Shown: in pieces, positions 1-64,000 of the stretch
How the letters are laid out: each line of letters starts with the position of its first letter
How positions within the stretch are numbered: the first letter of the stretch is position 1
Source: Labilithrix sp.
Lineage (GTDB): Bacteria > Myxococcota_A > Polyangia > Polyangiales > Polyangiaceae
NCBI GenBank assembly: GCA_019637155.1
Contig: JAHBWE010000008.1
Coordinates: forward strand, 1 to 64,000
Length of the DNA stretch: 64,000 nt
Reading direction: 5' to 3'
The notes under the pieces: model-generated
What the model saw: only the letters and a program-made list of their open reading frames with translations
What the model was told of the DNA's origin: nothing
Database searches by the model: none
Made by a program: the position numbers and the translations under genes

Positions 1-618
1 CATCGGCTGCGCCGCGGCGGCACGCGGCGGCGGCGCTCCGCCGAAGCTCATCGGCTGCGCCGCGGGGGCGCGAACGGTGTCGAGCTCGAGGACCTGCCGC
101 ATCCGCGCGAGCGCGCGCGACACGCGCATGCGGACGGTGCCCTCTCGAAGCCCGAACGCGTGCGCGAGCTCGTCGTAGTCGAGGCCGTTCTTGAAGCGGA
201 GGACGACGAGCGCGCGATCGCCCTCGGCGAGCGCGTCGAGCGCCCGGAGGACGAGCGATCGATCCGCGAGCCACTCGCTCCCGAACGCGGTCGTGTCGGG
301 ATGCTCGTCGGGATCGGGCGCGCCTTCGTCGAGCGTGCCGCCCCACGGGTCACGCTTCCGCGCGCGCAGGTAGTCGATGCAACGGTTCCGCGCGATCGAG
401 AGGAGCCACGTCCGCGGCGCGGCGTCGCCGCGGTACGAAGCGAGCCCGCGGATCGCGTCCCCGAAGACGTCCTGCGTGAGGTCCTCCGCGGCGGAGCGAT
501 CGCGCACCATCGCGACGCACGTCGCGAGCACGTCCGAGCCGTACGCGACGACGAGCGACGACGCCGCGCGGCGGAGGTTCCCGGCCTTGATGTGCTGCTC
601 GAGCTCGGACGAAGACAC
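1..618 (-). CDS. ECF-family RNA polymerase sigma factor, C-terminus beyond left edge
   Basis: Extracytoplasmic-function sigma-70 factor that would direct RNA polymerase to a dedicated promoter set. Reading from the GTG at 618, the first in-frame start after an upstream stop, region 2 lies at about residues 20-88, with the EDLTQDVF core near 45-52 and the TWLLSIARN segment at 70-78. Region 4 lies at about 117-170, with the helix-turn-helix around the DELAHAFGLREGTVR segment. The frame stays open for some 35 more residues, which are Ala/Pro-rich and contain the pentapeptide AAQPM twice. The protein therefore continues past region 4, possibly into an extension or fused anti-sigma segment that is not visible. 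No convincing ribosome binding site precedes the GTG. The target regulon is unknown. Confidence 0.85.
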   Translation of the reverse strand, partial: MSSSELEQHIKAGNLRRAASSLVVAYGSDVLATCVAMVRDRSAAEDLTQDVFGDAIRGLASYRGDAAPRTWLLSIARNRCIDYLRARKRDPWGGTLDEGAPDPDEHPDTTAFGSEWLADRSLVLRALDALAEGDRALVVLRFKNGLDYDELAHAFGLREGTVRMRVSRALARMRQVLELDTVRAPAAQPMSFGGAPPPRAAAAQPM

Positions 619-646
619 GACGCCGAGGATACGACGAACGGCGCCC

Positions 647-658
647 GTGATCTGTCAC
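647..658. promoter_or_regulatory. Short palindrome between the sigma factor and the divergent gene
   Basis: Perfect inverted repeat GTGATCTGTCAC (GTGA-N4-TCAC), about 30 bp upstream of the sigma factor GTG in the 142-bp divergent intergenic region. Its half-sites resemble those of CRP/FNR-family operators, but the spacing is 4 rather than 6 bases. It may be an operator or a coincidence. Confidence 0.25.
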
Positions 659-760
659 ACGGCCCTCGACGATTTTTCGCAAACGCCGGTAACGACGCGA
701 CTCTTTCACCATCGCACGGAGACCGTGTGACGGCGCGCGGAGGTCGTTCGTCCCATCGGC

Positions 761-1750
761 ATGACCCTCCAAGACACCCTCGCGCTCGGCGACGGCCTGA
801 CCGTCTCGTTCCTCCGCACGCTCCGCATCCCCGACGACGGCAAGACCTACCCGCTCCCGCCCGGCCTCGGTCGCTTCCCGATCCGGCGCGTCGACGACTA
901 CGCCTCGAAGGTGCCGGCCGAGTGGCGCGAGCACGGCGGCGTCTTCCTCCCGATGTACCAGCGCGAGGCGATGTGGATCTCGTTCGCGGGCGAGCACTGG
1001 AAGCCGCGCGCGGTGAAGGTCGGCCTCGGCAAGGTGTGCGCGCTCACCGGCGAGCGATGGAAGGACGGGCTCTCGTCGCGTCCGCAGAACTACCTCGTGA
1101 CGCCGCCGCAGCCGTGGCTCGACGGCATCGCGGTGAAGAAGGGGATCATCCGCCAGTTCGTCGCGATGCCGCTCGGCCTCGGCTACACGGTCGAAGGTCA
1201 GGTCACCGGCGACGAGTCGGTCGGCGGCCTCCAGCTCCAGGTCTTCGAGCCTAAGCCGGGCCGCTTCCCGAACGAGCCGCCGGAGCGGCTCTGGCGCGCC
1301 GGCTTCGGCGGCGCCCCGTGCATGCCGATGTGCGCGGCCCCGGCGCCGGGCGGGGCGATGGGGCTCGCCGCCGGCGGACGCATGAAGCAGAGCATCTACC
1401 CCGATCCGCACGGCATCGACGCGTGGGACCCGGCGCGGACGTCCCGCGTCTTCGTCCACATCGTGAGCTCCGAGCTCTGGCGCGAGATCACGGGCGAGGA
1501 GCCGCCGGCGTCGCCGATCACGGCGCGCGACTACGCGCAGCACGGCCTCCCGTGGTTCGAGCTCTACGACGAAGCGCGCGGCGCGATCGCAGGCAGCGAT
1601 CGCCTCGCCGGGATCAAGAGCGTGAAGGAGATGGACATGGAGAAGAGCAAGCTCCCGCTCCAGGACGACGCGCCGGTGAACGTCGGCCCCGTCACGAAGC
1701 TGTGGAACGCCCTCGGCCACGCGGTCGGCGTCCGCGACGGCAAGTGGTGA
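761..1750 (+). CDS. Conserved-looking hypothetical protein, 329 residues
   Basis: I do not recognise a named family. The protein is soluble, with no signal peptide or membrane segment. It is rich in Trp, Pro and Gly and reads as one globular domain. Cys and Met cluster around the CMPMC motif near residues 187-191, followed by a Gly-rich stretch and a GRMKQ segment, which could be a metal or cofactor site (inference). Codon use matches the neighbours and the frame is uninterrupted, so it is very likely a real gene. A purine-rich GGAGG lies about 19 nt upstream, too far to be a normal ribosome binding site. It is divergent from the sigma factor, and no operon partner is evident. Confidence 0.7.
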   Translation: MTLQDTLALGDGLTVSFLRTLRIPDDGKTYPLPPGLGRFPIRRVDDYASKVPAEWREHGGVFLPMYQREAMWISFAGEHWKPRAVKVGLGKVCALTGERWKDGLSSRPQNYLVTPPQPWLDGIAVKKGIIRQFVAMPLGLGYTVEGQVTGDESVGGLQLQVFEPKPGRFPNEPPERLWRAGFGGAPCMPMCAAPAPGGAMGLAAGGRMKQSIYPDPHGIDAWDPARTSRVFVHIVSSELWREITGEEPPASPITARDYAQHGLPWFELYDEARGAIAGSDRLAGIKSVKEMDMEKSKLPLQDDAPVNVGPVTKLWNALGHAVGVRDGKW

Positions 1751-1774
1751 GCGCGCCTTCGATCCTTCTGCTCC

Positions 1775-2539
1775 TCATCGTGGGGGCGCGCCGCAGTTGG
1801 GGCACGACGGGGTCTGCCGGACGAGGAAGCGCGAGCGACAGTACGAGCACGTCATCGGCTCGGAGCCGGAGAGCGACGGGGGCGCGCCGGGAGGAGGGAG
1901 CGGCGCCGGGTCGACACGCGCGATCCCGAAGGCGACCTGACCGAGCAGCCATGCTCCCCGCGCGACCCGGTCGAAGACGCCTGCCCCGAGCTGGTGCAAG
2001 CCGTCGGACCACATGAGGAACAGAGAGCCTCCGTCGCGAACGAGGAGCCGCGAGATGCGGTCGCCGACCATGCACGCAGCGAGGTTCTGCCGAACCTCGG
2101 GGGGCAACGCGTCGTAGATCGCGAGCACGCGCGGGAGCTCGGCGCTCGTCGCTTCGACGAAGTACCCTCGCCCGAAGAAGACCTTCTCCTTCTCCTTCGC
2201 TCCTCGATCTTCCCAGGCGCTCGCGTTCGCTCCGCTGAAGGCTCCCGCCTTGGGGATCGCGTCCTCGTCGAAGCACAGGTGGATCGTGGTCGCGGTCGGG
2301 TTGGGCGCCCGCATCTCCCACTCGAAGAGCGCGAAGTTGGTGTCGATCTTCCCGCGCACGGGCGCGCCGTGCCAGGTGCCGCGCATCTCGACCTCGGCGT
2401 CGGCGCCGCGCTCGACGATCTCGTGCCCTTGCAGGTACTGCCTGCCGATGGCGTCGAGGAACGCGCGCGCCATCGACAGCTTCGCCGGGTCGGCCTCGTC
2501 GAGGGCGTAGAGCTGTTGGACGTGCTGCTCCCAGGACAT
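1775..2539 (-). CDS. Hypothetical protein with C-terminal zinc ribbon
   Basis: Unknown function, 254 residues from the ATG at 2539. That start is preceded by GGAG with 6-nt spacing, which favours it over a TTG four codons upstream. The last 30 residues contain CSYC and CPNC pairs about 14 residues apart, a typical treble-clef or rubredoxin-like zinc ribbon. A Pro-rich linker separates this from a globular N-terminal part. The N-terminal part resembles no family I can name. It is probably cytosolic. It converges on the hypothetical gene ending at 1750. Confidence 0.7.
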   Translation of the reverse strand: MSWEQHVQQLYALDEADPAKLSMARAFLDAIGRQYLQGHEIVERGADAEVEMRGTWHGAPVRGKIDTNFALFEWEMRAPNPTATTIHLCFDEDAIPKAGAFSGANASAWEDRGAKEKEKVFFGRGYFVEATSAELPRVLAIYDALPPEVRQNLAACMVGDRISRLLVRDGGSLFLMWSDGLHQLGAGVFDRVARGAWLLGQVAFGIARVDPAPLPPPGAPPSLSGSEPMTCSYCRSRFLVRQTPSCPNCGAPPR

Positions 2540-2567
2540 CGCCTTCTCCAAAATCTCCGCGAGCAGT

Positions 2568-2737
2568 CTAGCAGACCTGCGAGGACGTCGACCCGTGACG
2601 CCTCACGTGCCCCTCGACGGCCGGCGCGGCGCTCGCTGCGGCGCTCGGCGCGGCGTCGGGTGCGGCGCCCGGCGCGTTCGTCTTCTCCTGACACGCGACG
2701 ACGGTGAGGCGAGAACGAGCGCGTATCTTTTCATCAT
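2568..2737 (-). pseudogene. Possible frameshifted small lipoprotein
   Basis: From the ATG at 2737 a short signal-like stretch (MMKRYALVLA) runs into a basic nonsense reading. In another frame the same DNA encodes LTVVACQEKT followed by an Ala/Pro-rich linker, which is exactly what a lipobox plus mature lipoprotein N-terminus looks like. Joining them needs one indel near 2706. A TAGTAT hexamer lies 9 nt before the ATG. This could be a decayed lipoprotein gene or chance in GC-rich DNA. Confidence 0.28.
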
Positions 2738-2758
2738 CCGCGCGCGATACTACATGCC

Positions 2759-3985
2759 ATGTCCCGCGTCCGCCTCGCCTCGCTGATCGCCCTCGTCGCT
2801 CTCGCCGGCTGCAGCAAGAAGGCGACCGGCCCCGGCAACCAGGTGCCGGGGCAGCCGGTCGAGACGAAGGCGGCGAACGCGCCCGAGCAGCGAGCCGCGT
2901 TCGCGGGGCAGACGCGCGCGCCCTTCCGCGGCGCCGGGGTCGCGTTCGACGTGCGCGTCGTCGCGCGCGGCCTCCATCATCCGTGGTCGGTCGCGTTCCT
3001 CCCCGATCGGCGCATGCTCGTCACCGAGCGCCGCGGGCGCCTCCTCTTGATCGGGACCGACGGCGCGAAGTCGGAGGCGCTCGCGGGCGTGCCGAAGGTG
3101 ATGGCGGAGGATCAGGGCGGCCTCCTCGACGTCGCGGTCGCGCCGACGTTCGCCGAGGACGGCGTCGTCTACCTCACGTTCTCGGAGCCGCGCGAGGGAG
3201 GAAACGGGACCGCGCTCGCGCGCGCGAAGCTGCTCCTCGACGGTACGCCGCGGCTCGACGGCGCGCAGATCGTCTGGCGCATGACGCCGACGCTCGAGTC
3301 GACGAAGCACTTCGGCGCGCGCATCGTGTTCGCGCCCGACGGGAACCTCTTCGTCACCCTCGGCGAGCGATCGATCCTCGAAGGCCGGCGCCAGGCGCAG
3401 CGCCTCGACAGCGCCTTCGGCAAGGTCGTCCGCCTCCGCCCGGACGGGAGCGCGCCGCCGGACAACCCGTTCGTCGGACGCGCCGGCGCGCTGCCGGAGA
3501 TCTGGTCGATCGGGCATCGGAACATCCAGGCCGCCGCGCTCCACCCGCAGACGAAGGAGCTCTGGGTCGTCGAGCACGGCGCGCGCGGCGGCGACGAGGT
3601 CAACGTCGCGCGCAAAGGAAAGGACTACGGCTGGCCGACGATCGCGTACGGCATCGAGTACGGTGGCGGGAAGATCGGCGAGGGCATCACGCAGAAGGAA
3701 GGGATGGAGCAGCCGGTCTACTACTGGGATCCGATCATCGCGCCGTCGGGCGCCGCCTTCTACGACGGCGCCGCGTTCCCGGCGTGGAGAGGCAGCTTGT
3801 TCGTCGGCGCCCTCGCGGGCAAGCACCTCGCGCGCCTCTCGCTCGAGGGCGATCGCGTCGTCGGCGAAGAGCGGCTCCTCGTCGATCGCGCGCGCGTCCG
3901 CGACGTCCGCGTCGGCCCGAGCGGCACGCTCTTCGTCCTCACCGACGCCGAGGACGGCGAGCTGCTCGAGCTGGTCGCGAAGTAG
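2759..3985 (+). CDS. PQQ-dependent sugar dehydrogenase (Gdh/sorbosone dehydrogenase family), lipoprotein
   Basis: Six-bladed beta-propeller dehydrogenase of the glucose/sorbosone dehydrogenase family (soluble GDH-B/Asd-like), which uses PQQ to oxidise sugars or aldoses in the periplasm. Residues 1-18 form a lipoprotein signal with lipobox LAGC (Cys18). Family signatures are visible: the HHPWSVAFLPD opening at about 76-86, a GGLLDVAV segment near 120, the WSIGHRNIQ motif near 247 that supplies a PQQ/active-site His, and the EHGARGGDEVN calcium/PQQ loop near 272. Length (408 aa) is typical. Its stop codon directly abuts that of the convergent hydrolase. The substrate cannot be read from sequence. 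Confidence 0.9.
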   Translation: MSRVRLASLIALVALAGCSKKATGPGNQVPGQPVETKAANAPEQRAAFAGQTRAPFRGAGVAFDVRVVARGLHHPWSVAFLPDRRMLVTERRGRLLLIGTDGAKSEALAGVPKVMAEDQGGLLDVAVAPTFAEDGVVYLTFSEPREGGNGTALARAKLLLDGTPRLDGAQIVWRMTPTLESTKHFGARIVFAPDGNLFVTLGERSILEGRRQAQRLDSAFGKVVRLRPDGSAPPDNPFVGRAGALPEIWSIGHRNIQAAALHPQTKELWVVEHGARGGDEVNVARKGKDYGWPTIAYGIEYGGGKIGEGITQKEGMEQPVYYWDPIIAPSGAAFYDGAAFPAWRGSLFVGALAGKHLARLSLEGDRVVGEERLLVDRARVRDVRVGPSGTLFVLTDAEDGELLELVAK

Positions 3986-4786
3986 CTATTCGTCGAGGAG
4001 CGCGCGGATCGCGGCCTCGGCCTCGGCGGCCGCCTCGATCCAGAACATGTGACCGATCCCTTCGAGCATCACGAGGCGCGCGCCGGGGATCGCGTCCGCG
4101 AGGAGCCGCGCGTTCCCGGGCGGGATCACGCGATCGAGATCGCCGGTGAGCACCAGCGTCGGCGCGCGGATGCCCGGGAGGCGCGCCGCCGCGTCGTGGC
4201 TCGCGACCGCGGCGAGCTGTCCTTGGAAGCCCGCCGGCGTCATCCGGTTCGCGAGCCCGTACGTCACGAGCTCCTCGAAGACGTCCGCGCTCGCCGCGAG
4301 GAAACGCGGGCTGAAGTTGAGCGCGAGGAGGCGGCGCACCGTCGCCTCCGCGCCGCCCTTCCCGACGTTCGCGAAGGAGGCGAGGACGTCGGGCCCCGGG
4401 AGGATCGCCCCGCGTCCGCCCGGCGTCGTGCAGGCGAGGACCAGCTTCGCGACGCGATCGGGCGCGCGCAGCGCAAGCTCCTGCGCGATCATCCCGCCCA
4501 TGCTCACGCCGAGGACGCTCGCCTCCGCGACGCCGAGCTGATCGAGGAGCGCGAGCGCGTCGCCCGCCATCTGCGCGGTCGAATACGGACCGGCCGGCGC
4601 CGACGTCTCGCCCGCGCCGCGGTTGTCGAACGTGACGACGCGGTAGCGGTCCTCGAAGCGCGCCGGGAACCCGCGCCAGTGTCCGGACGTCCCGCTGAGC
4701 CCCATGATCGCGAGGAGCACCGGCGCGTCGTCCCTCCCGCGCGACTCGTAGGCGAGCTCGAGATCCCCGATGACGACCTTGGGCAT
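3986..4786 (-). CDS. Alpha/beta-fold hydrolase
   Basis: Serine hydrolase of the alpha/beta-hydrolase superfamily, 266 residues. The nucleophile elbow GVSMGG places the catalytic Ser at 95. The oxyanion region MGLSG is near 28-32, the DNRGAGET segment near 54-61, the acid is in TGDLDR (Asp216 or 218) and the catalytic His is in GIGHMF (His246). It resembles the 3-oxoadipate enol-lactonase/haloperoxidase-like group, but the substrate is not predictable. The ATG at 4786 is followed immediately by the conserved N-terminus. A TAGGAC box lies 5 nt upstream, inside the end of the SPFH gene, so it may have its own promoter despite being 8 bp downstream of that gene. Confidence 0.85.
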   Translation of the reverse strand: MPKVVIGDLELAYESRGRDDAPVLLAIMGLSGTSGHWRGFPARFEDRYRVVTFDNRGAGETSAPAGPYSTAQMAGDALALLDQLGVAEASVLGVSMGGMIAQELALRAPDRVAKLVLACTTPGGRGAILPGPDVLASFANVGKGGAEATVRRLLALNFSPRFLAASADVFEELVTYGLANRMTPAGFQGQLAAVASHDAAARLPGIRAPTLVLTGDLDRVIPPGNARLLADAIPGARLVMLEGIGHMFWIEAAAEAEAAIRALLDE

Positions 4787-4794
4787 CGCTCGTC

Positions 4795-5733
4795 CTACCG
4801 CGCCGGGAGGGCCGTCGACGGCGGCGGCGGCGGCGTGGCGGCGGCGGACGGTCCGGAGAGCTGCGGCAGGTTGAAGGGGTTGGGCGCGGCGAGGATCATG
4901 TTCCCGCGCGCGCCGGCCTCGCGGTAGATCTCGGGCAGGCGGAGCACGAGCTCGTACTGCACGTAGGCCGGGTTCTTCGCGAGCGCGGCGCCGACCTTCT
5001 CGATCTTCACGACCGCGACCTCGGCCTCCTGCTCCGCGAGCTTGCGGCGGATCGTCATCGTCTCCACCTCGGCGGTGACGCGCTCGCGCTCCGCGATCGA
5101 CTTGTCGCGCATGACCGCCTGCGCCGCGCGCTCCAGGTTCGCGGTGTCGAGCGCCTGCGGGAACTGGAGGTGAGAGATGTTCACCTCGTAGACCTTCACC
5201 AGCTTCTTCTCGCGCGTCGCCATGATCTCGTTGAAGCGCCGCTTCACCCCGTCGGCGACGGCGGCCTGCTTCTCGTTCAGCTCGTTCGCGCGGAGCGGCG
5301 ACACGAACTCGCGCGCCGCCTCGCCGATCGCGGGCTGCACGTAGGTGTCGTAGACGCGCCGCGCGCTCACGGTGTCCTCCTGATCGGGACGCAGGTTCGT
5401 GATGAGCTGCTGGACTCCTTCGTCCGAGCAATCGGCGCTGAAGCGCACGACGATGTCGAACCCGAAGTGCACGCCGTCGTGGGTGAGGGTGTCGAGCGAC
5501 TCGCGGACGGTGGTGGTGGAGCAGTCGACGATGCGGAGCTCGTTGTACAGACCGAGGAAGTGCGTGCCGGGATCGAGCACCGGTCCGCTGATGCCGTCGC
5601 CGCCGGTGTAGAGCGCGAAGAGACCGGTCCGGGAGAACTTCCGCCCGCGATGGGCCTGCGGGATGTCCATCGTCGCGCAGCCGGACGCCGCGACGCACAA
5701 GAGCAGCAACGAGATGAGTGAACGAATGCGCAT
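4795..5733 (-). CDS. SPFH/Band 7 (prohibitin-like) lipoprotein
   Basis: Member of the SPFH (stomatin/prohibitin/flotillin/HflK) superfamily, 312 residues. It carries a lipoprotein signal (lipobox ASGC, Cys19) instead of the transmembrane anchor usual for these proteins. The SPFH core spans about residues 25-200: the LDPGTHFL segment, beta strands, then a charged coiled-coil region at about 190-260 with the typical ERERVTAE and AEQEAEV heptads. The tail is Pro/Ala-rich. It probably forms oligomeric membrane scaffolds in the outer or inner membrane leaflet facing the periplasm (inference). A TACGAC box 6 nt before the ATG suggests a leaderless promoter. The alpha/beta hydrolase follows by 8 bp. 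Confidence 0.85.
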   Translation of the reverse strand: MRIRSLISLLLLCVAASGCATMDIPQAHRGRKFSRTGLFALYTGGDGISGPVLDPGTHFLGLYNELRIVDCSTTTVRESLDTLTHDGVHFGFDIVVRFSADCSDEGVQQLITNLRPDQEDTVSARRVYDTYVQPAIGEAAREFVSPLRANELNEKQAAVADGVKRRFNEIMATREKKLVKVYEVNISHLQFPQALDTANLERAAQAVMRDKSIAERERVTAEVETMTIRRKLAEQEAEVAVVKIEKVGAALAKNPAYVQYELVLRLPEIYREAGARGNMILAAPNPFNLPQLSGPSAAATPPPPPSTALPAR

Positions 5734-5739
5734 GATTCC

Positions 5740-5745
5740 GTCGTA
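5740..5745 (-). promoter_or_regulatory. -10-like box (TACGAC) for SPFH lipoprotein
   Basis: Sits 6 nt before the ATG at 5733. There is no ribosome binding site, consistent with a leaderless transcript. Confidence 0.4.
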
Positions 5746-5771
5746 GCCGAAAAACCGCTGCCCGCGTGCGG

Positions 5772-5777
5772 TATGCT
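5772..5777 (+). promoter_or_regulatory. -10-like box (TATGCT) for GRAM/PH-like protein
   Basis: TATGCT ends 6 nt before the ATG at 5784. Together with the absence of a Shine-Dalgarno sequence it selects that ATG over the GTG at 5766. Confidence 0.5.
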
Positions 5778-5783
5778 CCGCGC

Positions 5784-6548
5784 ATGGTGCTGCTGCCCGA
5801 GATCGAGGCCCTCGACCTCCGGCCCGACGAGACCGTCGTCGCGGAGTGGCTCGTCGACCACACCCAGGGCGGCGCGCCGAAGCACGGGCAGCTGACGCTG
5901 ACCAACCAGCGCCTCGCCTTCCAGCCGGTGAAGCTCGGCGTCGCCGTCCACGCCGCGCTGCTGGTCTCCGGCGCGCCGGCGAGCGGCGGCGATCCGTGGG
6001 CGACCTGGCTCCTCGACGTCGCGAAGGTCGTCGAGGAGCCGGAGACGGAGCGGCTCGGGGAGAAGGGGCGTCCGCTCGTCATCGAGCAGCGGTTCGGCCT
6101 CGACGACGAAGCCTTCTTCGTCATCGGCGGCACCGGCGAGGCCGCGTCCGCGATCCGGGACGCGATCGCGAAGGTGGTCCCCGGCGCCGAGCCCGCGCAC
6201 GAGCGCTGGAGCGTCGACGCCGACTGGGTGCAGGGGGTGCTCGCGGTCGGCGGGAGGCTCGCGCAGATCGGGACGTCGCTCGTCTTCTTCCCGAGCAGCT
6301 TCGAGAAGGCGATGGACACGATCCTCTCCGCGCTCGGGCGCGACACGCCGCCGGAGGTCCGCGCGATCCCGCTCGCCGACGTCGCGGCGATGGCGAAGCT
6401 GGAGGGAGAGCTGAGCATCGAGAACGCCCTCGCGGGCGGCCTCCGCGATCGCCTCGAGCTCCGGCGCAAGAGCGGCGGCGCGGAGCAGTTCGTCGTCGGC
6501 GACATCGAGAAGGTCATGAAGCGCATCGAGCGCTGCATCGCCGAGTGA
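5784..6548 (+). CDS. Hypothetical protein with two GRAM/PH-like halves
   Basis: Unknown function, 254 residues, cytosolic. Two regions look like GRAM/bacterial PH-fold strands. In the first, LTLTNQRLAF is near 37-46. In the second, an IGTSLVFFPS strand is near 165-174, followed by a helix and a PLADVAAM strand near 203. The arrangement suggests a tandem lipid- or protein-binding module (inference). The start was placed at ATG 5784 rather than GTG 5766 because a TATGCT box sits between them at leaderless spacing. The gene is divergent from the SPFH lipoprotein, with only 50 bp between starts, so the two may share regulation. Confidence 0.65.
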   Translation: MVLLPEIEALDLRPDETVVAEWLVDHTQGGAPKHGQLTLTNQRLAFQPVKLGVAVHAALLVSGAPASGGDPWATWLLDVAKVVEEPETERLGEKGRPLVIEQRFGLDDEAFFVIGGTGEAASAIRDAIAKVVPGAEPAHERWSVDADWVQGVLAVGGRLAQIGTSLVFFPSSFEKAMDTILSALGRDTPPEVRAIPLADVAAMAKLEGELSIENALAGGLRDRLELRRKSGGAEQFVVGDIEKVMKRIERCIAE

Positions 6549-6554
6549 TACGTT
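6549..6554 (+). promoter_or_regulatory. -10-like box (TACGTT) for short ORF
   Basis: TACGTT ends exactly 6 nt before the ATG at 6561, matching the spacing at the other leaderless starts in the window. Confidence 0.4.
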
Positions 6555-6560
6555 CGAGGC

Positions 6561-6662
6561 ATGTGGCTCCTCTTCGGCAAGAAGGTCACGACCGAGCGCG
6601 TCCCGAACGGCAAGCGCGTCGAGCGGCATTGTTCGGCTTGCCAAGACCGCATCGGCCCGTAG
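6561..6662 (+). CDS. 33-residue peptide, possibly a truncated zinc-ribbon protein
   Basis: Short reading frame starting MWLLFGKKV and containing one HCSAC motif near residues 23-27 before the stop. That looks like the first half of a Cys4 zinc ribbon, as found at the N-terminus of small regulatory or membrane proteins. The second CxxC is missing, so this may be a gene shortened by a stop or deletion. It is preceded by a well-placed TACGTT box and follows the GRAM/PH-like gene by 12 bp. The 68 bp downstream (to 6730) hold nothing recognisable. Confidence 0.4.
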   Translation: MWLLFGKKVTTERVPNGKRVERHCSACQDRIGP

Positions 6663-6730
6663 CGACGAGGGGACGCTCAGCGGACCGCGAGCACGAGGTC
6701 GACGATCCCCGCCTTCGGATCCCGATGAGC

Positions 6731-7267
6731 TCACGCCCGGCGCGCTTCGTACACGAGCATGCGCGCGCCGCCTTCGACGTGCTCGCCGACCTGCTTCATG
6801 CCGACGTGCTCGAGGAGGCGCTTCGAGGCGCGATGCCAGTCCGTCGTCGTCGCGCGCACGCTCGAGCACTCGGGCTGCGCGAGGGCCCACGCGATGCACT
6901 CGGCGAGCGCCTCGCGCGCGTAGCCCTTCCCCTGGCTCGCGTCCTCCACGCCGAACGCGACCTCGGCGACCCCGTCGGGGCCGGGCCGGCCGTGAAACAC
7001 GACGCTGCCGACGACGCGCGCGGGCGCCTCGCGCGTGACCATCAAGCGATCGCCCCAGAGCCGCGTGTCGGGCGCGGCCACGATCGCGTCGAGCGACGCC
7101 GAGAACGCCTGCTCGACGAGCGCGCGGCTCGGCCACGTCCACGGCAGCTCGGCGCCGACGAGCGCCTCGAGCTCCGGGCGCGGCCGCCCTTCGAGGAGCG
7201 CGCGCACCACGGCGAGAGAGAAGGGTCGAAGCTCGAGGCGCGCCGTCGTCAGGGCCGCGGAGGACAT
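6731..7267 (-). CDS. GNAT-family N-acetyltransferase (RimJ/RimL-like)
   Basis: Acetyl-CoA-dependent acetyltransferase of the RimJ/RimL/SpeG-type GNAT group, 178 residues. The family start TTARLELRPF (about 7-16), the VVFHGRPGPDG strand-turn near 92, the acetyl-CoA loop DASQGKGYAREAL at about 109-121 (Q/RxxGxG/A) and the SKRLLEHVGM segment near 147 are all visible. These enzymes acetylate protein N-termini, antibiotics or polyamines; the acceptor here is unknown. A TACGAT box 6 nt before the ATG marks the start. The stop at 6731 leaves a 68-bp gap to the short ORF. Confidence 0.9.
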   Translation of the reverse strand: MSSAALTTARLELRPFSLAVVRALLEGRPRPELEALVGAELPWTWPSRALVEQAFSASLDAIVAAPDTRLWGDRLMVTREAPARVVGSVVFHGRPGPDGVAEVAFGVEDASQGKGYAREALAECIAWALAQPECSSVRATTTDWHRASKRLLEHVGMKQVGEHVEGGARMLVYEARRA

Positions 7268-7273
7268 CGCCCC

Positions 7274-7279
7274 ATCGTA
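7274..7279 (-). promoter_or_regulatory. -10-like box (TACGAT) for GNAT gene
   Basis: TACGAT with a 6-nt gap to the ATG at 7267. An unrelated TACGAT on the plus strand lies 25 bp away and may serve the divergent gene at 7328. Confidence 0.5.
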
Positions 7280-7327
7280 CGCGCATGTCGCGCACGCGCG
7301 CAGTACGATGTCGGTCCGGAAGCGGTC

Positions 7328-7645
7328 ATGATCAAGCGCGACTATCTCGAGGCCCTCATCGAACAGCTCACCGCCGCCGTCGAGCGGGCGCTCGGGCACG
7401 TCGGCTCCAAGCGCCCCGACGACGCGCGTCGCGAGATCGACGCGGCGTACCAGCAGGTCGGTCTCTCCGCCCTCGTCGTCGATCGCCTCGACGCAGCGTC
7501 GGTCCGCATGATGGCGGGCGACAAGGTCGAGGCGCTCGTGCACCTCCTCGAGGCCGACGCGCGTGTCTCCTCGCTCCTCGGCGACGAAGCGCGCGCGAGG
7601 CGCCGGGCCGCGCTGTGCGCCGCGCTCCGTCGCATGGTCGAGTGA
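7328..7645 (+). CDS. Small hypothetical helical protein, 105 residues
   Basis: Unrecognised. The sequence is almost entirely amphipathic helix (Ala, Leu, Arg, Glu and Asp rich), without a signal peptide or Cys. It could be a small helical-bundle or coiled-coil adaptor. The ATG is preceded by GGAAG at ribosome-binding spacing, and a TACGAT hexamer lies 18 nt upstream, so this transcript would have a short leader. It is divergent from the GNAT gene. Confidence 0.55.
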   Translation: MIKRDYLEALIEQLTAAVERALGHVGSKRPDDARREIDAAYQQVGLSALVVDRLDAASVRMMAGDKVEALVHLLEADARVSSLLGDEARARRRAALCAALRRMVE

Positions 7646-7754
7646 TCCTCGACCGGTGACAGGTGAGGGCGCGAGGACGCTGCCGGCGCTCGAGCTGGAC
7701 CACGAAACGCACGTGATCCGCGCTTGGCCTGCCGCTTGCTCTCGCGCGCGAGGA

Positions 7755-8993
7755 ATGACGCTCACGACCACGGTGCGGACGCGGCGACGCTGGCTCCTCC
7801 TGCTCCTCGCGCTCGGGTCGACGGTCGGTCTCCTCGCCGGCGTGGTCTGGACGCTCACGTTGCTCGGCGAGTCGCTCGCGACGGTGCTCGTCCTCCTCGC
7901 GTACCTCGGCGCGCACGCCGCGGGGCTGCGCGCCTGGTACGGCTCGCTCCGCGAGCGGCGGGGCGTCGTCGGCGCGAGCGCGGACGAGCTCACCCTCGAC
8001 GGCCGGAGGCTCCTCCGGCGCGAGGACATAGGCCACGCCTTCGTCTTGAAGGACGGCGGGCGAACGTTCGTGCGCTTCGGGAGGCTGCTCCAGCCGATCG
8101 ACGTCGAGGTCGACGACGACGGCGCGGCGCTGTTCGAGGTGCTCCGCCTCGACCCGAAGCAGTCGCTCGCGAGGCAGGCGCTGGGCTTCCGGAGCTGGCG
8201 CCGATCGCTCGCGGTCGGGGCGCTCAACACCGCGGGCCCGATCGGAGCCCTCGTCGCCCTCGGCGCCCTCGCCTTCCGCGCGCACGTCGTCCCGATCGGG
8301 TGGCTCGGCGTCGCCGCGGTGCTGACGTACGGGTGGATGATCGCCGCCGCGCTGCACGAGATCGTGACGCTCGAGGTGGGCAGCGACGGGATCACGATCC
8401 GTCACTGGATCGGGCGGAGGCGCTTCATCCCGTTCTCCGCGGTGGAGGGCGCGGCGCTCCGAAACGCGGACCTCGAGATCCGCCTGCGGAGCGGCGAGGT
8501 CGTCACGATGCACAGCGCGGCGGCGCGCAAGAACCGCCGCGGCGGCGCGCTCCTCAAGGACGGGCACAAGGCGCCCGACGCGCTGCTCGAACGGATCGAG
8601 ACGCAGCTCGCCGCGCACCGCGCCTCGACGCTCGAGGCGGCGGCGTTCGAGCGCCGCGGGCGCTCCGCCGAGGAGTGGCTCGCGAGCGTGAGCGCGGCGG
8701 TCGACACGCGCGCCTCCTTCCGGACGTCCGCCACGCCGCCCGACGTGCTCTGGCGCATCGTCGAGGACACCGCGGTCCCGCCGACCGCGCGCGCCGGCGC
8801 GGCCGCCGCTCTCCGCGGAGACCTCGACGACGACGGCCGCCAGCGCCTCCGCGACCTCGCGGGAGCGTGCGCGGGCGAGCGCCTCCGCGTCGCGCTCGTC
8901 TCCGTCGCCGACGACAGCGATCTCCACGCGTCGTTCGACCCGCTCGACGACGAGGCCGCGCCGAAGCGCGCCGCGCTGCGCAGGCACGCGTGA
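7755..8993 (+). CDS. Membrane protein with PH-like domains (paralogue of the frameshifted gene at 39877-40988)
   Basis: Unknown function, 412 residues. A transmembrane hairpin at about residues 13-57 is followed by a PH-like beta domain (about 70-130), a second hairpin at about 145-195, a second PH-like stretch (about 200-250) and a cytosolic helical tail. The same order is found in the gene at 39877-40988, and the tails align: an EEWL or TAWL motif, then a PPDVL or APREL segment, then an ARAGAAAAL or VRLAAARVL helix. They are therefore diverged paralogues. PH-like plus membrane hairpin architectures are often involved in membrane stress sensing (inference only). The chosen ATG follows GAGGA; a longer in-frame reading upstream is not supported. 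A kinase gene starts 18 bp downstream. Confidence 0.7.
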   Translation: MTLTTTVRTRRRWLLLLLALGSTVGLLAGVVWTLTLLGESLATVLVLLAYLGAHAAGLRAWYGSLRERRGVVGASADELTLDGRRLLRREDIGHAFVLKDGGRTFVRFGRLLQPIDVEVDDDGAALFEVLRLDPKQSLARQALGFRSWRRSLAVGALNTAGPIGALVALGALAFRAHVVPIGWLGVAAVLTYGWMIAAALHEIVTLEVGSDGITIRHWIGRRRFIPFSAVEGAALRNADLEIRLRSGEVVTMHSAAARKNRRGGALLKDGHKAPDALLERIETQLAAHRASTLEAAAFERRGRSAEEWLASVSAAVDTRASFRTSATPPDVLWRIVEDTAVPPTARAGAAAALRGDLDDDGRQRLRDLAGACAGERLRVALVSVADDSDLHASFDPLDDEAAPKRAALRRHA

Positions 8994-8999
8994 AGAGGG

Positions 9000-9005
9000 T
9001 ATCTT
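9000..9005 (+). promoter_or_regulatory. -10-like box (TATCTT) for truncated kinase
   Basis: TATCTT ends 6 nt before the ATG at 9012. It overlaps nothing upstream, as the previous stop is at 8993. Confidence 0.5.
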
Positions 9006-9011
9006 GGCCCC

Positions 9012-9676
9012 ATGGGCGGGCGCATCATCGACGGGCGGTACGAGCTCGTGCGGCTCCTCGGGCAAGGCGGAATGGGCGCGGTCCACGAGGCGATCGAGCG
9101 CCCGTCGTCGCGGCGCGTCGCGCTGAAGCTCATCGTCTCGGAGGCGCTCGCGAACGAGCCCGACATCGTCGCGCGCTTCGAGCGCGAGGCGCAGGCGAGC
9201 GCGGCGATCGACTCACCGCACGTCGTCGAGGTCCTCGCGAGCGGCGTCGATCCGGCGACGAACGACGCGTACATGGTGATGGAGCTCCTCGCGGGCGAGG
9301 ACCTTCACGCGCTGCTCCACCGCCTCGGTCCGCTCGCGCCAGACCTCGTGCTCGCTTTGATTCGGCAAGCGTGCAGCGGGCTCGAGCGCGCGCACCGGAG
9401 CGGCGTCATCCATCGCGACCTCAAGCCCGCCAACATGTTCCTCGTGAAGCGCGACGGCGAGGACGCGCGCGTGCTCAAGCTCCTCGACTTCAGGATCGCG
9501 AAGGTGCGCCGCGACGCGCTCTCGGCCACCGACACGACGAGCCACGCCCTCACGCGCTCGGGCACGATGCTCGGCTCGCCGGTCTACACGTCGCCGGAGC
9601 AGGCCAAGAGCGCGAAGGACCTCGACGCGCGCGCGGACATCTTCTCGCTCGGCGTCGCGATGTACGAGCTTCAGCT
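9012..9676 (+). pseudogene. Ser/Thr protein kinase truncated by an IS21-family remnant
   Basis: Eukaryotic-like kinase domain that stops in mid-domain. Visible parts are the Gly loop GQGGMG (17-22), VAIK-type Lys39, HRDLKPAN with catalytic Asp136, the SPEQ segment near 194 and DIFSLG near 209. After about residue 221 (MYELQ) kinase homology ends abruptly, and the DNA is an antisense transposase fragment, so subdomains X-XI and any sensor region are gone. The frame happens to stay open to 9959. In addition the DFG motif reads DFR (AGG codon at residue 161), a change expected to harm activity. It is presumably non-functional. Confidence 0.8.
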
Positions 9677-9679
9677 GAC

Positions 9680-9943
9680 GCGTCTCGGCGCTGCCAGCAA
9701 GCCAGCGCTCAATGAGCGGACGAAGGCGCGTCACCTCGTCCACTCCTCGCTCGGCGGCACGAGTGGCCGTGCGCGACCTCGTGCACGACGGCGTCGGTCA
9801 GCTCGCAGCCGCGCTCGAGGCCGAGCGCCACGGCGGCTTTCGTGTAGCGAGCGATCGTCTTCCGATCCGCGCCCGTCTCGCGCGATCTTGCGGTCACCGT
9901 GCTTCGCCGACCAGCGGCGGAGCACTTCTTTCACATCGATCAT
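9680..9943 (-). pseudogene. IS21-family transposase (IstA) N-terminal remnant, several frameshifts
   Basis: Reading leftward from the ATG at 9943, the typical IstA opening appears (MIDVKEVLRRW, then a DRKIAR helix). It continues in a second frame as GADRKTIARYTKAA (the helix-turn-helix), and then in other frames as ARPLVPPSEEW and RPLIERWLAG. Each piece fits the known order of IS21 transposase N-termini, so at least three frameshifts have accumulated. The DDE catalytic core and the IstB helper ATPase are absent. Its inner end is fused to the middle of the kinase gene. Confidence 0.7.
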
Positions 9944-10036
9944 GGTGAGCTCCCGGTAGGGCATCGATTCCTCCCGACGGCGACCGGCGCCGTCGTCGGG
10001 AGCGAATCCGATTCACTCCAGGTCGATCACCCCGGG

Positions 10037-10158
10037 TGGCCCCATGAGTCTGCGAAAATCCTCTCAAGCCTCCTTCGCCGGTGGCCCCTTCATGCTGCGA
10101 AGGGGTGGCCCCATGACCCTGCGAAAAACTGCTTCTGCTGGCCCCATGAGTCTGCGAA
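10037..10158 (+). repeat. Four direct repeats of a 20-bp IS-end motif
   Basis: The sequence TGGCCCCATGAGTCTGCGAA occurs at 10037-10056 and 10139-10158, with variants at 10082-10101 (CTTCATGC in the middle) and 10106-10125 (ATGACCC). Spacings are 45, 24 and 33 bp. Position and repetition fit the multiple transposase-binding repeats at IS21 ends. Confidence 0.7.
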
Positions 10159-10172
10159 CCGGCACAAGCTCT

Positions 10173-10255
10173 CCGCCGCGCGCGCCCGCGTGATCGCGAG
10201 GCGCCCCAAATCGCGTCGCGGACATGCGGGCGCGCGCGGGCGGAGTGAGTGAGGT
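10173..10255. repeat. Long imperfect inverted repeat in an intergenic gap
   Basis: A GC-rich arm beginning near 10173 is matched by a near-complementary arm around 10224-10243, about 14-18 bp each, flanking roughly 30 bases. It lies just after the stop of the minus-strand haem lipoprotein, so it could act as its terminator, although no T-run is present. Confidence 0.35.
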
Positions 10256-10268
10256 TTCCGTTCGTGTC

Positions 10269-10700
10269 TCAGTTCGGGCAGCCGGCTTCTTTCCAGTCGC
10301 GGAGGATGCGCTTCAGGTTGGCGGGCTTGGCGCCGAAGGAGTCGTTGCTGTTGCCCTTCGCGGTGGGCATTTTGAGGAAGGCGTTGACGCGCTTGCAGAA
10401 GCTCTCGCGGTCCTGGTTCTTCGCCCAGCTGTGGCAGGCCGTGCACGCCTTCTCGTCGGCGCGGATCTTTACCTTGGAGCTCGTGACGATCTCGCCGAGC
10501 GAGTAGTCGGCGTGGAGGCCGTTCTCTTCCGTCGCCTCGACGTCGGTCTTCCAACCGTAGCCGAGGTCGGAGTCCTCGCTGTCGTCCGCGTTCTGCGCGG
10601 AGTTCACGCGCGAGATCGTCGGCGGCTCGAACTCTCCGCACGCCACCGTCGTCGTAAGAAGCAAGCAAGAGCCGACGATCGCCATCCATGCATTCTGCAT
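10269..10700 (-). CDS. Lipoprotein with a single c-type haem-binding motif
   Basis: Exported lipoprotein, 143 residues, with lipobox TVAC (Cys21) followed by an acidic linker. One CxxCH motif (CTACH, Cys86-Cys89-His90) would bind one c-type haem. No clear distal Met is evident, and two further Cys lie at about 102 and 141. The overall pattern resembles small monohaem cytochrome-like domains fused to surface lipoproteins, so an electron-transfer role in the periplasm or outer membrane is plausible but unproven. The ATG is preceded by AGGGG at 7-nt spacing. It sits between IS debris and a repeat field and may be accessory DNA. Confidence 0.65.
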   Translation of the reverse strand: MQNAWMAIVGSCLLLTTTVACGEFEPPTISRVNSAQNADDSEDSDLGYGWKTDVEATEENGLHADYSLGEIVTSSKVKIRADEKACTACHSWAKNQDRESFCKRVNAFLKMPTAKGNSNDSFGAKPANLKRILRDWKEAGCPN

Positions 10701-11976
10701 CGTTTGCCCCTTCGTCCCTCTGACGTCTCACACTGCAGCGGATGGGCCATGATCATGATCTGGAGTGTCCACGTACGACTTGAGCGCGACTGGAACGAAG
10801 GGGTGATCCGCTCGACTTTCACCGGAACTCTTCACGGATCCGTAACGCCCGCTTTCCACCGGGGTCAGCAAGCGATCCGAGGGATCCCGCTCGCCATGTC
10901 GAAACAGATCATGTGGGACGCCACCGTAGATACCCGACACCAATGATGTTTTTGAGGCAACAAGTGCCTACGAGGCAACATATATATGCACAATACACAT
11001 TCCTGTCCCCAACGGTCTCCGCGGAGAAGGACAACGGCAGCGCGCTCGCGACCGCCCACGATGGTCGAAGCTACGCCATCGCGGAGTGCGATTACTTCGC
11101 TCGCGTCGACGACGCTTGATCGCGCAAGCGCGCTGCAACGCCCTGCCCGACCGTCATGGTGCGACGGCCTCCGGCGTCCTTGCGACGAGCGCGTGCACCA
11201 GCGCGGATCCGGAAGCGAGCGACGCATGCGAACACTTCAGCGTGTCGGCGCTCGGATCCGCACCAGCGCGGAGCGCGCTGCAGCGACGCCTGCCCCGACC
11301 TTCACGCTGCAACTGCCTTCAGCGTCCCTTGCGTCGAGCGGCGTTTGATCCGCACCAGCGCACCAGCGCGGATCCGGGTGCGCGCTGCATCGACGCTGCC
11401 ACGACCGTCACGCTGCGGGTGCTTCCGGCGTCCCTCGCGTCAGCGGCGCTTTGAGCCGTACCAGCGCGGATCCAGGAGCGACGCCTCCTCTTCGCGTCAG
11501 CGCGCTCGATCCGCACCGGCGCGGATCCGGGCCAGCCGTCGCGCTGCGAGTGCTCCTCTTCGCGTCAGCGGCGCTTGATCCCGCACCAGCGCGGATCCGG
11601 CGAGCGCCTGTCATGGTCGTCACGCGGCGAGTGCTTCCGGTGTCCTCGCGTCGGCGGCGCTTGCGTAGCGCGGATTCGGAGCGCGCGGTGAGGCGAAGAG
11701 CGGCGGTCTGACGAACGAACCGAGGTATGGCGGTTGGTCTCTCGGTTGGGGCGCGGTCCGCGGCGACGCGGCCGGGCTTGCGGGCCGGAGACGGATTCGC
11801 ACCGAAGCCACGAGCCGAAGGCGTAGCGAAAGGCAGATCCTCGAAGCGCCCCAGACCGAAGGCGTAGCGAACGGCAGGTGCCTCGTGCGAGGCCCATTAA
11901 GAGATCTCTCGGATGAAATGGATGCGGCCCCGAAGCTGGGCTTCGAGGCCGGAGTCCGCTCGCGCGTGGGCGCTCG
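10701..11976. other. 1.3-kb intergenic stretch without a credible gene
   Basis: No frame here has family similarity, a sensible start or normal codon bias. It contains an unusually A/T-rich patch at about 10935-10995 with the nonamer GAGGCAACA twice and a small AGGCA/TGCCT hairpin, then the degenerate repeat field at 11160-11690. Finally, two 20-bp direct repeats around GCCGAAGGCGTAGCGAA or its GACCGAAGG variant lie near 11813 and 11851. It looks like accumulated mobile-element or duplication debris. Confidence 0.6.
11160..11690 (+). repeat. Degenerate tandem repeat field (about six units)
   Basis: A core CCAGCGCGGATCC recurs at 11198, 11363, 11461 and 11586, with variants at 11263, 11516 and about 11665. 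Before most cores there is a related block ending in GCGTCAGCGGCGCTT or a diverged version (11169, 11316, 11422, 11486, 11553, 11633). Units are 55-100 bp and uneven. In several units the core plus the preceding GGATCCGC makes an inverted repeat. There are no spacers of constant length, so it is not a CRISPR array. Confidence 0.65.
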
Positions 11977-12480
11977 TTACTTCTTGCCGCGGGCGCGCTT
12001 CGTCTTGGCCTTGTGGTGGGCCTTGGCGCCGGGGAGCTTCGTGTCGGCGTTGGGGTCGACCTGCGGCTGGAGGGCGACGTCGGGGGTCGCGAAGAGCGGC
12101 ATGCCGACGAGCGGCGCCTGCGCGCCCGGCTGCGCCGGGACGGTCGGGGCGTACGCGACCTGCTGCACCTGCCCCGGAACCTGCGGAACGGCCTGGACCG
12201 GCGTCAGCTGACGCGGCGACTGCGCCTTCGCGACGACCTGCTGGCTCGTCGGCGTGCGGGTCGGGAGCTTCGGCGCGAAGAGTGCATCACGGACCTGGTG
12301 GTCCGCGCCGAGCGCGACGAGCACGTACATGCAGCCCGCGAAGACGATCCACTGCGCCCACGGCTTCCGCTTCTTCGGCTTCAGCGCACGGAGGCCTTCC
12401 ACCAGCGCCCCGTACTGCGCTTGGGCCTGCATCTGGAAGACGTCCGCCTGCATCGGTGGGACTTGTCGCAAGGAGCGCAC
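11977..12480 (-). CDS. Hypothetical single-pass membrane protein with disordered basic tail
   Basis: Unrecognised, 167 residues. A Lys/Arg-rich segment (KPKKRK) precedes one hydrophobic segment at about 42-62, with the remainder rich in Gln, Pro, Val and Ala and ending in a Lys/Arg-rich stretch. This suggests a small N-in, C-out membrane protein with an extended periplasmic tail, possibly cell-wall or DNA associated (inference). The GTG at 12480 and an internal ATG at 12453 are both possible starts, with no strong ribosome binding site before either. A TACATT hexamer near 12541 could be its promoter. It is divergent from the kinase at 12714. Confidence 0.5.
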   Translation of the reverse strand: MRSLRQVPPMQADVFQMQAQAQYGALVEGLRALKPKKRKPWAQWIVFAGCMYVLVALGADHQVRDALFAPKLPTRTPTSQQVVAKAQSPRQLTPVQAVPQVPGQVQQVAYAPTVPAQPGAQAPLVGMPLFATPDVALQPQVDPNADTKLPGAKAHHKAKTKRARGKK

Positions 12481-12699
12481 CAGCTCGGAACGACGGAAGC
12501 ACCTTCAAAAAGCAGGGGAAATTCGACGTTGGCGACAATGTAACCCTGGATAGAGGCCGGGTTTCGAGTGGGGTCCATGTTGTCCATCGGAGGGCTCCCA
12601 CCATCAACTCCGGTGCGCGCGGATCTGCGCGGATCCAGGCTCGCTCGCCGTCGCGTGTATCTGCGCGAAAGGTGCCTCGCTGGCTACCCGGGCCGTCGC

Positions 12700-12705
12700 T
12701 ATCCT
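12700..12705 (+). promoter_or_regulatory. -10-like box (TATCCT) for kinase with TTG start
   Basis: TATCCT lies 8 nt before a TTG at 12714. No ATG or GTG fits as well between here and the kinase Gly loop, so the box helps decide the unusual start. Confidence 0.45.
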
Positions 12706-12713
12706 GGAGCCCC

Positions 12714-14291
12714 TTGGCCGCGACGTTCAGCTCTCTCGTCGGCGTGGCGGTCGGCGGGAAATACGAGATCAAGCGCGTCCTCGGCGCGGGGGGCATGGGC
12801 GTCGTCTGCGAAGCGGTGCACAACGACCTCGGCAAGCGGGTCGCGCTGAAGCTGATCGACAAATCGATGAAAGAGAGCGAGCTCATCGTCGCTCGCTTCC
12901 GCCGCGAGGCGCGCGCGGCGGGACAGATCGACTCCGAGCACATCGTCGACGTGTTCGACGTCGGCGCCGATCCGCGCGTCGGCCTCTACATGGTCATGGA
13001 GTACCTCACCGGCGAGGACCTCCAGGAGCGCCTCGAGCGCGACGGCAAGATCGACACGCGCACCGCGGTGATGATCGGACAGCAGGTCGCGCGCGGCCTC
13101 GCGAAGGCGCACGCCGCGGGCGTCGTGCATCGCGACCTGAAGCCCGCGAACGTGTACCTCACCCAGCGCGACAACGGTCAGCTCCTCGTGAAGCTGCTCG
13201 ACTTCGGCGTGTCGAAGCTCGTCGACGTCCCGAACGACGCCCGCATCACGGGCCAGGGCACGCCGATCGGTACGCCGCTGTACATGTCGCCCGAGCAGGC
13301 GGAGGGACGCGACGACGTCGACGGGCGCGCCGACATCTGGTCGCTCGGCACGGTGCTGTACGAGGCGCTCTCCGGTCGCTCCGCGTTCGCCGATCGCGGC
13401 AGCTACCACAACACGTTGATGGGCATCCTCACGTCGAAGCCCGCGCCGCTCCACGAGGTCGCGCCGTGGGTGCCCGCGTCGCTCGCCGACGTCGTTCACG
13501 CGATGCTCGTCCACGATCGCGACGCGCGGCTCCCCGACGCCGACACCGTCACGCAGCGCCTCCACGACGTGTTCCCCACCGTGATGCCCGACGGGACCGG
13601 CAAGCACAGCGCCGTCATCGTCCCGAAGGCCGAGTCGCCCGTCGACGCGACCGGCGACACCGAGGTCTTCACCTCGGCGGCGATCCCCTCCGCGCCGCCG
13701 TCGCGCGCGAGCCGGCCGTCCTCGGATTCGCTCGACACCGTCGGCGGACCGAAGACGTTCCCGCTTCCGCCGTCGTCGTCGTCGCACTCGGGGCCGTTCG
13801 TCCCCGCCGCGACCTCGTCGTCGGTGTCCGCCGTCTCGAAGCTCGAGACGCTGAAGATGACGCCGTCCGAGATCGCGCCGCTCTCGTCACCGCCGCGTTC
13901 GCTCCGCGCCGAGCTCGAAGACGAGCCCGCGCGACGGAGCCCGATCTTGCTCGCGTCGGTCCTCCTCGCGATCGTCGGCATCGGCGCGGGCGCGTACCTC
14001 GCGAACAAACGCGCGCCCGCTCCTGCGCCCGCGCCGGTCGCGACGACGACGGAGCCCGCGCCCGCGCCCGCGCCGACGCCGACGCCCGTGCCGATCCTCA
14101 CCGACGCGCCGCAGCTCGCCCTGCCCGAGGTCGCGCCCGCGCCCGCGCCGAAGCCGAAGAAGCCCAGGGCGAAGCCGAAGTCGGTCGCGTCGGCCGAGCC
14201 GAGCGCCACGCCCACGCCCTCCGAGCCCGCACCCACGCCGGCGGCGGCGTCCGAGCCTGTCCCCACTGAATCCCCTGCCCCAGCCGAGTAG
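12714..14291 (+). CDS. Transmembrane Ser/Thr protein kinase with Pro/Ala-rich extracytoplasmic tail
   Basis: Eukaryotic-like (PknB-type) kinase, 525 residues from TTG 12714. The complete catalytic domain spans 17-290: Gly loop GAGGMG (24-29), Lys46, HRDLKPAN with Asp141, DFG at 163-165, and TPxYMSPEQ near 187-195. A Ser/Thr/Pro-rich juxtamembrane region (about 300-405), which could be an autophosphorylation platform, leads to one membrane helix at about 410-430. The rest is APAP-type repeats with a KPKKPRAKPK patch, a wall-spanning tail with no recognisable sensor domain. GTG 12744 is an alternative start. It ends 34 bp from the convergent PLP enzyme gene. Confidence 0.88.
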   Translation: MAATFSSLVGVAVGGKYEIKRVLGAGGMGVVCEAVHNDLGKRVALKLIDKSMKESELIVARFRREARAAGQIDSEHIVDVFDVGADPRVGLYMVMEYLTGEDLQERLERDGKIDTRTAVMIGQQVARGLAKAHAAGVVHRDLKPANVYLTQRDNGQLLVKLLDFGVSKLVDVPNDARITGQGTPIGTPLYMSPEQAEGRDDVDGRADIWSLGTVLYEALSGRSAFADRGSYHNTLMGILTSKPAPLHEVAPWVPASLADVVHAMLVHDRDARLPDADTVTQRLHDVFPTVMPDGTGKHSAVIVPKAESPVDATGDTEVFTSAAIPSAPPSRASRPSSDSLDTVGGPKTFPLPPSSSSHSGPFVPAATSSSVSAVSKLETLKMTPSEIAPLSSPPRSLRAELEDEPARRSPILLASVLLAIVGIGAGAYLANKRAPAPAPAPVATTTEPAPAPAPTPTPVPILTDAPQLALPEVAPAPAPKPKKPRAKPKSVASAEPSATPTPSEPAPTPAAASEPVPTESPAPAE

Positions 14292-14294
14292 CAC

Positions 14295-14308
14295 CCGCGT
14301 CAACGCGG
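14295..14308. terminator. Small stem-loop between convergent genes
   Basis: CCGCGT-CA-ACGCGG is a perfect 6-bp stem in the 34-bp gap between the convergent kinase and PLP-enzyme genes. It is a weak bidirectional terminator candidate, with no T-tract. Confidence 0.3.
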
Positions 14309-14325
14309 CGCCTGCCGCACGCGGA

Positions 14326-15249
14326 CTAGCGGAATAGGCGCTCGAGGTCGGCCGGGAGCGGGGCGGCGTCGTCGAGCGGCGCGCTCGACAGCGTGTGCCA
14401 GTAGAGGACGCGCGCGCCTTCGTTCGCGCGCTCGAGCGCGGCGGCGTACGCCTTCGCGGTGTACGTCGCGTCGAGGGTGAGGCCGTGACGCGCCGCCTCC
14501 GCGATCGCGCGCTCGGCGTCGCGTGTAGAGTACCCGTATCCGCGGCCGAGCCAGCGCCGATCGAAGACGAGGCGCTCGAGCGCCCGCCGCGCGTCGACGC
14601 CCGCGAGCGGCGCCGTCTTCCGCACCATCCGGCGCGCGAGCTCCTCGACGAGGCGGAGCGGCGACGAGATCGCGACGCCGGCGACGCGCGCGCGCAGGCC
14701 GGCCGCCTCGAGGCCGATCGCGAGGCCCGCCGCGGTGCCGCCCGAGCCGAGCGGCACGACGATCACGTCGGGCTCCGGCATCGCGCCCGCTTCGATCTGC
14801 GCCGCAAGCTCCTTCGCCGCGTCGACGAAGCCGAGCGTGCCGAGCGCGTTCGAGCCGCCGAGCGGGATCAGGTACGCGTCGCGGCGGACGAGCGACGTCA
14901 CGAGCGACGGCGCCGCCGCCCACGACGTCGCGACGATGGGACGGAGACCGTGCGCGAGCGCGACGCGGAGGTTCTTCTTCGCGTGATCGCTCGCCGGTTG
15001 GGCGACGACGACGGCCTCGACCTCGAAGCGTTGCGCGGCGCCGTAGATCGCGGTCGCGACGATCTGATGGCTGCCCGCCGCGCCGATCGTGACGAGGCGC
15101 TTCGCGTCGCGGCGCCGCGCGTCGTCGAGCAGACGCTCGAGCTTTCGCACCTTGTTGCCGCCGTACGCCGGCGCGATTTGGTCGTCGCGTTTTATCCACA
15201 GGTTTCCCGCTGGCTCGATCGGCGTTGGATATGTCCCGAGGCGAAACAC
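14326..15249 (-). CDS. PLP-dependent D-cysteine desulfhydrase/ACC deaminase family enzyme
   Basis: Fold-type II PLP enzyme, 307 residues. The GGNKVRKLE motif places the PLP Lys at 33. The phosphate-binding GSGGTAAG loop lies near 167, the LGGSNALGTLG segment near 131, and AGSHQ near 58 is where the substrate carboxylate binds. This family includes D-cysteine desulfhydrase (D-Cys to pyruvate, sulfide and ammonia) and ACC deaminase; sequence alone does not choose, though the desulfhydrase role is commoner. The GTG start at 15249 directly precedes the conserved N-terminus. It is divergent from glnB, with a 64-bp gap that must hold both promoters. Confidence 0.85.
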   Translation of the reverse strand: MFRLGTYPTPIEPAGNLWIKRDDQIAPAYGGNKVRKLERLLDDARRRDAKRLVTIGAAGSHQIVATAIYGAAQRFEVEAVVVAQPASDHAKKNLRVALAHGLRPIVATSWAAAPSLVTSLVRRDAYLIPLGGSNALGTLGFVDAAKELAAQIEAGAMPEPDVIVVPLGSGGTAAGLAIGLEAAGLRARVAGVAISSPLRLVEELARRMVRKTAPLAGVDARRALERLVFDRRWLGRGYGYSTRDAERAIAEAARHGLTLDATYTAKAYAAALERANEGARVLYWHTLSSAPLDDAAPLPADLERLFR

Positions 15250-15292
15250 TGCGGAAACCGGCCCTTGTCACGATGCCGCCCCAGGTGTCTGA

Positions 15293-15652
<360 letters not shown>

Positions 15653-15662
15653 GAGGACAAGC

Positions 15663-17078
15663 ATGAACGCCAAAGAGGCCATCGAGCTCGCGCACAAGAA
15701 CGACGTCAAATTCGTCGACCTGAAGTTCATCGACTTCCCGGGCATCTGGCAGCACACGACGCTGCCGGTCTCTCGCCTCGATGAAGGGCTCTTCGAGGAC
15801 GGCATCCAGTTCGACGGCTCCTCGGTCCGCGGCTGGCAGCCGATCAACGCGTCGGACATGACGATGATCCCGGACGCGGAGACGGCGAAGCTCGATCCGT
15901 TCTTCGCCCACCCGACGCTGTCGCTCGTGTGCTCGGTCTACGACCCGATCACGAAGCAGCCGTACTCGCGCGACCCGCGTCACATCGCGAAGAAGGCCGA
16001 GGCGTACCTGCGCCAGAGCGGCATCGCGGACACGTCGTTCATGGGCCCGGAGGCCGAGTTCTTCCTCTTCGACGACGTGCGCTTCGATCACTCGAAGCCG
16101 AACGAGGGCTACTACTACCTCGACTCGATCGAGGGCGCGTGGAACTCGGGGCGCGAGGAGTACCCGAACCTCGGCTACAAGACGCGGCACAAGGAGGGCT
16201 ACTTCCCGGTCCCGCCGACCGACACGCTCGCGAACGTGCGCCAGGAGATGATGCTCGCGCTCCAGGCGTCGGGGATCGAGGTCGAGGTCGGTCATCACGA
16301 GGTCGCGTCCGGCGGCCAGTGCGAGATCGGCATGAAGTTCAACAAGCTGCTCGCGTGCGGCGATCAGCTGATGTGGTTCAAGTACATCGTCAAGAACGTC
16401 GCGCGGAAGCACGGCAAGGCAGCGACGTTCATGCCGAAGCCGCTCTTCGGCGACAACGGCTCGGGCATGCACGTGCACCAGTCGCTGTGGAAGGAGGGCA
16501 AGCCCCTCTTCGGCGGCGACGGCTACGCGGGCCTCTCCCAGCTCGCGCTCCACTACATCGGCGGCATCATCAAGCACGCGAAGTCGCTCGCGGCGTTCAC
16601 GAACCCGACCACGAACAGCTACCGCCGCCTCGTGCCCGGCTTCGAGGCCCCCGTCAACCTCGCCTACTCGAGCCGCAACCGCTCCGCCTCGGTCCGGATC
16701 CCGATCACGGGGCCGTCGCCGAAGACGCGCCGGATCGAGGTTCGCTTCCCCGATCCGAGCTGCAACCCGTACCTCGCGTTCAGCGCGATGATGCTCGCCG
16801 GCCTCGACGGCATCCAGAACAAGATCGACCCGGGCGATCCGCTCGACAAGGACATCTACTCGCTGAGCCCCGAGGAGCTGAAGGCGGTGCCGCACATGCC
16901 GGGCGGCCTCGACGAGGCGCTCGACGCGCTCGAGAAGGACCACGAGTTCCTCCTCAAGGGCGACGTCTTCACGAAGGACGCCGTCTTCGAGTGGCTCGAC
17001 TACAAGCGCACGAAGGAGCTGAACCCGATCCGCATGCGCCCGACGCCGCACGAGTTCGCGCTCTACTTCGACATCTGA
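15663..17078 (+). CDS. glnA: Glutamine synthetase type I
   Basis: Makes glutamine from glutamate, ammonia and ATP. It is a dodecamer of 471 residues, the usual GSI-beta length. Visible signatures are DFPGIWQH (about 25-32), the DGSSVRGW latch (57-64), the metal/ATP segments MGPEAEFF and GQCEIGMKF, the [10 protein letters not shown] loop near 267, [17 protein letters not shown] and the NRSASVRIP segment. Tyr399 in [10 protein letters not shown] is the expected adenylylation site of the regulated beta type, implying GlnE/GlnD control together with the PII protein upstream. The ATG has a GAGAGG ribosome binding site 6 nt upstream, as expected for an internal operon gene. Confidence 0.97.
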
Positions 17079-17091
17079 GCTTTCTTGTTCG

Positions 17092-17256
17092 AGAGGGCGC
17101 TGCCCTCTCGAGCTCTCCCGCCGGGGGCCGTCGCGCGGAGACGCGCTCCGCGCCCCCGGACCCCCCGAGAGGGCTCTGCCGGCTCTGCTCTCGAGCTCTC
17201 CCGCCGGGGGCCGTCGCGCGGAGACGCGCTCCGCGCCCCCGGACCCCCCGAGAGGG
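17092..17256 (+). repeat. Two tandem copies of a nested-hairpin intergenic repeat
   Basis: Unit 1 (about 17092-17172) and unit 2 (about 17191-17256) share a 64-bp stretch beginning GAGCTCTCCCGCCGGGGGCC. Outer CCCTCTCG/CGAGAGGG arms enclose CCGGGGGC/GCCCCCGG, which enclose GCGCGGAG/CTCCGCGC, giving a three-level stem. The same family occurs inverted at 29060-29226. Both sites follow the last gene of an operon, so a terminator or REP-like role is plausible. Confidence 0.75.
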
Positions 17257-17339
17257 GAGCCGCGGCGGCTCGCGCTCTGATTCTGAGCGTACGCCGGCGC
17301 CGGGACGGTCGCTACGCGGCCGGCTGCGTAACTGCGCAC

Positions 17340-17372
17340 TGGTTGAACCACTTTGGATCATTGGTTCAACCA
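17340..17372. promoter_or_regulatory. Pair of palindromic operator-like sites
   Basis: TGGTTGAACCA at 17340-17350 and TGGTTCAACCA at 17362-17372 are both perfect 11-bp palindromes, centred 22 bp apart (two helical turns), so a regulator could bind both on one face. The TGGTnnnACCA form resembles GntR-family sites. They lie 71 bp before the PAP2 gene. Confidence 0.55.
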
Positions 17373-17442
17373 GCAGACGACTTGATGACTGCGGTTTTCT
17401 CCGCGGTTCCGGGGCGGCGCGCGTCTTGCGTCGACGACGGGA

Positions 17443-18432
17443 ATGGGTCGTCGATGGGTGCGTCAGCTGGCGGTGCAGGACTGGGTGGTGCTCGCGTATC
17501 TGCTCGTCTTGCTCGGGGCGGTGGTCGCGGGGCAGGGTCCGCGGAGGAGCACGGCGATCGTCTGCGCGGCGTGCGACCTCGCGCTCTTCGTCGCCGCGCT
17601 CGTCGTCACGCGCGGCGAGTGGGTCCGCGGGGAGTGGGTGCGCGGCGCGGCCGGCGCCCTCGTGTACCGCGCCGGCCTCTTCGTCGCGATGTTCGGATCG
17701 TTCTCGCACCTGCAACACATCCTGCCGACCGCGCGCGCGGTCGTCGTCGACGCGGAGCTCTACGCGCTCGACCTTCGCGTGCTCGGCTTCGAGCCCGCGC
17801 TCGCGTTCGACCGCTACGTGACGCCGGCGACGACGGAGTGGTTCTCGTTCTTCTACTTCGGCTACTTCCTCATCGTCGCGGGGCACGTGTTCCCGATGCT
17901 GCTGACGCGGCAGCCGCCGCGGCTCCTCGCCGAGTTCGCGCTCGGGTTCCTCGCGCTCTTCTGCGTCGGGCACGTGCTCTACATGATCGTGCCGGGTCAC
18001 GGGCCGTACCAGCACCTCGCGGGCCGGTTCGAGCACGACCTGAGCGGGCCGGTCTGGTGGCGCGCGGTGAAGTCGACGGTGGACTCCGTCGAGGTGACCG
18101 CGCGGACCGACATCTTCCCGAGCCTCCACACCGGCGCGCCGACGTACCTCGCGCTGTTCTCGATCCGCCATCGCCGCCTGATGCCGTTCCGCTTCACGTG
18201 GCTGCCGCTCACGATCGCGACCTCGCAGATTGTCCTCTCGACGATGTTCCTCCGCTGGCACTACGCCGTCGACGTCGCGGCCGGCCTCGCGCTCGCGACG
18301 GCGGTGGCGACGATCGCGCCGCGCGTGGTCGCCTGGGAGACGCGACGGCGCGCGCGGCTCGGCGCGGGCCCGGTCTGGACGATGCCATGGGAGCCGGCCC
18401 GCGCTCCCGCACGAGCGCCCGCGCTCGCGTGA
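17443..18432 (+). CDS. PAP2-superfamily membrane phosphatase/phosphotransferase
   Basis: Multi-pass membrane enzyme, 329 residues. It is related to the PAP2 (type 2 phosphatidic acid phosphatase) superfamily and is closest in motif style to the inositolphosphotransferase-like branch. Six or more hydrophobic segments are visible (about 12-30, 38-57, 70-90, 133-155, 162-184, 228-290). Catalytic motifs are a VPGHGPY version of motif C1 near 183-189, PSLHT (His229) and RWHYAVDVAAG (Arg271, His273, Asp277). Active sites of this family face the periplasm and act on lipid phosphates. Two operator-like palindromes precede it. The last codons fall in a 54-bp duplication shared with the convergent kinase gene. 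Confidence 0.82.
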   Translation: MGRRWVRQLAVQDWVVLAYLLVLLGAVVAGQGPRRSTAIVCAACDLALFVAALVVTRGEWVRGEWVRGAAGALVYRAGLFVAMFGSFSHLQHILPTARAVVVDAELYALDLRVLGFEPALAFDRYVTPATTEWFSFFYFGYFLIVAGHVFPMLLTRQPPRLLAEFALGFLALFCVGHVLYMIVPGHGPYQHLAGRFEHDLSGPVWWRAVKSTVDSVEVTARTDIFPSLHTGAPTYLALFSIRHRRLMPFRFTWLPLTIATSQIVLSTMFLRWHYAVDVAAGLALATAVATIAPRVVAWETRRRARLGAGPVWTMPWEPARAPARAPALA

Positions 18433-18520
18433 CGTCAGCGCGAGTGGCGGAGCGGTGGGTGGGAGCGAGCGCCCGCGCTCGCGCGACGTCAGTGCGAGTG
18501 GCGGAGCGGTGGGAGCGAGG
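18413..18520 (+). repeat. 54-bp tandem duplication at a convergent gene junction
   Basis: The sequence starting GAGCGCCCGCGCTCGCG at 18413 repeats from 18467 with a few changes, both copies containing the palindrome TGACGTCA. Copy 1 carries the stop of the PAP2 gene, while copy 2 carries the stop of the kinase on the other strand. The duplication therefore pushed the two ends apart or supplied one of them. Confidence 0.7.
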
Positions 18521-19544
18521 GGATCGGGAGCCGGGGCGTCGGGGCGGAGGCGCTCACGCGGATGGGGCCCGGCGACGGACGCTGGAAGGAGCGGAGCTTC
18601 GCGGTCGGCGGCTCCCACTCGCCGCTGCTCATCATGGCCTGACGATGCGCCGCGCGGGCGTAGGCCGCGAGCTCGTCCTTCACCTGGCAGAGCGCGTCCT
18701 GCATCTCGGCCGCGCTGCGGAAGCGGCTCTTGGGATCGCGCGCCATCGCGCGGGCGACGAGCTTGTCGAGCGATCGCGGGACGTCGCGCCGGATGTCGCG
18801 CAGCGGGCGGAGCCGCTTGTTCATGACGCCGCTCAGGATCTCGCGCACGCTCTTCGCGAAGAACGTGCGCTCTCCGCTGAGGCACTCGTAGAGGACGACG
18901 CCGGCGGCGTAGACGTCGAGGCGCACGTCGGGCTTCGTGCCGAGGACCTGCTCCGGCGCCATGTACTCGGGCGTGCCGACGATCGCGCCGTCGGCCGTCA
19001 TCGTCGCCTCCGGACCCGTCATCGCCGCCTCGCGCCCGGAGCGACGGCAGAGCCCGAAGTCGACGAGCTTCACGATCGGATCGCAGCCGCCGCGACCGAC
19101 GAGCACGACGTTGTCGGGCTTGATGTCGCGATGGATGATCCCGACCGCGTGGACGGAGTCGAGCGCGGAGAGGAGCTGGAGGCCGATCGAGATCGTGTCG
19201 TTGACGCCGAGCATCGTCCGGCGCCCGAGGACCGAGCGGAGCGACTCGCCGAAGAGGCGCTCCATCACGATGAACGGCGTCCCGCGCGAGGTCTCGCCGT
19301 TGTCGAGCACGGCGCACACGTTCGGATGATGGATCGACGAGATGACGCGCGACTCGCGCTGGAAGCGTCCCGTCTTCACGGGATCGCCGGTGAAGCCGAG
19401 GGGGAGCTTCACCGCGACGATCCGGCCGAGCCGATGGTCGTGCGCCTCGAACACGACCGCGCAGCCGCCGCGCCCGATCTCGCTCGTCAGCTCGTAGCGC
19501 TTCACGAGCATCGTCCCGAGCGCGGGAACTTCGACGGCCGCCAT
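18489..19544 (-). CDS. Ser/Thr protein kinase without membrane segment
   Basis: Eukaryotic-like kinase, 351 residues from the ATG at 19544, which follows GGGAGG, although only one base separates them; an ATG at residue 12 is an alternative. The catalytic domain is complete: Gly loop GRGGCA (24-29), Lys46, HRDIKPDN (Asp140), DFG 162-164, an activation loop rich in Met/Thr, TPEYMAPEQ near 191-199, and Arg in the C-lobe. A short Pro-rich tail follows and there is no transmembrane helix, so it is probably a cytosolic signalling kinase. It converges on the PAP2 gene. Confidence 0.87.
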   Translation of the reverse strand: MAAVEVPALGTMLVKRYELTSEIGRGGCAVVFEAHDHRLGRIVAVKLPLGFTGDPVKTGRFQRESRVISSIHHPNVCAVLDNGETSRGTPFIVMERLFGESLRSVLGRRTMLGVNDTISIGLQLLSALDSVHAVGIIHRDIKPDNVVLVGRGGCDPIVKLVDFGLCRRSGREAAMTGPEATMTADGAIVGTPEYMAPEQVLGTKPDVRLDVYAAGVVLYECLSGERTFFAKSVREILSGVMNKRLRPLRDIRRDVPRSLDKLVARAMARDPKSRFRSAAEMQDALCQVKDELAAYARAAHRQAMMSSGEWEPPTAKLRSFQRPSPGPIRVSASAPTPRLPIPSLPPLRHSH

Positions 19545-19706
19545 GCCTCCCTTCGTGCACGAGCGATGCCGGCGACGATCGTTGAAAATGGCCGCGATTT
19601 CGAGCGCTCGGAGCCGGGAGAGCGTCACCGCCACGCAACAGCGCGGACCAGGAAGATCCGGCGGAAAGGTGCGACACGCACCGCGCGCTCAGTGCTTGCG
19701 CGCGCT

Positions 19707-20531
19707 TCAGGCCTTCACGACGTCGGCGGCGGCGATGCACACGGCGGCGCTCGGCTCGAGGACGCGGAAGGTGAACGACTCCGTGATGTAGAGCTCGACC
19801 TCGTCCTTCGTGTGGTACGCGTAGCCGATCGAGAGGTCCTGGCCGACGGTGAGCTCGTAGTCGCCGCCGCGGAGCGAGACGACCGCCGCGCCGCGGACGC
19901 CCTCCGCGCGGATGATCGGGCGATCGACGAGCTGCTGCTCGATGCGCTTCGCGAGCGGGTAGCCCTCGTCCGTCGTCGCGTAGACCTGATCGTAGAGGTA
20001 CGGGCCGAGCACGAGCGCGTAGGGGCCGTTCACGCCCGCCTTCCGCAGCACGTCCTTCGCGCCGAGGATCGCGCGCGGAAGGTCCGTCGCGTCGTTGTGG
20101 AGCGGGAACGTCGGGTGCGGGCTCGACTCGAGGATGCCGTGCATGTGCGCGGTCGCGAGGCCGTGGAAGATCGCGCGGTTCTCGACCGCCGCGATCTTCT
20201 CCGCCGCGCGGACGACCGGCTCGAGATCGGGATCGTCCGCGCCGCGGGCGACCGTGTCGAGCTCCATGATCGACAGCTTGATCGGGATCCGCACCTCGAT
20301 GAGCGGCTGCACCTCGCGGATGCCGAGGCCGACGTCGGACCCGAGCGACTCGTCGTCGAGGAGCTCGAGGCGGCCGGTCGACACCGCCGCCTTGCGCCAG
20401 CCCTTCGGGCCGTCGAAGTCGACGATCTTGCGGCCGGCGAGGTGGAGCTTGAGGACGCGCGTGGCCTCCTCGTCGATGAGCTTCCAGGCTTCGGGGAGGA
20501 TCGGGGCGAGCTTGCGCTTGAGGAGGTCCAC
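19707..20531 (-). CDS. Family 1 encapsulin shell protein (HK97 fold)
   Basis: Self-assembling nanocompartment shell protein, 274 residues. The N-terminus LLKRKLAPILPEAW, the GRKIVDFDGPKGW segment (about 32-44), the VRKAAE-like helix, the GPYALVLGP strand (about 163-171), and the C-terminal GGDYELTVGQDLSIGY and ITESFTFRV segments are characteristic of Thermotoga-type encapsulins and linocin-like proteins. The GTG at 20531 has AGGAAAG upstream at suitable spacing and the start fits the family. It follows the encapsulated-ferritin gene by 14 bp, so both are translated from one mRNA, cargo first. Expected role: an iron-storage shell with pores for Fe(II) entry. Confidence 0.93.
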   Translation of the reverse strand: MDLLKRKLAPILPEAWKLIDEEATRVLKLHLAGRKIVDFDGPKGWRKAAVSTGRLELLDDESLGSDVGLGIREVQPLIEVRIPIKLSIMELDTVARGADDPDLEPVVRAAEKIAAVENRAIFHGLATAHMHGILESSPHPTFPLHNDATDLPRAILGAKDVLRKAGVNGPYALVLGPYLYDQVYATTDEGYPLAKRIEQQLVDRPIIRAEGVRGAAVVSLRGGDYELTVGQDLSIGYAYHTKDEVELYITESFTFRVLEPSAAVCIAAADVVKA

Positions 20532-20545
20532 TTTGTCTTTCCTGA

Positions 20546-20911
20546 TCAGGTCTTGAGGCTGCCGATGCCGAGCGAGCCGTCGTCGGGCTGCTCCGGCTCG
20601 CCTTCGCCTTCCGTCGCCGCGTCTTCGACCTCGGTGATCGGTCCCTCCGAGAAGAGGTACGTCTTCGCGTTCGCGTCGAAGGTCGGGTTCCGGCGGCGGA
20701 TCCACTCGAGCACCATCATCGCGTGCTCGATCTCCTCGTCGCGGTTGTGGCCGAGGATCGCCTTGAGCTCCTCGTCCGTCGTCGCGTCGACGCGCTGCTG
20801 GTACCAGTCGACCGCCTCGAGCTCCTCCATCAAGGAGGTGATCGCGCGGTGCATGTCGCGCGTCTCCGGCGTCAGGTCTTCGAAGCGTTCGTGGAAAGTC
20901 TCGCTGGCCAC
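20546..20911 (-). CDS. Encapsulated ferritin (EncFtn) with encapsulin-targeting tail
   Basis: Ferritin-like ferroxidase cargo, 121 residues from the GTG at 20911. It consists of two helices rather than a four-helix ferritin bundle, as in EncFtn proteins that assemble as decamers. Equivalents of the ferroxidase ligands are Glu30, Glu60 and His63, with Trp36/Tyr37 beside them. An acidic linker leads to the C-terminal DGSLGIGSLK tail, the recognised cargo-loading peptide for family 1 encapsulins. The GTG was chosen because a TAGGTT box lies 7 nt upstream and the family begins there; a longer upstream reading is not supported. It oxidises Fe(II) inside the shell encoded next. Confidence 0.95.
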   Translation of the reverse strand: MASETFHERFEDLTPETRDMHRAITSLMEELEAVDWYQQRVDATTDEELKAILGHNRDEEIEHAMMVLEWIRRRNPTFDANAKTYLFSEGPITEVEDAATEGEGEPEQPDDGSLGIGSLKT

Positions 20912-20918
20912 GCGCCCG

Positions 20919-20924
20919 AACCTA
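20919..20924 (-). promoter_or_regulatory. -10-like box (TAGGTT) for EncFtn-encapsulin operon
   Basis: Located 7 nt before the GTG at 20911. No Shine-Dalgarno sequence intervenes, whereas the second gene of the operon has one. Confidence 0.5.
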
Positions 20925-20991
20925 AGCCGAGTGGCGGCCGGATCCAAGCGACTCTTGTCCGCGGAGGCCGGGTCGCGCGAGACTGGGCCGC

Positions 20992-22101
<1,110 letters not shown>

Positions 22102-22146
22102 AGCGCGCGCCTGGCGCGCCGGCCGCCGTGCGCTAGACCCCGGCGC

Positions 22147-23553
22147 ATGCGCTTCTTTGCTTATGGGCTCGTCCTGGGGCTCGCCGCCCTCGCCGGCTGC
22201 GCGGCGGAGTCGGCGGAGTCGGCGGAAGAGGAGGCCGCGGCCTCCGACGCCGACCTCACCTCCGCGCCGTCGCCGCAGCAGATCGCGTGGGCGCAGTCGC
22301 TGCGCGCGACGATCGACGCGATCGACGTGAACACCGCCGTCGCGCCGAGCGCGCGCGTCGATCGGACGGCCCTCTACGCCCGCCTCGAGCAGGAGCTCTT
22401 CGCCGCGCCCGAGGCGCCGGCCGCGTTCATCGGCGCGCTCCGCAAGGCGACGCTCGCGTACCCGAGCGGGCACCTCGGCTTCTGGACGAACGACAACGCG
22501 TGCTGGTCGGGCGGCGACGTCGCGCTCGCGAGCACGACGAAGCTCGCGGCGTGCACGCAGCCGTACGGCGATCACGCCGTCGTGTCGGTCGCGGGGCCGG
22601 GCTCGATCCTGAAGGCCGGCGACGAGGTCCTCGCGGTGGACGGGCGGCGCGGCGAGGAGATGCTCACCGCGTCGCTCGAGCAACCGATGTGCACGTCGGC
22701 CTCGGCGTCGCCCTCGAACCGCCGCTACACCGCGGCGACCTCGCTCTTCGCGCTCGCGAAGCCGGGGATGCAGATCGAGGTGAAGCACGTCGACGGCACG
22801 ATCGAGACGAAGACCGTCACCGCCGTCACGCAGCCGCTCGAGTGCCGCGACGCGTTCGGCCGCGACACGCGCTTCGTCGCGAAGTCGTGGATGCAAGGCG
22901 ACGTCGGCGTCGTGCGCGTCCCGAGCTTCAACACGCCGCAGCGTGACGGCGAGACGATGGAGCAGGCCCAGGAGCGCATGCACGCCGAGCTCGTCGCGGC
23001 GTTCGAGCAGGTGAAGCACGCGCGCGCGATCGTCTGGGACCTCCGCAACAACGGCGGCGGCACGACCCCCTTCGGCCTCGAGATCGTCGCCGGCTTCCCC
23101 GGTGCGCGCGCAGGCGCGGCGGCGGGCACCTACCGCGGCCGCCACGCGGGCACGAACGTGTTCCGTGACCCTTACACGTATCGCCTCCCCGCCCGCGGCG
23201 TCTTCGCCTACGACGGCAAGGTGGCGATGCTCATCGACGGCCTCACCATCAGCGCGGCGGACTACACCGCGCGCGCGGCCAAGCTCGCGAGCGACGCGGT
23301 CCTCCTCGGCGCCCCCGCCGCCGGCGCATACGGCGGCGGCGGCGAGACGGTCACGGTCGGCCAGTTCCCGAGCGTCGTCGTCCGCACCGATCCATGGCTC
23401 GGCGTCGAAGACGACGGCTCCGTCCTGGAGGGCAAAGGCACCGAGCCGACGATCGCGGTCGAGCTCGAGCCGGAGGACCTCGCCCGCGGCGTCGACACCG
23501 TGATGGAGCGCGCGCTCGAGGTGCTCAGAGCACCTGCGGGACCAGGAACTTGA
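22147..23553 (+). CDS. S41-family peptidase-like lipoprotein
   Basis: Exported lipoprotein (lipobox LAGC, Cys18) of 468 residues. An acidic linker is followed by a helical N-domain, a PDZ-like region around 150-215 (KAGDEVLAVDGR) and an S41 tail-specific protease fold. WDLRNNGGG near 298-306 and the strand-turn LIDGLTISAAD near 361-371 correspond to the region carrying the catalytic Ser (Ser368). The general-base Lys of CTP proteases is not obvious, so it may use another dyad or be inactive. It overlaps the convergent metalloprotease-like gene by 29 bp. Confidence 0.75.
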   Translation: MRFFAYGLVLGLAALAGCAAESAESAEEEAAASDADLTSAPSPQQIAWAQSLRATIDAIDVNTAVAPSARVDRTALYARLEQELFAAPEAPAAFIGALRKATLAYPSGHLGFWTNDNACWSGGDVALASTTKLAACTQPYGDHAVVSVAGPGSILKAGDEVLAVDGRRGEEMLTASLEQPMCTSASASPSNRRYTAATSLFALAKPGMQIEVKHVDGTIETKTVTAVTQPLECRDAFGRDTRFVAKSWMQGDVGVVRVPSFNTPQRDGETMEQAQERMHAELVAAFEQVKHARAIVWDLRNNGGGTTPFGLEIVAGFPGARAGAAAGTYRGRHAGTNVFRDPYTYRLPARGVFAYDGKVAMLIDGLTISAADYTARAAKLASDAVLLGAPAAGAYGGGGETVTVGQFPSVVVRTDPWLGVEDDGSVLEGKGTEPTIAVELEPEDLARGVDTVMERALEVLRAPAGPGT

Positions 23554-24865
23554 AGTTCGCGGAGGCGTAGCAGACGCGGGAGTTGGCGCGGATGTGGATC
23601 CACGGGTTGCCCTCGGTCGAGTAGCGGACGCGGTCCGGCTCGATCGTGACGCGCGTGCCCATCGGCATTTCCGTGAGGACCGGGTACTCCGTGCCGGGGC
23701 CCGAGCGGCAGTTCAGGCGCAGGGTGGAGATCGCGTAGTCGTCGATCTCGTCGATCGTCGAGTACGGGATCGGGCCCTGCGGCATGATGAACTGGAGGCT
23801 CGCGGACGCGTAGCAGGTGGCGCCGTTCGCCTTGACCTGGATCCAGGGGCGGCCCTCGGTCGAGTAGCCGATGCGGCCGGTGGAGCGGATCGCCGCGCCC
23901 TGGAGGAGCTTCTGCACGACCGCGTGCTCCGTGCCCGCGCCGGCGCGGCAGTTGAGCTGGATCGCGGCGACCTCGTAGTCGAAGACCTCGCGGAGCGTGG
24001 TCTCCGGGATCGGGCCCGTCGGCGGCTCGGCGATCGCTGGCTCGTCCTCGCGGCCCGGGTGCGTGTAGATCGGGTCCGCCTTCGGGTTGCAGAGGATCGA
24101 GCCGAACACGTTCGACGTGAGCTGCGCCGGCTTCGCGATCCCGTCGCAGCTGCGAACGCCCGTCTTCACGGCGCGGAGCGTGGCGGCGAGGCCGAGCTTG
24201 TCGTCTTCCGTCAGCGTCGCCGACTCGCCGTTCATGACCGACGGCGGCTGCTCGCCCCTCCAGTCGTTCTTGCCGAGGATGCGGTACGTGTCGCCGAGGC
24301 CGAGGAGATGGCCGTACTCGTGGAGGACGGTGAAGCTGTCGAGCGGATCGACCTCGCGGTAGCGGTTCCACGGACCGAGCGAGAAGGTGCGGCGACGCCA
24401 CGAGGCGGCGGCGGAGCAGCCGTCGGCCATGTTCGACTTCGCGCAGTACTCGTTCTTGAAGCGCTCGACGTCCTTCCAGATGTTGACGTTGAAGCCGGTG
24501 TACATCATCTGCGTGCACTCGGTCGTCTGCAGCATGTAGTTCGGCGAGATGCGCGCCTTGAGGCGCCACATCGGGTTGCCGACGAGGAGCGCGTTCCACT
24601 GGTTCGCCGCGCTCGTGATCGCCGCGGTGAGCCGCGCGTAGGCGGCGGGGCGCTCGGCCTCGGAGTAGCCGATCATGCCGACGCAGACGTCGGGCATGCC
24701 CTCCGAGACCTCGATCGCGGAGAGGATCGACGAGGTGCTGTCGACGGGGAGGACCGCGAAGTCCTCCTCCTTCACCTCTTCGCCCGCCCCTTCCGGCTCC
24801 GCGGCGCAGCCGGCCGCGAGCGCGAGGAGAGAACCGAGGACCACCCAACGAACCGTCGACTTCAT
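23525..24865 (-). CDS. Lipoprotein zinc metalloprotease with two SH3-like domains
   Basis: Secreted lipoprotein (lipobox AAGC, Cys20), 446 residues. A metzincin-type zinc motif HEYGHLLGLGD is centred on His182, Glu183 and His186, with Asp192 in place of the third His. Two SH3b-type repeats follow (about 305-370 and 378-440), each with an LNCRxGxGTEY start, a W-I-x-V/I-x-A turn and a CYAS strand. Such repeats bind cell wall or host/prey surface polymers, so a predatory or wall-remodelling role is plausible (inference). The ATG at 24865 was preferred because it starts the signal peptide and has TACCTC 5 nt upstream. Confidence 0.8.
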   Translation of the reverse strand: MKSTVRWVVLGSLLALAAGCAAEPEGAGEEVKEEDFAVLPVDSTSSILSAIEVSEGMPDVCVGMIGYSEAERPAAYARLTAAITSAANQWNALLVGNPMWRLKARISPNYMLQTTECTQMMYTGFNVNIWKDVERFKNEYCAKSNMADGCSAAASWRRRTFSLGPWNRYREVDPLDSFTVLHEYGHLLGLGDTYRILGKNDWRGEQPPSVMNGESATLTEDDKLGLAATLRAVKTGVRSCDGIAKPAQLTSNVFGSILCNPKADPIYTHPGREDEPAIAEPPTGPIPETTLREVFDYEVAAIQLNCRAGAGTEHAVVQKLLQGAAIRSTGRIGYSTEGRPWIQVKANGATCYASASLQFIMPQGPIPYSTIDEIDDYAISTLRLNCRSGPGTEYPVLTEMPMGTRVTIEPDRVRYSTEGNPWIHIRANSRVCYASANFKFLVPQVL

Positions 24866-24870
24866 GATGC

Positions 24871-24876
24871 GAGGTA
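24871..24876 (-). promoter_or_regulatory. -10-like box (TACCTC) for metalloprotease
   Basis: TACCTC ends 5 nt before the ATG at 24865, selecting it over an upstream in-frame start at 24892. Confidence 0.4.
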
Positions 24877-25053
24877 GGTGAGCAGCCCACATGCCACGCA
24901 GGGTGATCCCTGAAGATGCCGCGGGGATCCGCGAAAATCAGGGGTCCCGCCAGGTGCCTACATCGGGCACACGCCGATCCCCGCCCGCTCAGCACGCGCG
25001 ACCATGATGATCCGGTCGATCTTGGAAAATTCCAGCGACGCGCACAAACGGCG

Positions 25054-25085
25054 GCGAGCGCCGCTCCGTGAGGAGGGGCGCTCGC
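25054..25085 (-). terminator. Stem-loop downstream of metK
   Basis: GCGAGCGCC (25054-25062) and GGCGCTCGC (25077-25085) form a perfect 9-bp stem about 55 bp after the metK stop. No T-run is present. Between it and metK lies a simple-sequence stretch of repeated GGACGTCGC-like units. Confidence 0.45.
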
Positions 25086-25138
25086 TTCGCGGACGTAGTG
25101 GACGTCGCGGACGTCGCAGACGTGGAGCCGCGCGGACG

Positions 25139-26410
25139 TCAGGCGCTCGCCGAGGCGGAGCGCTCCTTCTTGCCGGACTTCTTCTTGTCCTTCTTGTCGG
25201 CCTTCTTCGCGGTGCCGTTGGTGCCGTTCGTGTGCGCGGCGCCCTTGCCCTTGCCGCCGAGGAGGTCGGCGGTGAGCTGCGCGGCGCGGCTCGTCTTCTC
25301 CCACGCGAACTCGCTGCGGCCGAAGTGGCCGTAGCCGGCGGTCGGGAGGTACTGCGGCGCGAGGAGGCCGAGCTCGTCGATGAGCGCCTTCGGACGCATG
25401 TCGAACTTCTCGAGGATGTACTTCTCGAGCTTCTCGTCGTCGACCTTGCCGGTGCCGAACGTGTTGATGTGCACGCCGACCGGCTTCGCGACGCCGATCG
25501 CGTACGCGATCTGAACCTCGCAGCGCTTCGCGAGGCCCGCCGCGACGACGTTCTTCGCGATGAAGCGCGCGTAGTAGCAAGCCGAGCGATCGACCTTCGA
25601 CGGGTCCTTGCCCGAGAAGGCGCCGCCGCCGTGACGGCCCATGCCGCCGTAGGTGTCGACGATGATCTTGCGGCCGGTGAGACCGCAGTCGCCCATCGGC
25701 CCGCCGACGACGAAGCGCCCGGTCGGGTTGACGTGGAACTTCGTGTTCTTGTCGAGGAGCTTCTTCGGGAGCACCTTCTCGATCACGAGGTCGACGATGG
25801 CCTCGCGGAGCGTCTTGTACTTCACGTCCTCGTCGTGCTGCGTGGAGACGACGACCGCGTCGATGCGGACGGGGACGTTGTTCTCGTACTCGAGCGTGAC
25901 CTGCGTCTTGCCGTCGGGGCGGAGGAAGTCGACCTTCTTCGCCTTGCGGACCGCGGCGAGCTGGCGCGCGAGCTGGTGCGCGTAGTCGATCGGCGCCGGC
26001 ATGAGGTTCGGCGTCTCGTCGCACGCGAAGCCGAACATGAGGCCCTGATCGCCCGCGCCCTGCTCCTTGTGGAGGCCCTCGCCCTCGGTCACGCCCTGCG
26101 CGATGTCCGGGCTCTGCTGCTCGATCGCGGTGAGGACCGCGCACGAGGCCGCGTCGAAGCCCATCTCCGAGCTCGTGTAGCCGATGTCCGCGACCGTCTT
26201 GCGGACGATCTTGGCCATGTCGACCCAGGCCGACGTCGTGATCTCGCCGGCGACGACGACCATGCCGGTCTTCGCGAGCGTCTCGCACGCGACGCGCGCG
26301 CGCTTGTCCTGCGCGAGGATGGCGTCGAGGATCGCGTCGGAGACGTGGTCACACAGCTTGTCCGGGTGCCCCTCGGTGACCGATTCCGACGTGAATTGAT
26401 AACGTGCCAT
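25139..26410 (-). CDS. metK: S-adenosylmethionine synthetase with Lys-rich tail
   Basis: Makes SAM from methionine and ATP, 423 residues. Signatures are [15 protein letters not shown] near the N-terminus (ATP/metal), GEITT near 56, the [12 protein letters not shown] motif near 117-128 and the phosphate-binding [16 protein letters not shown] loop near 262. The catalytic body ends near residue 385. The last 38 residues are an extra low-complexity tail ([18 protein letters not shown] type) not found in typical MetK. The promoter region contains two palindromes at 26485-26517. A SAM-dependent methyltransferase is encoded just upstream on the same strand. Confidence 0.97.
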
Positions 26411-26484
26411 GCGCTCGTGCTCCGGTGGGTTGAGGGTTCGGGCACCCCAATACCGCGGCCCCGCGCCGAGAGAAAGCCTAAACC

Positions 26485-26517
26485 GTCCGTTATTGCGGAC
26501 GTCTCCGTTATAACGGA
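26485..26517. promoter_or_regulatory. Two palindromic operator-like sites upstream of metK
   Basis: GTCCGTTATTGCGGAC (26485-26500) and TCCGTTATAACGGA (26504-26517, perfect palindrome) share the form TCCGTTATNNCGGA and are centred 18 bp apart, 75-107 bp before the metK ATG. They are far more A/T-rich than the surroundings. Probably the site of a methionine/SAM-cycle repressor; the protein is not identified. Confidence 0.6.
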
Positions 26518-26530
26518 TGGGCTCGGACCC

Positions 26531-27442
26531 TCAGTCTCGGAACGGATCGTCCTTGTAAGGGTCGACCTGCGGCTTCGACGGCTCCGGGTTCGGGACCGCC
26601 GAGGCGGAGCTGAGCGGCGGCACCGTCACGCGCGAGCGCGTCGCGAGCTCGACCTCGGCGCCGGGCAGCGCGGCGATGGCGCAGGTGACGGCGGGCTCGA
26701 ACGTCATCGGCTCGGTCGGGCCGCCGACGCGATCGTAGAAGCGCGCGGTGACGAGGCCCATCCGCTCGTCTCCGAGCTCCTGCCAGACGCGCCGCCACGT
26801 GCGGCCCTCGCGGATCGCGGCGATGAACGCCTCCGCGCTCGGGAACGTCAGCGTGTGGCGGAGCACGGTGTGGCGCACGAGGGAGAGGCCGCCGTCCTCG
26901 AACATCCGCGCCATCGACTCGCGATCGGAGTCGATGCGCGCCGGGGTCGCGACGGCGTCGGGCTCGAGCTCCCGCAGCGACTGCGCGAGCAGCTCGAACG
27001 GGTCCTCCTGATCGGGCGGCCCGAAGATGAGGACGCCCACCTTGCCGGTCGGGACCAGCGCCGAGGCCCACGCCTTCATGAGCGAGACGCGGTCCTTGAC
27101 GCTCCAGAGGCCGAACGCGCAGACGATCGCGTGCCAGCCGCCGGCGCCGACGTCGTCCGGCTCGGCGCGCTCGCAGGTGACGCCCGCGAAGCCGGCCTTC
27201 GACACCTGCTCCTGGCACATGCCGACGAGATCCTCGCTCGGATCGGTCGCGCGGACGACGCCCTTGTCACCGACCGCGCGCGCGAGGGCGAGCACCTCCG
27301 CGCCGAGGCCCGCGCTGACGACGAGGACGCGCTGCCCCTGCATGAGCGTGAGCTCCTGCACGAGATCGAGGTGGTAAGGCACGAAGCGCGGGACCCACTC
27401 GTCGAGGTACTTCGTCGCCGCGCGATCCCAGGGCGTGCCCAT
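26531..27442 (-). CDS. SAM-dependent methyltransferase (class I)
   Basis: Rossmann-fold methyltransferase, 303 residues. Motif I VLVVSAGLGAEVLALA is near 40-55, an acidic residue follows in RATDPSEDLV near 65, and an AIVCAFGLWS strand lies near 104. It resembles UbiE/COQ5-like methyltransferases, but the acceptor is unknown. The C-terminal 30 residues are a disordered Pro/Ser stretch. The ATG at 27442 was chosen because a TATCCT box sits 8 nt upstream and an in-frame extension to 27547 overlaps the divergent gcvT promoter. It lies upstream of metK on the same strand with a 120-bp gap, so it is probably a separate transcript. Confidence 0.8.
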   Translation of the reverse strand: MGTPWDRAATKYLDEWVPRFVPYHLDLVQELTLMQGQRVLVVSAGLGAEVLALARAVGDKGVVRATDPSEDLVGMCQEQVSKAGFAGVTCERAEPDDVGAGGWHAIVCAFGLWSVKDRVSLMKAWASALVPTGKVGVLIFGPPDQEDPFELLAQSLRELEPDAVATPARIDSDRESMARMFEDGGLSLVRHTVLRHTLTFPSAEAFIAAIREGRTWRRVWQELGDERMGLVTARFYDRVGGPTEPMTFEPAVTCAIAALPGAEVELATRSRVTVPPLSSASAVPNPEPSKPQVDPYKDDPFRD

Positions 27443-27450
27443 CGACGCGG

Positions 27451-27456
27451 AGGATA
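27451..27456 (-). promoter_or_regulatory. -10-like box (TATCCT) for methyltransferase
   Basis: Located 8 nt before the ATG at 27442. It is back-to-back with the gcvT box 76 bp away. Confidence 0.45.
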
Positions 27457-27531
27457 AGCGATCGGCTCCCTCTGTCGAGAGCGGCAAGAAGCGCCGCTTG
27501 GCGCGCTCTTCCGATGTCGGCGCATCCCGAG

Positions 27532-27537
27532 TACCTT
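27532..27537 (+). promoter_or_regulatory. -10-like box (TACCTT) for gcvT
   Basis: TACCTT ends 8 nt before the ATG at 27546. With transcription starting at or beside the ATG there is no room for a glycine riboswitch. Confidence 0.5.
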
Positions 27538-27545
27538 GGCTCCGC

Positions 27546-28640
27546 ATGACGGAAGCTACACGCCGGACCTCGCTCTACGATCGCCACGTCGCGGCCAAGG
27601 CCCGGATGGTGCCGTTCGCCGGCTTCGAGATGCCGATCCAGTACACCGGCATCGTCGACGAGCATCAGGCGGTGCGCACCGGCGCCGGCATCTTCGACGT
27701 GTCGCACATGGGCGAGCTCTCGATGTCGGGCGAGCACGCCGCCGCGGTCGTCGACTACCTCGTCACGAACGACGCGTCGAAGCTCGTCGACGGGCAGGCG
27801 ATGTACACCTGCGCCTGCAACGAGAAGGGCACGATCCTCGACGACCTCATCGTCTACCGCGCGGCGAAGGACCAGTGGCTCATCGTCTGCAACGCGTCGA
27901 ACCACGAGAAGATGGCGGCGCACTTCGCGAAGGCGGCCGTGGACCACTGCGAGTTCAAGGACCAGACCGACGCGACCGCGCTCCTCGCGCTGCAGGGACC
28001 GAAGGCCTTCGATCTGCTCGACGCGCTCGGCGGAGACGCGGCGAAGCTTCGCGAGCTCAAGAGCTTCCACTTCCGCGACGCCGAGATCGCGGGCGTCCAC
28101 TGCACCGCCGCGCGCACGGGCTACACCGGCGAGGACGGCGTCGAGATCTTCTGCCCGTGGGACGACGCGCCGAAGGTCTGGGACGCGCTCGTCGGCAAGG
28201 GCGCGAAGCCGATCGGGCTCGGCGCGCGCGACACGCTGCGGCTCGAGGCGCGCCTCTCGCTCTACGGCAACGACATCGACGAGACGACGAACCCGATCGA
28301 GGCCGGCCTCGGCTGGGTGACGAAGCTCGACAAGGCGATGTTCGTCGGCAAGGAGGCGCTCGCCGCGATCAAGGCCGCGCCGCTCCCGCGGAAGCTCGTC
28401 GGCTTCGAGGTCACCGGCCGCGGCATCGCACGCGGCGGCTACCCGCTGAAGGACACGAGCGGCAAGGTCGTCGGCGCGTGCACGAGCGGGAGCCCCGCCC
28501 CCACCGTCGGCAAGAACATCGGGCTCGGGTACCTGCCGGCCGAGCTCACCGCGATCGGCACCAAGCTCCTCGTCGACTGCCGCGGCAAGGACGTCGAGGC
28601 CGTCGTCGTGAAGACTCCGTTCTACAAGCGCGCCCAATAA
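27546..28640 (+). CDS. gcvT: Aminomethyltransferase (glycine cleavage T protein)
   Basis: T protein of the glycine cleavage system, 364 residues. It transfers the methylene unit from the aminomethyl-lipoyl H protein to tetrahydrofolate and releases ammonia. Family landmarks are RTSLYDRHV near 6-14, MVPFAGFEMPIQY near 21, GIFDVSHMGE near 51 (folate-site Asp), NASNHEKMAAHF near 118, TGYTGEDGVEIF near 192 and LRLEARLSLYGNDI near 232. Length is normal. gcvH follows 16 bp downstream; gcvP is not in the window after gcvH, so the P protein is encoded elsewhere. Confidence 0.95.
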   Translation: MTEATRRTSLYDRHVAAKARMVPFAGFEMPIQYTGIVDEHQAVRTGAGIFDVSHMGELSMSGEHAAAVVDYLVTNDASKLVDGQAMYTCACNEKGTILDDLIVYRAAKDQWLIVCNASNHEKMAAHFAKAAVDHCEFKDQTDATALLALQGPKAFDLLDALGGDAAKLRELKSFHFRDAEIAGVHCTAARTGYTGEDGVEIFCPWDDAPKVWDALVGKGAKPIGLGARDTLRLEARLSLYGNDIDETTNPIEAGLGWVTKLDKAMFVGKEALAAIKAAPLPRKLVGFEVTGRGIARGGYPLKDTSGKVVGACTSGSPAPTVGKNIGLGYLPAELTAIGTKLLVDCRGKDVEAVVVKTPFYKRAQ

Positions 28641-28656
28641 GGAGAAGACAAGCGAG

Positions 28657-29040
28657 ATGGATTTCCCCGCAGATCTCAAATACACCAAAGATCACGAGTG
28701 GGCGAAGGTCGACGGAAAACGCGTCAAGGTGGGGATCACCGCCTTCGCGGTCGAGCAGCTCGGTGACATCACCCTCGTGACGATCGACGCGAAGGTCGGC
28801 GACCAGCTCGTCGCGGGGAAGACCTTCGGCACGATCGAGAGCGTGAAGACCCTCTCCGATCTCTACGCGCCGATCAGCGGCAAGGTCGTCGAGGTCAACG
28901 GCGCCCTCGACGCGTCCCCGGAGTCGGTGAACGCCGACCCCTACGCCGCGTGGATGATCGTGATCGAGACCGACACCCCCATCGACGGCCTGATGGACCA
29001 GTCCGCCTACCAAACCCACGTAAAAGACTCCGCCCATTGA
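28657..29040 (+). CDS. gcvH: Glycine cleavage system H protein
   Basis: Lipoyl carrier protein, 127 residues, shuttling the aminomethyl group between the P, T and L proteins. The lipoylated Lys is Lys64 in ESVKTLSDLY, with the usual hammerhead fold around KYTKDHEW (8-15) and GDITLVTI. The ATG is preceded by AAGGAGAAG, a clear ribosome binding site typical of a second operon gene here. Immediately after the stop comes the inverted hairpin repeat at 29060-29226. Confidence 0.96.
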   Translation: MDFPADLKYTKDHEWAKVDGKRVKVGITAFAVEQLGDITLVTIDAKVGDQLVAGKTFGTIESVKTLSDLYAPISGKVVEVNGALDASPESVNADPYAAWMIVIETDTPIDGLMDQSAYQTHVKDSAH

Positions 29041-29059
29041 CCCGACAGAACCGCAAAGC

Positions 29060-29226
29060 CCCTCCCGGGGGCGGCGGGGGCGGCGGGGGCGGCGGAGCGC
29101 GCCCCGCACGCGGCTCGAGAGGACAGCGCGGGCAGCGCCCTCTCGCGGGGGTCCGGGGGCGGCGGAGCGCGCCCCGCGCGCGCAGCGACCCCCGGCGGGA
29201 GAGCTCGAGAGGGCAGAGCCCTCTCG
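29060..29226 (-). repeat. Inverted copy of the nested-hairpin intergenic repeat
   Basis: Reads on the minus strand as CGAGAGGGCTCTGCCCTCTCG, then GAGCTCTCCCGCCGGGGG, ending in a CCCCCGGACCCCC and CGAGAGGG block. It matches the units at 17092-17256 in order and in arm sequences. The GCGGAGCGCGCCCCGC loop part occurs twice (about 29091 and 29161). It fills the gap between gcvH and the kinase-macro gene. Confidence 0.75.
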
Positions 29227-29233
29227 AACCTGC

Positions 29234-30715
29234 ATGAAGAACCTCGTCGTTCCCGGGTACGAGGTCTGGGGGCACCTCGGCGAAGGGGGGATGAGCGAGG
29301 TGTGGCTCGCGAAGCACGTCGCGCTCGCGGCGCCGGTCGTCGTGAAGACGCTCCGCCGCGAGCTGCGCGCGACGACGCCCGACGCGGCGGACCGCATCCT
29401 CTCCGAGGCGCGGCTGATGGCGCGCGTCTCGAGCCCCCGCATCGTGCGCGCGCTCGACGCCGGGCACGTCATCGACGAAGGGCAGCCCACGCCGTACCTC
29501 GTCCAGGAGTACGTCGACGGCCTCGACTTCGCCGAGCTCGACCGCCGCCGCCGCGTCGCGCTCGGCGTCGGCCTGCCGCTCTGGACGGTCTGCCGCGTGA
29601 TGTGTGAAGTATGCATGGGTCTTCGCGCCGCGCACCAGGCGGGCGTCATCCATCGCGATCTCAAGCCGTCGAACGTGTTCGGCGATCCCGAGATCGGCAT
29701 CCGCCTCGGCGACTTCGGCATCGCCGTCGCGCGGAGCGACACGAGCGTCCCCGAGGGCGCGGTCGGCGCGGGCACGCCCGCCTTCATGGCGCCGGAGCAG
29801 CTGCGGCGCGGCGAGATCGGCCGCTTCACCGACGTGTGGGGCGCGGGCGCGACGGCGTGCGATCTCCGCTACGGCCGCGGGCCGTTCGCGAACGTCGAGG
29901 AGCTCCTCGATCCCGACACGCCGCCGCGGCTCCCGCAGCCGGCGTCGCCCGCGGAGGCGTACTTCCAGGACGTGATCCGGCGTATGGTCGCGAAGGACCT
30001 CGCCGTGCGCCCGCGGGACATCCTCGCGCCGCTCGCGCACTTCACGATGCTCTCGAACGCGATCGAGCCGCCGCCCCCCGTCGCGACGCGCACGCTCGCG
30101 CACGAGCTCGGCGTCGGCCGCGTGCAGCTCCGCTTCGTCGTCGGCGACATCGCCGACGCGTCGGTGGCCGCGATCGTGTCGAGCGCGAACTTCAAGATGC
30201 GGATGGAGCTCGGCGTCGCGGGCGCGCTCAAGGCGCGGGGCGGCGCCGAGATCGAAGAGGAGGCGATGCGGAACGGCGAGCAGGCGCTCGGCTCCTGCGT
30301 GCGCACCGGCGCGGGCGCGCTCGAGGCGCGTCACGTGTTCCACGCCGTGAGCGCGTGGAGCGAGGTCTCTTGCGTCGGCCGCGCGTTCGCGCGCGCGCTC
30401 CTGCTCGCGGACGAGCAGGGCTGCGCCACGCTCGCGGCGCCGGCGCTCGGGACCGGCGTCGGCCGCGTGAGCATCGAGATGTGCGCGAGCGCGATGATGA
30501 ACACGCTCCGCCGCCACGTGATGCTCGGCGGCACGCGGCTCCGCGAGCTCACGATCTGGCTCGACTCGGAGGCGAAGCGCGCCGTCTATCAGGACGTCGC
30601 GGAGGAGGTGCTCGGCATCTACCACCGCCACACCGGCCCGGCCGACATCGGCCTCACCGACGACAGCGCCGCCCGCGGCGACGCCGCGACGTGCGTCGAC
30701 CCGGACAGCCACTGA
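29234..30715 (+). CDS. Ser/Thr protein kinase fused to a macro (ADP-ribose-binding) domain
   Basis: Two-domain cytosolic protein of 493 residues. The kinase occupies 8-280: Gly loop GEGGMS, Lys38, HRDLKPSN (Asp142), DFG 160-162, TPAFMAPEQ near 181. The C-terminal 297-450 is a macro domain: strand LRFVVGDIAD, the SSAN motif (316-319) for the adenine/ribose side, the GVAGALKARGG phosphate loop (327-337) and the ALGTGVGR loop (404-411). Macro domains bind or hydrolyse ADP-ribose, its derivatives or related nucleotides, so kinase output may respond to NAD-derived ligands or ADP-ribosylated targets (inference). No membrane helix is present. It follows the hairpin repeat after gcvH, with no close partner gene. 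Confidence 0.88.
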   Translation: MKNLVVPGYEVWGHLGEGGMSEVWLAKHVALAAPVVVKTLRRELRATTPDAADRILSEARLMARVSSPRIVRALDAGHVIDEGQPTPYLVQEYVDGLDFAELDRRRRVALGVGLPLWTVCRVMCEVCMGLRAAHQAGVIHRDLKPSNVFGDPEIGIRLGDFGIAVARSDTSVPEGAVGAGTPAFMAPEQLRRGEIGRFTDVWGAGATACDLRYGRGPFANVEELLDPDTPPRLPQPASPAEAYFQDVIRRMVAKDLAVRPRDILAPLAHFTMLSNAIEPPPPVATRTLAHELGVGRVQLRFVVGDIADASVAAIVSSANFKMRMELGVAGALKARGGAEIEEEAMRNGEQALGSCVRTGAGALEARHVFHAVSAWSEVSCVGRAFARALLLADEQGCATLAAPALGTGVGRVSIEMCASAMMNTLRRHVMLGGTRLRELTIWLDSEAKRAVYQDVAEEVLGIYHRHTGPADIGLTDDSAARGDAATCVDPDSH

Positions 30716-30726
30716 CGCCGCCGCGG

Positions 30727-33129
30727 CTACGCGACGATCGCGACCCACTCCCCGTTTCGGCGCGCGTGGACGCCGCGCTCGGTCGTGTCGATCTGGAACA
30801 GGTGGACCCACTCGTTGTCGACGAGGTTCCGGACCGTGGCGTGCTTCTCCAGCACCCGGTCGATCGCGGGGCGCGGGGCCTCGATGAAGACGCTGAGCCG
30901 CAGCGGCGCGTGCATCCAGCGCTCCCCGTCGTGGAGCGACTGGATCGAGAGGCCGATGCGGAGGTCGCCGCCGTTCCCCTCGTACACCCCGAGGTGCCCG
31001 CCCACGACGTTGTGGAGGACCTTGTTCCCGCTGCCGTAGCGGCGGTTGTCCACCATCGACGCGTAGTACTGGAAGTTGATCCAGTGCGAGACGACCAGCG
31101 GCGCCGTCATGATCAGCTCGAGGATCGCGCCGTCCTGGTCCTCGTCGAAGCGGTAGTCGTGCAAGAACGCGCGCCCGCTCAGGTCGAGGTGCCGCGTCCG
31201 CTCGCGCGGCGCCACGATCAGCGTCGCGTTCCCGGCGAGGCCCCACTCCGGCCGCACCTCCGCCCAGTTCTTCGCGCGCTCCAGCACCGCCGCGTGCACC
31301 TCGGCGTCCGAGCGCCCCCCGAGCCCCAGCTTCGGCGCGCGCTCCCGCCGCGCCGCGACGCTCGCCCGCTCGAGCACGCCGCGCAGCTCCCCCATCGAGG
31401 CCGCCTCCTCGAACAACACCACGTCGTCCGTCGTCGTGTTGTGGAGGCCCGCCACGAACCGCGTCGTCGCCGGGATCTCGATCCCCCGCCCTGCCAGCCC
31501 CGCCCGGACCTCCGCGTCGTTCAGCAGCGCCGCCGCCGCGCGCGCGTTCACCTCGCCTGTCTGCCCGCAGCACGCGCCGCAGTCGAGCCCCGCGGCGTGC
31601 GGGTTGTTCCGCGTCCCCGCCCCGTGCCCCACGAGGAGCACCGTCCGCGCGAACCCGCGCGTCAGGCTCATCGCGCGCAGCATCCCCTCCGCGAGCTCGC
31701 ACCGCTCCGGGAGCGAGATCGGCGCGCCGTCCACCCGGCTCGTGATCCGCGGCGCGCGCGCGACGTGCTCCTTCGGGTCGAGGCCCACGCTCTCATGATA
31801 AGCCGACGGCCGCGCGCCTCTTCCGAACGACTCACGGAGGATGTCGGCGCCGAACAAGAGGCCAATCGCGTCCACGAACGCAAAGCTCGACAGCGAATTG
31901 GAGCGGAATGCCTTCCACGCCTGCGCCGCGTAGAGGCGCGATTTCCGCTTTTCTTCGAGCCCCGCCGGCGCGCCGACGTCCGTAACACGGTATTTCGGCG
32001 CGAGGAGACCCGGCAATTGCGGCCGCGCGCCGTCGGCCGCGAGCGGCGAATACTCCACCGGCAATCCGAAGAAGCCGGCACACGCGAGCGTCTCGATGTC
32101 CTTGCTCTCTGCCTCGAGCGCGCGACGGTAAGGCTCCGACCGCACGTCGAGGCAGAAGACCGCCTGCAAATCGGGATTCGCGGACCGCGCCGCGGCGAAC
32201 CCCCGCGGCAGGTTCTCCGTTATCCGCGACGTCCACGCGATCTCCGCCGCGCGCTGGAGGAGCCAGTCTTCGGTGCGCGACATCTGCGCCGCGTTGTCGA
32301 TGACCGGCCAGCTCGCGAGGGCGTGACGCCAGTCGGCCCGGAGCTCCTGCCCGCCGGCGCGGAGGAGGATCCACTCCCAGGCGACGCGGATCGCGAGCAG
32401 CTCGACGATGTGATGATCGTCTCGATCGGCGAGGCGCGCGGTCCAGCGGAGATAGGCGCACCACGACGACCAGCCGTTGATGTCGAGGAGGAGGGCGGTG
32501 AGGTAAGCCTCGCGCTGCTCGGCGGGGACCTCGAGCTCCGCCCACGCCGTAGCGAGCATCTCGTCCGCCGTCTTCGGGAGCGCCGCGACCGCGGTGCGGT
32601 ATTCGTCGAGCCCCATGAAGAGGGAAATGCCCCGATCGCGCCGGGCCTGCGCGCGCCACGTCTTGTAGAGGCCGCCCTTGCGATCGGGGTGAATCTGGGC
32701 CTGGCCGTCATCGAAGTAGGAAGCGCAGAAGAGGCCAAGACGCGCGACGATGAAGTCCCGCCACGAGAGCTCGAGCGCGCGGTGGCAGCGCGTGTCCATG
32801 ACGTCGACGACGAGCGGGCGCCGCGGCGGCGGCTTGTCCTCGATCCAGAAGAGCGCCGTCAGCTGCTCCTCGGTGAGGTGGGAGCCGAGCTCGCCGATCG
32901 CGGCGCTGAGGTGCTGCTGGCGGAGGCGGCCTTCGCGCCACTCCTCCGCGAACCACGCCCGCGGCATGATGAGGCGCGCGCCCGAGAGCGCGGCGAGCTC
33001 GCCGGCGACGCGGGGGAACGGCTTGTCGATGTGGCCCCAGAACGGGTTTACCGCGATGAAGCGATCGAGCGGCCACACCGGCGCGATGCGGGCGCACGCG
33101 CGCTCCGCGATCTCCTTCGGCTCCGTCAC
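30727..33129 (-). CDS. dabA: Inorganic carbon transporter subunit DabA (UPF0753/DUF2309)
   Basis: Cytoplasmic carbonic-anhydrase-like subunit of the DAB dissolved-inorganic-carbon accumulation complex, 800 residues, within the family range. Zinc-site residues map to Cys326 and Asp328 (FCLDVRSE), His502 (GHGAGT) and Cys517. The Cys-x-Asp spacing and the 15-residue His-Cys spacing equal those of characterised DabA. Other family segments are FIAVNPFWG (24-32) and the AYYH-type loop GARPSAYHES (438-447). The GTG overlaps the stop of dabB by 4 bp (GTGA), so the two are translationally coupled. It is expected to hydrate CO2 to bicarbonate, driven by cation flow through DabB. Confidence 0.93.
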   Translation of the reverse strand: MTEPKEIAERACARIAPVWPLDRFIAVNPFWGHIDKPFPRVAGELAALSGARLIMPRAWFAEEWREGRLRQQHLSAAIGELGSHLTEEQLTALFWIEDKPPPRRPLVVDVMDTRCHRALELSWRDFIVARLGLFCASYFDDGQAQIHPDRKGGLYKTWRAQARRDRGISLFMGLDEYRTAVAALPKTADEMLATAWAELEVPAEQREAYLTALLLDINGWSSWCAYLRWTARLADRDDHHIVELLAIRVAWEWILLRAGGQELRADWRHALASWPVIDNAAQMSRTEDWLLQRAAEIAWTSRITENLPRGFAAARSANPDLQAVFCLDVRSEPYRRALEAESKDIETLACAGFFGLPVEYSPLAADGARPQLPGLLAPKYRVTDVGAPAGLEEKRKSRLYAAQAWKAFRSNSLSSFAFVDAIGLLFGADILRESFGRGARPSAYHESVGLDPKEHVARAPRITSRVDGAPISLPERCELAEGMLRAMSLTRGFARTVLLVGHGAGTRNNPHAAGLDCGACCGQTGEVNARAAAALLNDAEVRAGLAGRGIEIPATTRFVAGLHNTTTDDVVLFEEAASMGELRGVLERASVAARRERAPKLGLGGRSDAEVHAAVLERAKNWAEVRPEWGLAGNATLIVAPRERTRHLDLSGRAFLHDYRFDEDQDGAILELIMTAPLVVSHWINFQYYASMVDNRRYGSGNKVLHNVVGGHLGVYEGNGGDLRIGLSIQSLHDGERWMHAPLRLSVFIEAPRPAIDRVLEKHATVRNLVDNEWVHLFQIDTTERGVHARRNGEWVAIVA

Positions 33130-34748
33130 CACTGCCGCGACTCCAGCGGCGCGCGCGGGCGGATCGAGGAGGGGCTCGGGGCGGTGGTGCGCTCGACGCG
33201 CGGCGGCCAGAGGCGGAACGTCACGCGCGTGAACCAATCGTCGATGTAGAGGCCGCTGAGGAGGTGGGGATGGAGGAAGCGCGCGAGCCCGCCGCTCGGG
33301 CTCGTTTGAACGACGACCTGCACGACGAAGAGGACCCCGAGGCCGGCGACGACGACGGTCCACTGGAACGGCGAGGCCGCCCCCGCCTCGAGGGGAGGCA
33401 CGATCTCCTCGAAGAGCACGTGACCCGCGAAATACGCGGCCGCCGCGCCGGCGGTGAAGAGCGCGGTGAGACCGAAGGCGCGCCACCCCGCCGCGAGGGC
33501 GCGGCCGACCATCGGGACGAAGCTCAGCCCGAGCACCAGCGCGAGCGAGGTGAGCGACGGCGACGCGTGCCCGCCGGCCAGCTTGAAGAGGGCATAGAAC
33601 GGAGCGGCGGCGACGGAGAGGACGAGGACGGCCGCGGCGACGACGCCGAGCGACGGCTTCTTCGGCTGCACGAGCGACGCGCCGCGCCAGGTCGACACGA
33701 CCGACCCGGCGGTGAGGAAGGCGTGCGCCTTGTAGAAGGAGTGCGCGAGGAGGTGGAGGAGCGCGAGGTGCCACACGCCGAGGCCGCACTGCATCAGCAT
33801 GAAGCCCATCTGCGCGATCGTGGACCAGGCGAGCACGACCTTGATGCTCAGGCGCGTCGTCATCACGAGCGAGCCGATGATCGCGGTGGCGAGGCCGAAG
33901 CCGACGAGCATGCCCTGCGCGATGGAGGCGTGGGCCATGAGCGGGCTCAGGCGGATCATCACGAAGCCGCCGATGTTCACGACGCCGGCGTGGAGGAGCG
34001 CGGAGACGGGCGTGGGGGCCTCCATCACGGTCGTGACCCAGCCGTGGAACGGGACCTGCGCCGTCTTGAGGAGGACGCCGACGACGAGGAGGACGGTCGC
34101 GACGTGGAGCGGCGAGGTGAACGCGGACGCCTCCGCCGCGTACGCGTTGACGACGTCGATGCGGAGCGAGCCGACCTCGGCGGAGAGGAACGCGAGCGAG
34201 CCGACGAAGAAGAGGTCCGCGAGCCGGCTGAGGAGGAACGTCTTGTGCGCGACGATGACCGCCTGGCGCCGCGTCCGATAGAACATCAGGAGCTGGTGCA
34301 AGAAGACGCCGGCCGCGAACCAGCCGCCGATGAGGAACACGAGGTGGTTCGAGACGACGAGCATCGTGACCGACGCGAGCGTCATCAGCAGCGAGCGCAC
34401 GTAGCGGTCGAGGCCGCGCTCGCCGGCGAGGTAGGTCCGCGAGTAGCGCACGACGACGATCGCGAGCGTGCTCACGAGGAGGAGCATCGCGCTCGAGACG
34501 AGGTCGAGCTGCACGAGCGCGTGGAGCGCGGCGCCGAGCTTCGAGGTGGACGGCGCGACGCCGAGCAGCGCGATCGTCGCGCGGAGGAGGACCGCGACGG
34601 CGGAGAGGCCCGCCGTCAACGCGGTGGCGAACGTGGCGGCGCGGAAGGGCGCGCGCTTCGCGGCGAAGGGCGCAGCCAGGACGAGGAGCGTGGGGACGAG
34701 CGTGGCCACGATGAGCGGCGACAGCTCGAGCAGGTCATGGGCGAACAA
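33126..34748 (-). CDS. dabB: DabB: NuoL/MrpA-like proton-transducing membrane subunit
   Basis: Polytopic membrane protein of about 14 helices and 540 residues, in the proton-conducting membrane transporter family (NADH-quinone oxidoreductase subunit 5/MrpA-like). The core contains conserved features of that family: Lys in FLLSRLADLFF, Lys/His-rich LLKTAQVPFHGWV near 226 and the LAHSFYKAHAFLTAGS segment near 341. It is located directly upstream of dabA with a 4-bp overlap, which marks it as the DabB partner rather than a respiratory subunit; no other nuo or mrp genes are near. The frame starts at TTG 34748, since no ATG or GTG fits the conserved N-terminus. Confidence 0.9.
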   Translation of the reverse strand: MFAHDLLELSPLIVATLVPTLLVLAAPFAAKRAPFRAATFATALTAGLSAVAVLLRATIALLGVAPSTSKLGAALHALVQLDLVSSAMLLLVSTLAIVVVRYSRTYLAGERGLDRYVRSLLMTLASVTMLVVSNHLVFLIGGWFAAGVFLHQLLMFYRTRRQAVIVAHKTFLLSRLADLFFVGSLAFLSAEVGSLRIDVVNAYAAEASAFTSPLHVATVLLVVGVLLKTAQVPFHGWVTTVMEAPTPVSALLHAGVVNIGGFVMIRLSPLMAHASIAQGMLVGFGLATAIIGSLVMTTRLSIKVVLAWSTIAQMGFMLMQCGLGVWHLALLHLLAHSFYKAHAFLTAGSVVSTWRGASLVQPKKPSLGVVAAAVLVLSVAAAPFYALFKLAGGHASPSLTSLALVLGLSFVPMVGRALAAGWRAFGLTALFTAGAAAAYFAGHVLFEEIVPPLEAGAASPFQWTVVVAGLGVLFVVQVVVQTSPSGGLARFLHPHLLSGLYIDDWFTRVTFRLWPPRVERTTAPSPSSIRPRAPLESRQW

Positions 34749-34878
34749 GGATTTATGCCCCGACTCTCAGCAGGCCGCTCACCATTCCCCTTCATCTTAG
34801 AGGGGATGCCGGTCGCAACGGAACGGTCTCGCACGACGGTCCGTCGGTTGCAGGTCCGGGAGCGAGAGGTGGGCGGCC

Positions 34879-35196
34879 ATGAAACTGAAGCATGCGCTCG
34901 GGGTTGTCGCGCTGGTGGGGCTCGGGGCGGTCGGCGCCTGCGGCGACGAAGACCAGGACGACGGCGAGACCACGACGACGGGGCCGAACTGCCCGCTGCC
35001 CGGATCGGGCACGAGCGGCGCGACCGAGGGCAGCGGCGACAAGGACAACACGAACACGGGCCGCGAGCCTTGCACGACGGACGGCACGAGCGGCGGGCCG
35101 GGCGTCGGGGCGAGCGGGAGCGTCGGCGCGAGCGGCACCGTCGTCGGCTCGACCGGCGGCCCTACCCCCATCGGCTCGACCAGCGGACCGATGTGA
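34879..35196 (+). CDS. Small Gly/Ser/Thr-rich lipoprotein
   Basis: 105-residue lipoprotein with signal peptide and lipobox VGAC (Cys21). The mature part is a low-complexity stretch of Gly, Ser, Thr and Asp with two Cys (about 38 and 65), and no domain is recognised. Such proteins are common surface or spacer lipoproteins in myxobacteria. A GAGAGG ribosome binding site precedes the ATG. It is divergent from dabB, with no functional partner visible. Confidence 0.6.
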   Translation: MKLKHALGVVALVGLGAVGACGDEDQDDGETTTTGPNCPLPGSGTSGATEGSGDKDNTNTGREPCTTDGTSGGPGVGASGSVGASGTVVGSTGGPTPIGSTSGPM

Positions 35197-35269
35197 TCGC
35201 GAAGGCCGCGCCATGGAAACGAAAAAGGAGCGCCACCAGCGCCCCTCTCATTTCCAATCTATGCCAGAG

Positions 35270-35294
35270 CCGGGGGCTTGCGGCAAGCCCCCGG
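35270..35294. terminator. Perfect 11-bp stem-loop after small lipoprotein gene
   Basis: CCGGGGGCTTG-CGG-CAAGCCCCCGG, a perfect stem with a 3-base loop, 74 bp after the lipoprotein stop and just before the monooxygenase gene. It is followed by TCGTGCC, not a T-run, so it may act as a Rho-independent-like block or a REP element. Confidence 0.5.
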
Positions 35295-35330
35295 TCGTGC
35301 CGCAAAGTCACGCGCATGCGGAGGTCTGAG

Positions 35331-36796
<1,466 letters not shown>

Positions 36797-36800
<4 letters not shown>

Positions 36801-37309
36801 CGCCCGAGCACGCCCGCGTGATGGCACGCTACAACCGGTGGATGAACGACAAGCTCTACGCGACGGCGGAGAAGCTCGCCGACGCGGAGCGAAAGCAGGA
36901 TCGCGGCGCGTTCTTCGGATCGATCCACCGCACGCTGAACCACCTCCTCCTCGCCGACCGCGTGTGGCTCGGGCGCTTCACCGGCGCGGCGCTCGCGGAG
37001 GGAGAGATGGGACCGGGCGGGATCCGGACGCTCGATCAGGAGCTCTACGCCGATTTCGTCGAGCTCCGCCGCGAGCGCGCGAAGACCGACGACGAGCTCG
37101 ACGCGTACGTCGCGGCGCTGACGGCGGACAAGCTCGCCGGCCCCCTCTCCTTCGTCCGCCGCGGCAGCAGGAACGAGCTCCCGCTCTGGCACGCCGTCGC
37201 CCACCTGTTCAACCACCAGACCCACCACCGCGGCCAGGTGACGACCCTCCTCATGCAGGCGGGCCACGACCCCGGCGTGACGGACCTCGTCGCGATGCTC
37301 CGCGGCTGA
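36797..37309 (+). CDS. DinB-family metal-dependent hydrolase-like protein
   Basis: DinB/YfiT four-helix-bundle protein, 170 residues. Three His that form the metal site are visible: His49 in the RTLNHLLLAD helix, and His140 and His144 in NHQTHHRGQ. This superfamily includes mycothiol- and bacillithiol-dependent transferases and many damage-inducible proteins of unknown activity. It overlaps the upstream monooxygenase by 4 bp and so is translationally coupled to it. A role in thiol conjugation or detoxification of the hydroxylated product is a reasonable but untested idea. Confidence 0.88.
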
Positions 37310-37320
37310 GCGAGCTCGAG

Positions 37321-37326
37321 TACGGT
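37321..37326 (+). promoter_or_regulatory. -10-like box (TACGGT) for serine acetyltransferase
   Basis: Located 7 nt before the ATG at 37334, in the 24-bp gap after the DinB gene. It suggests independent leaderless initiation. Confidence 0.4.
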
Positions 37327-37333
37327 AACGACC

Positions 37334-38227
37334 ATGGCAACCGAGCCGAAACGTTTTCGCGAGCTGGAGTCGGCCATCGACGGCGTCGTCGCCAGCTACA
37401 CCGGCGCGCTCGAGATCGACAACCTGGAGAGCGCGGCGCTGCCGAGCAAGCGCCGGGTCATCGAGGCGCTCGAGCACCTGAAGTCCGCGCTCTTCGTGGG
37501 CTTCTACGCCACGCGCGCGCTCCACCGCGACAACCTCCGCCAGGCGATCGCCGAGCACCTCTACGCCGCGCATCACATCCTCGTCGACCAGATCGAGCGC
37601 GCGCTCTCCTACGACCACTGGATGAAGCGCACCGAGAAGCCGCTCGCGGCCGGCTCGGGCGAGGGCATCGTGCTCGCGCTCTTCAACGCCATCCCCGAGC
37701 TGCGCCGCCTCCTCAACGACGACGTGCGCGCCGCCTACGCCGGCGATCCCGCCGCGAAGAACGTGGAGGAGATCGTCTTCGCCTACCCGTCGCTCGAGGC
37801 GATCGTCGCTTACCGCATCGCGAACCGCCTCTACCGCGCCGGCGTCCCGATGGTCCCGCGCATCATCACCGAGCACGCCCACTCGCGCACCGGCGTCGAC
37901 ATCAGTCCCGGCGCGACGATCGGCGAGCACTTCTTCATCGACCACGGCACCGGCGTCGTCATCGGCGAGACCACGCTGATCGGCAATCACGTAAAGCTCT
38001 ATCAGGGCGTCACGCTCGGCGCGCTCAGCGTCCCGCGCCGCGACGATCAGAAGAAGCGCCACCCGACCCTGGAGGACGAAGTCACGATTTACGCCGGCGC
38101 GACGATCCTCGGCGGCGACACCGTGATCGGCAAAGGCTCGGTCATCGGCGGCAACGTGTGGCTCACGCACTCGGTCGCGCCGGGCTCGAAGGTCTTCGGC
38201 CGCCCGCGCGAAGAAGAGCCGGGGTAG
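37334..38227 (+). CDS. cysE: Serine O-acetyltransferase
   Basis: Makes O-acetylserine from serine and acetyl-CoA, the first step of cysteine synthesis. It has 297 residues: a helical N-domain (about 1-150) typical of the EpsC/CysE-long type, then a left-handed beta-helix of hexapeptide repeats. Signatures include AYRIANRLYRAGVP near 156, the catalytic FFIDHGTGVVIGETT (about 197-211), LYQGVTLGAL near 218 and the KRHPTLEDEVTIYAGATILGG block. Substrate-binding His residues at EHAHSRTGVDI are present. No cysK is adjacent. Confidence 0.92.
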   Translation: MATEPKRFRELESAIDGVVASYTGALEIDNLESAALPSKRRVIEALEHLKSALFVGFYATRALHRDNLRQAIAEHLYAAHHILVDQIERALSYDHWMKRTEKPLAAGSGEGIVLALFNAIPELRRLLNDDVRAAYAGDPAAKNVEEIVFAYPSLEAIVAYRIANRLYRAGVPMVPRIITEHAHSRTGVDISPGATIGEHFFIDHGTGVVIGETTLIGNHVKLYQGVTLGALSVPRRDDQKKRHPTLEDEVTIYAGATILGGDTVIGKGSVIGGNVWLTHSVAPGSKVFGRPREEEPG

Positions 38228-38256
38228 CGTCCGGCGACGGCGACGGCGACCGCGCG

Positions 38257-39870
38257 TCACAGGCGGCCGCGCTCGCGCAAGGCGTCCTCGAGGACGACGG
38301 CGGCGTCGGTGTCACCGTCGCGGGCGCGGCGCGCGAGGTCGGCGAGCGTGGGATCGTCGTCCTGGCAGGCGGCGAGGAGGACGCTCGCGTGGATCTCCGC
38401 CGCGCGCTCGCGAATGCGAACGATCGCGGCCCGCACGAACGAGGCGTGCGGCCCGTGGAGGCGCCGCTCCAGCACCGGGATCGCCCGCGTGTCGCCGCAC
38501 TGCGCGAGCGCGGTGCAGACGAGCGGCGCGGAGTCCCCAACGTCGTGATCGTCGAGCGCCGCGACGAGCGCCGTCGTCGCGGCAGGGTGGCCGGTCTCGC
38601 CGAGGGCGTAGAGCGCATGGCGCTTCTGGAGGCGATCGGTCGCCTCCGCCGCCCGCTGCGAGAGCATCGCGACCGCGTCCGCGCGCGCGTCGTTCGAGGG
38701 ATCGCGCGCGATCGCGACGTACAGCGCGCGGCCGCCGTCGTGCAGGTTCGCAGCGAGGTCCATCCACCGCGGATCGCGCAGCGCGCCCGGTGCTTCGACG
38801 ACGACATCGTACCAGCATGCGTCGACGAAGCCGTCACCGGACGCGGACACGAGGAGCGCGTAGACGTCCGCCGCGGCGGCCTTCGCCAGCGCGGCCCTCC
38901 GCACCTCGGGACCGAGGCGAGGAGCGCGCTCGATCACCGCGCGCGCCGCGATCGGCCCGCGCGCCATCAACGCCTCCGCCGCGTCGCGATGGCACGCGGT
39001 CAGCCGACGGTCGTCGAGGAGCGCGAGGAGCGCGTCCGTCTCCGTCGCGAGGTCGAGCACGCGCCGCACGGCCGCCGCCGCGGTGTCGGGCAGACCTCCA
39101 CGCCGCTCGATCGCGACGAGGAGCGGGATCGCGAACGAGGGCGGAACGTACGGGATCGCGCGCGGCAGGAGCACGTCGAGCCGTGCGTCCTCGAGCGCGT
39201 CCTGTGTCTCCTCCGCGATCGACGAGACGAGCGCCGCGACGAGCCGCGTCTCGCCGCCGCCGAGATCGGGGCAGCCGACGCGAGCCCACGAGGCGAACGC
39301 GGTGAGCGCACCGACGTGCGCGCCGCCCGCGATCCAACGACGAAGCAGCGCCTCGCTCCCGCGCTCGGACCCGAGCCGGCGCAGCACCTCCGCCGCCGCA
39401 GGCTGCTCCGCCGGCAGACGCGCATCGTCGAGCACGGCGAGGAGCAACCCCGCGAGCGCCTCACGCCGCGCGGGATGATCGTCGAGCCTCGCCGCGTGCG
39501 CCGTCGTGGGCGCGAGCACCTCGAGCGCGGCGAGCCGCTCGCGTGCGCCGTCCGCGTCGAGGGCGGGGAGCTCACGGCGCAGGTCTTCGTAGAGCTCCGC
39601 GAGCACGGCGGGCGTGAGCCGCTCCGGCACGAGCGTCAGCGTCCGGTCGGCGGCGATCCTCAGCGCGGTGGCGGCGTCGGCGACCCAGCACAGGCTCCGC
39701 CCGATCGGCCGACGCGACGCCGCGCGCGCCGCGTCGAGGACCTCCAGCAACACCGCGCGCGCACGCGCCGCGTCCACCGCCACGAGCCTCTTCGCCGCCG
39801 ACTCACGCTTCTTCGCCGTCCCTTCGCGCAGGTCCCTGAACCATGCCTCGATCGTCTTCGCGCTCGCCAT
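38257..39870 (-). CDS. HEAT-repeat-like helical scaffold protein
   Basis: 537-residue all-helical protein with repeated 30-40-residue helical pairs. Characteristic segments are RESAAKRLVAVD at the N-terminus, ALYALGETGHPAATTALVAALDD near 425 and LVCTALAQCGDTRAIPVLERRL near 455, which are textbook HEAT-type repeats. There is no signal peptide or catalytic motif, so it is probably a protein-protein interaction scaffold in the cytosol. It lies 6 bp downstream of the frameshifted membrane-protein gene, in the operon that starts with the YdiJ-like gene. Confidence 0.75.
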   Translation of the reverse strand: MASAKTIEAWFRDLREGTAKKRESAAKRLVAVDAARARAVLLEVLDAARAASRRPIGRSLCWVADAATALRIAADRTLTLVPERLTPAVLAELYEDLRRELPALDADGARERLAALEVLAPTTAHAARLDDHPARREALAGLLLAVLDDARLPAEQPAAAEVLRRLGSERGSEALLRRWIAGGAHVGALTAFASWARVGCPDLGGGETRLVAALVSSIAEETQDALEDARLDVLLPRAIPYVPPSFAIPLLVAIERRGGLPDTAAAAVRRVLDLATETDALLALLDDRRLTACHRDAAEALMARGPIAARAVIERAPRLGPEVRRAALAKAAAADVYALLVSASGDGFVDACWYDVVVEAPGALRDPRWMDLAANLHDGGRALYVAIARDPSNDARADAVAMLSQRAAEATDRLQKRHALYALGETGHPAATTALVAALDDHDVGDSAPLVCTALAQCGDTRAIPVLERRLHGPHASFVRAAIVRIRERAAEIHASVLLAACQDDDPTLADLARRARDGDTDAAVVLEDALRERGRL

Positions 39871-39876
39871 CGTCTT

Positions 39877-40988
39877 CTAATCGTCGCGCGCGCGGAACAT
39901 CGAGCCAACCTCCTCGAGCTCCGCGGCGGCGGCGGTCGCGTCGTCGACCGTCACGGCCGCGATCCGCACGCGGACGTCCTCGTCCGAGGTCGCACCTGCG
40001 ATGCGCTCCGGCGACTCCCGATCGCGTACCCGGAGGACGCGGGCCGCGGCGAGCCGGACGTCGATCGGCGCGTGCGCGTCCGCGACGGTCTCGAAGAGGA
40101 GCTCCCGTGGCGCCGACTCGCCGCGATAGCCCTCGCCGCGATCGAGCGCGTCGATCCGACCGAGCCACGCGGTGACGCTCTCGTCGCGTCGAGCGAAGAG
40201 GTCGACCCTCACCCGCGGCGGCGCAGGCGCGACGGTCAGACGTTCCTTGAGGTGGCGCCGGACGTGCCGCTCGATCGGCGATCGATCGAGCCGGCGCGCG
40301 GCCCCCATCGCGCGGGTCACGCCCCAGCGCAGCTCCATCGGCGCGCGCGTACGAAGCACCACGAGGACGGCGAGGAGCAGCGAGAGGAACCCACCGATGA
40401 ACCACAGGCCCTCGATCCTCGCGTCGCTCGCGTAGTAGTAGAGCGGGAACAAGAGCGCGTAGACGACGGCGACGAGGGAGAACATCGCGACCGCGAGGAC
40501 CGGCGACTGGCGCGGCAGCGTCAACGCGAGATCGCCGTCCGCGGGGAAGCGCCTTCGCAGCGCGGTCGCGATCCGGCGCGCGTCGTCGAGCGAGTCGACC
40601 TCGAGGAAGGTCGTCGTCGCGCCGGTGCACCGCGACGCTGAAGCCGTGGCCGTCGGGCGCGACGCTGAGCCCCGTCACCTCTCCCGCGCGCAGCGTCGTC
40701 GTGCCGGCGCGAACGAGCCCGTCCTCGAGCGTCAGCTTCGACGATCGCGCGCGGCGGAGGAGCAGAAGAAATGGAACGAGCGCGGCGACGACGAAGGCGA
40801 CGCTCGTGGCGACGAGCATCGCGTCCGAGATCGCCCGCGCGTGACGGTAGGCGAGCGTGGAGTCGTGAATCGACTCCGGGATCCACCAGTCGGGCAACGT
40901 CCCGACCGAGACGAGCCCGGCGAGCGCCGTCCCCACGATCGACGCGACGAGCGGGACGACGTGCCGTCGAGCGATCACGCGCGCGCGC
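39877..40988 (-). pseudogene. Frameshifted membrane protein, paralogue of the gene at 7755-8993
   Basis: Reading from the ATG at 40988, a transmembrane hairpin (about residues 12-80) and a PH-like strand set run to GHGFSVAVH. The coding frame then shifts at about 40610-40630, and from there the other frame carries on smoothly: TTTFLEVDS, a second membrane hairpin from about 40500 to 40350, and the helical tail with TAWLGRIDAL and VRLAAARVLRV. The tail aligns with the intact paralogue. One indel explains the break, so this is either a pseudogene or a sequencing error. The start overlaps the end of the YdiJ-like gene. Confidence 0.75.
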
Positions 40989-43900
40989 ATGGAGTCGTCG
41001 CGGAGAGGTGGGCGAGGAGCACCTCGGCCGGGTGCCGCGGCGCGATCTTCCCGAAGCGGTGGGCCTGGCTCCGGCACGAATACCCGGTCGCGAGGACGAG
41101 CGAGGGATCGTCGCCCATCCAGCGCTCCCACGAGAGCTCCCAGATCCCCTTCGACTCGTCGCGGTGGACGCGCTCGTGGCCGAACGCGCCGCTCATCCCG
41201 CAACATCCGGTCGCGACGAGCTCGAGGCCGAGCCCGAGCCGCGCGAAGACCTCGGCCCACTGCTTCTGCGAGGCCGGCGCGAGCGTCTTCTCGGTGCAGT
41301 GACCGAACAGCCGATAGCGCGGTCCCCTCGCCTTCGTCGCGCCGGCGTCCTTCGGGACGATACGCACGAGCAGCTCCTGGAGGAGCGAGACCTCGAAGCC
41401 GAGGTCCTTCCCGAGCGCGTGGCGGTACTCGTCGCGGTAGGTCAGCCCCACCGCCGGCTCGATCGCGACGAGCGTCGCGCCCGACGCCGCGAGCTCGCGG
41501 AGGAGGCCGGCCGTCTTCCGCGCGCGCCGCTCGAACGCGCGGAGGAACCCCTTCACGTGGAGGCCCTTCCCGTTCGGCTCGTACGGCGCGACGTGCACCT
41601 CGCAGCCGAGGCGCGTGAGCAGCTCCCGCACCGTGAGCACCAGCTCCGGCTCGTAGAAGCTGGTGAACGCGTCCTGCACCAACACGACGCGCTCCTTCTT
41701 CGACGCCGCGATCTCGCCACCTGCGAGGACCGGGATCCCGCGATCGCGGAGGAGCGCACGAAGCGGGCGGCGCGCGAGGAGCGGCGTGTCGACGAGGCCG
41801 GAGAGGCGGCCGAAGACGCGCTGGAAGAGCGACGAGCGGAGGAAGAAGTTGAAGAGCCACGGCGCGAAGGCCATCACCGCGAGCGCGCCCTCGAGCCCGG
41901 CGACGAGGTGATCGCGGACCGGGCGGAGGTAGCGCGTGTGGTAGCTCTGCAGGAACTCGCTGCGGAACGCGGGGACGTCGACCTTCACCGGGCACTGCGT
42001 CGCGCACGCCTTGCACGCGAGGCACCCCTGCATCGCGCGGTTCACCTCGTGCGAGTAGTCGAAGCGCCCGAAGCTCTTCGCGAGGGTGTGGACCGCGCGG
42101 AGCGGCGTCGCGAGCGCGGTCGCGACGGCGCCGGGCGCAGGGTCGACGCCGGGGAGCGGTCCCTTCGCGTTCGAGAGCTGGCGCAGCCACTCGCGCATGA
42201 CGCCGGCGCGCCCCTTCGGGGTGTGGATCCGGTCGCGCGTGACCTTCGACGAAGGGCACATCACGTGGTCGGGGTCCCAGTGGAAGCACTGCCCGTTGCC
42301 GTTGCAGTCGATCGCGAGCGCGAACGCGTCCTGCGCCGCGCGCGCGATCTGCCGGTCCTGCTGGCCGCGCGTGGGTTGATCGATCGTCGCGAGGTGGCGC
42401 CGCTTCCCCGGCGGCGTCGCGATCTTCCCGGGGTTCAAGCGCTCGCTCGGGTCGAAGAGCCCCTTCACCGCCTCGACGTGGACGAACAGCTCGCCGAAGT
42501 GGAGCGGGCTGTACTCCGAGCGAAAGCCCTTGCCGTGCTCTCCCCAGATGACGCCGCCGTACTTCGTGCATAGCGCAGCGACCTGATCGGAGATGCGCCG
42601 GACGCGCGCCTCGTCCTCGGGATCGCGGAGGTCGAGCGCGGGCCGCACGTGGAGGCAGCCGACGTCGACGTGACCGAACATCCCGTAGGTGAGGCCTTCG
42701 CCGTCGAGGACGGCGCGGAACTCGGCGACGTAGGCGGCGAGCTTCTCCGGCGGCACGACCGTGTCCTCGACGAAGGGCACCGGCTTCCGCCTCCCCTTCG
42801 TGTTGCCGAGGAGCCCGACCCCCTTCGCGCGGAGCTGCCACAGCGCGTTCCGGTCGGCGTCGCTCTTCGCGACCGACCACTCCATCGGCCAGCCTGGCTC
42901 GCCGCGATGCTGCTCGCACGCCGCGACGAGGTCGGCCATCTTCGCCTCGACGGCGGCCGCGTCGTTGCCCTCGAACTCGACGAGGTTGATCGCGGCCGTC
43001 TTGGGGAACGGCGCCGGCCGCGACGGGAGGTAGGCCGCGACGGCGGGGAAGATCACGTCCTCGCGCGCGAGGTCCATCACGCGCTCGTCGACGGTCTCGA
43101 TCGACGACGGATCGCGCGCGATGACGATCTCGGCGGACGAGAGCGCGGCGTCGAAGCTGGGGAACTCGAGGACGGCGAGGCGGCGCGCGGTCGGGACGGG
43201 CACGACGCCGAGCCACGCGCGGGTGACGATCCCGAGCGTGCCTTCGGCGCCGGTGATGACCCACTTGAGGTCGAACGTATCGGTCTCGGGATCGTACGCG
43301 CGCTCGAGGTTGTAGCCGGTGAGGAAGCGATGGAGCCGCGGGAGCTTCTCGACGAAGTCGCCGCGCACGCGCATCGCGAGCTCGAGGACGGCGCGCGGGA
43401 TCCGCTCCGCGAGCGGCGCGTCCGCGTCCCACGCCGGCAGCGCGAGGGCCTCGTCCCGCTTCATCGGCCGCGTGCGGAGCACGGAGCCGTCGGAGAGCAC
43501 GACCTCCAGCGCGGAGACGTGCTGCGAGGTCTTGCCGTACACGCGCGAGCCCTGACCGCAGGCGTCGGTGGAGATCATCCCGCCGATCGTCGCGCGCGAG
43601 CTCGGCGAGAGGTTCGGCGCGAAGAACACCCCGTCGGGCGCGAGCGCGGCGTTGAGCTGATCGAGGACGACGCCCGGTTCGACCTCGACGACGTCCCCGT
43701 CGCGCGCGCCGATGCGGGTCATGTGCCGCCCGACGTCGACGACGATCCCGCTCGTGAGCGACTGCCCGTTCGTCCCGGTCCCTCCCCCGCGCGCGGTGAG
43801 CTTCAGTTCCCGGTACGCCTCGCCCGCCGCGGCGCGCATGAGCGTCGCGACGTCCTCCGTCGTCCGCGGGTAGACGATGGCCTGCGGGAGGATCTGGTAG

Positions 43901-44040
43901 ATGGAGTTGTCCGTCGCCCCGACGACGCGCGTCGCGAGATCGTCCGCGCAGTCCCCGCCGAACCCACCCCGCCGGATCTCCTCCAGGAACGCGAGCGTCC
44001 TCGCCGAAGCGGGCTCGAGCTCCGTCAAACGCGGGATCAC
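40975..44040 (-). CDS. ydiJ: YdiJ-like FAD/4Fe-4S oxidoreductase (D-2-hydroxyacid dehydrogenase type)
   Basis: 1,021 residues, close to E. coli YdiJ (1,018), a D-2-hydroxyglutarate dehydrogenase-type flavoprotein. The N-terminal FAD-binding domain (about 60-270) has GGGTGTNGQSLTSG and an FAPNLSPSSRATIGG loop, followed by the FAD-linked oxidase C-terminal domain (about 270-560). The Fe-S part has CNGNGQC near 585 and CLACKACATQCPVKVD near 680, and a CCG-type motif (GCCGMSG) lies near 955. GTG 44040 was chosen since family members begin with MIPxL/I and a TAAGAG box lies 7 nt upstream; an extension to 44070 is possible. It probably feeds electrons to the respiratory chain. Confidence 0.9.
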   Translation of the reverse strand: MIPRLTELEPASARTLAFLEEIRRGGFGGDCADDLATRVVGATDNSIYQILPQAIVYPRTTEDVATLMRAAAGEAYRELKLTARGGGTGTNGQSLTSGIVVDVGRHMTRIGARDGDVVEVEPGVVLDQLNAALAPDGVFFAPNLSPSSRATIGGMISTDACGQGSRVYGKTSQHVSALEVVLSDGSVLRTRPMKRDEALALPAWDADAPLAERIPRAVLELAMRVRGDFVEKLPRLHRFLTGYNLERAYDPETDTFDLKWVITGAEGTLGIVTRAWLGVVPVPTARRLAVLEFPSFDAALSSAEIVIARDPSSIETVDERVMDLAREDVIFPAVAAYLPSRPAPFPKTAAINLVEFEGNDAAAVEAKMADLVAACEQHRGEPGWPMEWSVAKSDADRNALWQLRAKGVGLLGNTKGRRKPVPFVEDTVVPPEKLAAYVAEFRAVLDGEGLTYGMFGHVDVGCLHVRPALDLRDPEDEARVRRISDQVAALCTKYGGVIWGEHGKGFRSEYSPLHFGELFVHVEAVKGLFDPSERLNPGKIATPPGKRRHLATIDQPTRGQQDRQIARAAQDAFALAIDCNGNGQCFHWDPDHVMCPSSKVTRDRIHTPKGRAGVMREWLRQLSNAKGPLPGVDPAPGAVATALATPLRAVHTLAKSFGRFDYSHEVNRAMQGCLACKACATQCPVKVDVPAFRSEFLQSYHTRYLRPVRDHLVAGLEGALAVMAFAPWLFNFFLRSSLFQRVFGRLSGLVDTPLLARRPLRALLRDRGIPVLAGGEIAASKKERVVLVQDAFTSFYEPELVLTVRELLTRLGCEVHVAPYEPNGKGLHVKGFLRAFERRARKTAGLLRELAASGATLVAIEPAVGLTYRDEYRHALGKDLGFEVSLLQELLVRIVPKDAGATKARGPRYRLFGHCTEKTLAPASQKQWAEVFARLGLGLELVATGCCGMSGAFGHERVHRDESKGIWELSWERWMGDDPSLVLATGYSCRSQAHRFGKIAPRHPAEVLLAHLSATTPCARA

Positions 44041-44179
44041 GCGCCGTCTCTTACCACACGAAGCCTCCACCTCGCCTGGCGCGCAGCGCGCTCAGTCGAA
44101 GTCGCGCATCCTGGCGAGGCGGAGGGTCTTGGTGAGCGCCTTCACCGAAGCGGGCAAGACGCGATCGCACGGCGTCAGG

Positions 44180-45151
44180 TTACGGGAGCCCCCACTTGGA
44201 GCGAAGGCCCTTCTCGAGCGCGACGACCGCGGCGTCGGGGCGGCTCTCGTTCCAGTACACGAGCTCGCCGAGCGCGCCGTCGAAGTAGTTGTTCTCGCCG
44301 CCGGTGCGGCCGACGTTGACGGGTTGGCCGTTGCCGCCGCCGCCGGAGAAAGAGCCCGGGATCGTCTCCCTCTTCACGAGGGCGCCGTTGACGCGGAGCT
44401 CGAGCGTCGCCCCCGCGCGCCGCGCGGTCACCACGATCGGGCCCACGACGCGCGCGGTCGTGACGGCGGAGACCGATCGCGTCGCGTCGACGCCGCCCTC
44501 GGTGCCGAACTGCAAGCTGATGCCGAGGCGATCGGTCCGGACGAGGTCCGTGCCGCCGGGCGCGGCGGCGAAGGCGAAGTTTGCCCCGAGCTGAGGGCCC
44601 TTGAAGTGGGGCGCGGCCGGCTCGTTGCGCTGGAACACGATCCCGGACGCCTCGGTCAGCGGCGTCTTCGTGCCCGCGTAGCGCATGACGGCGACGAGCG
44701 TGAAGTTGCCGGACGCGGAGTCCAACGACGCGGCGGCGGCGGCGGGGAGCGTGAACCCGTGACGCTCGAAGACCACGGCCGGACGCCCGCCGAGCGCGGC
44801 GGGACAATAGACGCCGCCCGAGCTCGTCGCGCCGAAGGACGCGAGCGTGGGTCGTGACGGCGCGGCCTGCACCTGCGGCCATTCGGCGATCGCGCGCGCG
44901 GCGCCGCCGAGCTTGCACGCGTCGACGTGCAGCTGAGGCGCCCCGTACTCGGTCGTGGGATCGGCCCCGCACGCGGCCGGCGGCGTCGTCCCGCACAGGC
45001 GATCGAGCTCCGACGTCCCGGAGGTCCCCGACGTCGCGGACCCCACCGGCGCCCCCGCGGCGGGATTGGGGCTCCGCTTGTCGCACGCGACGACGAACGT
45101 CGCGCACGCGCCCATGACCACCAGCCCGCGGAAACGTCCTGCCCCGATCAT
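44180..45151 (-). CDS. Lipoprotein with LamG/concanavalin A-like domain
   Basis: Exported lipoprotein, 323 residues. The signal peptide ends with lipobox VVAC (about Cys23), and an ATG at residue 13 is an alternative start. A low-complexity Gly/Ser/Thr linker is followed by a beta-sandwich of LamG/Laminin_G_3 type (about 115-320): FTLVAVMRYAG strand, LELRVNGALVKRE strand, INVGR-like segment and YFDGALGELVYWN. LamG domains bind glycans or proteins at the cell surface. Four Cys in the N-terminal part could form disulfides. It is divergent from the LRR gene, 27 bp between starts. Confidence 0.75.
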   Translation of the reverse strand: MIGAGRFRGLVVMGACATFVVACDKRSPNPAAGAPVGSATSGTSGTSELDRLCGTTPPAACGADPTTEYGAPQLHVDACKLGGAARAIAEWPQVQAAPSRPTLASFGATSSGGVYCPAALGGRPAVVFERHGFTLPAAAAASLDSASGNFTLVAVMRYAGTKTPLTEASGIVFQRNEPAAPHFKGPQLGANFAFAAAPGGTDLVRTDRLGISLQFGTEGGVDATRSVSAVTTARVVGPIVVTARRAGATLELRVNGALVKRETIPGSFSGGGGNGQPVNVGRTGGENNYFDGALGELVYWNESRPDAAVVALEKGLRSKWGLP

Positions 45152-45166
45152 CTCGGCATCCTCGCC

Positions 45167-45172
45167 TAGGAT
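45167..45172 (+). promoter_or_regulatory. -10-like box (TAGGAT) for LRR protein
   Basis: TAGGAT ends 6 nt before the ATG at 45179, in a 27-bp divergent gap that must also carry the lipoprotein promoter. Confidence 0.45.
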
Positions 45173-45178
45173 GCGGCC

Positions 45179-46468
45179 ATGGGGAACCACGGATCGACCA
45201 TCGACGCGTTGCTCGCCGCCGTGCTCGCCGAGCCGGAGGACGACGCCGCCCGCCTCGTCTACGCCGACGCGCTCCAGGCGGCGGGCGATCCGCGCGGCGA
45301 GCTCGTCGCGGTGCAGTGCGAGCTCGCGCGGCTCGGCTGCGGTCCGAGCGATCGACTCTTCCTCGAGTGGGTCGGCGACGCGTTCGCGGACGAGACGGCG
45401 CTCGCCGGCGGCCGCATCGCCAAGCTCCGCGCGCGAGAGGCGGCGCTCCTCAAGAAACACGGCGCGGCGTTCCACGCGGCGTGCCTCCCGCGCGGCGTGG
45501 CCCCCGCGCGGGTGACCTTCTGGCGCGGGTTCCCCGAGCGCGTCGCGTGGGACCTTCGCGCCCGCGTCGACGGCGGCGTCGAGGCGGTCGCCGCGCGGAC
45601 GCCGCTCGACTACGTGATGCCGAGCAACGCGAAGAGCGCTGCCGAGCTCGCGGACTTCCTCGCGCGCCCTGCCCTCGCGCGCGTCCGCGAGATCTACGAC
45701 GTGCACGGCCACGGCCTCGCTCCGTACGCCGACGCCCCGCTGCCGGGTCTTCGTCGCCTGCTCCTCAACCACACCGGCGGCCCGCACGAGCTCGCGCTCC
45801 TGCGCCGCGCGAAGTGGCTCCCGCGTCTGACGGGCCTCGTGCTCGGCGGCTTCTCGCTCGCGGACAGCGCCGCCGACGCCGCCGCCCTCGTCGCGAAGAC
45901 GCCGAAGCTCGAAGAGCTGCAGCTCGTCGACACGCGCATCGGCGCCGCGGCGCTCGGCGCGCTCTCGCTCCCGAAGACGCTGCGCGTCCTCGCGCTACGG
46001 CACGCGAAGCTGGGGCCTGGAGAAATCGCGCCGCTCCTCGCCGAGCTCGCGGCGTCGGGCCTCGCCGCCCTCGATCTCCGCACGAACAAGCTCGGCGCGG
46101 CGGACACGAAGGCGCTCGGCGCCGGCTTCGCCGCGCTGCGCGTGCTCGATCTCGGCAACAACGACCTCCCCCGAGGTGCGCTCGCGGCGCTGGCGAGCGG
46201 CGAGGGCCTCGGCGCGCTCCGCAGCCTCGGGCTCCAGAAGTCCGGCGTCACCGACGCGACGCTGGCGACGCTCGCGAAGTCCCCGCTCTTCGCCCGCCTC
46301 CACGCGCTGGACCTCCGCAAGAACGCGTTGACCGACGCCGCGATCCCCGCGCTCGCCAGGGCGAAGAGCCTGCGGACGCTCCACGTCGGCGGCAACGGGC
46401 TCACGCCGAAGGGCAAGAAGGCGCTCCAGGAGACCAGGTCCCTCGCGAGCGCAAAGCTCTACGTTTGA
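45179..46468 (+). CDS. TIGR02996-domain leucine-rich repeat protein
   Basis: 429 residues. The N-terminal 10-60 matches the TIGR02996 repeat-companion domain: ETALLAAVLAEPEDD-type helix, RLVYADAL and GDPRGELVAVQ. This domain is frequent in Myxococcota and Planctomycetota and accompanies repeat arrays. From about 200 onward there are leucine-rich repeats of the RNI type (LRVLDLGNNDLP, LHALDLRKNALT, LRTLHVGGNGLT). There is no signal peptide, so it is probably a cytosolic interaction protein. It belongs to the lineage's typical expanded paralogous families; partner unknown. Confidence 0.85.
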   Translation: MGNHGSTIDALLAAVLAEPEDDAARLVYADALQAAGDPRGELVAVQCELARLGCGPSDRLFLEWVGDAFADETALAGGRIAKLRAREAALLKKHGAAFHAACLPRGVAPARVTFWRGFPERVAWDLRARVDGGVEAVAARTPLDYVMPSNAKSAAELADFLARPALARVREIYDVHGHGLAPYADAPLPGLRRLLLNHTGGPHELALLRRAKWLPRLTGLVLGGFSLADSAADAAALVAKTPKLEELQLVDTRIGAAALGALSLPKTLRVLALRHAKLGPGEIAPLLAELAASGLAALDLRTNKLGAADTKALGAGFAALRVLDLGNNDLPRGALAALASGEGLGALRSLGLQKSGVTDATLATLAKSPLFARLHALDLRKNALTDAAIPALARAKSLRTLHVGGNGLTPKGKKALQETRSLASAKLYV

Positions 46469-46520
46469 CGCCCCGCCGCGGCGCGGCCGACCGCCGCCGC
46501 AACCCTCCCCGATCGCGTGA

Positions 46521-46526
46521 TACTTT
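46521..46526 (+). promoter_or_regulatory. -10-like box (TACTTT) for C-terminal processing protease
   Basis: TACTTT ends 6 nt before the ATG at 46533. It is one of the clearest boxes, being almost the only A/T-rich hexamer in a GC-rich gap. Confidence 0.5.
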
Positions 46527-46532
46527 CTGCGG

Positions 46533-48764
46533 ATGCGTCGTTCGCTCCTCCTCCTCCTCGTGCTCGCGCTCTCGTGCGGCTCGCCGCGCCCCGCGGACAA
46601 GCGCGACGGGACCGCCCCGCCGCCGTCGGCGACCGCGTCGGCGCGCCCCGTCGACGCCGATCTCGCAGAGGCCCCGCGCGATCCGCGCGAGCCCCTCCTC
46701 GCGAGCGCGGCCGGCACGCTGCTCGGACAGCAGCACGTCCGCGCGCACGCGATCGACGACGCGATCTCGAAGGAGGCCTTCCAGCGCTTCATCGAGGAGC
46801 TCGACAGCGGCAAGCTCTTCCTCCTCGAGAGCGACGTGCAGCGACTCGCCCGCTTCGAGACGGTCATGGACGACGAGCTCCGCGCCGGCGACCTCGCGCT
46901 CGGACGCAAGGGCGTCGCGCTGCTCACCGGCCGTCGCCGCGTCGTCGCCGACGTGATCGCGCGGACGCTCGCCGCCCCGCTCGACTTCAGCGCGAACGAG
47001 ACGATCGAGACCGACCCGAAGAAGCGTGCATTCTGCAAGACGGAGGAGGAGCTCGCGGCGCGGTGGCGCGGCGTCCTCAAGCTCCAGGTCCTCGAGCGCG
47101 CGCAGCAGCTCGAGGACATCCTCGAGCGGAAGGCCAACCCGAAGCCGGGCGACAAGCCGGCCGACGCCGACGACGCGCGGCGCGAGGCGGCGGCGGAGAA
47201 GGCGCTCGGCGAGATCCCGGCGACGTTCGAAGGGCGTCGCGACAAGGTGCAAAAGGAGATCGCCACGCGCTACGCGACGCAGTTCGTGCGCCTCGCGACC
47301 GCGGACAAGCTCGAGCCGGCGCAGACGTTCATCAACGCGCTGAATGCCGTTTACGATCCGCATACGAATTACCTACCCCCGGCGGAAGAGGCCGATTTCG
47401 ATATTGCGATGACGGGCCGGCTCGAGGGAATCGGCGCCACGCTCCGCGAGCAAGACCATTACATCCTCGTGAACGACCTCGTCCCCGGCGGCGCGGCGGA
47501 GCAGCAGGGCAAGCTCGAGATAGGCGATTTGATCCTCGCCGTCGCGCAAGAGGGCAAAGAGCCCGTCGACGTGACCGACATGCCGATCGGCAAAGTCGTG
47601 AGCATGATCCGCGGCCCGAAGGGCACCGTCGTCATCCTCACCGTGAAGAAGCCCGACGACAGCATCAAGACGATCTCGATCACGCGCGACGTCGTCCGCA
47701 TCGAGGCGACCTACGCCCGCGGCGCCGTCCTGAAGACGAAGGCGAACGGCGACGTCGGCTACGTGCACCTCCCCGGCTTCTACGGCGAGGGCGGCAGGCC
47801 CAAGCCCGGCGAGCGCAACGCCACCGCCGACATGCGCGCGCTCCTGACCCAGCTCACGAAGAAGGGCGTGAAGTCGCTCGTCTTCGATCTCCGCGGCAAC
47901 GGCGGCGGCCTCCTCACCCACGCGCGCGACATCAGCGGCCTCTTCATCAAAGAAGGTCCCGTCGTCCAGACCAAGGACGGCAGCGGCGCGGTGGAGGTGC
48001 TGCGCGACACCGACGCCTCGATCGCGTTCGACGGCCCCGTCGTCGTCCTCGTCGATCGCTTCTGCGCCTCCGCGGCCGAGATCGTCGCGGGCGCGCTCCA
48101 GGACTACGAGCGCGCCGTCGTCGTCGGGTCGAGCGCGACGCACGGCAAGGGCACCGTCCAGGCGGTGCTCGACCTCGATCGCACGGTGAAGCAGCCGCCG
48201 CAGGCCGATCCGCTCGGCGTCTACAAGATCACGGTCCAGGAGTATTTCCGCGTGAGCGGCGGCTCCACCCAGCTGAAGGGCATCGTGCCCGACGTCCTCC
48301 TCCCCGATCCGACCTCCTTCGTCGAGTCCGGCGAGCGCACGCTCTTCCACGCGATCCCGTGGTCGACGATCGCCCCCGCCTCCTTCACGAAGGTGCCGCA
48401 CGCGTGGAAGACGGCCGCCCTCGCGTCCGCGAGCGCCGCCCGCACCGGCGCGAACGCCGATCTCGCGACCGTCACGAAGTTCGCGAAGCTGATGGAAGCG
48501 CGGCGCGACAAGACGATGCGCCCCCTCGCGCGCGACGCGTGGCAGGCCGAATACAAGCGCATGAAGTCGGAGCTCGACGCGCTCGACCCGAAGAAGAACG
48601 AGCCGAAGCCGCTGCTGGAGGTCGTGCCGCTCACGGCGCAGGACGCGCCGGCCGCCGATCCGCGCGCGCAGAAGCGCGTCGACAAATGGAAGGACAGCCT
48701 CGCGCGCGACCTCTGGGTCGACGAGACGACGCGCATCCTCGCCGACATGATGAAGGCGCGCTGA
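46533..48764 (+). CDS. Carboxy-terminal (tail-specific) processing protease, lipoprotein
   Basis: S41A protease of Prc/Tsp type, 743 residues, with lipobox LSC (Cys15). The N-terminal helical domain spans about 50-280, including FxRFIEELDSGKLF. A PDZ domain lies at about 285-370 (GRLEGIGATL, LVPGGAAEQQGKLEIGDLILAV), and the catalytic core at 390-580 has FDLRGNGGGLLTHA, the Ser in VDRFCASAAEIVAGALQDY and the Lys in SATHGKGTVQ. A C-terminal domain extends to the end, as in E. coli Prc. It degrades or trims envelope proteins from their C-terminus. It is distinct from the smaller S41 lipoprotein at 22147. Confidence 0.92.
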   Translation: MRRSLLLLLVLALSCGSPRPADKRDGTAPPPSATASARPVDADLAEAPRDPREPLLASAAGTLLGQQHVRAHAIDDAISKEAFQRFIEELDSGKLFLLESDVQRLARFETVMDDELRAGDLALGRKGVALLTGRRRVVADVIARTLAAPLDFSANETIETDPKKRAFCKTEEELAARWRGVLKLQVLERAQQLEDILERKANPKPGDKPADADDARREAAAEKALGEIPATFEGRRDKVQKEIATRYATQFVRLATADKLEPAQTFINALNAVYDPHTNYLPPAEEADFDIAMTGRLEGIGATLREQDHYILVNDLVPGGAAEQQGKLEIGDLILAVAQEGKEPVDVTDMPIGKVVSMIRGPKGTVVILTVKKPDDSIKTISITRDVVRIEATYARGAVLKTKANGDVGYVHLPGFYGEGGRPKPGERNATADMRALLTQLTKKGVKSLVFDLRGNGGGLLTHARDISGLFIKEGPVVQTKDGSGAVEVLRDTDASIAFDGPVVVLVDRFCASAAEIVAGALQDYERAVVVGSSATHGKGTVQAVLDLDRTVKQPPQADPLGVYKITVQEYFRVSGGSTQLKGIVPDVLLPDPTSFVESGERTLFHAIPWSTIAPASFTKVPHAWKTAALASASAARTGANADLATVTKFAKLMEARRDKTMRPLARDAWQAEYKRMKSELDALDPKKNEPKPLLEVVPLTAQDAPAADPRAQKRVDKWKDSLARDLWVDETTRILADMMKAR

Positions 48765-48805
48765 CGCCTCGCGCGCCCGTCGCGACCGCCGACCGAGCCC
48801 GAACG

Positions 48806-49546
48806 TCAACCGAGCCCGAACGTCTGCCGCATCGCGCGGCTCGCGTCGGTGCGCGCGCCTGCTTCGTCGCGCATGACCACCTGGGCGTGCTCCATCGCGC
48901 CGCGAGCTGCGCGGGCGCAGGTCCACACCGAGAAGAGGCTCGAACGTCCGGCCCTCGGCACGACGTCGACGCGCCGCACCGGCACGAGCCCCGCCGCCGC
49001 CGCGCCGCGAGCGACGCGCTCGGGCGCGCGCCCGTCGGCGCAGACGACGACCACGCCGTCGGGCGAGAGCACGCGCGCCGCGGCGGCGAGGTAGTCCTCG
49101 ACGCCGCCGCGGAGCTCGATGCGCGCCGCCGCGCGCTGCGGATCGGGCGACGCCGACGCGGTCCCGAGCGGCAGGTACGGCGGCGTGCCGGTGACGAGAT
49201 CGCAAGCGCCGTGCGGCCAGCCGCGCGTCGCGTCGCGGAGGTCGCCGTGAACGAGCCGCACCCGCTCGTCGAGCCCGTTCTCGCAGACGTTCCGCCGCGC
49301 GAGCTCGATGCTGACGTCCTGCGCCTCGATGCCGAAGCCGCGCGCCGCGGCGAGGCGCCATGCCACCATCAGCAGCACCGAGCCGATGCCGCACCCGAGA
49401 TCGAGGAAGCTCGCCGCCGCGGGCGCGGCGTGCACGGCCTCCCACGCGGTCGCGAGATCGTCGACCGAGAACCGATGCCCCCGCCGCCGCTGCACGATCC
49501 GAAACGACGCGGTCAGGGCGTCGCTGGTGAGCTCACCGGCATCCAT
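48806..49546 (-). CDS. TrmN6-like class I methyltransferase
   Basis: 246 residues, with the layout of the tRNA1(Val) adenine-N6 methyltransferase family. RRGHRFSVDDL is near 22-32, SAM motif I FLDLGCGIGSVLLM near 48-61, and motif IV reads TGTPPYLP near 121-128, where most adenine methyltransferases have NPPY. The N-to-T/G change in this catalytic loop is worth noting. It could methylate tRNA, rRNA or a small molecule. The ATG at 49546 is preceded by a TTG one codon upstream, either of which could be used; a TATCAT box lies at 49559-49564 on this strand. Confidence 0.75.
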   Translation of the reverse strand: MDAGELTSDALTASFRIVQRRRGHRFSVDDLATAWEAVHAAPAAASFLDLGCGIGSVLLMVAWRLAAARGFGIEAQDVSIELARRNVCENGLDERVRLVHGDLRDATRGWPHGACDLVTGTPPYLPLGTASASPDPQRAAARIELRGGVEDYLAAAARVLSPDGVVVVCADGRAPERVARGAAAAGLVPVRRVDVVPRAGRSSLFSVWTCARAARGAMEHAQVVMRDEAGARTDASRAMRQTFGLG

Positions 49547-49581
49547 CAAGCGACGTCGATGATAGACGAGCGCGGGCCGGA

Positions 49582-49587
49582 TAGAAT
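49582..49587 (+). promoter_or_regulatory. -10-like box (TAGAAT) for DUF1697 gene
   Basis: TAGAAT lies 9 nt before the ATG at 49597, about 20 bp from the opposing TATCAT of the divergent methyltransferase gene. Confidence 0.45.
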
Positions 49588-49596
49588 GACCGCGAA

Positions 49597-50121
49597 ATGA
49601 CGAAGTCGCTCGTCCGCTACGCGGCGCTCCTGCGCGGCGTGAGCCCCATGAACTGCAAGATGCCCGAGCTCGCGCGGGCCTTCGAGGCGGCGGGGTTCGT
49701 GGACGTGAAGACGGTGCTGTCGAGCGGCAACGTCGTCTTCAGCGCTCGCGCCGCCACGGAGGCGACCTTGGCGAAGAAGGCCGAGGCCGCGATGTCCGAG
49801 CACATGGATCGCTCGTTCGCGACCATCGTGCGCGCGGTCGACGATCTGCGGGCGATCCTCGCCGCCGATCCGTTCGCGAAGGTTCGCTCGGCGCCCGGGG
49901 CGAAGCGCGTCGTGACCTTCCTCCGGACCCCACCTCGCGCCACCCTCGAGCTGCCGATCGAGGTCGACGGCGCGCGCATCCTCCGCGCCACGGACCGCGA
50001 AGTCTTCACCGTCTACGTCCCGAGCCCGCGCGGCGCCGTCTTCATGACGCTCATCGAGAAGACGTTCGGCAAGGACGTCACGACGCGCTCGTGGGAGACG
50101 GTGCAAAAGCTCGCGCGGTAG
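49597..50121 (+). CDS. DUF1697 family protein
   Basis: 174-residue cytosolic protein of the widespread DUF1697 family, whose function is unknown. The typical opening RYAALLRGVSPMNCKMPELARAF and the VLSSGNVVFSA segment (about 41-51) are clear, as is the TFGKDVTTRSWETVQKL C-terminus. Family members adopt a ferredoxin-like duplicated fold. No partner is evident; it is divergent from the TrmN6-like gene. Confidence 0.9.
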   Translation: MTKSLVRYAALLRGVSPMNCKMPELARAFEAAGFVDVKTVLSSGNVVFSARAATEATLAKKAEAAMSEHMDRSFATIVRAVDDLRAILAADPFAKVRSAPGAKRVVTFLRTPPRATLELPIEVDGARILRATDREVFTVYVPSPRGAVFMTLIEKTFGKDVTTRSWETVQKLAR

Positions 50122-50166
50122 TCGTGACTGCGGCGCCCTCCTCGGCGAGCCGACGTCCGCATGGTG

Positions 50167-50172
50167 TACGTT
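50167..50172 (+). promoter_or_regulatory. -10-like box (TACGTT) for hypothetical gene
   Basis: TACGTT ends 7 nt before the ATG at 50180, which selects that start over a TTG at 50171 lying inside the box. Confidence 0.45.
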
Positions 50173-50179
50173 GGGTTGG

Positions 50180-50755
50180 ATGAGCACGACCCCGTTCGAT
50201 TTCGAGGCTCTCGAGGAGCATCTCTTCGACGGCTGCGCCGAAGCGATCGCCTCCGTCCAGAGCGAGATCGGTCGCGAGGATCCGGCCGTCTTCTTCGCGA
50301 TCGACGCGAATCCGTACTACGGGGAGTTTTTGCCCTCGCTCGATACCCGCTCGAACGCGGCCGCCGTCATGAAAGGCCACCAGGCCTCGGTCCTCGAGAG
50401 GCGCGCCTGGCTGAAGGACACCTCGGACGAAGCGTGGAAGAACGCCCACGAACATGCCCGTTTCGAATCGCTCCCGCTCTACAACCACGAGGTCGCCGAC
50501 TTCTCGCATCACATGCTCGCCGACCTGAAGTACGCGCCCCTGGCGAGCTTCGTCCGCGACCCGATCTACGCGACGCTCAACGCGACCGCGTCCAAAGACG
50601 GATGGGTCGAGGGGCACACCCGCGCGGTGCTCGCGCGCGTCGTCGATCGCCTCGTCGACGGCGGTCACTTCGCGTCCCTGCCGATCGCCGCGCCGTTCGG
50701 CGTCGGCTACGCCTATCACGGCGAGCCCATGATCGTCTGTCGCGTGGTTCTCTAG
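50180..50755 (+). CDS. Hypothetical cytosolic protein, 191 residues
   Basis: No confident family. The N-terminal half has a long helix followed by AVFFAIDANPYYGEFLPSLDT, a strand-turn pattern reminiscent of DUF4303-type or immunity-like proteins, but the resemblance is weak. It has a HEHARFESLPLYNHE segment rich in His and no Cys pairs. It contains no signal or membrane segment. The start was chosen by the leaderless box upstream. It converges on the YeeE-type transporter gene with 13 bp between stops. Confidence 0.55.
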   Translation: MSTTPFDFEALEEHLFDGCAEAIASVQSEIGREDPAVFFAIDANPYYGEFLPSLDTRSNAAAVMKGHQASVLERRAWLKDTSDEAWKNAHEHARFESLPLYNHEVADFSHHMLADLKYAPLASFVRDPIYATLNATASKDGWVEGHTRAVLARVVDRLVDGGHFASLPIAAPFGVGYAYHGEPMIVCRVVL

Positions 50756-50768
50756 CGGGTCTGCGACG

Positions 50769-51188
50769 TCAGAGCGCTCGCGACGCGAGGTGCTCCGCCT
50801 TCATGCCCGCGGTCATGCCCGCCACGAACAGCAAGGCAGGGAGCGCGCCGGTCATCGCGCTCACGAGGCCGGGACCTGGGCAGTAGCCGCCGAGGCCCCA
50901 GCCAACACCGAAGATCGCCGCCCCGAGGACGAGCCGAACGTCGATGTCCTTCCGCGTCGGGAGGTGAAAATGCGGATTGAAGAGCGGCGAGCTCCACCGG
51001 CCGATCCGGCGAAGAGCGACGACGTGCACTCCGATGGCGCCGAGCATCACGAAGGCGAGGCTCGGGTCCCATGCTCCGAAGACATCGAGGAAACCGATGA
51101 CCTTCGACGGCTTCGTCATTCCGGACACCGCGAGGCCAATACCGAATAGCGCGCCGGCGCCAAAGCCAATCACGATTCTCTGCCTCAT
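50769..51188 (-). CDS. YeeE/YedE-family (DUF6691) membrane protein
   Basis: 139-residue membrane protein with four hydrophobic segments. The family motif GWGLGGYCPGPGLV lies at about 97-110, with the Cys that is thought to contact thiosulfate or sulfur in YeeE/TsuA-type transporters. Half-size YeeE proteins like this usually act in pairs. The ATG overlaps the stop of the upstream TauE-YeeE fusion by 4 bp and has GGAGGGGG before it, so the two are translationally coupled and probably form one transport system for a reduced sulfur compound (inference). Confidence 0.85.
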   Translation of the reverse strand: MRQRIVIGFGAGALFGIGLAVSGMTKPSKVIGFLDVFGAWDPSLAFVMLGAIGVHVVALRRIGRWSSPLFNPHFHLPTRKDIDVRLVLGAAIFGVGWGLGGYCPGPGLVSAMTGALPALLFVAGMTAGMKAEHLASRAL

Positions 51189-52384
51189 CGTCCCCCTCCG
51201 AGGATGTGCCGCACGACGAACACCGTAAAGCCCCCGGTCAACATGAACGTCATCGTCGCGACGAGCGAGCGAACCGAGAGCCGGCTGAGCCCGCACACAC
51301 CGTGACCGCTCGTGCAGCCATTGCCAAGTTGGGTACCAAATCCCACCAACAGACCCGCGGCGAGCGCGAGGACCGGCGCCGGCGACCACGTCGTCTCGAA
51401 CGCCGCAGGATGAACCGCGTGAACCAGCGCGCCGGCGGCGAGGAGCCCGGCGATGAAAGCGATTCGCAGCGGCATATCGCCGGCGCCTCTCCGGAAGATG
51501 CCCCCGTACAACCCGCTGACTCCAGCGACCCTTCCGAGCGCGAGCAACAGCAGCGACGCGCTCGCCCCGACGAGCGCGCCTCCCATCAGGGCGGAGACAT
51601 CGACCGCGGCGACGAGCATCGCCATGATCGCCAGGAGCGAGAGCTGCTTTCCAAGGACGAAGATCCCCATCGCGAGGACCAACCACGCGAAGCCGCGCCG
51701 GAGGACCTCGGAGGGCACCTTCCCTCCGAAGAACGCGCCGGCGAGGCTGCCCGTCACCGTCGCGCCCGTAACCAGCGCCGCGAGGGCCCAGTTCACCTCG
51801 ACGTGACCGACGTGGCCGGCGAGCCCGGCGAACGACTGCAGCGTGATGACGAAGAGCGAAGTCCCGACCGCCTCGCGCATCGAGAGCCCCCCGAAGAACG
51901 TGAGCGCAGGCACGATGAGGAAACCGCCGCCCGCGCCCACGAGCCCCGAGAGCATCCCGACCGCCGCGCCGAGCGCCAGGATCCGCAGCGGCGCCGGCGC
52001 CCGCCCCGCTCCGTCGCGCCCCGCGCGCCCCCTGAACATCGCCGCAGCGGTCACGAGCATGACGACCGCAAACGCAACGAGGAGCGCCGTCCCCGGGACG
52101 AAGCGGGCGAGGCGCCCTCCCATGAACGCGCCGCCCATCGCGGCAGCGCCGAAGGTGGCGCCGATCCTCCACCGCACCCGCTTCGCGCGAGCATGCGTCG
52201 CCGAGCCCACCAGGCTCGTCGCGCCGACGACGAAGAGGGACGTCGCGATCGCGGCCTTCGGCTCGACGCCGGCGACGTAGACGAGCATCGGAAGGGTCAA
52301 GATCGCGCCGCCACCGCCGAGCATCCCGAGGACGACGCCGATGAGCAGGGCGAGCCCGCCGGCGACGAGCATCGTCGTGGTCAC
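51185..52384 (-). CDS. TauE/SafE-YeeE fusion transporter
   Basis: 399-residue membrane protein. The first 245 residues are a TSUP (TauE/SafE) transporter: GVVLGMLGGGGAILTLPMLVY near 12-32, its internal repeat GMLSGLVGAGGGFLIVPAL near 140-158, and about eight helices. The last 130 residues are a YeeE/YedE half domain ending GNGCTSGHGVCGLSRLS (about 351-367) with its sulfur-binding-type Cys residues. TSUP proteins move sulfite, sulfonates or similar anions, while YeeE proteins take up thiosulfate. The GTG at 52384 has GAGG at 6 nt; ATG 52372 is an alternative. The YeeE gene follows with overlap. Confidence 0.85.
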   Translation of the reverse strand: MTTTMLVAGGLALLIGVVLGMLGGGGAILTLPMLVYVAGVEPKAAIATSLFVVGATSLVGSATHARAKRVRWRIGATFGAAAMGGAFMGGRLARFVPGTALLVAFAVVMLVTAAAMFRGRAGRDGAGRAPAPLRILALGAAVGMLSGLVGAGGGFLIVPALTFFGGLSMREAVGTSLFVITLQSFAGLAGHVGHVEVNWALAALVTGATVTGSLAGAFFGGKVPSEVLRRGFAWLVLAMGIFVLGKQLSLLAIMAMLVAAVDVSALMGGALVGASASLLLLALGRVAGVSGLYGGIFRRGAGDMPLRIAFIAGLLAAGALVHAVHPAAFETTWSPAPVLALAAGLLVGFGTQLGNGCTSGHGVCGLSRLSVRSLVATMTFMLTGGFTVFVVRHILGGGR

Positions 52385-52487
52385 GTTCCGCCTCGCAGCA
52401 TGCCGTGTACGAGCCAGCGCGGACGAAAAGGGTTCGCCGAAATCGGAACCCAAACGACGAGGAGCGGCTCTCACCGGCGAGGCCACC

Positions 52488-53525
52488 ATGAAGATCGAAC
52501 GCGCGCGGCTCCTCCTCGCCTGCGTCTCGACGTGCGCCCTCACCTCGACGGCGCACGCGGCCGACTGGCCGATGGTGCAAGGCACCGAGGCTCCGGACGC
52601 CCCCGCCGTTCGCCCGTTCGGCGTCGTGCAGGTCACCGCGTCGCCGAGGCCGACCGTTCGCCGAGCGCGCCCCGGCCTCCGCGGCGCCCTCCCCGGCACG
52701 GACGGTCGCGTCTCCTACTACCTCACGGCCGAGCTCGGAACGGCTCCGATCGCGCGCGACGGCCCGACGCTGGCCGACGCGTCGATCACCCTCGGCTACA
52801 TCCCCGGCGCGCGCGTCCGGATCGGACAATTCCGCCTTCCGCTGATGGATGAAGGCGTGGAGTCGAACGCCCAGGCGGCGGAGTGGATCAACCTCTCGCT
52901 CCCGGCGTCGGCCCTCGTCATGGAGGACCCCGTACGGAACGGGCGCTTCAGCGGAGGCGCCTCGGGCTTTCGCGATGTCGGCGTCGAGGTGTTCGACACG
53001 TACCAGCGCGGGCACGTCGCGCTCTCCTACGCGCTCGCGCTCTCGAACGGACAACGCCGCAGCTTCGATGCAAACGACACGAAAGACATTACGGCGCGGA
53101 CGACGGCGTCCTGGGTCTTCTCGGGCGACGTCACCGATCCGCACCGCCAGGAGCTGTCGCTGTTCGCTTGGGGACAGCGCGGAGAGCGGACGCTCGACGG
53201 CGTTCCCACGCAGCGGATCCGCTCGGGCGTCGGCGTCCACCTCGAGAAGGAGCCGCTGCGCGTCCGCGCCGAGCTCGTCCACGCGAGCGGCGCGCTCTCC
53301 GTCGGGCAGCGCGCGATCGGCGGAACCGTGCAAGCGCGAGCCCGCGTCTTCGGTCGCGCGCGCGTCGGCCTTCGGTACGACGCCGTGCGTGCCTCGAAGT
53401 CGCTCGCCCCGATGCTCGAGTACGACGTCGTCCCTCGCGTACGCCTCCAAGCGACGTACGAGAAGCGCTGGCTCTCCCTTCCGGACGGCGATCGCCTCGG
53501 CGCGCAAGTGACGGTGATCTTCTGA
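52488..53525 (+). CDS. Outer-membrane porin (OprP/OprO-like beta-barrel)
   Basis: 345 residues with a cleavable signal ending near AHA (about 24). Alternating hydrophobic strands and the terminal aromatic residue (VTVIF) are typical of outer-membrane barrels. The segment GYIPGARVRIGQFRLPLMDEGVES near 100-123 is characteristic of phosphate-selective porin O/P-type proteins. It is probably an anion porin; the selectivity is not readable. It is divergent from the TauE-YeeE operon, which suggests an outer-membrane entry route for the same solute (inference). GAGG lies 5 nt before the ATG. Confidence 0.75.
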   Translation: MKIERARLLLACVSTCALTSTAHAADWPMVQGTEAPDAPAVRPFGVVQVTASPRPTVRRARPGLRGALPGTDGRVSYYLTAELGTAPIARDGPTLADASITLGYIPGARVRIGQFRLPLMDEGVESNAQAAEWINLSLPASALVMEDPVRNGRFSGGASGFRDVGVEVFDTYQRGHVALSYALALSNGQRRSFDANDTKDITARTTASWVFSGDVTDPHRQELSLFAWGQRGERTLDGVPTQRIRSGVGVHLEKEPLRVRAELVHASGALSVGQRAIGGTVQARARVFGRARVGLRYDAVRASKSLAPMLEYDVVPRVRLQATYEKRWLSLPDGDRLGAQVTVIF

Positions 53526-53531
53526 CGGTCA

Positions 53532-54374
53532 TCATGGACTCTCTTGGAGGAAGTCCTTGAGCGCCCGCTTCACCGCGCTCTGAACCGAAGTCGGCACTTC
53601 GGTCTTGGGGCCCGTCGTGCGGCAAAGGGCGAGGGTCTGCTTGAGCGAGTCGCAGGCGTCGCGGCAGCGGACGCACCCTTCGAGGTGCCGCTCCATCGCA
53701 TGGCAGACCTCCGCGCTGATCTCGTCCTCGAGGTGCTTCGAGAACAGCGTGAGGACGTCCGGGCACGCGCCGGCCGCGGCAGGCGCATCGCCGGGGATGC
53801 CGAGCACCGGAGCGACACCGTCACGCACGGCGACGCGCGCGCGATGCAGTCGGCTCTTCACCGCCTGCGCGCTGATGCCGAGGACCTCGGCGACCTCGGG
53901 CGCGGTGAGCCCCTCGACGTCGCGAAGGATCAGCACCTCGCGATACATCGGCTCGAGCGCGCGGATCGCATGCTCGAGCGCCTGCTCGACCTCCTTGCCC
54001 GCGAGGACCTCGTCCGGCGCTCGCCCCGGATCGCCCTGCGCTTCGACCTCGCTCGCGTCGGCGGCGTCGAGCGACGTCTCGTTCGGCGCGAACTTGCTGC
54101 GGCGGCGCTTCTTGATGCAGAAGCTCCGCGCGACGGTGTAGAGCCACGTCGAGAGAGACGACGCACCGCGGAAGTCTCGAACCCCGCGCGCCATCGCGAG
54201 CAGCGTCTCCTGCAAGACGTCCTGCGCGTCCTCGGGATCGCGGCACATCTTCATCCCGAACCGGTAGACCTGCGCCTGGTAGCGCTCGAGTAGCGTCGAG
54301 AGCGCGGCCTTGTCCCCGCCGCGCGCAGCGGCGAGCAGCTCGGCGTCGGAGGCGGTATCGAGAGACGTGCTCAT
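53532..54374 (-). CDS. ECF sigma factor with fused C-terminal Cys/His-rich domain
   Basis: 280 residues. Sigma region 2 lies at about 25-95 (EDAQDVLQETLLAMA near 48-62, TWLYTVARS near 76-84) and region 4 at 130-185 (LILRDVEGLTAPEVAEVLGIS, AVKSRLHRAR). After a linker, a Cys/His cluster follows: Cys204, His214, Cys224, His230, Cys234, Cys237, Cys241, Cys251. It reads like an anti-sigma zinc finger fused in cis, comparable to CorE-type metal-responsive ECF factors of Myxococcus. No separate anti-sigma gene adjoins it. A strong AGGAGG lies 7 nt before the ATG. It converges on the porin gene with 6 bp between stops. Confidence 0.85.
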   Translation of the reverse strand: MSTSLDTASDAELLAAARGGDKAALSTLLERYQAQVYRFGMKMCRDPEDAQDVLQETLLAMARGVRDFRGASSLSTWLYTVARSFCIKKRRRSKFAPNETSLDAADASEVEAQGDPGRAPDEVLAGKEVEQALEHAIRALEPMYREVLILRDVEGLTAPEVAEVLGISAQAVKSRLHRARVAVRDGVAPVLGIPGDAPAAAGACPDVLTLFSKHLEDEISAEVCHAMERHLEGCVRCRDACDSLKQTLALCRTTGPKTEVPTSVQSAVKRALKDFLQESP

Positions 54375-54428
54375 TTCTTTCCCTCCTGTAGCCGAAGAAG
54401 CGGTAGCGACCGAGCGCGACGTCTCGGG

Positions 54429-54434
54429 TATCTT
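54429..54434 (+). promoter_or_regulatory. -10-like box (TATCTT) for TPR protein
   Basis: TATCTT ends 6 nt before a GTG at 54441. It is identical in sequence and spacing to the box at 9000-9005. Confidence 0.5.
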
Positions 54435-54440
54435 CGGGGC

Positions 54441-55784
54441 GTGAGCGATCAAGACGGAGGGCTCGAGGAGGCGCGCGCGCAGTTCATCCGCGGGGAGCTG
54501 GACGGCGCGCTCGTCGCGGCGCGTGCTTGCCTCGCTGCGGCGAAGGCCGCCGGCGACATGACCGCGACGGGGCGCGCACGGACGCTCTGCGGCGAGATCG
54601 CCTACGATCGGCTCCGCTACCCGGAGGCCCGCGACGAGCTGAAGCGCGCCGTCACCGAGCTCGAGTCGAGCGGAGCCGACGAAAACGACGTGCGCTACGC
54701 GCGCGCGTCGCTCGGCATCGTCCTCCACACGCTCGACGACGTCGACGGCGCCACGGCGCAGCTCGCGCAGGTGGACCCCGACCCCGCCGCCGGGCCGGCC
54801 GAGGACCTCACCGTCGCGCACGCGGGACGATGGATCGTCCTCGCCGTGCTCCATCAGGCGTTCGGCGGAACGCCACGCGCACGCGCGATCCTCGAGCGCC
54901 TGCTCGCGGTCATGCCCGACTCCGACTCCGACTCCGACGACGCACGTCGCGCGGCGCGCGCGACCGCGCATCTCCAGCTCGCGGCCACGCTTCAGACGGA
55001 GGGCGCGAACGCGGCGGCGATCGAGAACGAGGAGCGCTGCGTCGAGCTCCGGACGAGCCTCTGGGGGCCCACGAACGTGCGCGTCCTCATGGCGAAGCTC
55101 AGCCTCGCGCAGCTCCTGCTCGCGAGCGGACGGACCGACGACGCGTGCCCTCTCGCGCGGGACGCGATGGCGACGCTCGAGGCCATCGGCCGCGCCGACG
55201 ATCCGCGCGCGTCGGTCGCGCACGCGACGCTGGGGCTCGTCGAGCTGACGTCCGGCGACGTCGCGGCGGGCGCGAAGCGGCTCGAGCGTGCGTGCGCGAT
55301 CGAGGAGAAGACGTTCGGAGGCGCCAGCCCGCGAACGGCGAAGATGCTCGTCATGCTCGCGCAGGTCGAGGCGACACGGCAGCAGTGGGGCCGGGTCATG
55401 GGCCTCTGCAAGAAGATGATCCCGGCGCTCCGCGGCGACGCTCGCTCGACGGACGCGTACTTGAGCGCGTGCGGTCTCGACTGCACCGCCCACATCGCTC
55501 TCGGGCGCGCCGCCGCGGGCGCCGACCGCCTCCGCGACGCGCTCGCGAACCTCGACCGGCGCGGCGCCGCCTTCTCCGAGGAGCTACGGCGCATGATCGC
55601 CGAGCTCTGGCTCCTCCTCGGCCGAACCGAAATCGCCACCGGCCGGCGAAGCGGCGTGAGCACGCTCGAGCGAGCGCGCGCGCTGGCGATGGATTGCGGC
55701 GCGAGCGACATCCTCGACGCAGCCACCAACGACTTGGAGCACGTCCGGCGCGGCGGCGGCATGGGCCTCAAGAGCACGTCCTGA
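54441..55784 (+). CDS. TPR-repeat protein
   Basis: 447-residue helical protein made of tetratricopeptide-like repeats (helix pairs of about 34 or 42 residues, e.g. RYPEARDELKRAVTELE near 60 and LVELTSGDVAAGAKRLERACAIEEKTFG near 270). The longer spacing with ERCVELRTSLWGPTNVRV resembles the TPR_12 type found in signalling regulators. There is no signal peptide or enzymatic motif. Its stop directly abuts that of the convergent giant kinase, which also ends in TPR helices, but homology between them cannot be judged by eye. The GTG start is set by the leaderless box. Confidence 0.8.
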   Translation: MSDQDGGLEEARAQFIRGELDGALVAARACLAAAKAAGDMTATGRARTLCGEIAYDRLRYPEARDELKRAVTELESSGADENDVRYARASLGIVLHTLDDVDGATAQLAQVDPDPAAGPAEDLTVAHAGRWIVLAVLHQAFGGTPRARAILERLLAVMPDSDSDSDDARRAARATAHLQLAATLQTEGANAAAIENEERCVELRTSLWGPTNVRVLMAKLSLAQLLLASGRTDDACPLARDAMATLEAIGRADDPRASVAHATLGLVELTSGDVAAGAKRLERACAIEEKTFGGASPRTAKMLVMLAQVEATRQQWGRVMGLCKKMIPALRGDARSTDAYLSACGLDCTAHIALGRAAAGADRLRDALANLDRRGAAFSEELRRMIAELWLLLGRTEIATGRRSGVSTLERARALAMDCGASDILDAATNDLEHVRRGGGMGLKSTS

Positions 55785-58700
55785 TCACCGGGCGAGCTCG
55801 GCGGCGACACGTCGAAGCCGCTGCGCGAACGTGCACGTCAGGAAGCGCTCTCGTCGCGCGGGCTCGTCGATCGCGTCCGCGCGGCGCGCGATGACCTTCT
55901 GCCCGCGCGCGAGCACCATCCGGCACGCATCGACCTGTCCGACGGCGAGCATCGTCTCGGCGCTCGTCGCGAAGAAGTCGAGGTCGAGCGCGCCGTGAAG
56001 ATGCCGGTGCTGCGTCGCCGCGACGACGGTCATGCACTCCGCGGCGGCCTCCTCCGCGCGGCCGGCTTCGAAGAGCGCGCCGGCGAGCTGCATGTGGCAG
56101 GCGCAGTCGACGGCGAAGGCCGGCTCCTGCGACAGCACCTTCGTCAGCGTGTCGATCGCGCCTTCGGGATCGCCGAGGATGCGCTGCACGTGAGCCGTGA
56201 GCACGAGCGAATACGCGCCGAAGACGCCGTCGCCCAGCATCGAGGCGCTGCGGATCGACTCTTCGACGCGCGCCCTCGCCGAGGCGGGATCGGGCATCGC
56301 GAGCGCGGTCACCGGGAGCGACCACGCGTTCAGGATCGGCAACGAGTACTTCTGCGCCTGCGCGTACCCGCGTGTACCGTACGCCGTCGCCTCTTCACGC
56401 GCGTCGAGCGAGAGCTCCGCGATGACGAGCTGGCTGAGCGAGTGGCCGTAGCCCGCGGGGTCGCGCGCCTCCTCGAAGGCCCGCTCGCTCTCCAAGCACG
56501 CCGCTCGATCGAGCCACGTGTTCCCCAGGCTGAAGCGGGCGTGCTGCGCGCGGCTGTGCGCGTTCCAGCCGCGCGCCCGCGGATCGGGATCGTCGGGCAG
56601 GAGCGCGAGCTTGGCGAGCACCGCGTCGGCGCGCTCGCGCTCGCCGTCCCAATAGAGCGCGACGACGACGAAGCTAGCGGCTTGCTGGTAGTCGTCGCCG
56701 GGGCACGTGGCGGGGTCGAGCGACTCGAGCGCGTTCGCGGCGCGCCTCGTCATCGACGCGTCCATGTTCATCGCGCCGCTCATCGCTGCCCACGAGACGA
56801 CGGCCGGATCCGCGCTCGCGGTCGCCGTCTCGCGCAACGCACGGTCGAACGATCGCCAGCCTTCCCTCACCTTGCCACGCCAGCTGAGCGCGCTCCCTTC
56901 GGCGAGCAAGAGTCGATGCAGGTCGCTGCCGGTGGCGCCGAGCGCGATCCCGCGCGCAGCGCACAGGAGCGCCGCGTCGAGATCGTTGGCCATCGAGGCT
57001 TCGCGCGCGGCGACGACGAAATGTGGGATCGCCGCCGCCGGCGTCTCGGAGCGCTCGTAGTGCTCCGCGAGCGAGAGCGCGTCGCGTTCACCGGCGGCCC
57101 GGAGCCACTCCGCCGCGAGGCGGTGCCCCACCTTGCGGTCTTCGCTCGTCAAGGCGGCGTAGGCGGCGTCGCGGAGCAGGCCATGGCGGAAGCGCACCTC
57201 GCGCTCGCCGGCGAAGCGCGACGCTTCGAGGGGCACCAGCCACTCCTTCTCGACGAGAGAAGCGACCGCGAGCTCGATCTCGGACGCGGCTCGTCCGGCG
57301 AGCAGGGCGATACCGTCGAGCCACGCGCGCTCGCCGAACACCGCCGCCGCGCGCAGGACGAGGCGCTCGTTCGACGGCTCCCGCGCCAAGTGCGTCTGGA
57401 TGACGGCGAGGAGCGAATCGGGCGTCTCCGCGGAGTCGCCCCCGCCGTGCCGGAACAGCTCTTCGAGCCAGAGCGGGCTGCCGCCGGCGCGATCGACGGC
57501 GTGGCGAACGGCTTCGCTGCTCGCGCCGGGCCGAAGGGCGAGCGCGAGCGCCTCCGCGGCCTTGCGCGCGAGCCCGGCGAGGCGCAGCTCTTCGACGCCC
57601 TGGCTCGTCCAGATCCCGGGGAACGTCTCGTGAAAGGTCGGCCGCGCGGCGCCGACGATGAAGATCGGGTGCTCCACCGCGTGCACGAGCGACTCGAAGA
57701 CTCGAAGGCTCGGCGCGTCCGCCCAATGCAGGTCTTCGAGCATCACGACGAGCAGGCCTTCGCCCGCGCCCGCCGCGCAGAGGGCGAGGGCCGCCTGCCG
57801 GATGTGCGTCGCCATGACGGACGGGCTATTCTGCGCCGCGCGCAACGCGGCGCTCGGCGCTTCATCGACGAAGCCCGCGACGTGCGCGAGCAGCTCGAGC
57901 GCGCCTTCGTCCGCGACGAGCGCGCGGAGGGCGCGGACGAAGGCCCCGCGATCGGTCGCCGTCGCGCTCATTCCCGCGGCGCGCCGAAGGAGCTGCGAGA
58001 GCATCGTGTAGGGCGAGCCCGGGCGCATCGGATCGCCGCGCGCGATCCAGACGCGCTCGGGAGCGCTTCGTCGCAGGAGCTCGCGCAGGAGCCGCGACTT
58101 CCCCGCGCCGGCCTCGCCGGTGACGAGGATCGCCCGCGTCGTGCCGTCGGCGACGCACTCGTCGAGCAAGCTCGTGATGAGCCGCATCTCGCGGTCGCGT
58201 CCGACGAACGGCGTTCGGTCCGCGATCTCGTGCGCGCGCGCGAGCTCCGCGCCCAGCCGCGCGCCGTCGATCTCGAAGCGATGGCGCAGGATCTCGATCG
58301 ACGCGGGGTCCAGCGCGACGGAGACCTCGCCCGCGCGCGAGACGAGGCTCGCGGCGCGATCGATGACGCCGCCGACCGCGTTCGAGCCGGCGCGCTCGCC
58401 GAAGCCGGTCGCGAGCGCGATCGTGTATCCGCCTTCGTGCTGCAGCGCGAGCGCGAAACGCGCGGCGCGGATGGTCTGATCGCGCGCCGAGTCGAGCTCC
58501 CAAACGAAGAGGAAGAGGCCGCCCGGCAGCCATTCATGCCGTGCATGTGCGGCCGCGGCCGCATGCGCGAGGCGCTGTCGCTTGCGCTCTTCGGAGGCCT
58601 CCGCTTCGGTCGCGCCGCTCGGGTCGAGCCCATGCGGGCGCGCGAGCACGACGGTGAGCGCCTGTCGTTCGCGGTCGGTGAGCTTCGAGGGCGGGACCGA

Positions 58701-59513
58701 CTTCGCCGCCGCGCCCGACGCCTCCGCTTCGAGCGCGCGGATCGCCCGCGCCACGGCGGCGCCGTCCGAGAGGCGCTGCTCGAGCGGCGCGAGCAACCGC
58801 GCGAACAATGCGTCGTACCGCGCGAAGCTCGGGTCGACGCTGCTCGGCGCGGGCGGCGCCTCGGTGAGGAGCTTCCCGACCACGGCGGCGGCGTGCTCCG
58901 CGTGATAGGCGGACCGCCCGGTGAGGCACTCGAAGAGCAGACACCCGAGCGAGAAGACGTCGCTCCGCGCGTCGACGGGCTTGCCGCGCGCCTGCTCGGG
59001 CGAGAGATAACCGATCGTACCGACCATCATCCCGGCGGCCGTGATCGCCGTGCCGCGGAGCGGCTTCGCGATCCCGAGATCGAGCAGCCGCACGTCCTTC
59101 GGGTCGCGGCCGACGAGGAACACGTTGCTCGGCTTCACGTCGCGATGGACGACGCCGGCGCGATGAGCGGCGCCGAGCGCCTCCGCGACGAGCGCGGCCA
59201 CCTCGAGCGACTCCGCCGGCGCGAGCGCCTTTCGCGCGAGCCGCTCCCCGAGGTCTTCGCCATCGAGCCACTCCATCGCGAGCCACGCGGCGCCGTCGTC
59301 ATCGATGCCGTGCGCGACGTAGCGCACGATGCCAGGATGGCTCACGGCCTCGAGGAGCCGGCTCTCCCGCAAGAAGCGCTGCGTAGCCTCCGCCTGAACG
59401 GTGCGCATCCGCTTCACCGCGACGACGTCCCCCGTCACGCGATCGACCGCGCGATACACGTCCCCCATCCCGCCGCCGTTCACACGCGCGCCAAGCTCAA
59501 AGCGCTCCCACAC
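55785..59513 (-). CDS. Giant Ser/Thr kinase with AAA ATPase and TPR regions (PknK-like)
   Basis: 1,242-residue signalling protein. Kinase domain about 5-265: Gly loop NGGGMG, VKRM Lys34, HRDVKPSN, TIGYLSPEQ. The magnesium loop reads DLG instead of DFG, a variant compatible with activity. Residues 275-420 look like a degenerate class III nucleotide cyclase domain (VIDRAASLVSRA, EVSVALDPAS) lacking obvious metal residues. An AAA/STAND-type ATPase follows: FVGRDREM, Walker A GEAGAGKSRLL near 467, Walker B LLVVMLEDLHWAD near 598. The rest is TPR-like helices. This is a common myxobacterial architecture. The GTG start has a TAGCCT box 6 nt upstream. Confidence 0.88.
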   Translation of the reverse strand: MWERFELGARVNGGGMGDVYRAVDRVTGDVVAVKRMRTVQAEATQRFLRESRLLEAVSHPGIVRYVAHGIDDDGAAWLAMEWLDGEDLGERLARKALAPAESLEVAALVAEALGAAHRAGVVHRDVKPSNVFLVGRDPKDVRLLDLGIAKPLRGTAITAAGMMVGTIGYLSPEQARGKPVDARSDVFSLGCLLFECLTGRSAYHAEHAAAVVGKLLTEAPPAPSSVDPSFARYDALFARLLAPLEQRLSDGAAVARAIRALEAEASGAAAKSVPPSKLTDRERQALTVVLARPHGLDPSGATEAEASEERKRQRLAHAAAAAHARHEWLPGGLFLFVWELDSARDQTIRAARFALALQHEGGYTIALATGFGERAGSNAVGGVIDRAASLVSRAGEVSVALDPASIEILRHRFEIDGARLGAELARAHEIADRTPFVGRDREMRLITSLLDECVADGTTRAILVTGEAGAGKSRLLRELLRRSAPERVWIARGDPMRPGSPYTMLSQLLRRAAGMSATATDRGAFVRALRALVADEGALELLAHVAGFVDEAPSAALRAAQNSPSVMATHIRQAALALCAAGAGEGLLVVMLEDLHWADAPSLRVFESLVHAVEHPIFIVGAARPTFHETFPGIWTSQGVEELRLAGLARKAAEALALALRPGASSEAVRHAVDRAGGSPLWLEELFRHGGGDSAETPDSLLAVIQTHLAREPSNERLVLRAAAVFGERAWLDGIALLAGRAASEIELAVASLVEKEWLVPLEASRFAGEREVRFRHGLLRDAAYAALTSEDRKVGHRLAAEWLRAAGERDALSLAEHYERSETPAAAIPHFVVAAREASMANDLDAALLCAARGIALGATGSDLHRLLLAEGSALSWRGKVREGWRSFDRALRETATASADPAVVSWAAMSGAMNMDASMTRRAANALESLDPATCPGDDYQQAASFVVVALYWDGERERADAVLAKLALLPDDPDPRARGWNAHSRAQHARFSLGNTWLDRAACLESERAFEEARDPAGYGHSLSQLVIAELSLDAREEATAYGTRGYAQAQKYSLPILNAWSLPVTALAMPDPASARARVEESIRSASMLGDGVFGAYSLVLTAHVQRILGDPEGAIDTLTKVLSQEPAFAVDCACHMQLAGALFEAGRAEEAAAECMTVVAATQHRHLHGALDLDFFATSAETMLAVGQVDACRMVLARGQKVIARRADAIDEPARRERFLTCTFAQRLRRVAAELAR

Positions 59514-59519
59514 GCCCGG

Positions 59520-59525
59520 AGGCTA
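59520..59525 (-). promoter_or_regulatory. -10-like box (TAGCCT) for giant kinase
   Basis: Located 6 nt before the GTG at 59513. Confidence 0.45.
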
Positions 59526-59814
59526 ACACGAGGCCGCGACGAGGCCGCCGAGGCGGAGAGCGCAGGAGCGGCCATGCCGCGCCGTACGACTTCGCCGACG
59601 CCTTCTGGGACGGATGCCACGTCGCACCGGCCATCCCCGACCATCGCCGCCGTGATCGAGCGCGCGATCGCCGAGCCCCCGGCGCCCGATTCCCATCCGC
59701 CCGCGCGATGCGCCTCTCATCCAGGCTTCCTTTGCATCGAAGCGAACATCTGCTCGTCACGCGCCGCCGCCACGCGGAGCACCGAAACGAGCGCGCCTTG
59801 CTCGTGCACGAACC

Positions 59815-59905
59815 ACGATCGGACCGTACGTCGCCCGTTTGGCGGAGATGACGCTTGCACGGTACCCGCGCCCGGAGCTCGGCTACCGCGCCGTGCTCGG
59901 CGGAC
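59815..59905 (+). pseudogene. IS21-family transposase fragment
   Basis: A 30-residue stretch reading YVARLAEMTLARYPRPELGY matches the C-terminal region of IS21 IstA proteins, where an RPHPEQGYRSCLG-type motif is usual. Nothing of the rest of the element remains, and the frame runs into the opposing lipoprotein gene. Confidence 0.4.
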
Positions 59906-59920
59906 CGTTCCAGGTGTCGT

Positions 59921-60613
59921 TTACGGATGGAGCACGGCGACCCCGACGCACGGGTCATCGCACTTGAAGTTGAACGGTCCCGTGCAAGCCAAGACGCCTG
60001 CCGTGCAGACGGTCCCGGGGCAGTCGCGCGGGAGTGATGTGCCCGTCGCGCGGCACGTGCAGGTCAGAGCAGGCGAGTCGAGATCGATTGCGCAGGAGGC
60101 GCCAGCGCAGCTCGGCAAGATCTTCATGCCGTCCGCCACCAGTTCGGCGCGCGTCGACGTGTTCGTGCAGTCGCAGCCGCCGGCTATCTCGTAGCAGGTC
60201 CACTCGCGCTCCGAGAACCCCTCCCACGTCGAGGAGGTCTCGCCCTTTTTGCATTTCGGCGCGACGCACTGACCGCCGCAGAGGATGCCCGCGCCCTTCG
60301 TATCGGGACAGCACCGGTCGACGCAGGACGACGACGCACCGCAGGACTCCAAGCAAGACGGGTCACAGTTCGAGCCGGTGATGACGCACGACTCGCCGTC
60401 CTGCTTCGTGCCCGTCTCGGATGTCGAGGCGTCCGTCGCTGGGACGCACTTCCCTGCGGAGCAGACCTCGTCCCCGTCGCATTCGACCTCGCACGGCACA
60501 GTTCCACCGGCCGTGCTCGATGAGCTGCACGCCGCAACCACGGCCAGCAACGCCAACAGCGCGTGAGGGATGACGAAACGAATCCGCGTGCTCCGCTGAC
60601 GCAAGACGACCAT
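59921..60613 (-). CDS. Cys-rich secreted lipoprotein
   Basis: 230-residue lipoprotein (lipobox VAAC, Cys29) with more than twenty Cys in the mature chain. The first repeat CEVECDGDEVCSAGKCVPA is a myxobacterial-type disulfide knot, as seen in many surface lipoproteins of this group. Later CxxC-like clusters (CVDRCCPD, CGGQC, CDCTN, CTCRA) continue to the end. No enzyme motif is present. The ATG at 60613 starts the signal peptide; an upstream in-frame ATG adds non-signal residues and was not used. Its neighbours are transposon remnants, so it marks the edge of the normal chromosome. Confidence 0.7.
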   Translation of the reverse strand: MVVLRQRSTRIRFVIPHALLALLAVVAACSSSSTAGGTVPCEVECDGDEVCSAGKCVPATDASTSETGTKQDGESCVITGSNCDPSCLESCGASSSCVDRCCPDTKGAGILCGGQCVAPKCKKGETSSTWEGFSEREWTCYEIAGGCDCTNTSTRAELVADGMKILPSCAGASCAIDLDSPALTCTCRATGTSLPRDCPGTVCTAGVLACTGPFNFKCDDPCVGVAVLHP

Positions 60614-60654
60614 GACCGCGCTTCCGAGCCGACCATACCTGAAGGGGACGCCAC

Positions 60655-60978
60655 TTGTCACTTCGTGGCGAACGCTTCGCAGCCGCCGTCCGCGGACGCG
60701 CGTTCAAGATCACCACCGAGGCCGACGACGCGTCGCCGCGGCCGCCGGGCCTCGCGCCGCGAGAGTTCCACGCCGAGCGACCGAACCAGCTCTGGGTCGC
60801 CGACCTCACCTACGATGCGACCTGGGCGGGCGTCGTCTAGGTCGATCGTCGGCTGGCACGTGTCGAACTCGCTCAAGAGCGACAGCGCGCTAGCGGAGAC
60901 GGTCATCTTCACGGCCGACGTGATTCGCCGACGAGGCCCTTGGCGGAACGAAGTGGATGGCCACGAGGGGTTCTTTTG
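60655..60978 (+). pseudogene. IS3-family transposase (OrfB) remnant
   Basis: The first frame reads GRAFKITTEADD ... REFHAERPNQLWVADLTYDATWAGVV then stops. The PNQLWVADLTY motif carries the first DDE Asp of IS3 OrfB. In another frame SIVGWHVSNSLKSDSAL follows directly, so the intervening segment (usually YVAFVIDVFSR) is deleted, with a frameshift. The catalytic D and E further on are absent. Non-functional. Confidence 0.75.
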
Positions 60979-61095
60979 AGGGACGGCAGTAGCCAACAAT
61001 GGAGACCGCTACGGCGATGCCTTCCTCACGTTGCCGCCCGAGCTCGGTGGCCCGAAGACGACGAGCGTCGCGATCATGTCGTCGGACTTCGCCGA

Positions 61096-61643
61096 AGGGG
61101 CGCGCGCTTCCGGGACGCGCGAGCTCGTACCTCTTCTCCTCGCTCCTTGTCTGCGGGGTCTGCGGTTCGTCGATGGTCGACTTCATCGCGGACGGCCAAG
61201 GTTCGCCGACGATCCGCGAACGGTTGAAGACGCTCGAAACCGAAGCGAAGGTCCTCCGTCGCCAGGTAAAGGCCCTCGAGCGCGACGCCACGGTGCCGAT
61301 CTCCCTCCCGACGCCGGAGGGGATGACCGCGCTGGTCTTCGATCTCGAGCGTCGCCTGATGGCGGACGTCTCCAAGGGACGGGAAGAGCTCAGGCGCCTC
61401 TTCCATGACGGGAAGATTCGACTCAACCCTCAACCGGGCGGGTTCTACGTCGCCGAGTCCGAGATCCTCCCGCTGGTCCTACTAACGACTCCGCCCTCCG
61501 TGGCGGACCAGGGAGGGCGGCGGGGTGCGGACCAAGATCCGCGGTATTCTGCGAGTAGTTGCGCGGGGGCGATACGCGGGCCGTACCACGACCTCAGGCA
61601 GCGTGTCGGCGTCCGGCTGTGTCGTGTAGACGACGTGTCTTAG
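61096..61643 (+). pseudogene. Serine recombinase (resolvase/integrase) C-terminal remnant
   Basis: Retains the recombinase zinc-ribbon start YLFSSLLVCGVCGSSMV (about 61123-61175) and, after an internal deletion, the coiled-coil region RERLKTLETEAKVLRRQVKALE. The terminal segment LRRLFHDGKIRLNPQPGGFYVAES is typical of large serine recombinases. The second zinc-ribbon Cys pair and the N-terminal catalytic domain are missing. It is probably the relic of an integrase that brought in the adjacent genes. Confidence 0.7.
61491..61520. terminator. Stem-loop at the end of the recombinase remnant
   Basis: CCGCCCTCCGTGG-CGGA-CCAGGGAGGGCGG, a 13-bp stem with one mismatch and a 4-base loop. It could stop transcription from either side of the junction between recombinase relic and the minus-strand operon. 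Confidence 0.4.
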
Positions 61644-61677
61644 GCGGGAAGTTGCTACGAGCTGCTTGCGGCGGGGT

Positions 61678-62481
61678 TCAGGGAATCTTGCCAGTCGAGG
61701 CCAGGAGTTGCCGACTGATAGCCCCGCAAACCTCCCAGAACACACGCGCGTCTTCCGCGCCTATCAAGATGCCATCGGTGTGTTCCTTGTGCGGGTGAAT
61801 GTAGTTCCGAAAGTCTCTAAGGACGTTCCCGACATCCTTGGCGGACTTCGTTATCCATCCAACTTCGTGCGCAACTTCTACCATGGCGACCAACTTCCAG
61901 TCATTGAGCGACAGTGTCTTGCCGGCCTTGTCCTTGGGTGCATTCTTCGCAGTGTAGATGGGGGCTTTGTTCGCGACGACGTTGATGCGCGCAAGAAGCA
62001 GCGTCTCCATTAGGCCGCCCATCATCACGGTCGCCGCCAGATTGGCTCCCGCGTTGATGCAGGTCTGCACCTCAGTCCATCGTCGGGTGAGAATCTCCTG
62101 CATGGCGACATCTCCGGTAAGCGACGCAAATGGCGGCGGCGCATCCGCTGTCGTCTTGCTATTCCGGACAGGGACTGCAGTCACAAGGCGACGGAGAGTG
62201 ACGAGCGCGTCCTTTGCCGCCTTCAGCGTGCTCACGTAGGTAGACCGAGCGGCGGCCTTCGCGGTGGCGTCGAGAACCTTCTGGTATGCATTGTCGACAG
62301 CACTCACGTCGAGGTCTCCGACGCGCGGCTTGTGGGTCTTGAACCACGCATAGGCCACGGCCTTCAGACCGTCACGTTCTTCGGCGCCACGGACTTGGGG
62401 GGACTTTGAACGCTGCACTGCGCTTCGTGCCCGTGCCACCTCGGCGATGGCCGCCTCGATATGTCCGAGTGTGTCACTCAT
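61678..62481 (-). CDS. HEPN-like protein, last gene of a putative defence operon
   Basis: 267-residue helical protein. The C-terminal third (about 195-262) carries LRDFRNYIHPHKE, in which Arg222 and His229 fit the R-x4-6-H RNase motif of HEPN domains, with the conserved Asn and Pro around it. The N-terminal part is a separate helical region (about 1-105) of unknown type. Many HEPN proteins are toxins or RNases in antiphage and toxin-antitoxin systems; an RNase or abortive-infection role is inferred, not shown. Its ATG overlaps the stop of the gene upstream (62478) by 4 bp, indicating translational coupling. Base composition is clearly less GC-rich than the main chromosome. Confidence 0.6.
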   Translation of the reverse strand: MSDTLGHIEAAIAEVARARSAVQRSKSPQVRGAEERDGLKAVAYAWFKTHKPRVGDLDVSAVDNAYQKVLDATAKAAARSTYVSTLKAAKDALVTLRRLVTAVPVRNSKTTADAPPPFASLTGDVAMQEILTRRWTEVQTCINAGANLAATVMMGGLMETLLLARINVVANKAPIYTAKNAPKDKAGKTLSLNDWKLVAMVEVAHEVGWITKSAKDVGNVLRDFRNYIHPHKEHTDGILIGAEDARVFWEVCGAISRQLLASTGKIP

Positions 62482-63089
62482 CCCTTGCCGGACTTCCGTG
62501 ACTTCTTTGCTCCCGCCTTCTTCGATGGTCGCCGCTTCCCGCGGCCGCCCTTAGTTGAACCAGTCGTGGCCGTCCCCGGAAGTGTCATGGACACCAGGTT
62601 CTCGCCCACTGCATTCAATCGGTACGTGCCTCTTCCAGAGCCGTTCATGTAGCCTTGCCGCACAGCGTTGCCGAGTGTCTTGCTCGGTTTCGCGAAAACG
62701 GTCCAGGGGGCGAGACGCGCTGCGTCCTGGAGGTCTGCAGACGAAATCGCCTCCTTGCGGTCAGCGGCGGGTGCCATGAAGCGGTGGTAGTACGCGGCCA
62801 CGGCCACGAACTGAACATCGTTCTTCGGCTGCTTCTCTTGGAAGAAGCTTCGAAAGTCCTTGGGCCCTGCCTCTCCGTCTCTGGGCCTCGAGGGCGTGTC
62901 CGCAAGCGTCGCGGGAACGTGAACGCCCGGGTGCGCGTGTTCGACCTTCGGCTTGACCGCTGCACCGGCAAGCTCAAGGCTCTCACTCACCCATCGGACG
63001 ATGCGTTCCTGTTCTGCCTTTTGCCGACCGTGCAGAATCTTCTTAATCTCTTCCGCCGCCATAAAATCAGACTTCGCATCTTCGCTCAT
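62478..63089 (-). CDS. Conserved-looking small protein with winged-helix-like region and basic tail
   Basis: 203 residues; family not named with confidence. An N-terminal helix (about 10-45) and a Pro-rich linker precede a compact domain at about 72-172, with KDFRSFFQEKQPKNDVQFVAVAAYYHRF, the DLQDAARLA helix and the TLGNAVRQGYMNGSGRGTYRLNAVGENLV strand-turn. The order helix, helix, recognition helix, beta wing suggests a winged-helix DNA- or protein-binding fold (inference). The last 30 residues are Lys/Arg/Ser-rich, as in nucleic-acid binding tails. The ATG at 63089 has AGGAAG upstream; a TTG 18 bp earlier is an alternative. It sits between the phosphorylase-like and HEPN genes. Confidence 0.55.
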   Translation of the reverse strand: MSEDAKSDFMAAEEIKKILHGRQKAEQERIVRWVSESLELAGAAVKPKVEHAHPGVHVPATLADTPSRPRDGEAGPKDFRSFFQEKQPKNDVQFVAVAAYYHRFMAPAADRKEAISSADLQDAARLAPWTVFAKPSKTLGNAVRQGYMNGSGRGTYRLNAVGENLVSMTLPGTATTGSTKGGRGKRRPSKKAGAKKSRKSGKG

Positions 63090-63161
63090 AAAGCTTCCTG
63101 TCCCCAATGGCGCTCTTGCGCTCGCACGAAAATGAATATTGGATATGAATGAACTCAGTTG
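63090..63161 (-). promoter_or_regulatory. A/T-rich gap between the first two genes of the putative defence operon
   Basis: 72 bp with the only strongly A/T-rich patch nearby (ATATCC and AATATT on the minus strand, and CTGACA about 14-20 nt upstream). It could hold an internal promoter. Confidence 0.25.
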
Positions 63162-63992
63162 TCAGGCACTGAGCACAGACCAGTTTTTGAGCAGGAAACG
63201 GCGACAGTACTGAGCCGCTGTAAAGGCGGCGTACTCCTGCCACGCGTCGTCCTTCGCGGCAGCAAAGTCACAGACTGACTTGAAGCTCACGTAGAGAGGC
63301 TTCGGCCGCGGGGCCTCATGCGCAGCACGGTAGAGGGCATACGTCTCCATCTCGACGCCGATCAACTTTCGCCAGTTCTTCTTGATATCGAGGATTCGCT
63401 TTTCGCTATCAACCACTTGGTCCGCTGCCCCGAGTGCACCAATGTGGATATTGAGCGAAGTTCGGGGCCGGGCGCCGCCCCAAGTACCAGCGATCTCGTC
63501 CAGTCCCTCTCTCGTACGTCGATCTTCCTGGACCAGCGTGTGCAGTCTGGAGTCGACCGGCAAGGGAAACGGATCGGGCTGAAATGTCTCAACGCCGTCA
63601 ACTACCGCAATCTTGCCGGACGCGTAGTCCACGCTGGGGTTAGCGACCAAGATGTCACCGTAGTTTCGTCCCGAGGCCTTCGTGCCCGCTGCAATTCCGA
63701 CCATCACGATGAGCCGAGGTCTAAACATGAGCAGCATTTGCGTGGAGATGATGGCAGTTGCAGTAAGCCCCATGTGCGTGGGGGCTCCGGCCACAACACT
63801 CAGAGGCGGTGCGCCCGACAACGGCACGTCAATTGATTTGTATATGTGGGTTTGACCGAAGTCGGGCTGGCTCTGCCATTTCGACTCGCCTCCGAACGCG
63901 TTCAGAACCTCGTGAAGTTCAGGACTGTGCAGAGCGCAGACAATGGCGACATCGAACGACCGAGCAGGCGGTGCCGCCTTCTCCTGCGACAC
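63162..63992 (-). CDS. Nucleoside phosphorylase/nucleosidase-fold protein (PNP_UDP_1), start possibly beyond right edge
   Basis: Phosphorylase-superfamily protein, 276 residues from GTG 63992; the frame stays open to the window edge, so the true start may be further upstream. DVAIVCALHSPELHEVL (14-30) starts the first strand. GIAAG (99-103) is the phosphate/ribose loop, GVEMETYAL (Glu214, Glu216) the ribose-binding ME motif, and VCDFAAAKDD near 240 supplies the catalytic-type Asp242, as in MTA/SAH nucleosidases. Enzymes of this fold cleave N-glycosidic bonds of nucleosides; in several defence systems such domains serve as effectors that deplete nucleotides. That role is inferred from its partners. 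Confidence 0.75.
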   Translation of the reverse strand: MSQEKAAPPARSFDVAIVCALHSPELHEVLNAFGGESKWQSQPDFGQTHIYKSIDVPLSGAPPLSVVAGAPTHMGLTATAIISTQMLLMFRPRLIVMVGIAAGTKASGRNYGDILVANPSVDYASGKIAVVDGVETFQPDPFPLPVDSRLHTLVQEDRRTREGLDEIAGTWGGARPRTSLNIHIGALGAADQVVDSEKRILDIKKNWRKLIGVEMETYALYRAAHEAPRPKPLYVSFKSVCDFAAAKDDAWQEYAAFTAAQYCRRFLLKNWSVLSA

Positions 63993-64000
63993 TTGAAGTC

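Follow-up and report, generated by a model that had tools for sequence, protein, structure and literature searches.

Which signal governs a bacterial Ser/Thr kinase that carries a macro domain in the same polypeptide? Myxobacteria possess very many Ser/Thr kinases, and the signal is known for only few of them. The question is raised by a 64,000-nucleotide stretch of DNA from Labilithrix sp. (positions 1 to 64,000 of contig JAHBWE010000008.1, hereafter the window), in which an open frame of 493 codons (29234..30715, + strand) encodes a kinase-macro fusion protein recognised from Pfam matches, codon composition and 50 aligned full-length homologues. The GC fractions at the three codon positions of this frame (0.74/0.50/0.96) match those of the coding DNA of this genome, and both domains lie in one uninterrupted frame, as the initial annotation had stated. 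The fusion is neither a chance product nor a frame accident, since the full-length orthologues found in a first scan are 48-63% identical and 50 aligned copies contain both domains joined by a linker of the same length.

The first part of the protein is a PknB-type Ser/Thr kinase domain (residues 9-275; 29258..30058, + strand), assigned using Pfam PF00069, structural alignment with VIA-align and residue counts. The Pfam Pkinase model matches residues 9-223 (E 1.5e-34), and the Lys, alpha-C Glu, HRD and DFG of a kinase fold are all found in the protein (K38, E58, H140-R141-D142, K144, N147 and D160-F161-G162), with Lys38, Asp142 and DFG 160-162 exactly where they had been described at the outset. 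Among the 50 aligned full-length copies K38 is kept in 49 and E58 in 47, and H140, D142, K144, N147 and DFG are each present in 50/50. A hydrophobic stretch of membrane-helix grade is absent from the fusion protein, the highest hydropathy over 19 residues being 1.53. The best explanation of these residues and of the predicted structure is that the kinase half is a soluble PknB-type Ser/Thr kinase, probably catalytically competent. At least about 150 kinase matches to the fusion protein are present in this 10.1 Mb genome, indicating a kinome at least about that large.

The kinase fold and the catalytic set are common to this protein and to PknB of Mycobacterium tuberculosis and other PknB-type kinases. 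PASTA kinases (PknB/Stk1), however, have a membrane segment and PASTA repeats, whereas the fusion protein lacks both and carries a macro domain instead; the NCBIfam model PknB_PASTA_kin scores 152 bits against a cut-off of 450, with the kinase part alone matched. The likeness to the anti-phage kinases MAD6 and PD-T4-6 is confined to the kinase domain, and the full-length MAD6 model of NCBIfam reaches 112 bits against a cut-off of 460. A role in anti-phage defence was rejected, because the PADLOC and NCBIfam hits (MAD6, PD-T4-6) fall only on the kinase part and the neighbouring genes are of housekeeping type.

The second part of the protein is a macro domain (residues 297-460; 30122..30613, + strand), assigned from Pfam PF01661, Foldseek and residue counts. 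Similarity to macro domains begins at approximately residue 297, and the Pfam Macro model (PF01661) matches residues 315-421 (E 5.9e-17; 62.1 bits vs. a cut-off of 22). The motifs listed in the initial annotation, GDI (304-306), SSAN (316-319), GVAGALKARGG (327-337) and ALGTGVGR (404-411), were recovered as claimed, and the domain residues considered below are D305, N319, GVAG 327-330, GG 336-337, H370 and GTG 406-408. Profile searches with the macro part match PARP14, TTHA0132, PARP9 and macroH2A, and the solved macro domain closest by single sequence is TTHA0132 (E 9e-20). This TTHA0132 type of stand-alone macro domain (PDB 2dx6) has many stand-alone relatives in the phylum, but it carries NAAN where the fusions mostly have SSAN, and GAGVAGA where they mostly have R(S/T)GVG(E/D)A. 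The stand-alone rows lack the conserved W, C and Arg pair of the fusions, and only the fusions carry a kinase. The macro domains of PARP14, PARP9 and macroH2A1.1 have the fold in common with the fusions (TM 0.77-0.86) and are profile matches, yet they are eukaryotic, joined to PARP or histone domains, and without a kinase. Several PARP14 and macroH2A1.1 macro domains act as ADP-ribose readers. The genome encodes a single further macro domain, a stand-alone and divergent one (L199; G000:C12:125984-126388, - strand).

The structure was predicted by AlphaFold2 from a 50-row alignment, in which the window protein was combined with translated related loci. The resulting model (pLDDT 89.3, pTM 0.88) replaced an earlier six-row model, in which the macro half was good and the kinase half poor (pLDDT 65). 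A macro fold over residues 297-450 had been set beforehand as a test of the annotation, and the predicted structure gives this fold over residues 297-460; in the six-row model, Foldseek pairs the macro half with 2dx6 (TM 0.91, rmsd 1.7), PARP14 macro domain 3 (TM 0.86) and macroH2A1.1 (TM 0.80). The kinase half of the 50-row model aligns with M. tuberculosis PknB (5u94) over 254 residues (VIA-align Z 32.6, rmsd 1.8), and Foldseek on the same model likewise pairs it with PknB. The VIA-align matches for the full model are kinases and bear on the kinase half, not on the macro part. The high pTM suggests that the two domains are held in a fixed arrangement in the predicted structure, and the linker between them, of about 22 residues, is nearly constant in length (18-24 across copies). 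Mean pairwise identity is 51.4% for the kinase and 52.1% for the macro half, with a correlation of 0.89; this equal and correlated divergence indicates that similar constraint acts on both halves, the macro half being no decaying passenger.

The initial annotation had proposed looking for the same architecture in other Myxococcota, where it is indeed found. In a profile search with the macro part among 183 genomes of the window's order, 51 matches stood out as strong (E below 1e-38, with a gap before the weaker ones); all have long open frames, and they come from 49 genomes. The sample contains one genome per species, many of them draft bins. Fifty of these 51 copies were retrieved with their flanks and aligned over kinase plus macro, the 51st being L001, whose ORF start is overlong as mechanically called. 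Among 377 sampled genomes of the phylum, a further five fusions lie outside the order (L178-L182). One was found among 294 genomes of the phylum of a Planctomycetaceae bin (L213) and one among 297 genomes of that of an Acidobacteriota bin (L222), and these two could possibly reflect contig misplacement or transfer. No fusion-length frame was found among E 1e-30 matches in 346 genomes of the phylum of an Actinomadura. The kinase-macro fusion is a real conserved family and forms one unit. A tree of macro domains places the fused ones of the order and phylum together, away from the stand-alone TTHA0132-like and the MacroD-like ones; support for this is weak to moderate (94/54), and the topology is compatible with a single origin of the fusion.

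Two further groups deserve mention. Sorangium-type genomes encode a second kinase-macro design (L167 7570-9186, L168 7906-9417, L169 7477-8955, L170 7348-9000 and L171 7759-9261), whose linker is longer and which stands apart on a very long branch of the macro tree; in its macro part the adenine Asp is replaced by N and the pocket Asn by D, making it a candidate pseudo-macro kinase. In one clade of the main type (L137, L155, L157, also L069) the kinase-macro gene is followed after 42-144 bp by the gene of a conserved NRPS-like protein, about 1520 aa long, with parts that resemble formyltransferases and luciferase-like monooxygenases, and these fusions have Ser in place of the alpha-C Glu and Tyr in place of the macro Asn.

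What the macro domain might do can be judged from its pocket. D305, at the position of the Asp that contacts adenine, a role that we assume from established macro-domain structures, is found in 50/50 aligned copies, and so is each of G336, G337, G353, H370 and G408; G406-T407-G408 is kept in 49-50/50, and the phosphate-binding loops are present. The pocket residue Asn319 occurs in 41/50 copies and is substituted in the remaining 9/50. Position 329, where the GGGVD loop of MacroD has its catalytic Asp, is G in 36, A in 13 and S in one of the 50 copies, and none of the 55 main-type fused copies has anything but G, A or S there, whereas the MacroD-like rows of the same alignment have D (macro-domain classes used for comparison are from PMC7050489). 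Position 330 is acidic in 31/50 copies. The fusions also have a specific W-x4-C-x2-R-x3-R motif (W375 in 43/50, C380 in 45/50, R383 and R387 each in 50/50). The MacroD catalytic Asp being missing, the macro domain would be a reader rather than a remover of ADP-ribose, and its chemistry, judged from these residues, looks more like binding than MacroD-type hydrolysis. MacroH2A likewise has Gly at the MacroD Asp position, as the fusions mostly do.

The reading that we prefer, giving it an even chance, is that an ADP-ribose-type ligand controls or directs the kinase via a reader-type macro domain. The interpretation given in the initial annotation is supported in part, by the two folds, the catalytic residues of the kinase and the conserved fusion; gating by an NAD metabolite or recruitment to ADP-ribosylated targets, both suggested there, may apply, helped by the invariant Asp305, although the replacement of N319 in 9/50 copies means that the pocket is not uniformly conserved. 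The initial annotation had mentioned neither the glycine cleavage genes nearby nor the missing MacroD catalytic Asp. The macro domain could instead be a tether that brings the kinase to ADP-ribosylated proteins and leaves its activity unchanged. The profile matches to PARP14 macro domains and macroH2A1.1 and the almost constant linker length are in line with such a tether, but the genes around the fusion at the window locus include no ADP-ribosyltransferase, these bacteria have no known ADP-ribosylated target, and a fixed regulatory contact would account at least equally well for the confident model of the protein as a single body (pTM 0.88); we regard tethering as unlikely. It is distinctly unlikely that the domain no longer binds nucleotides and serves the kinase as a module for structure or for protein-protein contact. 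A dead pocket would not be expected to keep Asp305 in every one of the 50 copies from across the order, even if the nine copies without Asn319, the separate Sorangium-type design without both Asp and Asn, and the conserved fusion-specific motif with its two Arg residues in every copy would suit such a role. An active ADP-ribose hydrolase in the macro half, which would make the protein a two-enzyme fusion both phosphorylating and de-ADP-ribosylating, appears quite improbable: judged by the MacroD-type residues compared, the catalytic Asp is missing from every copy, and Asn319 is lost in nine, against which stand the retention of Asn319 in 41/50 copies and of the phosphate loops, the acidic residue at position 330 in 31/50, and the fact that no activity is reported for the nearest solved structure, TTHA0132, in the literature found.

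The gene neighbourhood may offer a hint as to the process under control. Upstream of the fusion gene and on the same strand lie gcvT, encoding the aminomethyltransferase of the glycine cleavage system (27435..28640, + strand; Pfam GCV_T E 9e-95, GCV_T_C), the start of which is overlong as mechanically called and probably lies some 35 codons downstream, and gcvH, encoding the lipoyl carrier protein (28657..29040, + strand; Pfam GCV_H E 6e-34, with the lipoylation-site motif ESVKTLSD). The gcvH end and the kinase-macro ORF are 194 bp apart. The spacer (29041-29233) is very rich in G+C and has within it a repeated unit (cggcggagcgcgccccgc...ctcgagagg...ccctctcg) resembling an intergenic repeat element; no promoter- or terminator-like site was found in it on the strand of the kinase gene with a tool that sees limited promoter types. 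The other window neighbours are metK and a methyltransferase gene on the opposite strand and, right after the kinase gene and also on the opposite strand, an inorganic-carbon uptake pair (30727-34748, - strand) composed of DabA (PF10070, 848 bits; ORF start overlong as mechanically called) and a DabB-like antiporter subunit.

In the window's clade a gcv gene adjoins or lies near the fusion in 18/26 members (16 labelled on the tree plus L127 and L128, with gcvP upstream), neighbour identities outside the window being drawn from ORF clustering with Pfam checks on ten proteins. The gcv genes take four arrangements: the kinase gene may come after gcvT-gcvH, after gcvT-gcvH with a gcvP subunit, or after full-length gcvP, or gcvP may be divergent from it; several clade members, including L124 and L135, have gcvH-to-kinase gaps of 5-43 bp. 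Outside this clade the neighbours vary (an NRPS, unrelated proteins) without a common theme, and an operon common to the whole family was consequently dropped. The gcv linkage may reflect regulation of glycine cleavage or merely inherited gene order. Because the gcv link sits inside a block with metK, the methyltransferase gene and mutS and shows few changes on the tree, shared gene-order ancestry is a full rival, under which the kinase would act elsewhere, whatever the reading of the macro domain. For inherited order speak the confinement of the link to one clade, the other conserved genes that flank the locus and the unrelated neighbours in other clades; against it, the four distinct gcv arrangements and the short gaps, which suggest operons. 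We find the two sides evenly balanced. Three points also weigh against the glycine-cleavage part of our preferred reading: the gcvH spacer in the window has room for a separate promoter, gcvP is on another contig in this genome, and no gcv gene neighbours the fusion in the deeper branches.

The SirTM/Zn-macro/GcvH-L/LplA2 operons (PMC4518038) likewise encode a macro domain close to a glycine-cleavage H protein. There, a non-canonical GcvH-L is encoded outside the glycine cleavage operon together with a sirtuin and a lipoate ligase, and the macro protein is a hydrolase (PMC4518038), whereas here gcvH accompanies gcvT and the macro domain forms one protein with a kinase. Neither a SirTM sirtuin nor a lipoate ligase is adjacent to the fusion gene at the window locus, and membership in the lipoate/SirTM system was rejected for that reason. 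Among precedents for a macro domain beside an H protein the SirTM system comes closest, by analogy and not by membership. Kinases with a sensor domain are already known; a macro domain in the place of the sensor is apparently undescribed as far as the open-access literature shows, and the statement that no characterised bacterial kinase has this design held for the literature searched.

According to the reading that we prefer, the macro reader would bind an ADP-ribose-containing ligand, either free ADP-ribose, O-acetyl-ADP-ribose or protein-attached ADP-ribose, and the ligand would control or direct the kinase in one sense or the other. Sirtuins produce O-acetyl-ADP-ribose, and the three sirtuins of this genome, all encoded on other contigs than the fusion gene, could be its source. 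In the window's clade the fusion gene is probably co-transcribed with gcvT-gcvH, and glycine/one-carbon metabolism, which consumes NAD+, would for this reason be the process most likely under kinase control.

We tentatively propose, as a possibility that we hold with some doubt, a kinase family in which a built-in macro domain lets an NAD-derived nucleotide, or protein ADP-ribosylation, act as the switch, and which in one clade sets glycine cleavage. If true, two post-translational signalling languages would be joined in one polypeptide, and NAD/ADP-ribose signalling would be connected directly with bacterial protein phosphorylation. Being soluble and made of one chain, the protein lends itself to structural and biochemical work, and an ADP-ribose-type pocket built into the kinase itself narrows the candidate ligands to a small set that can be tested.
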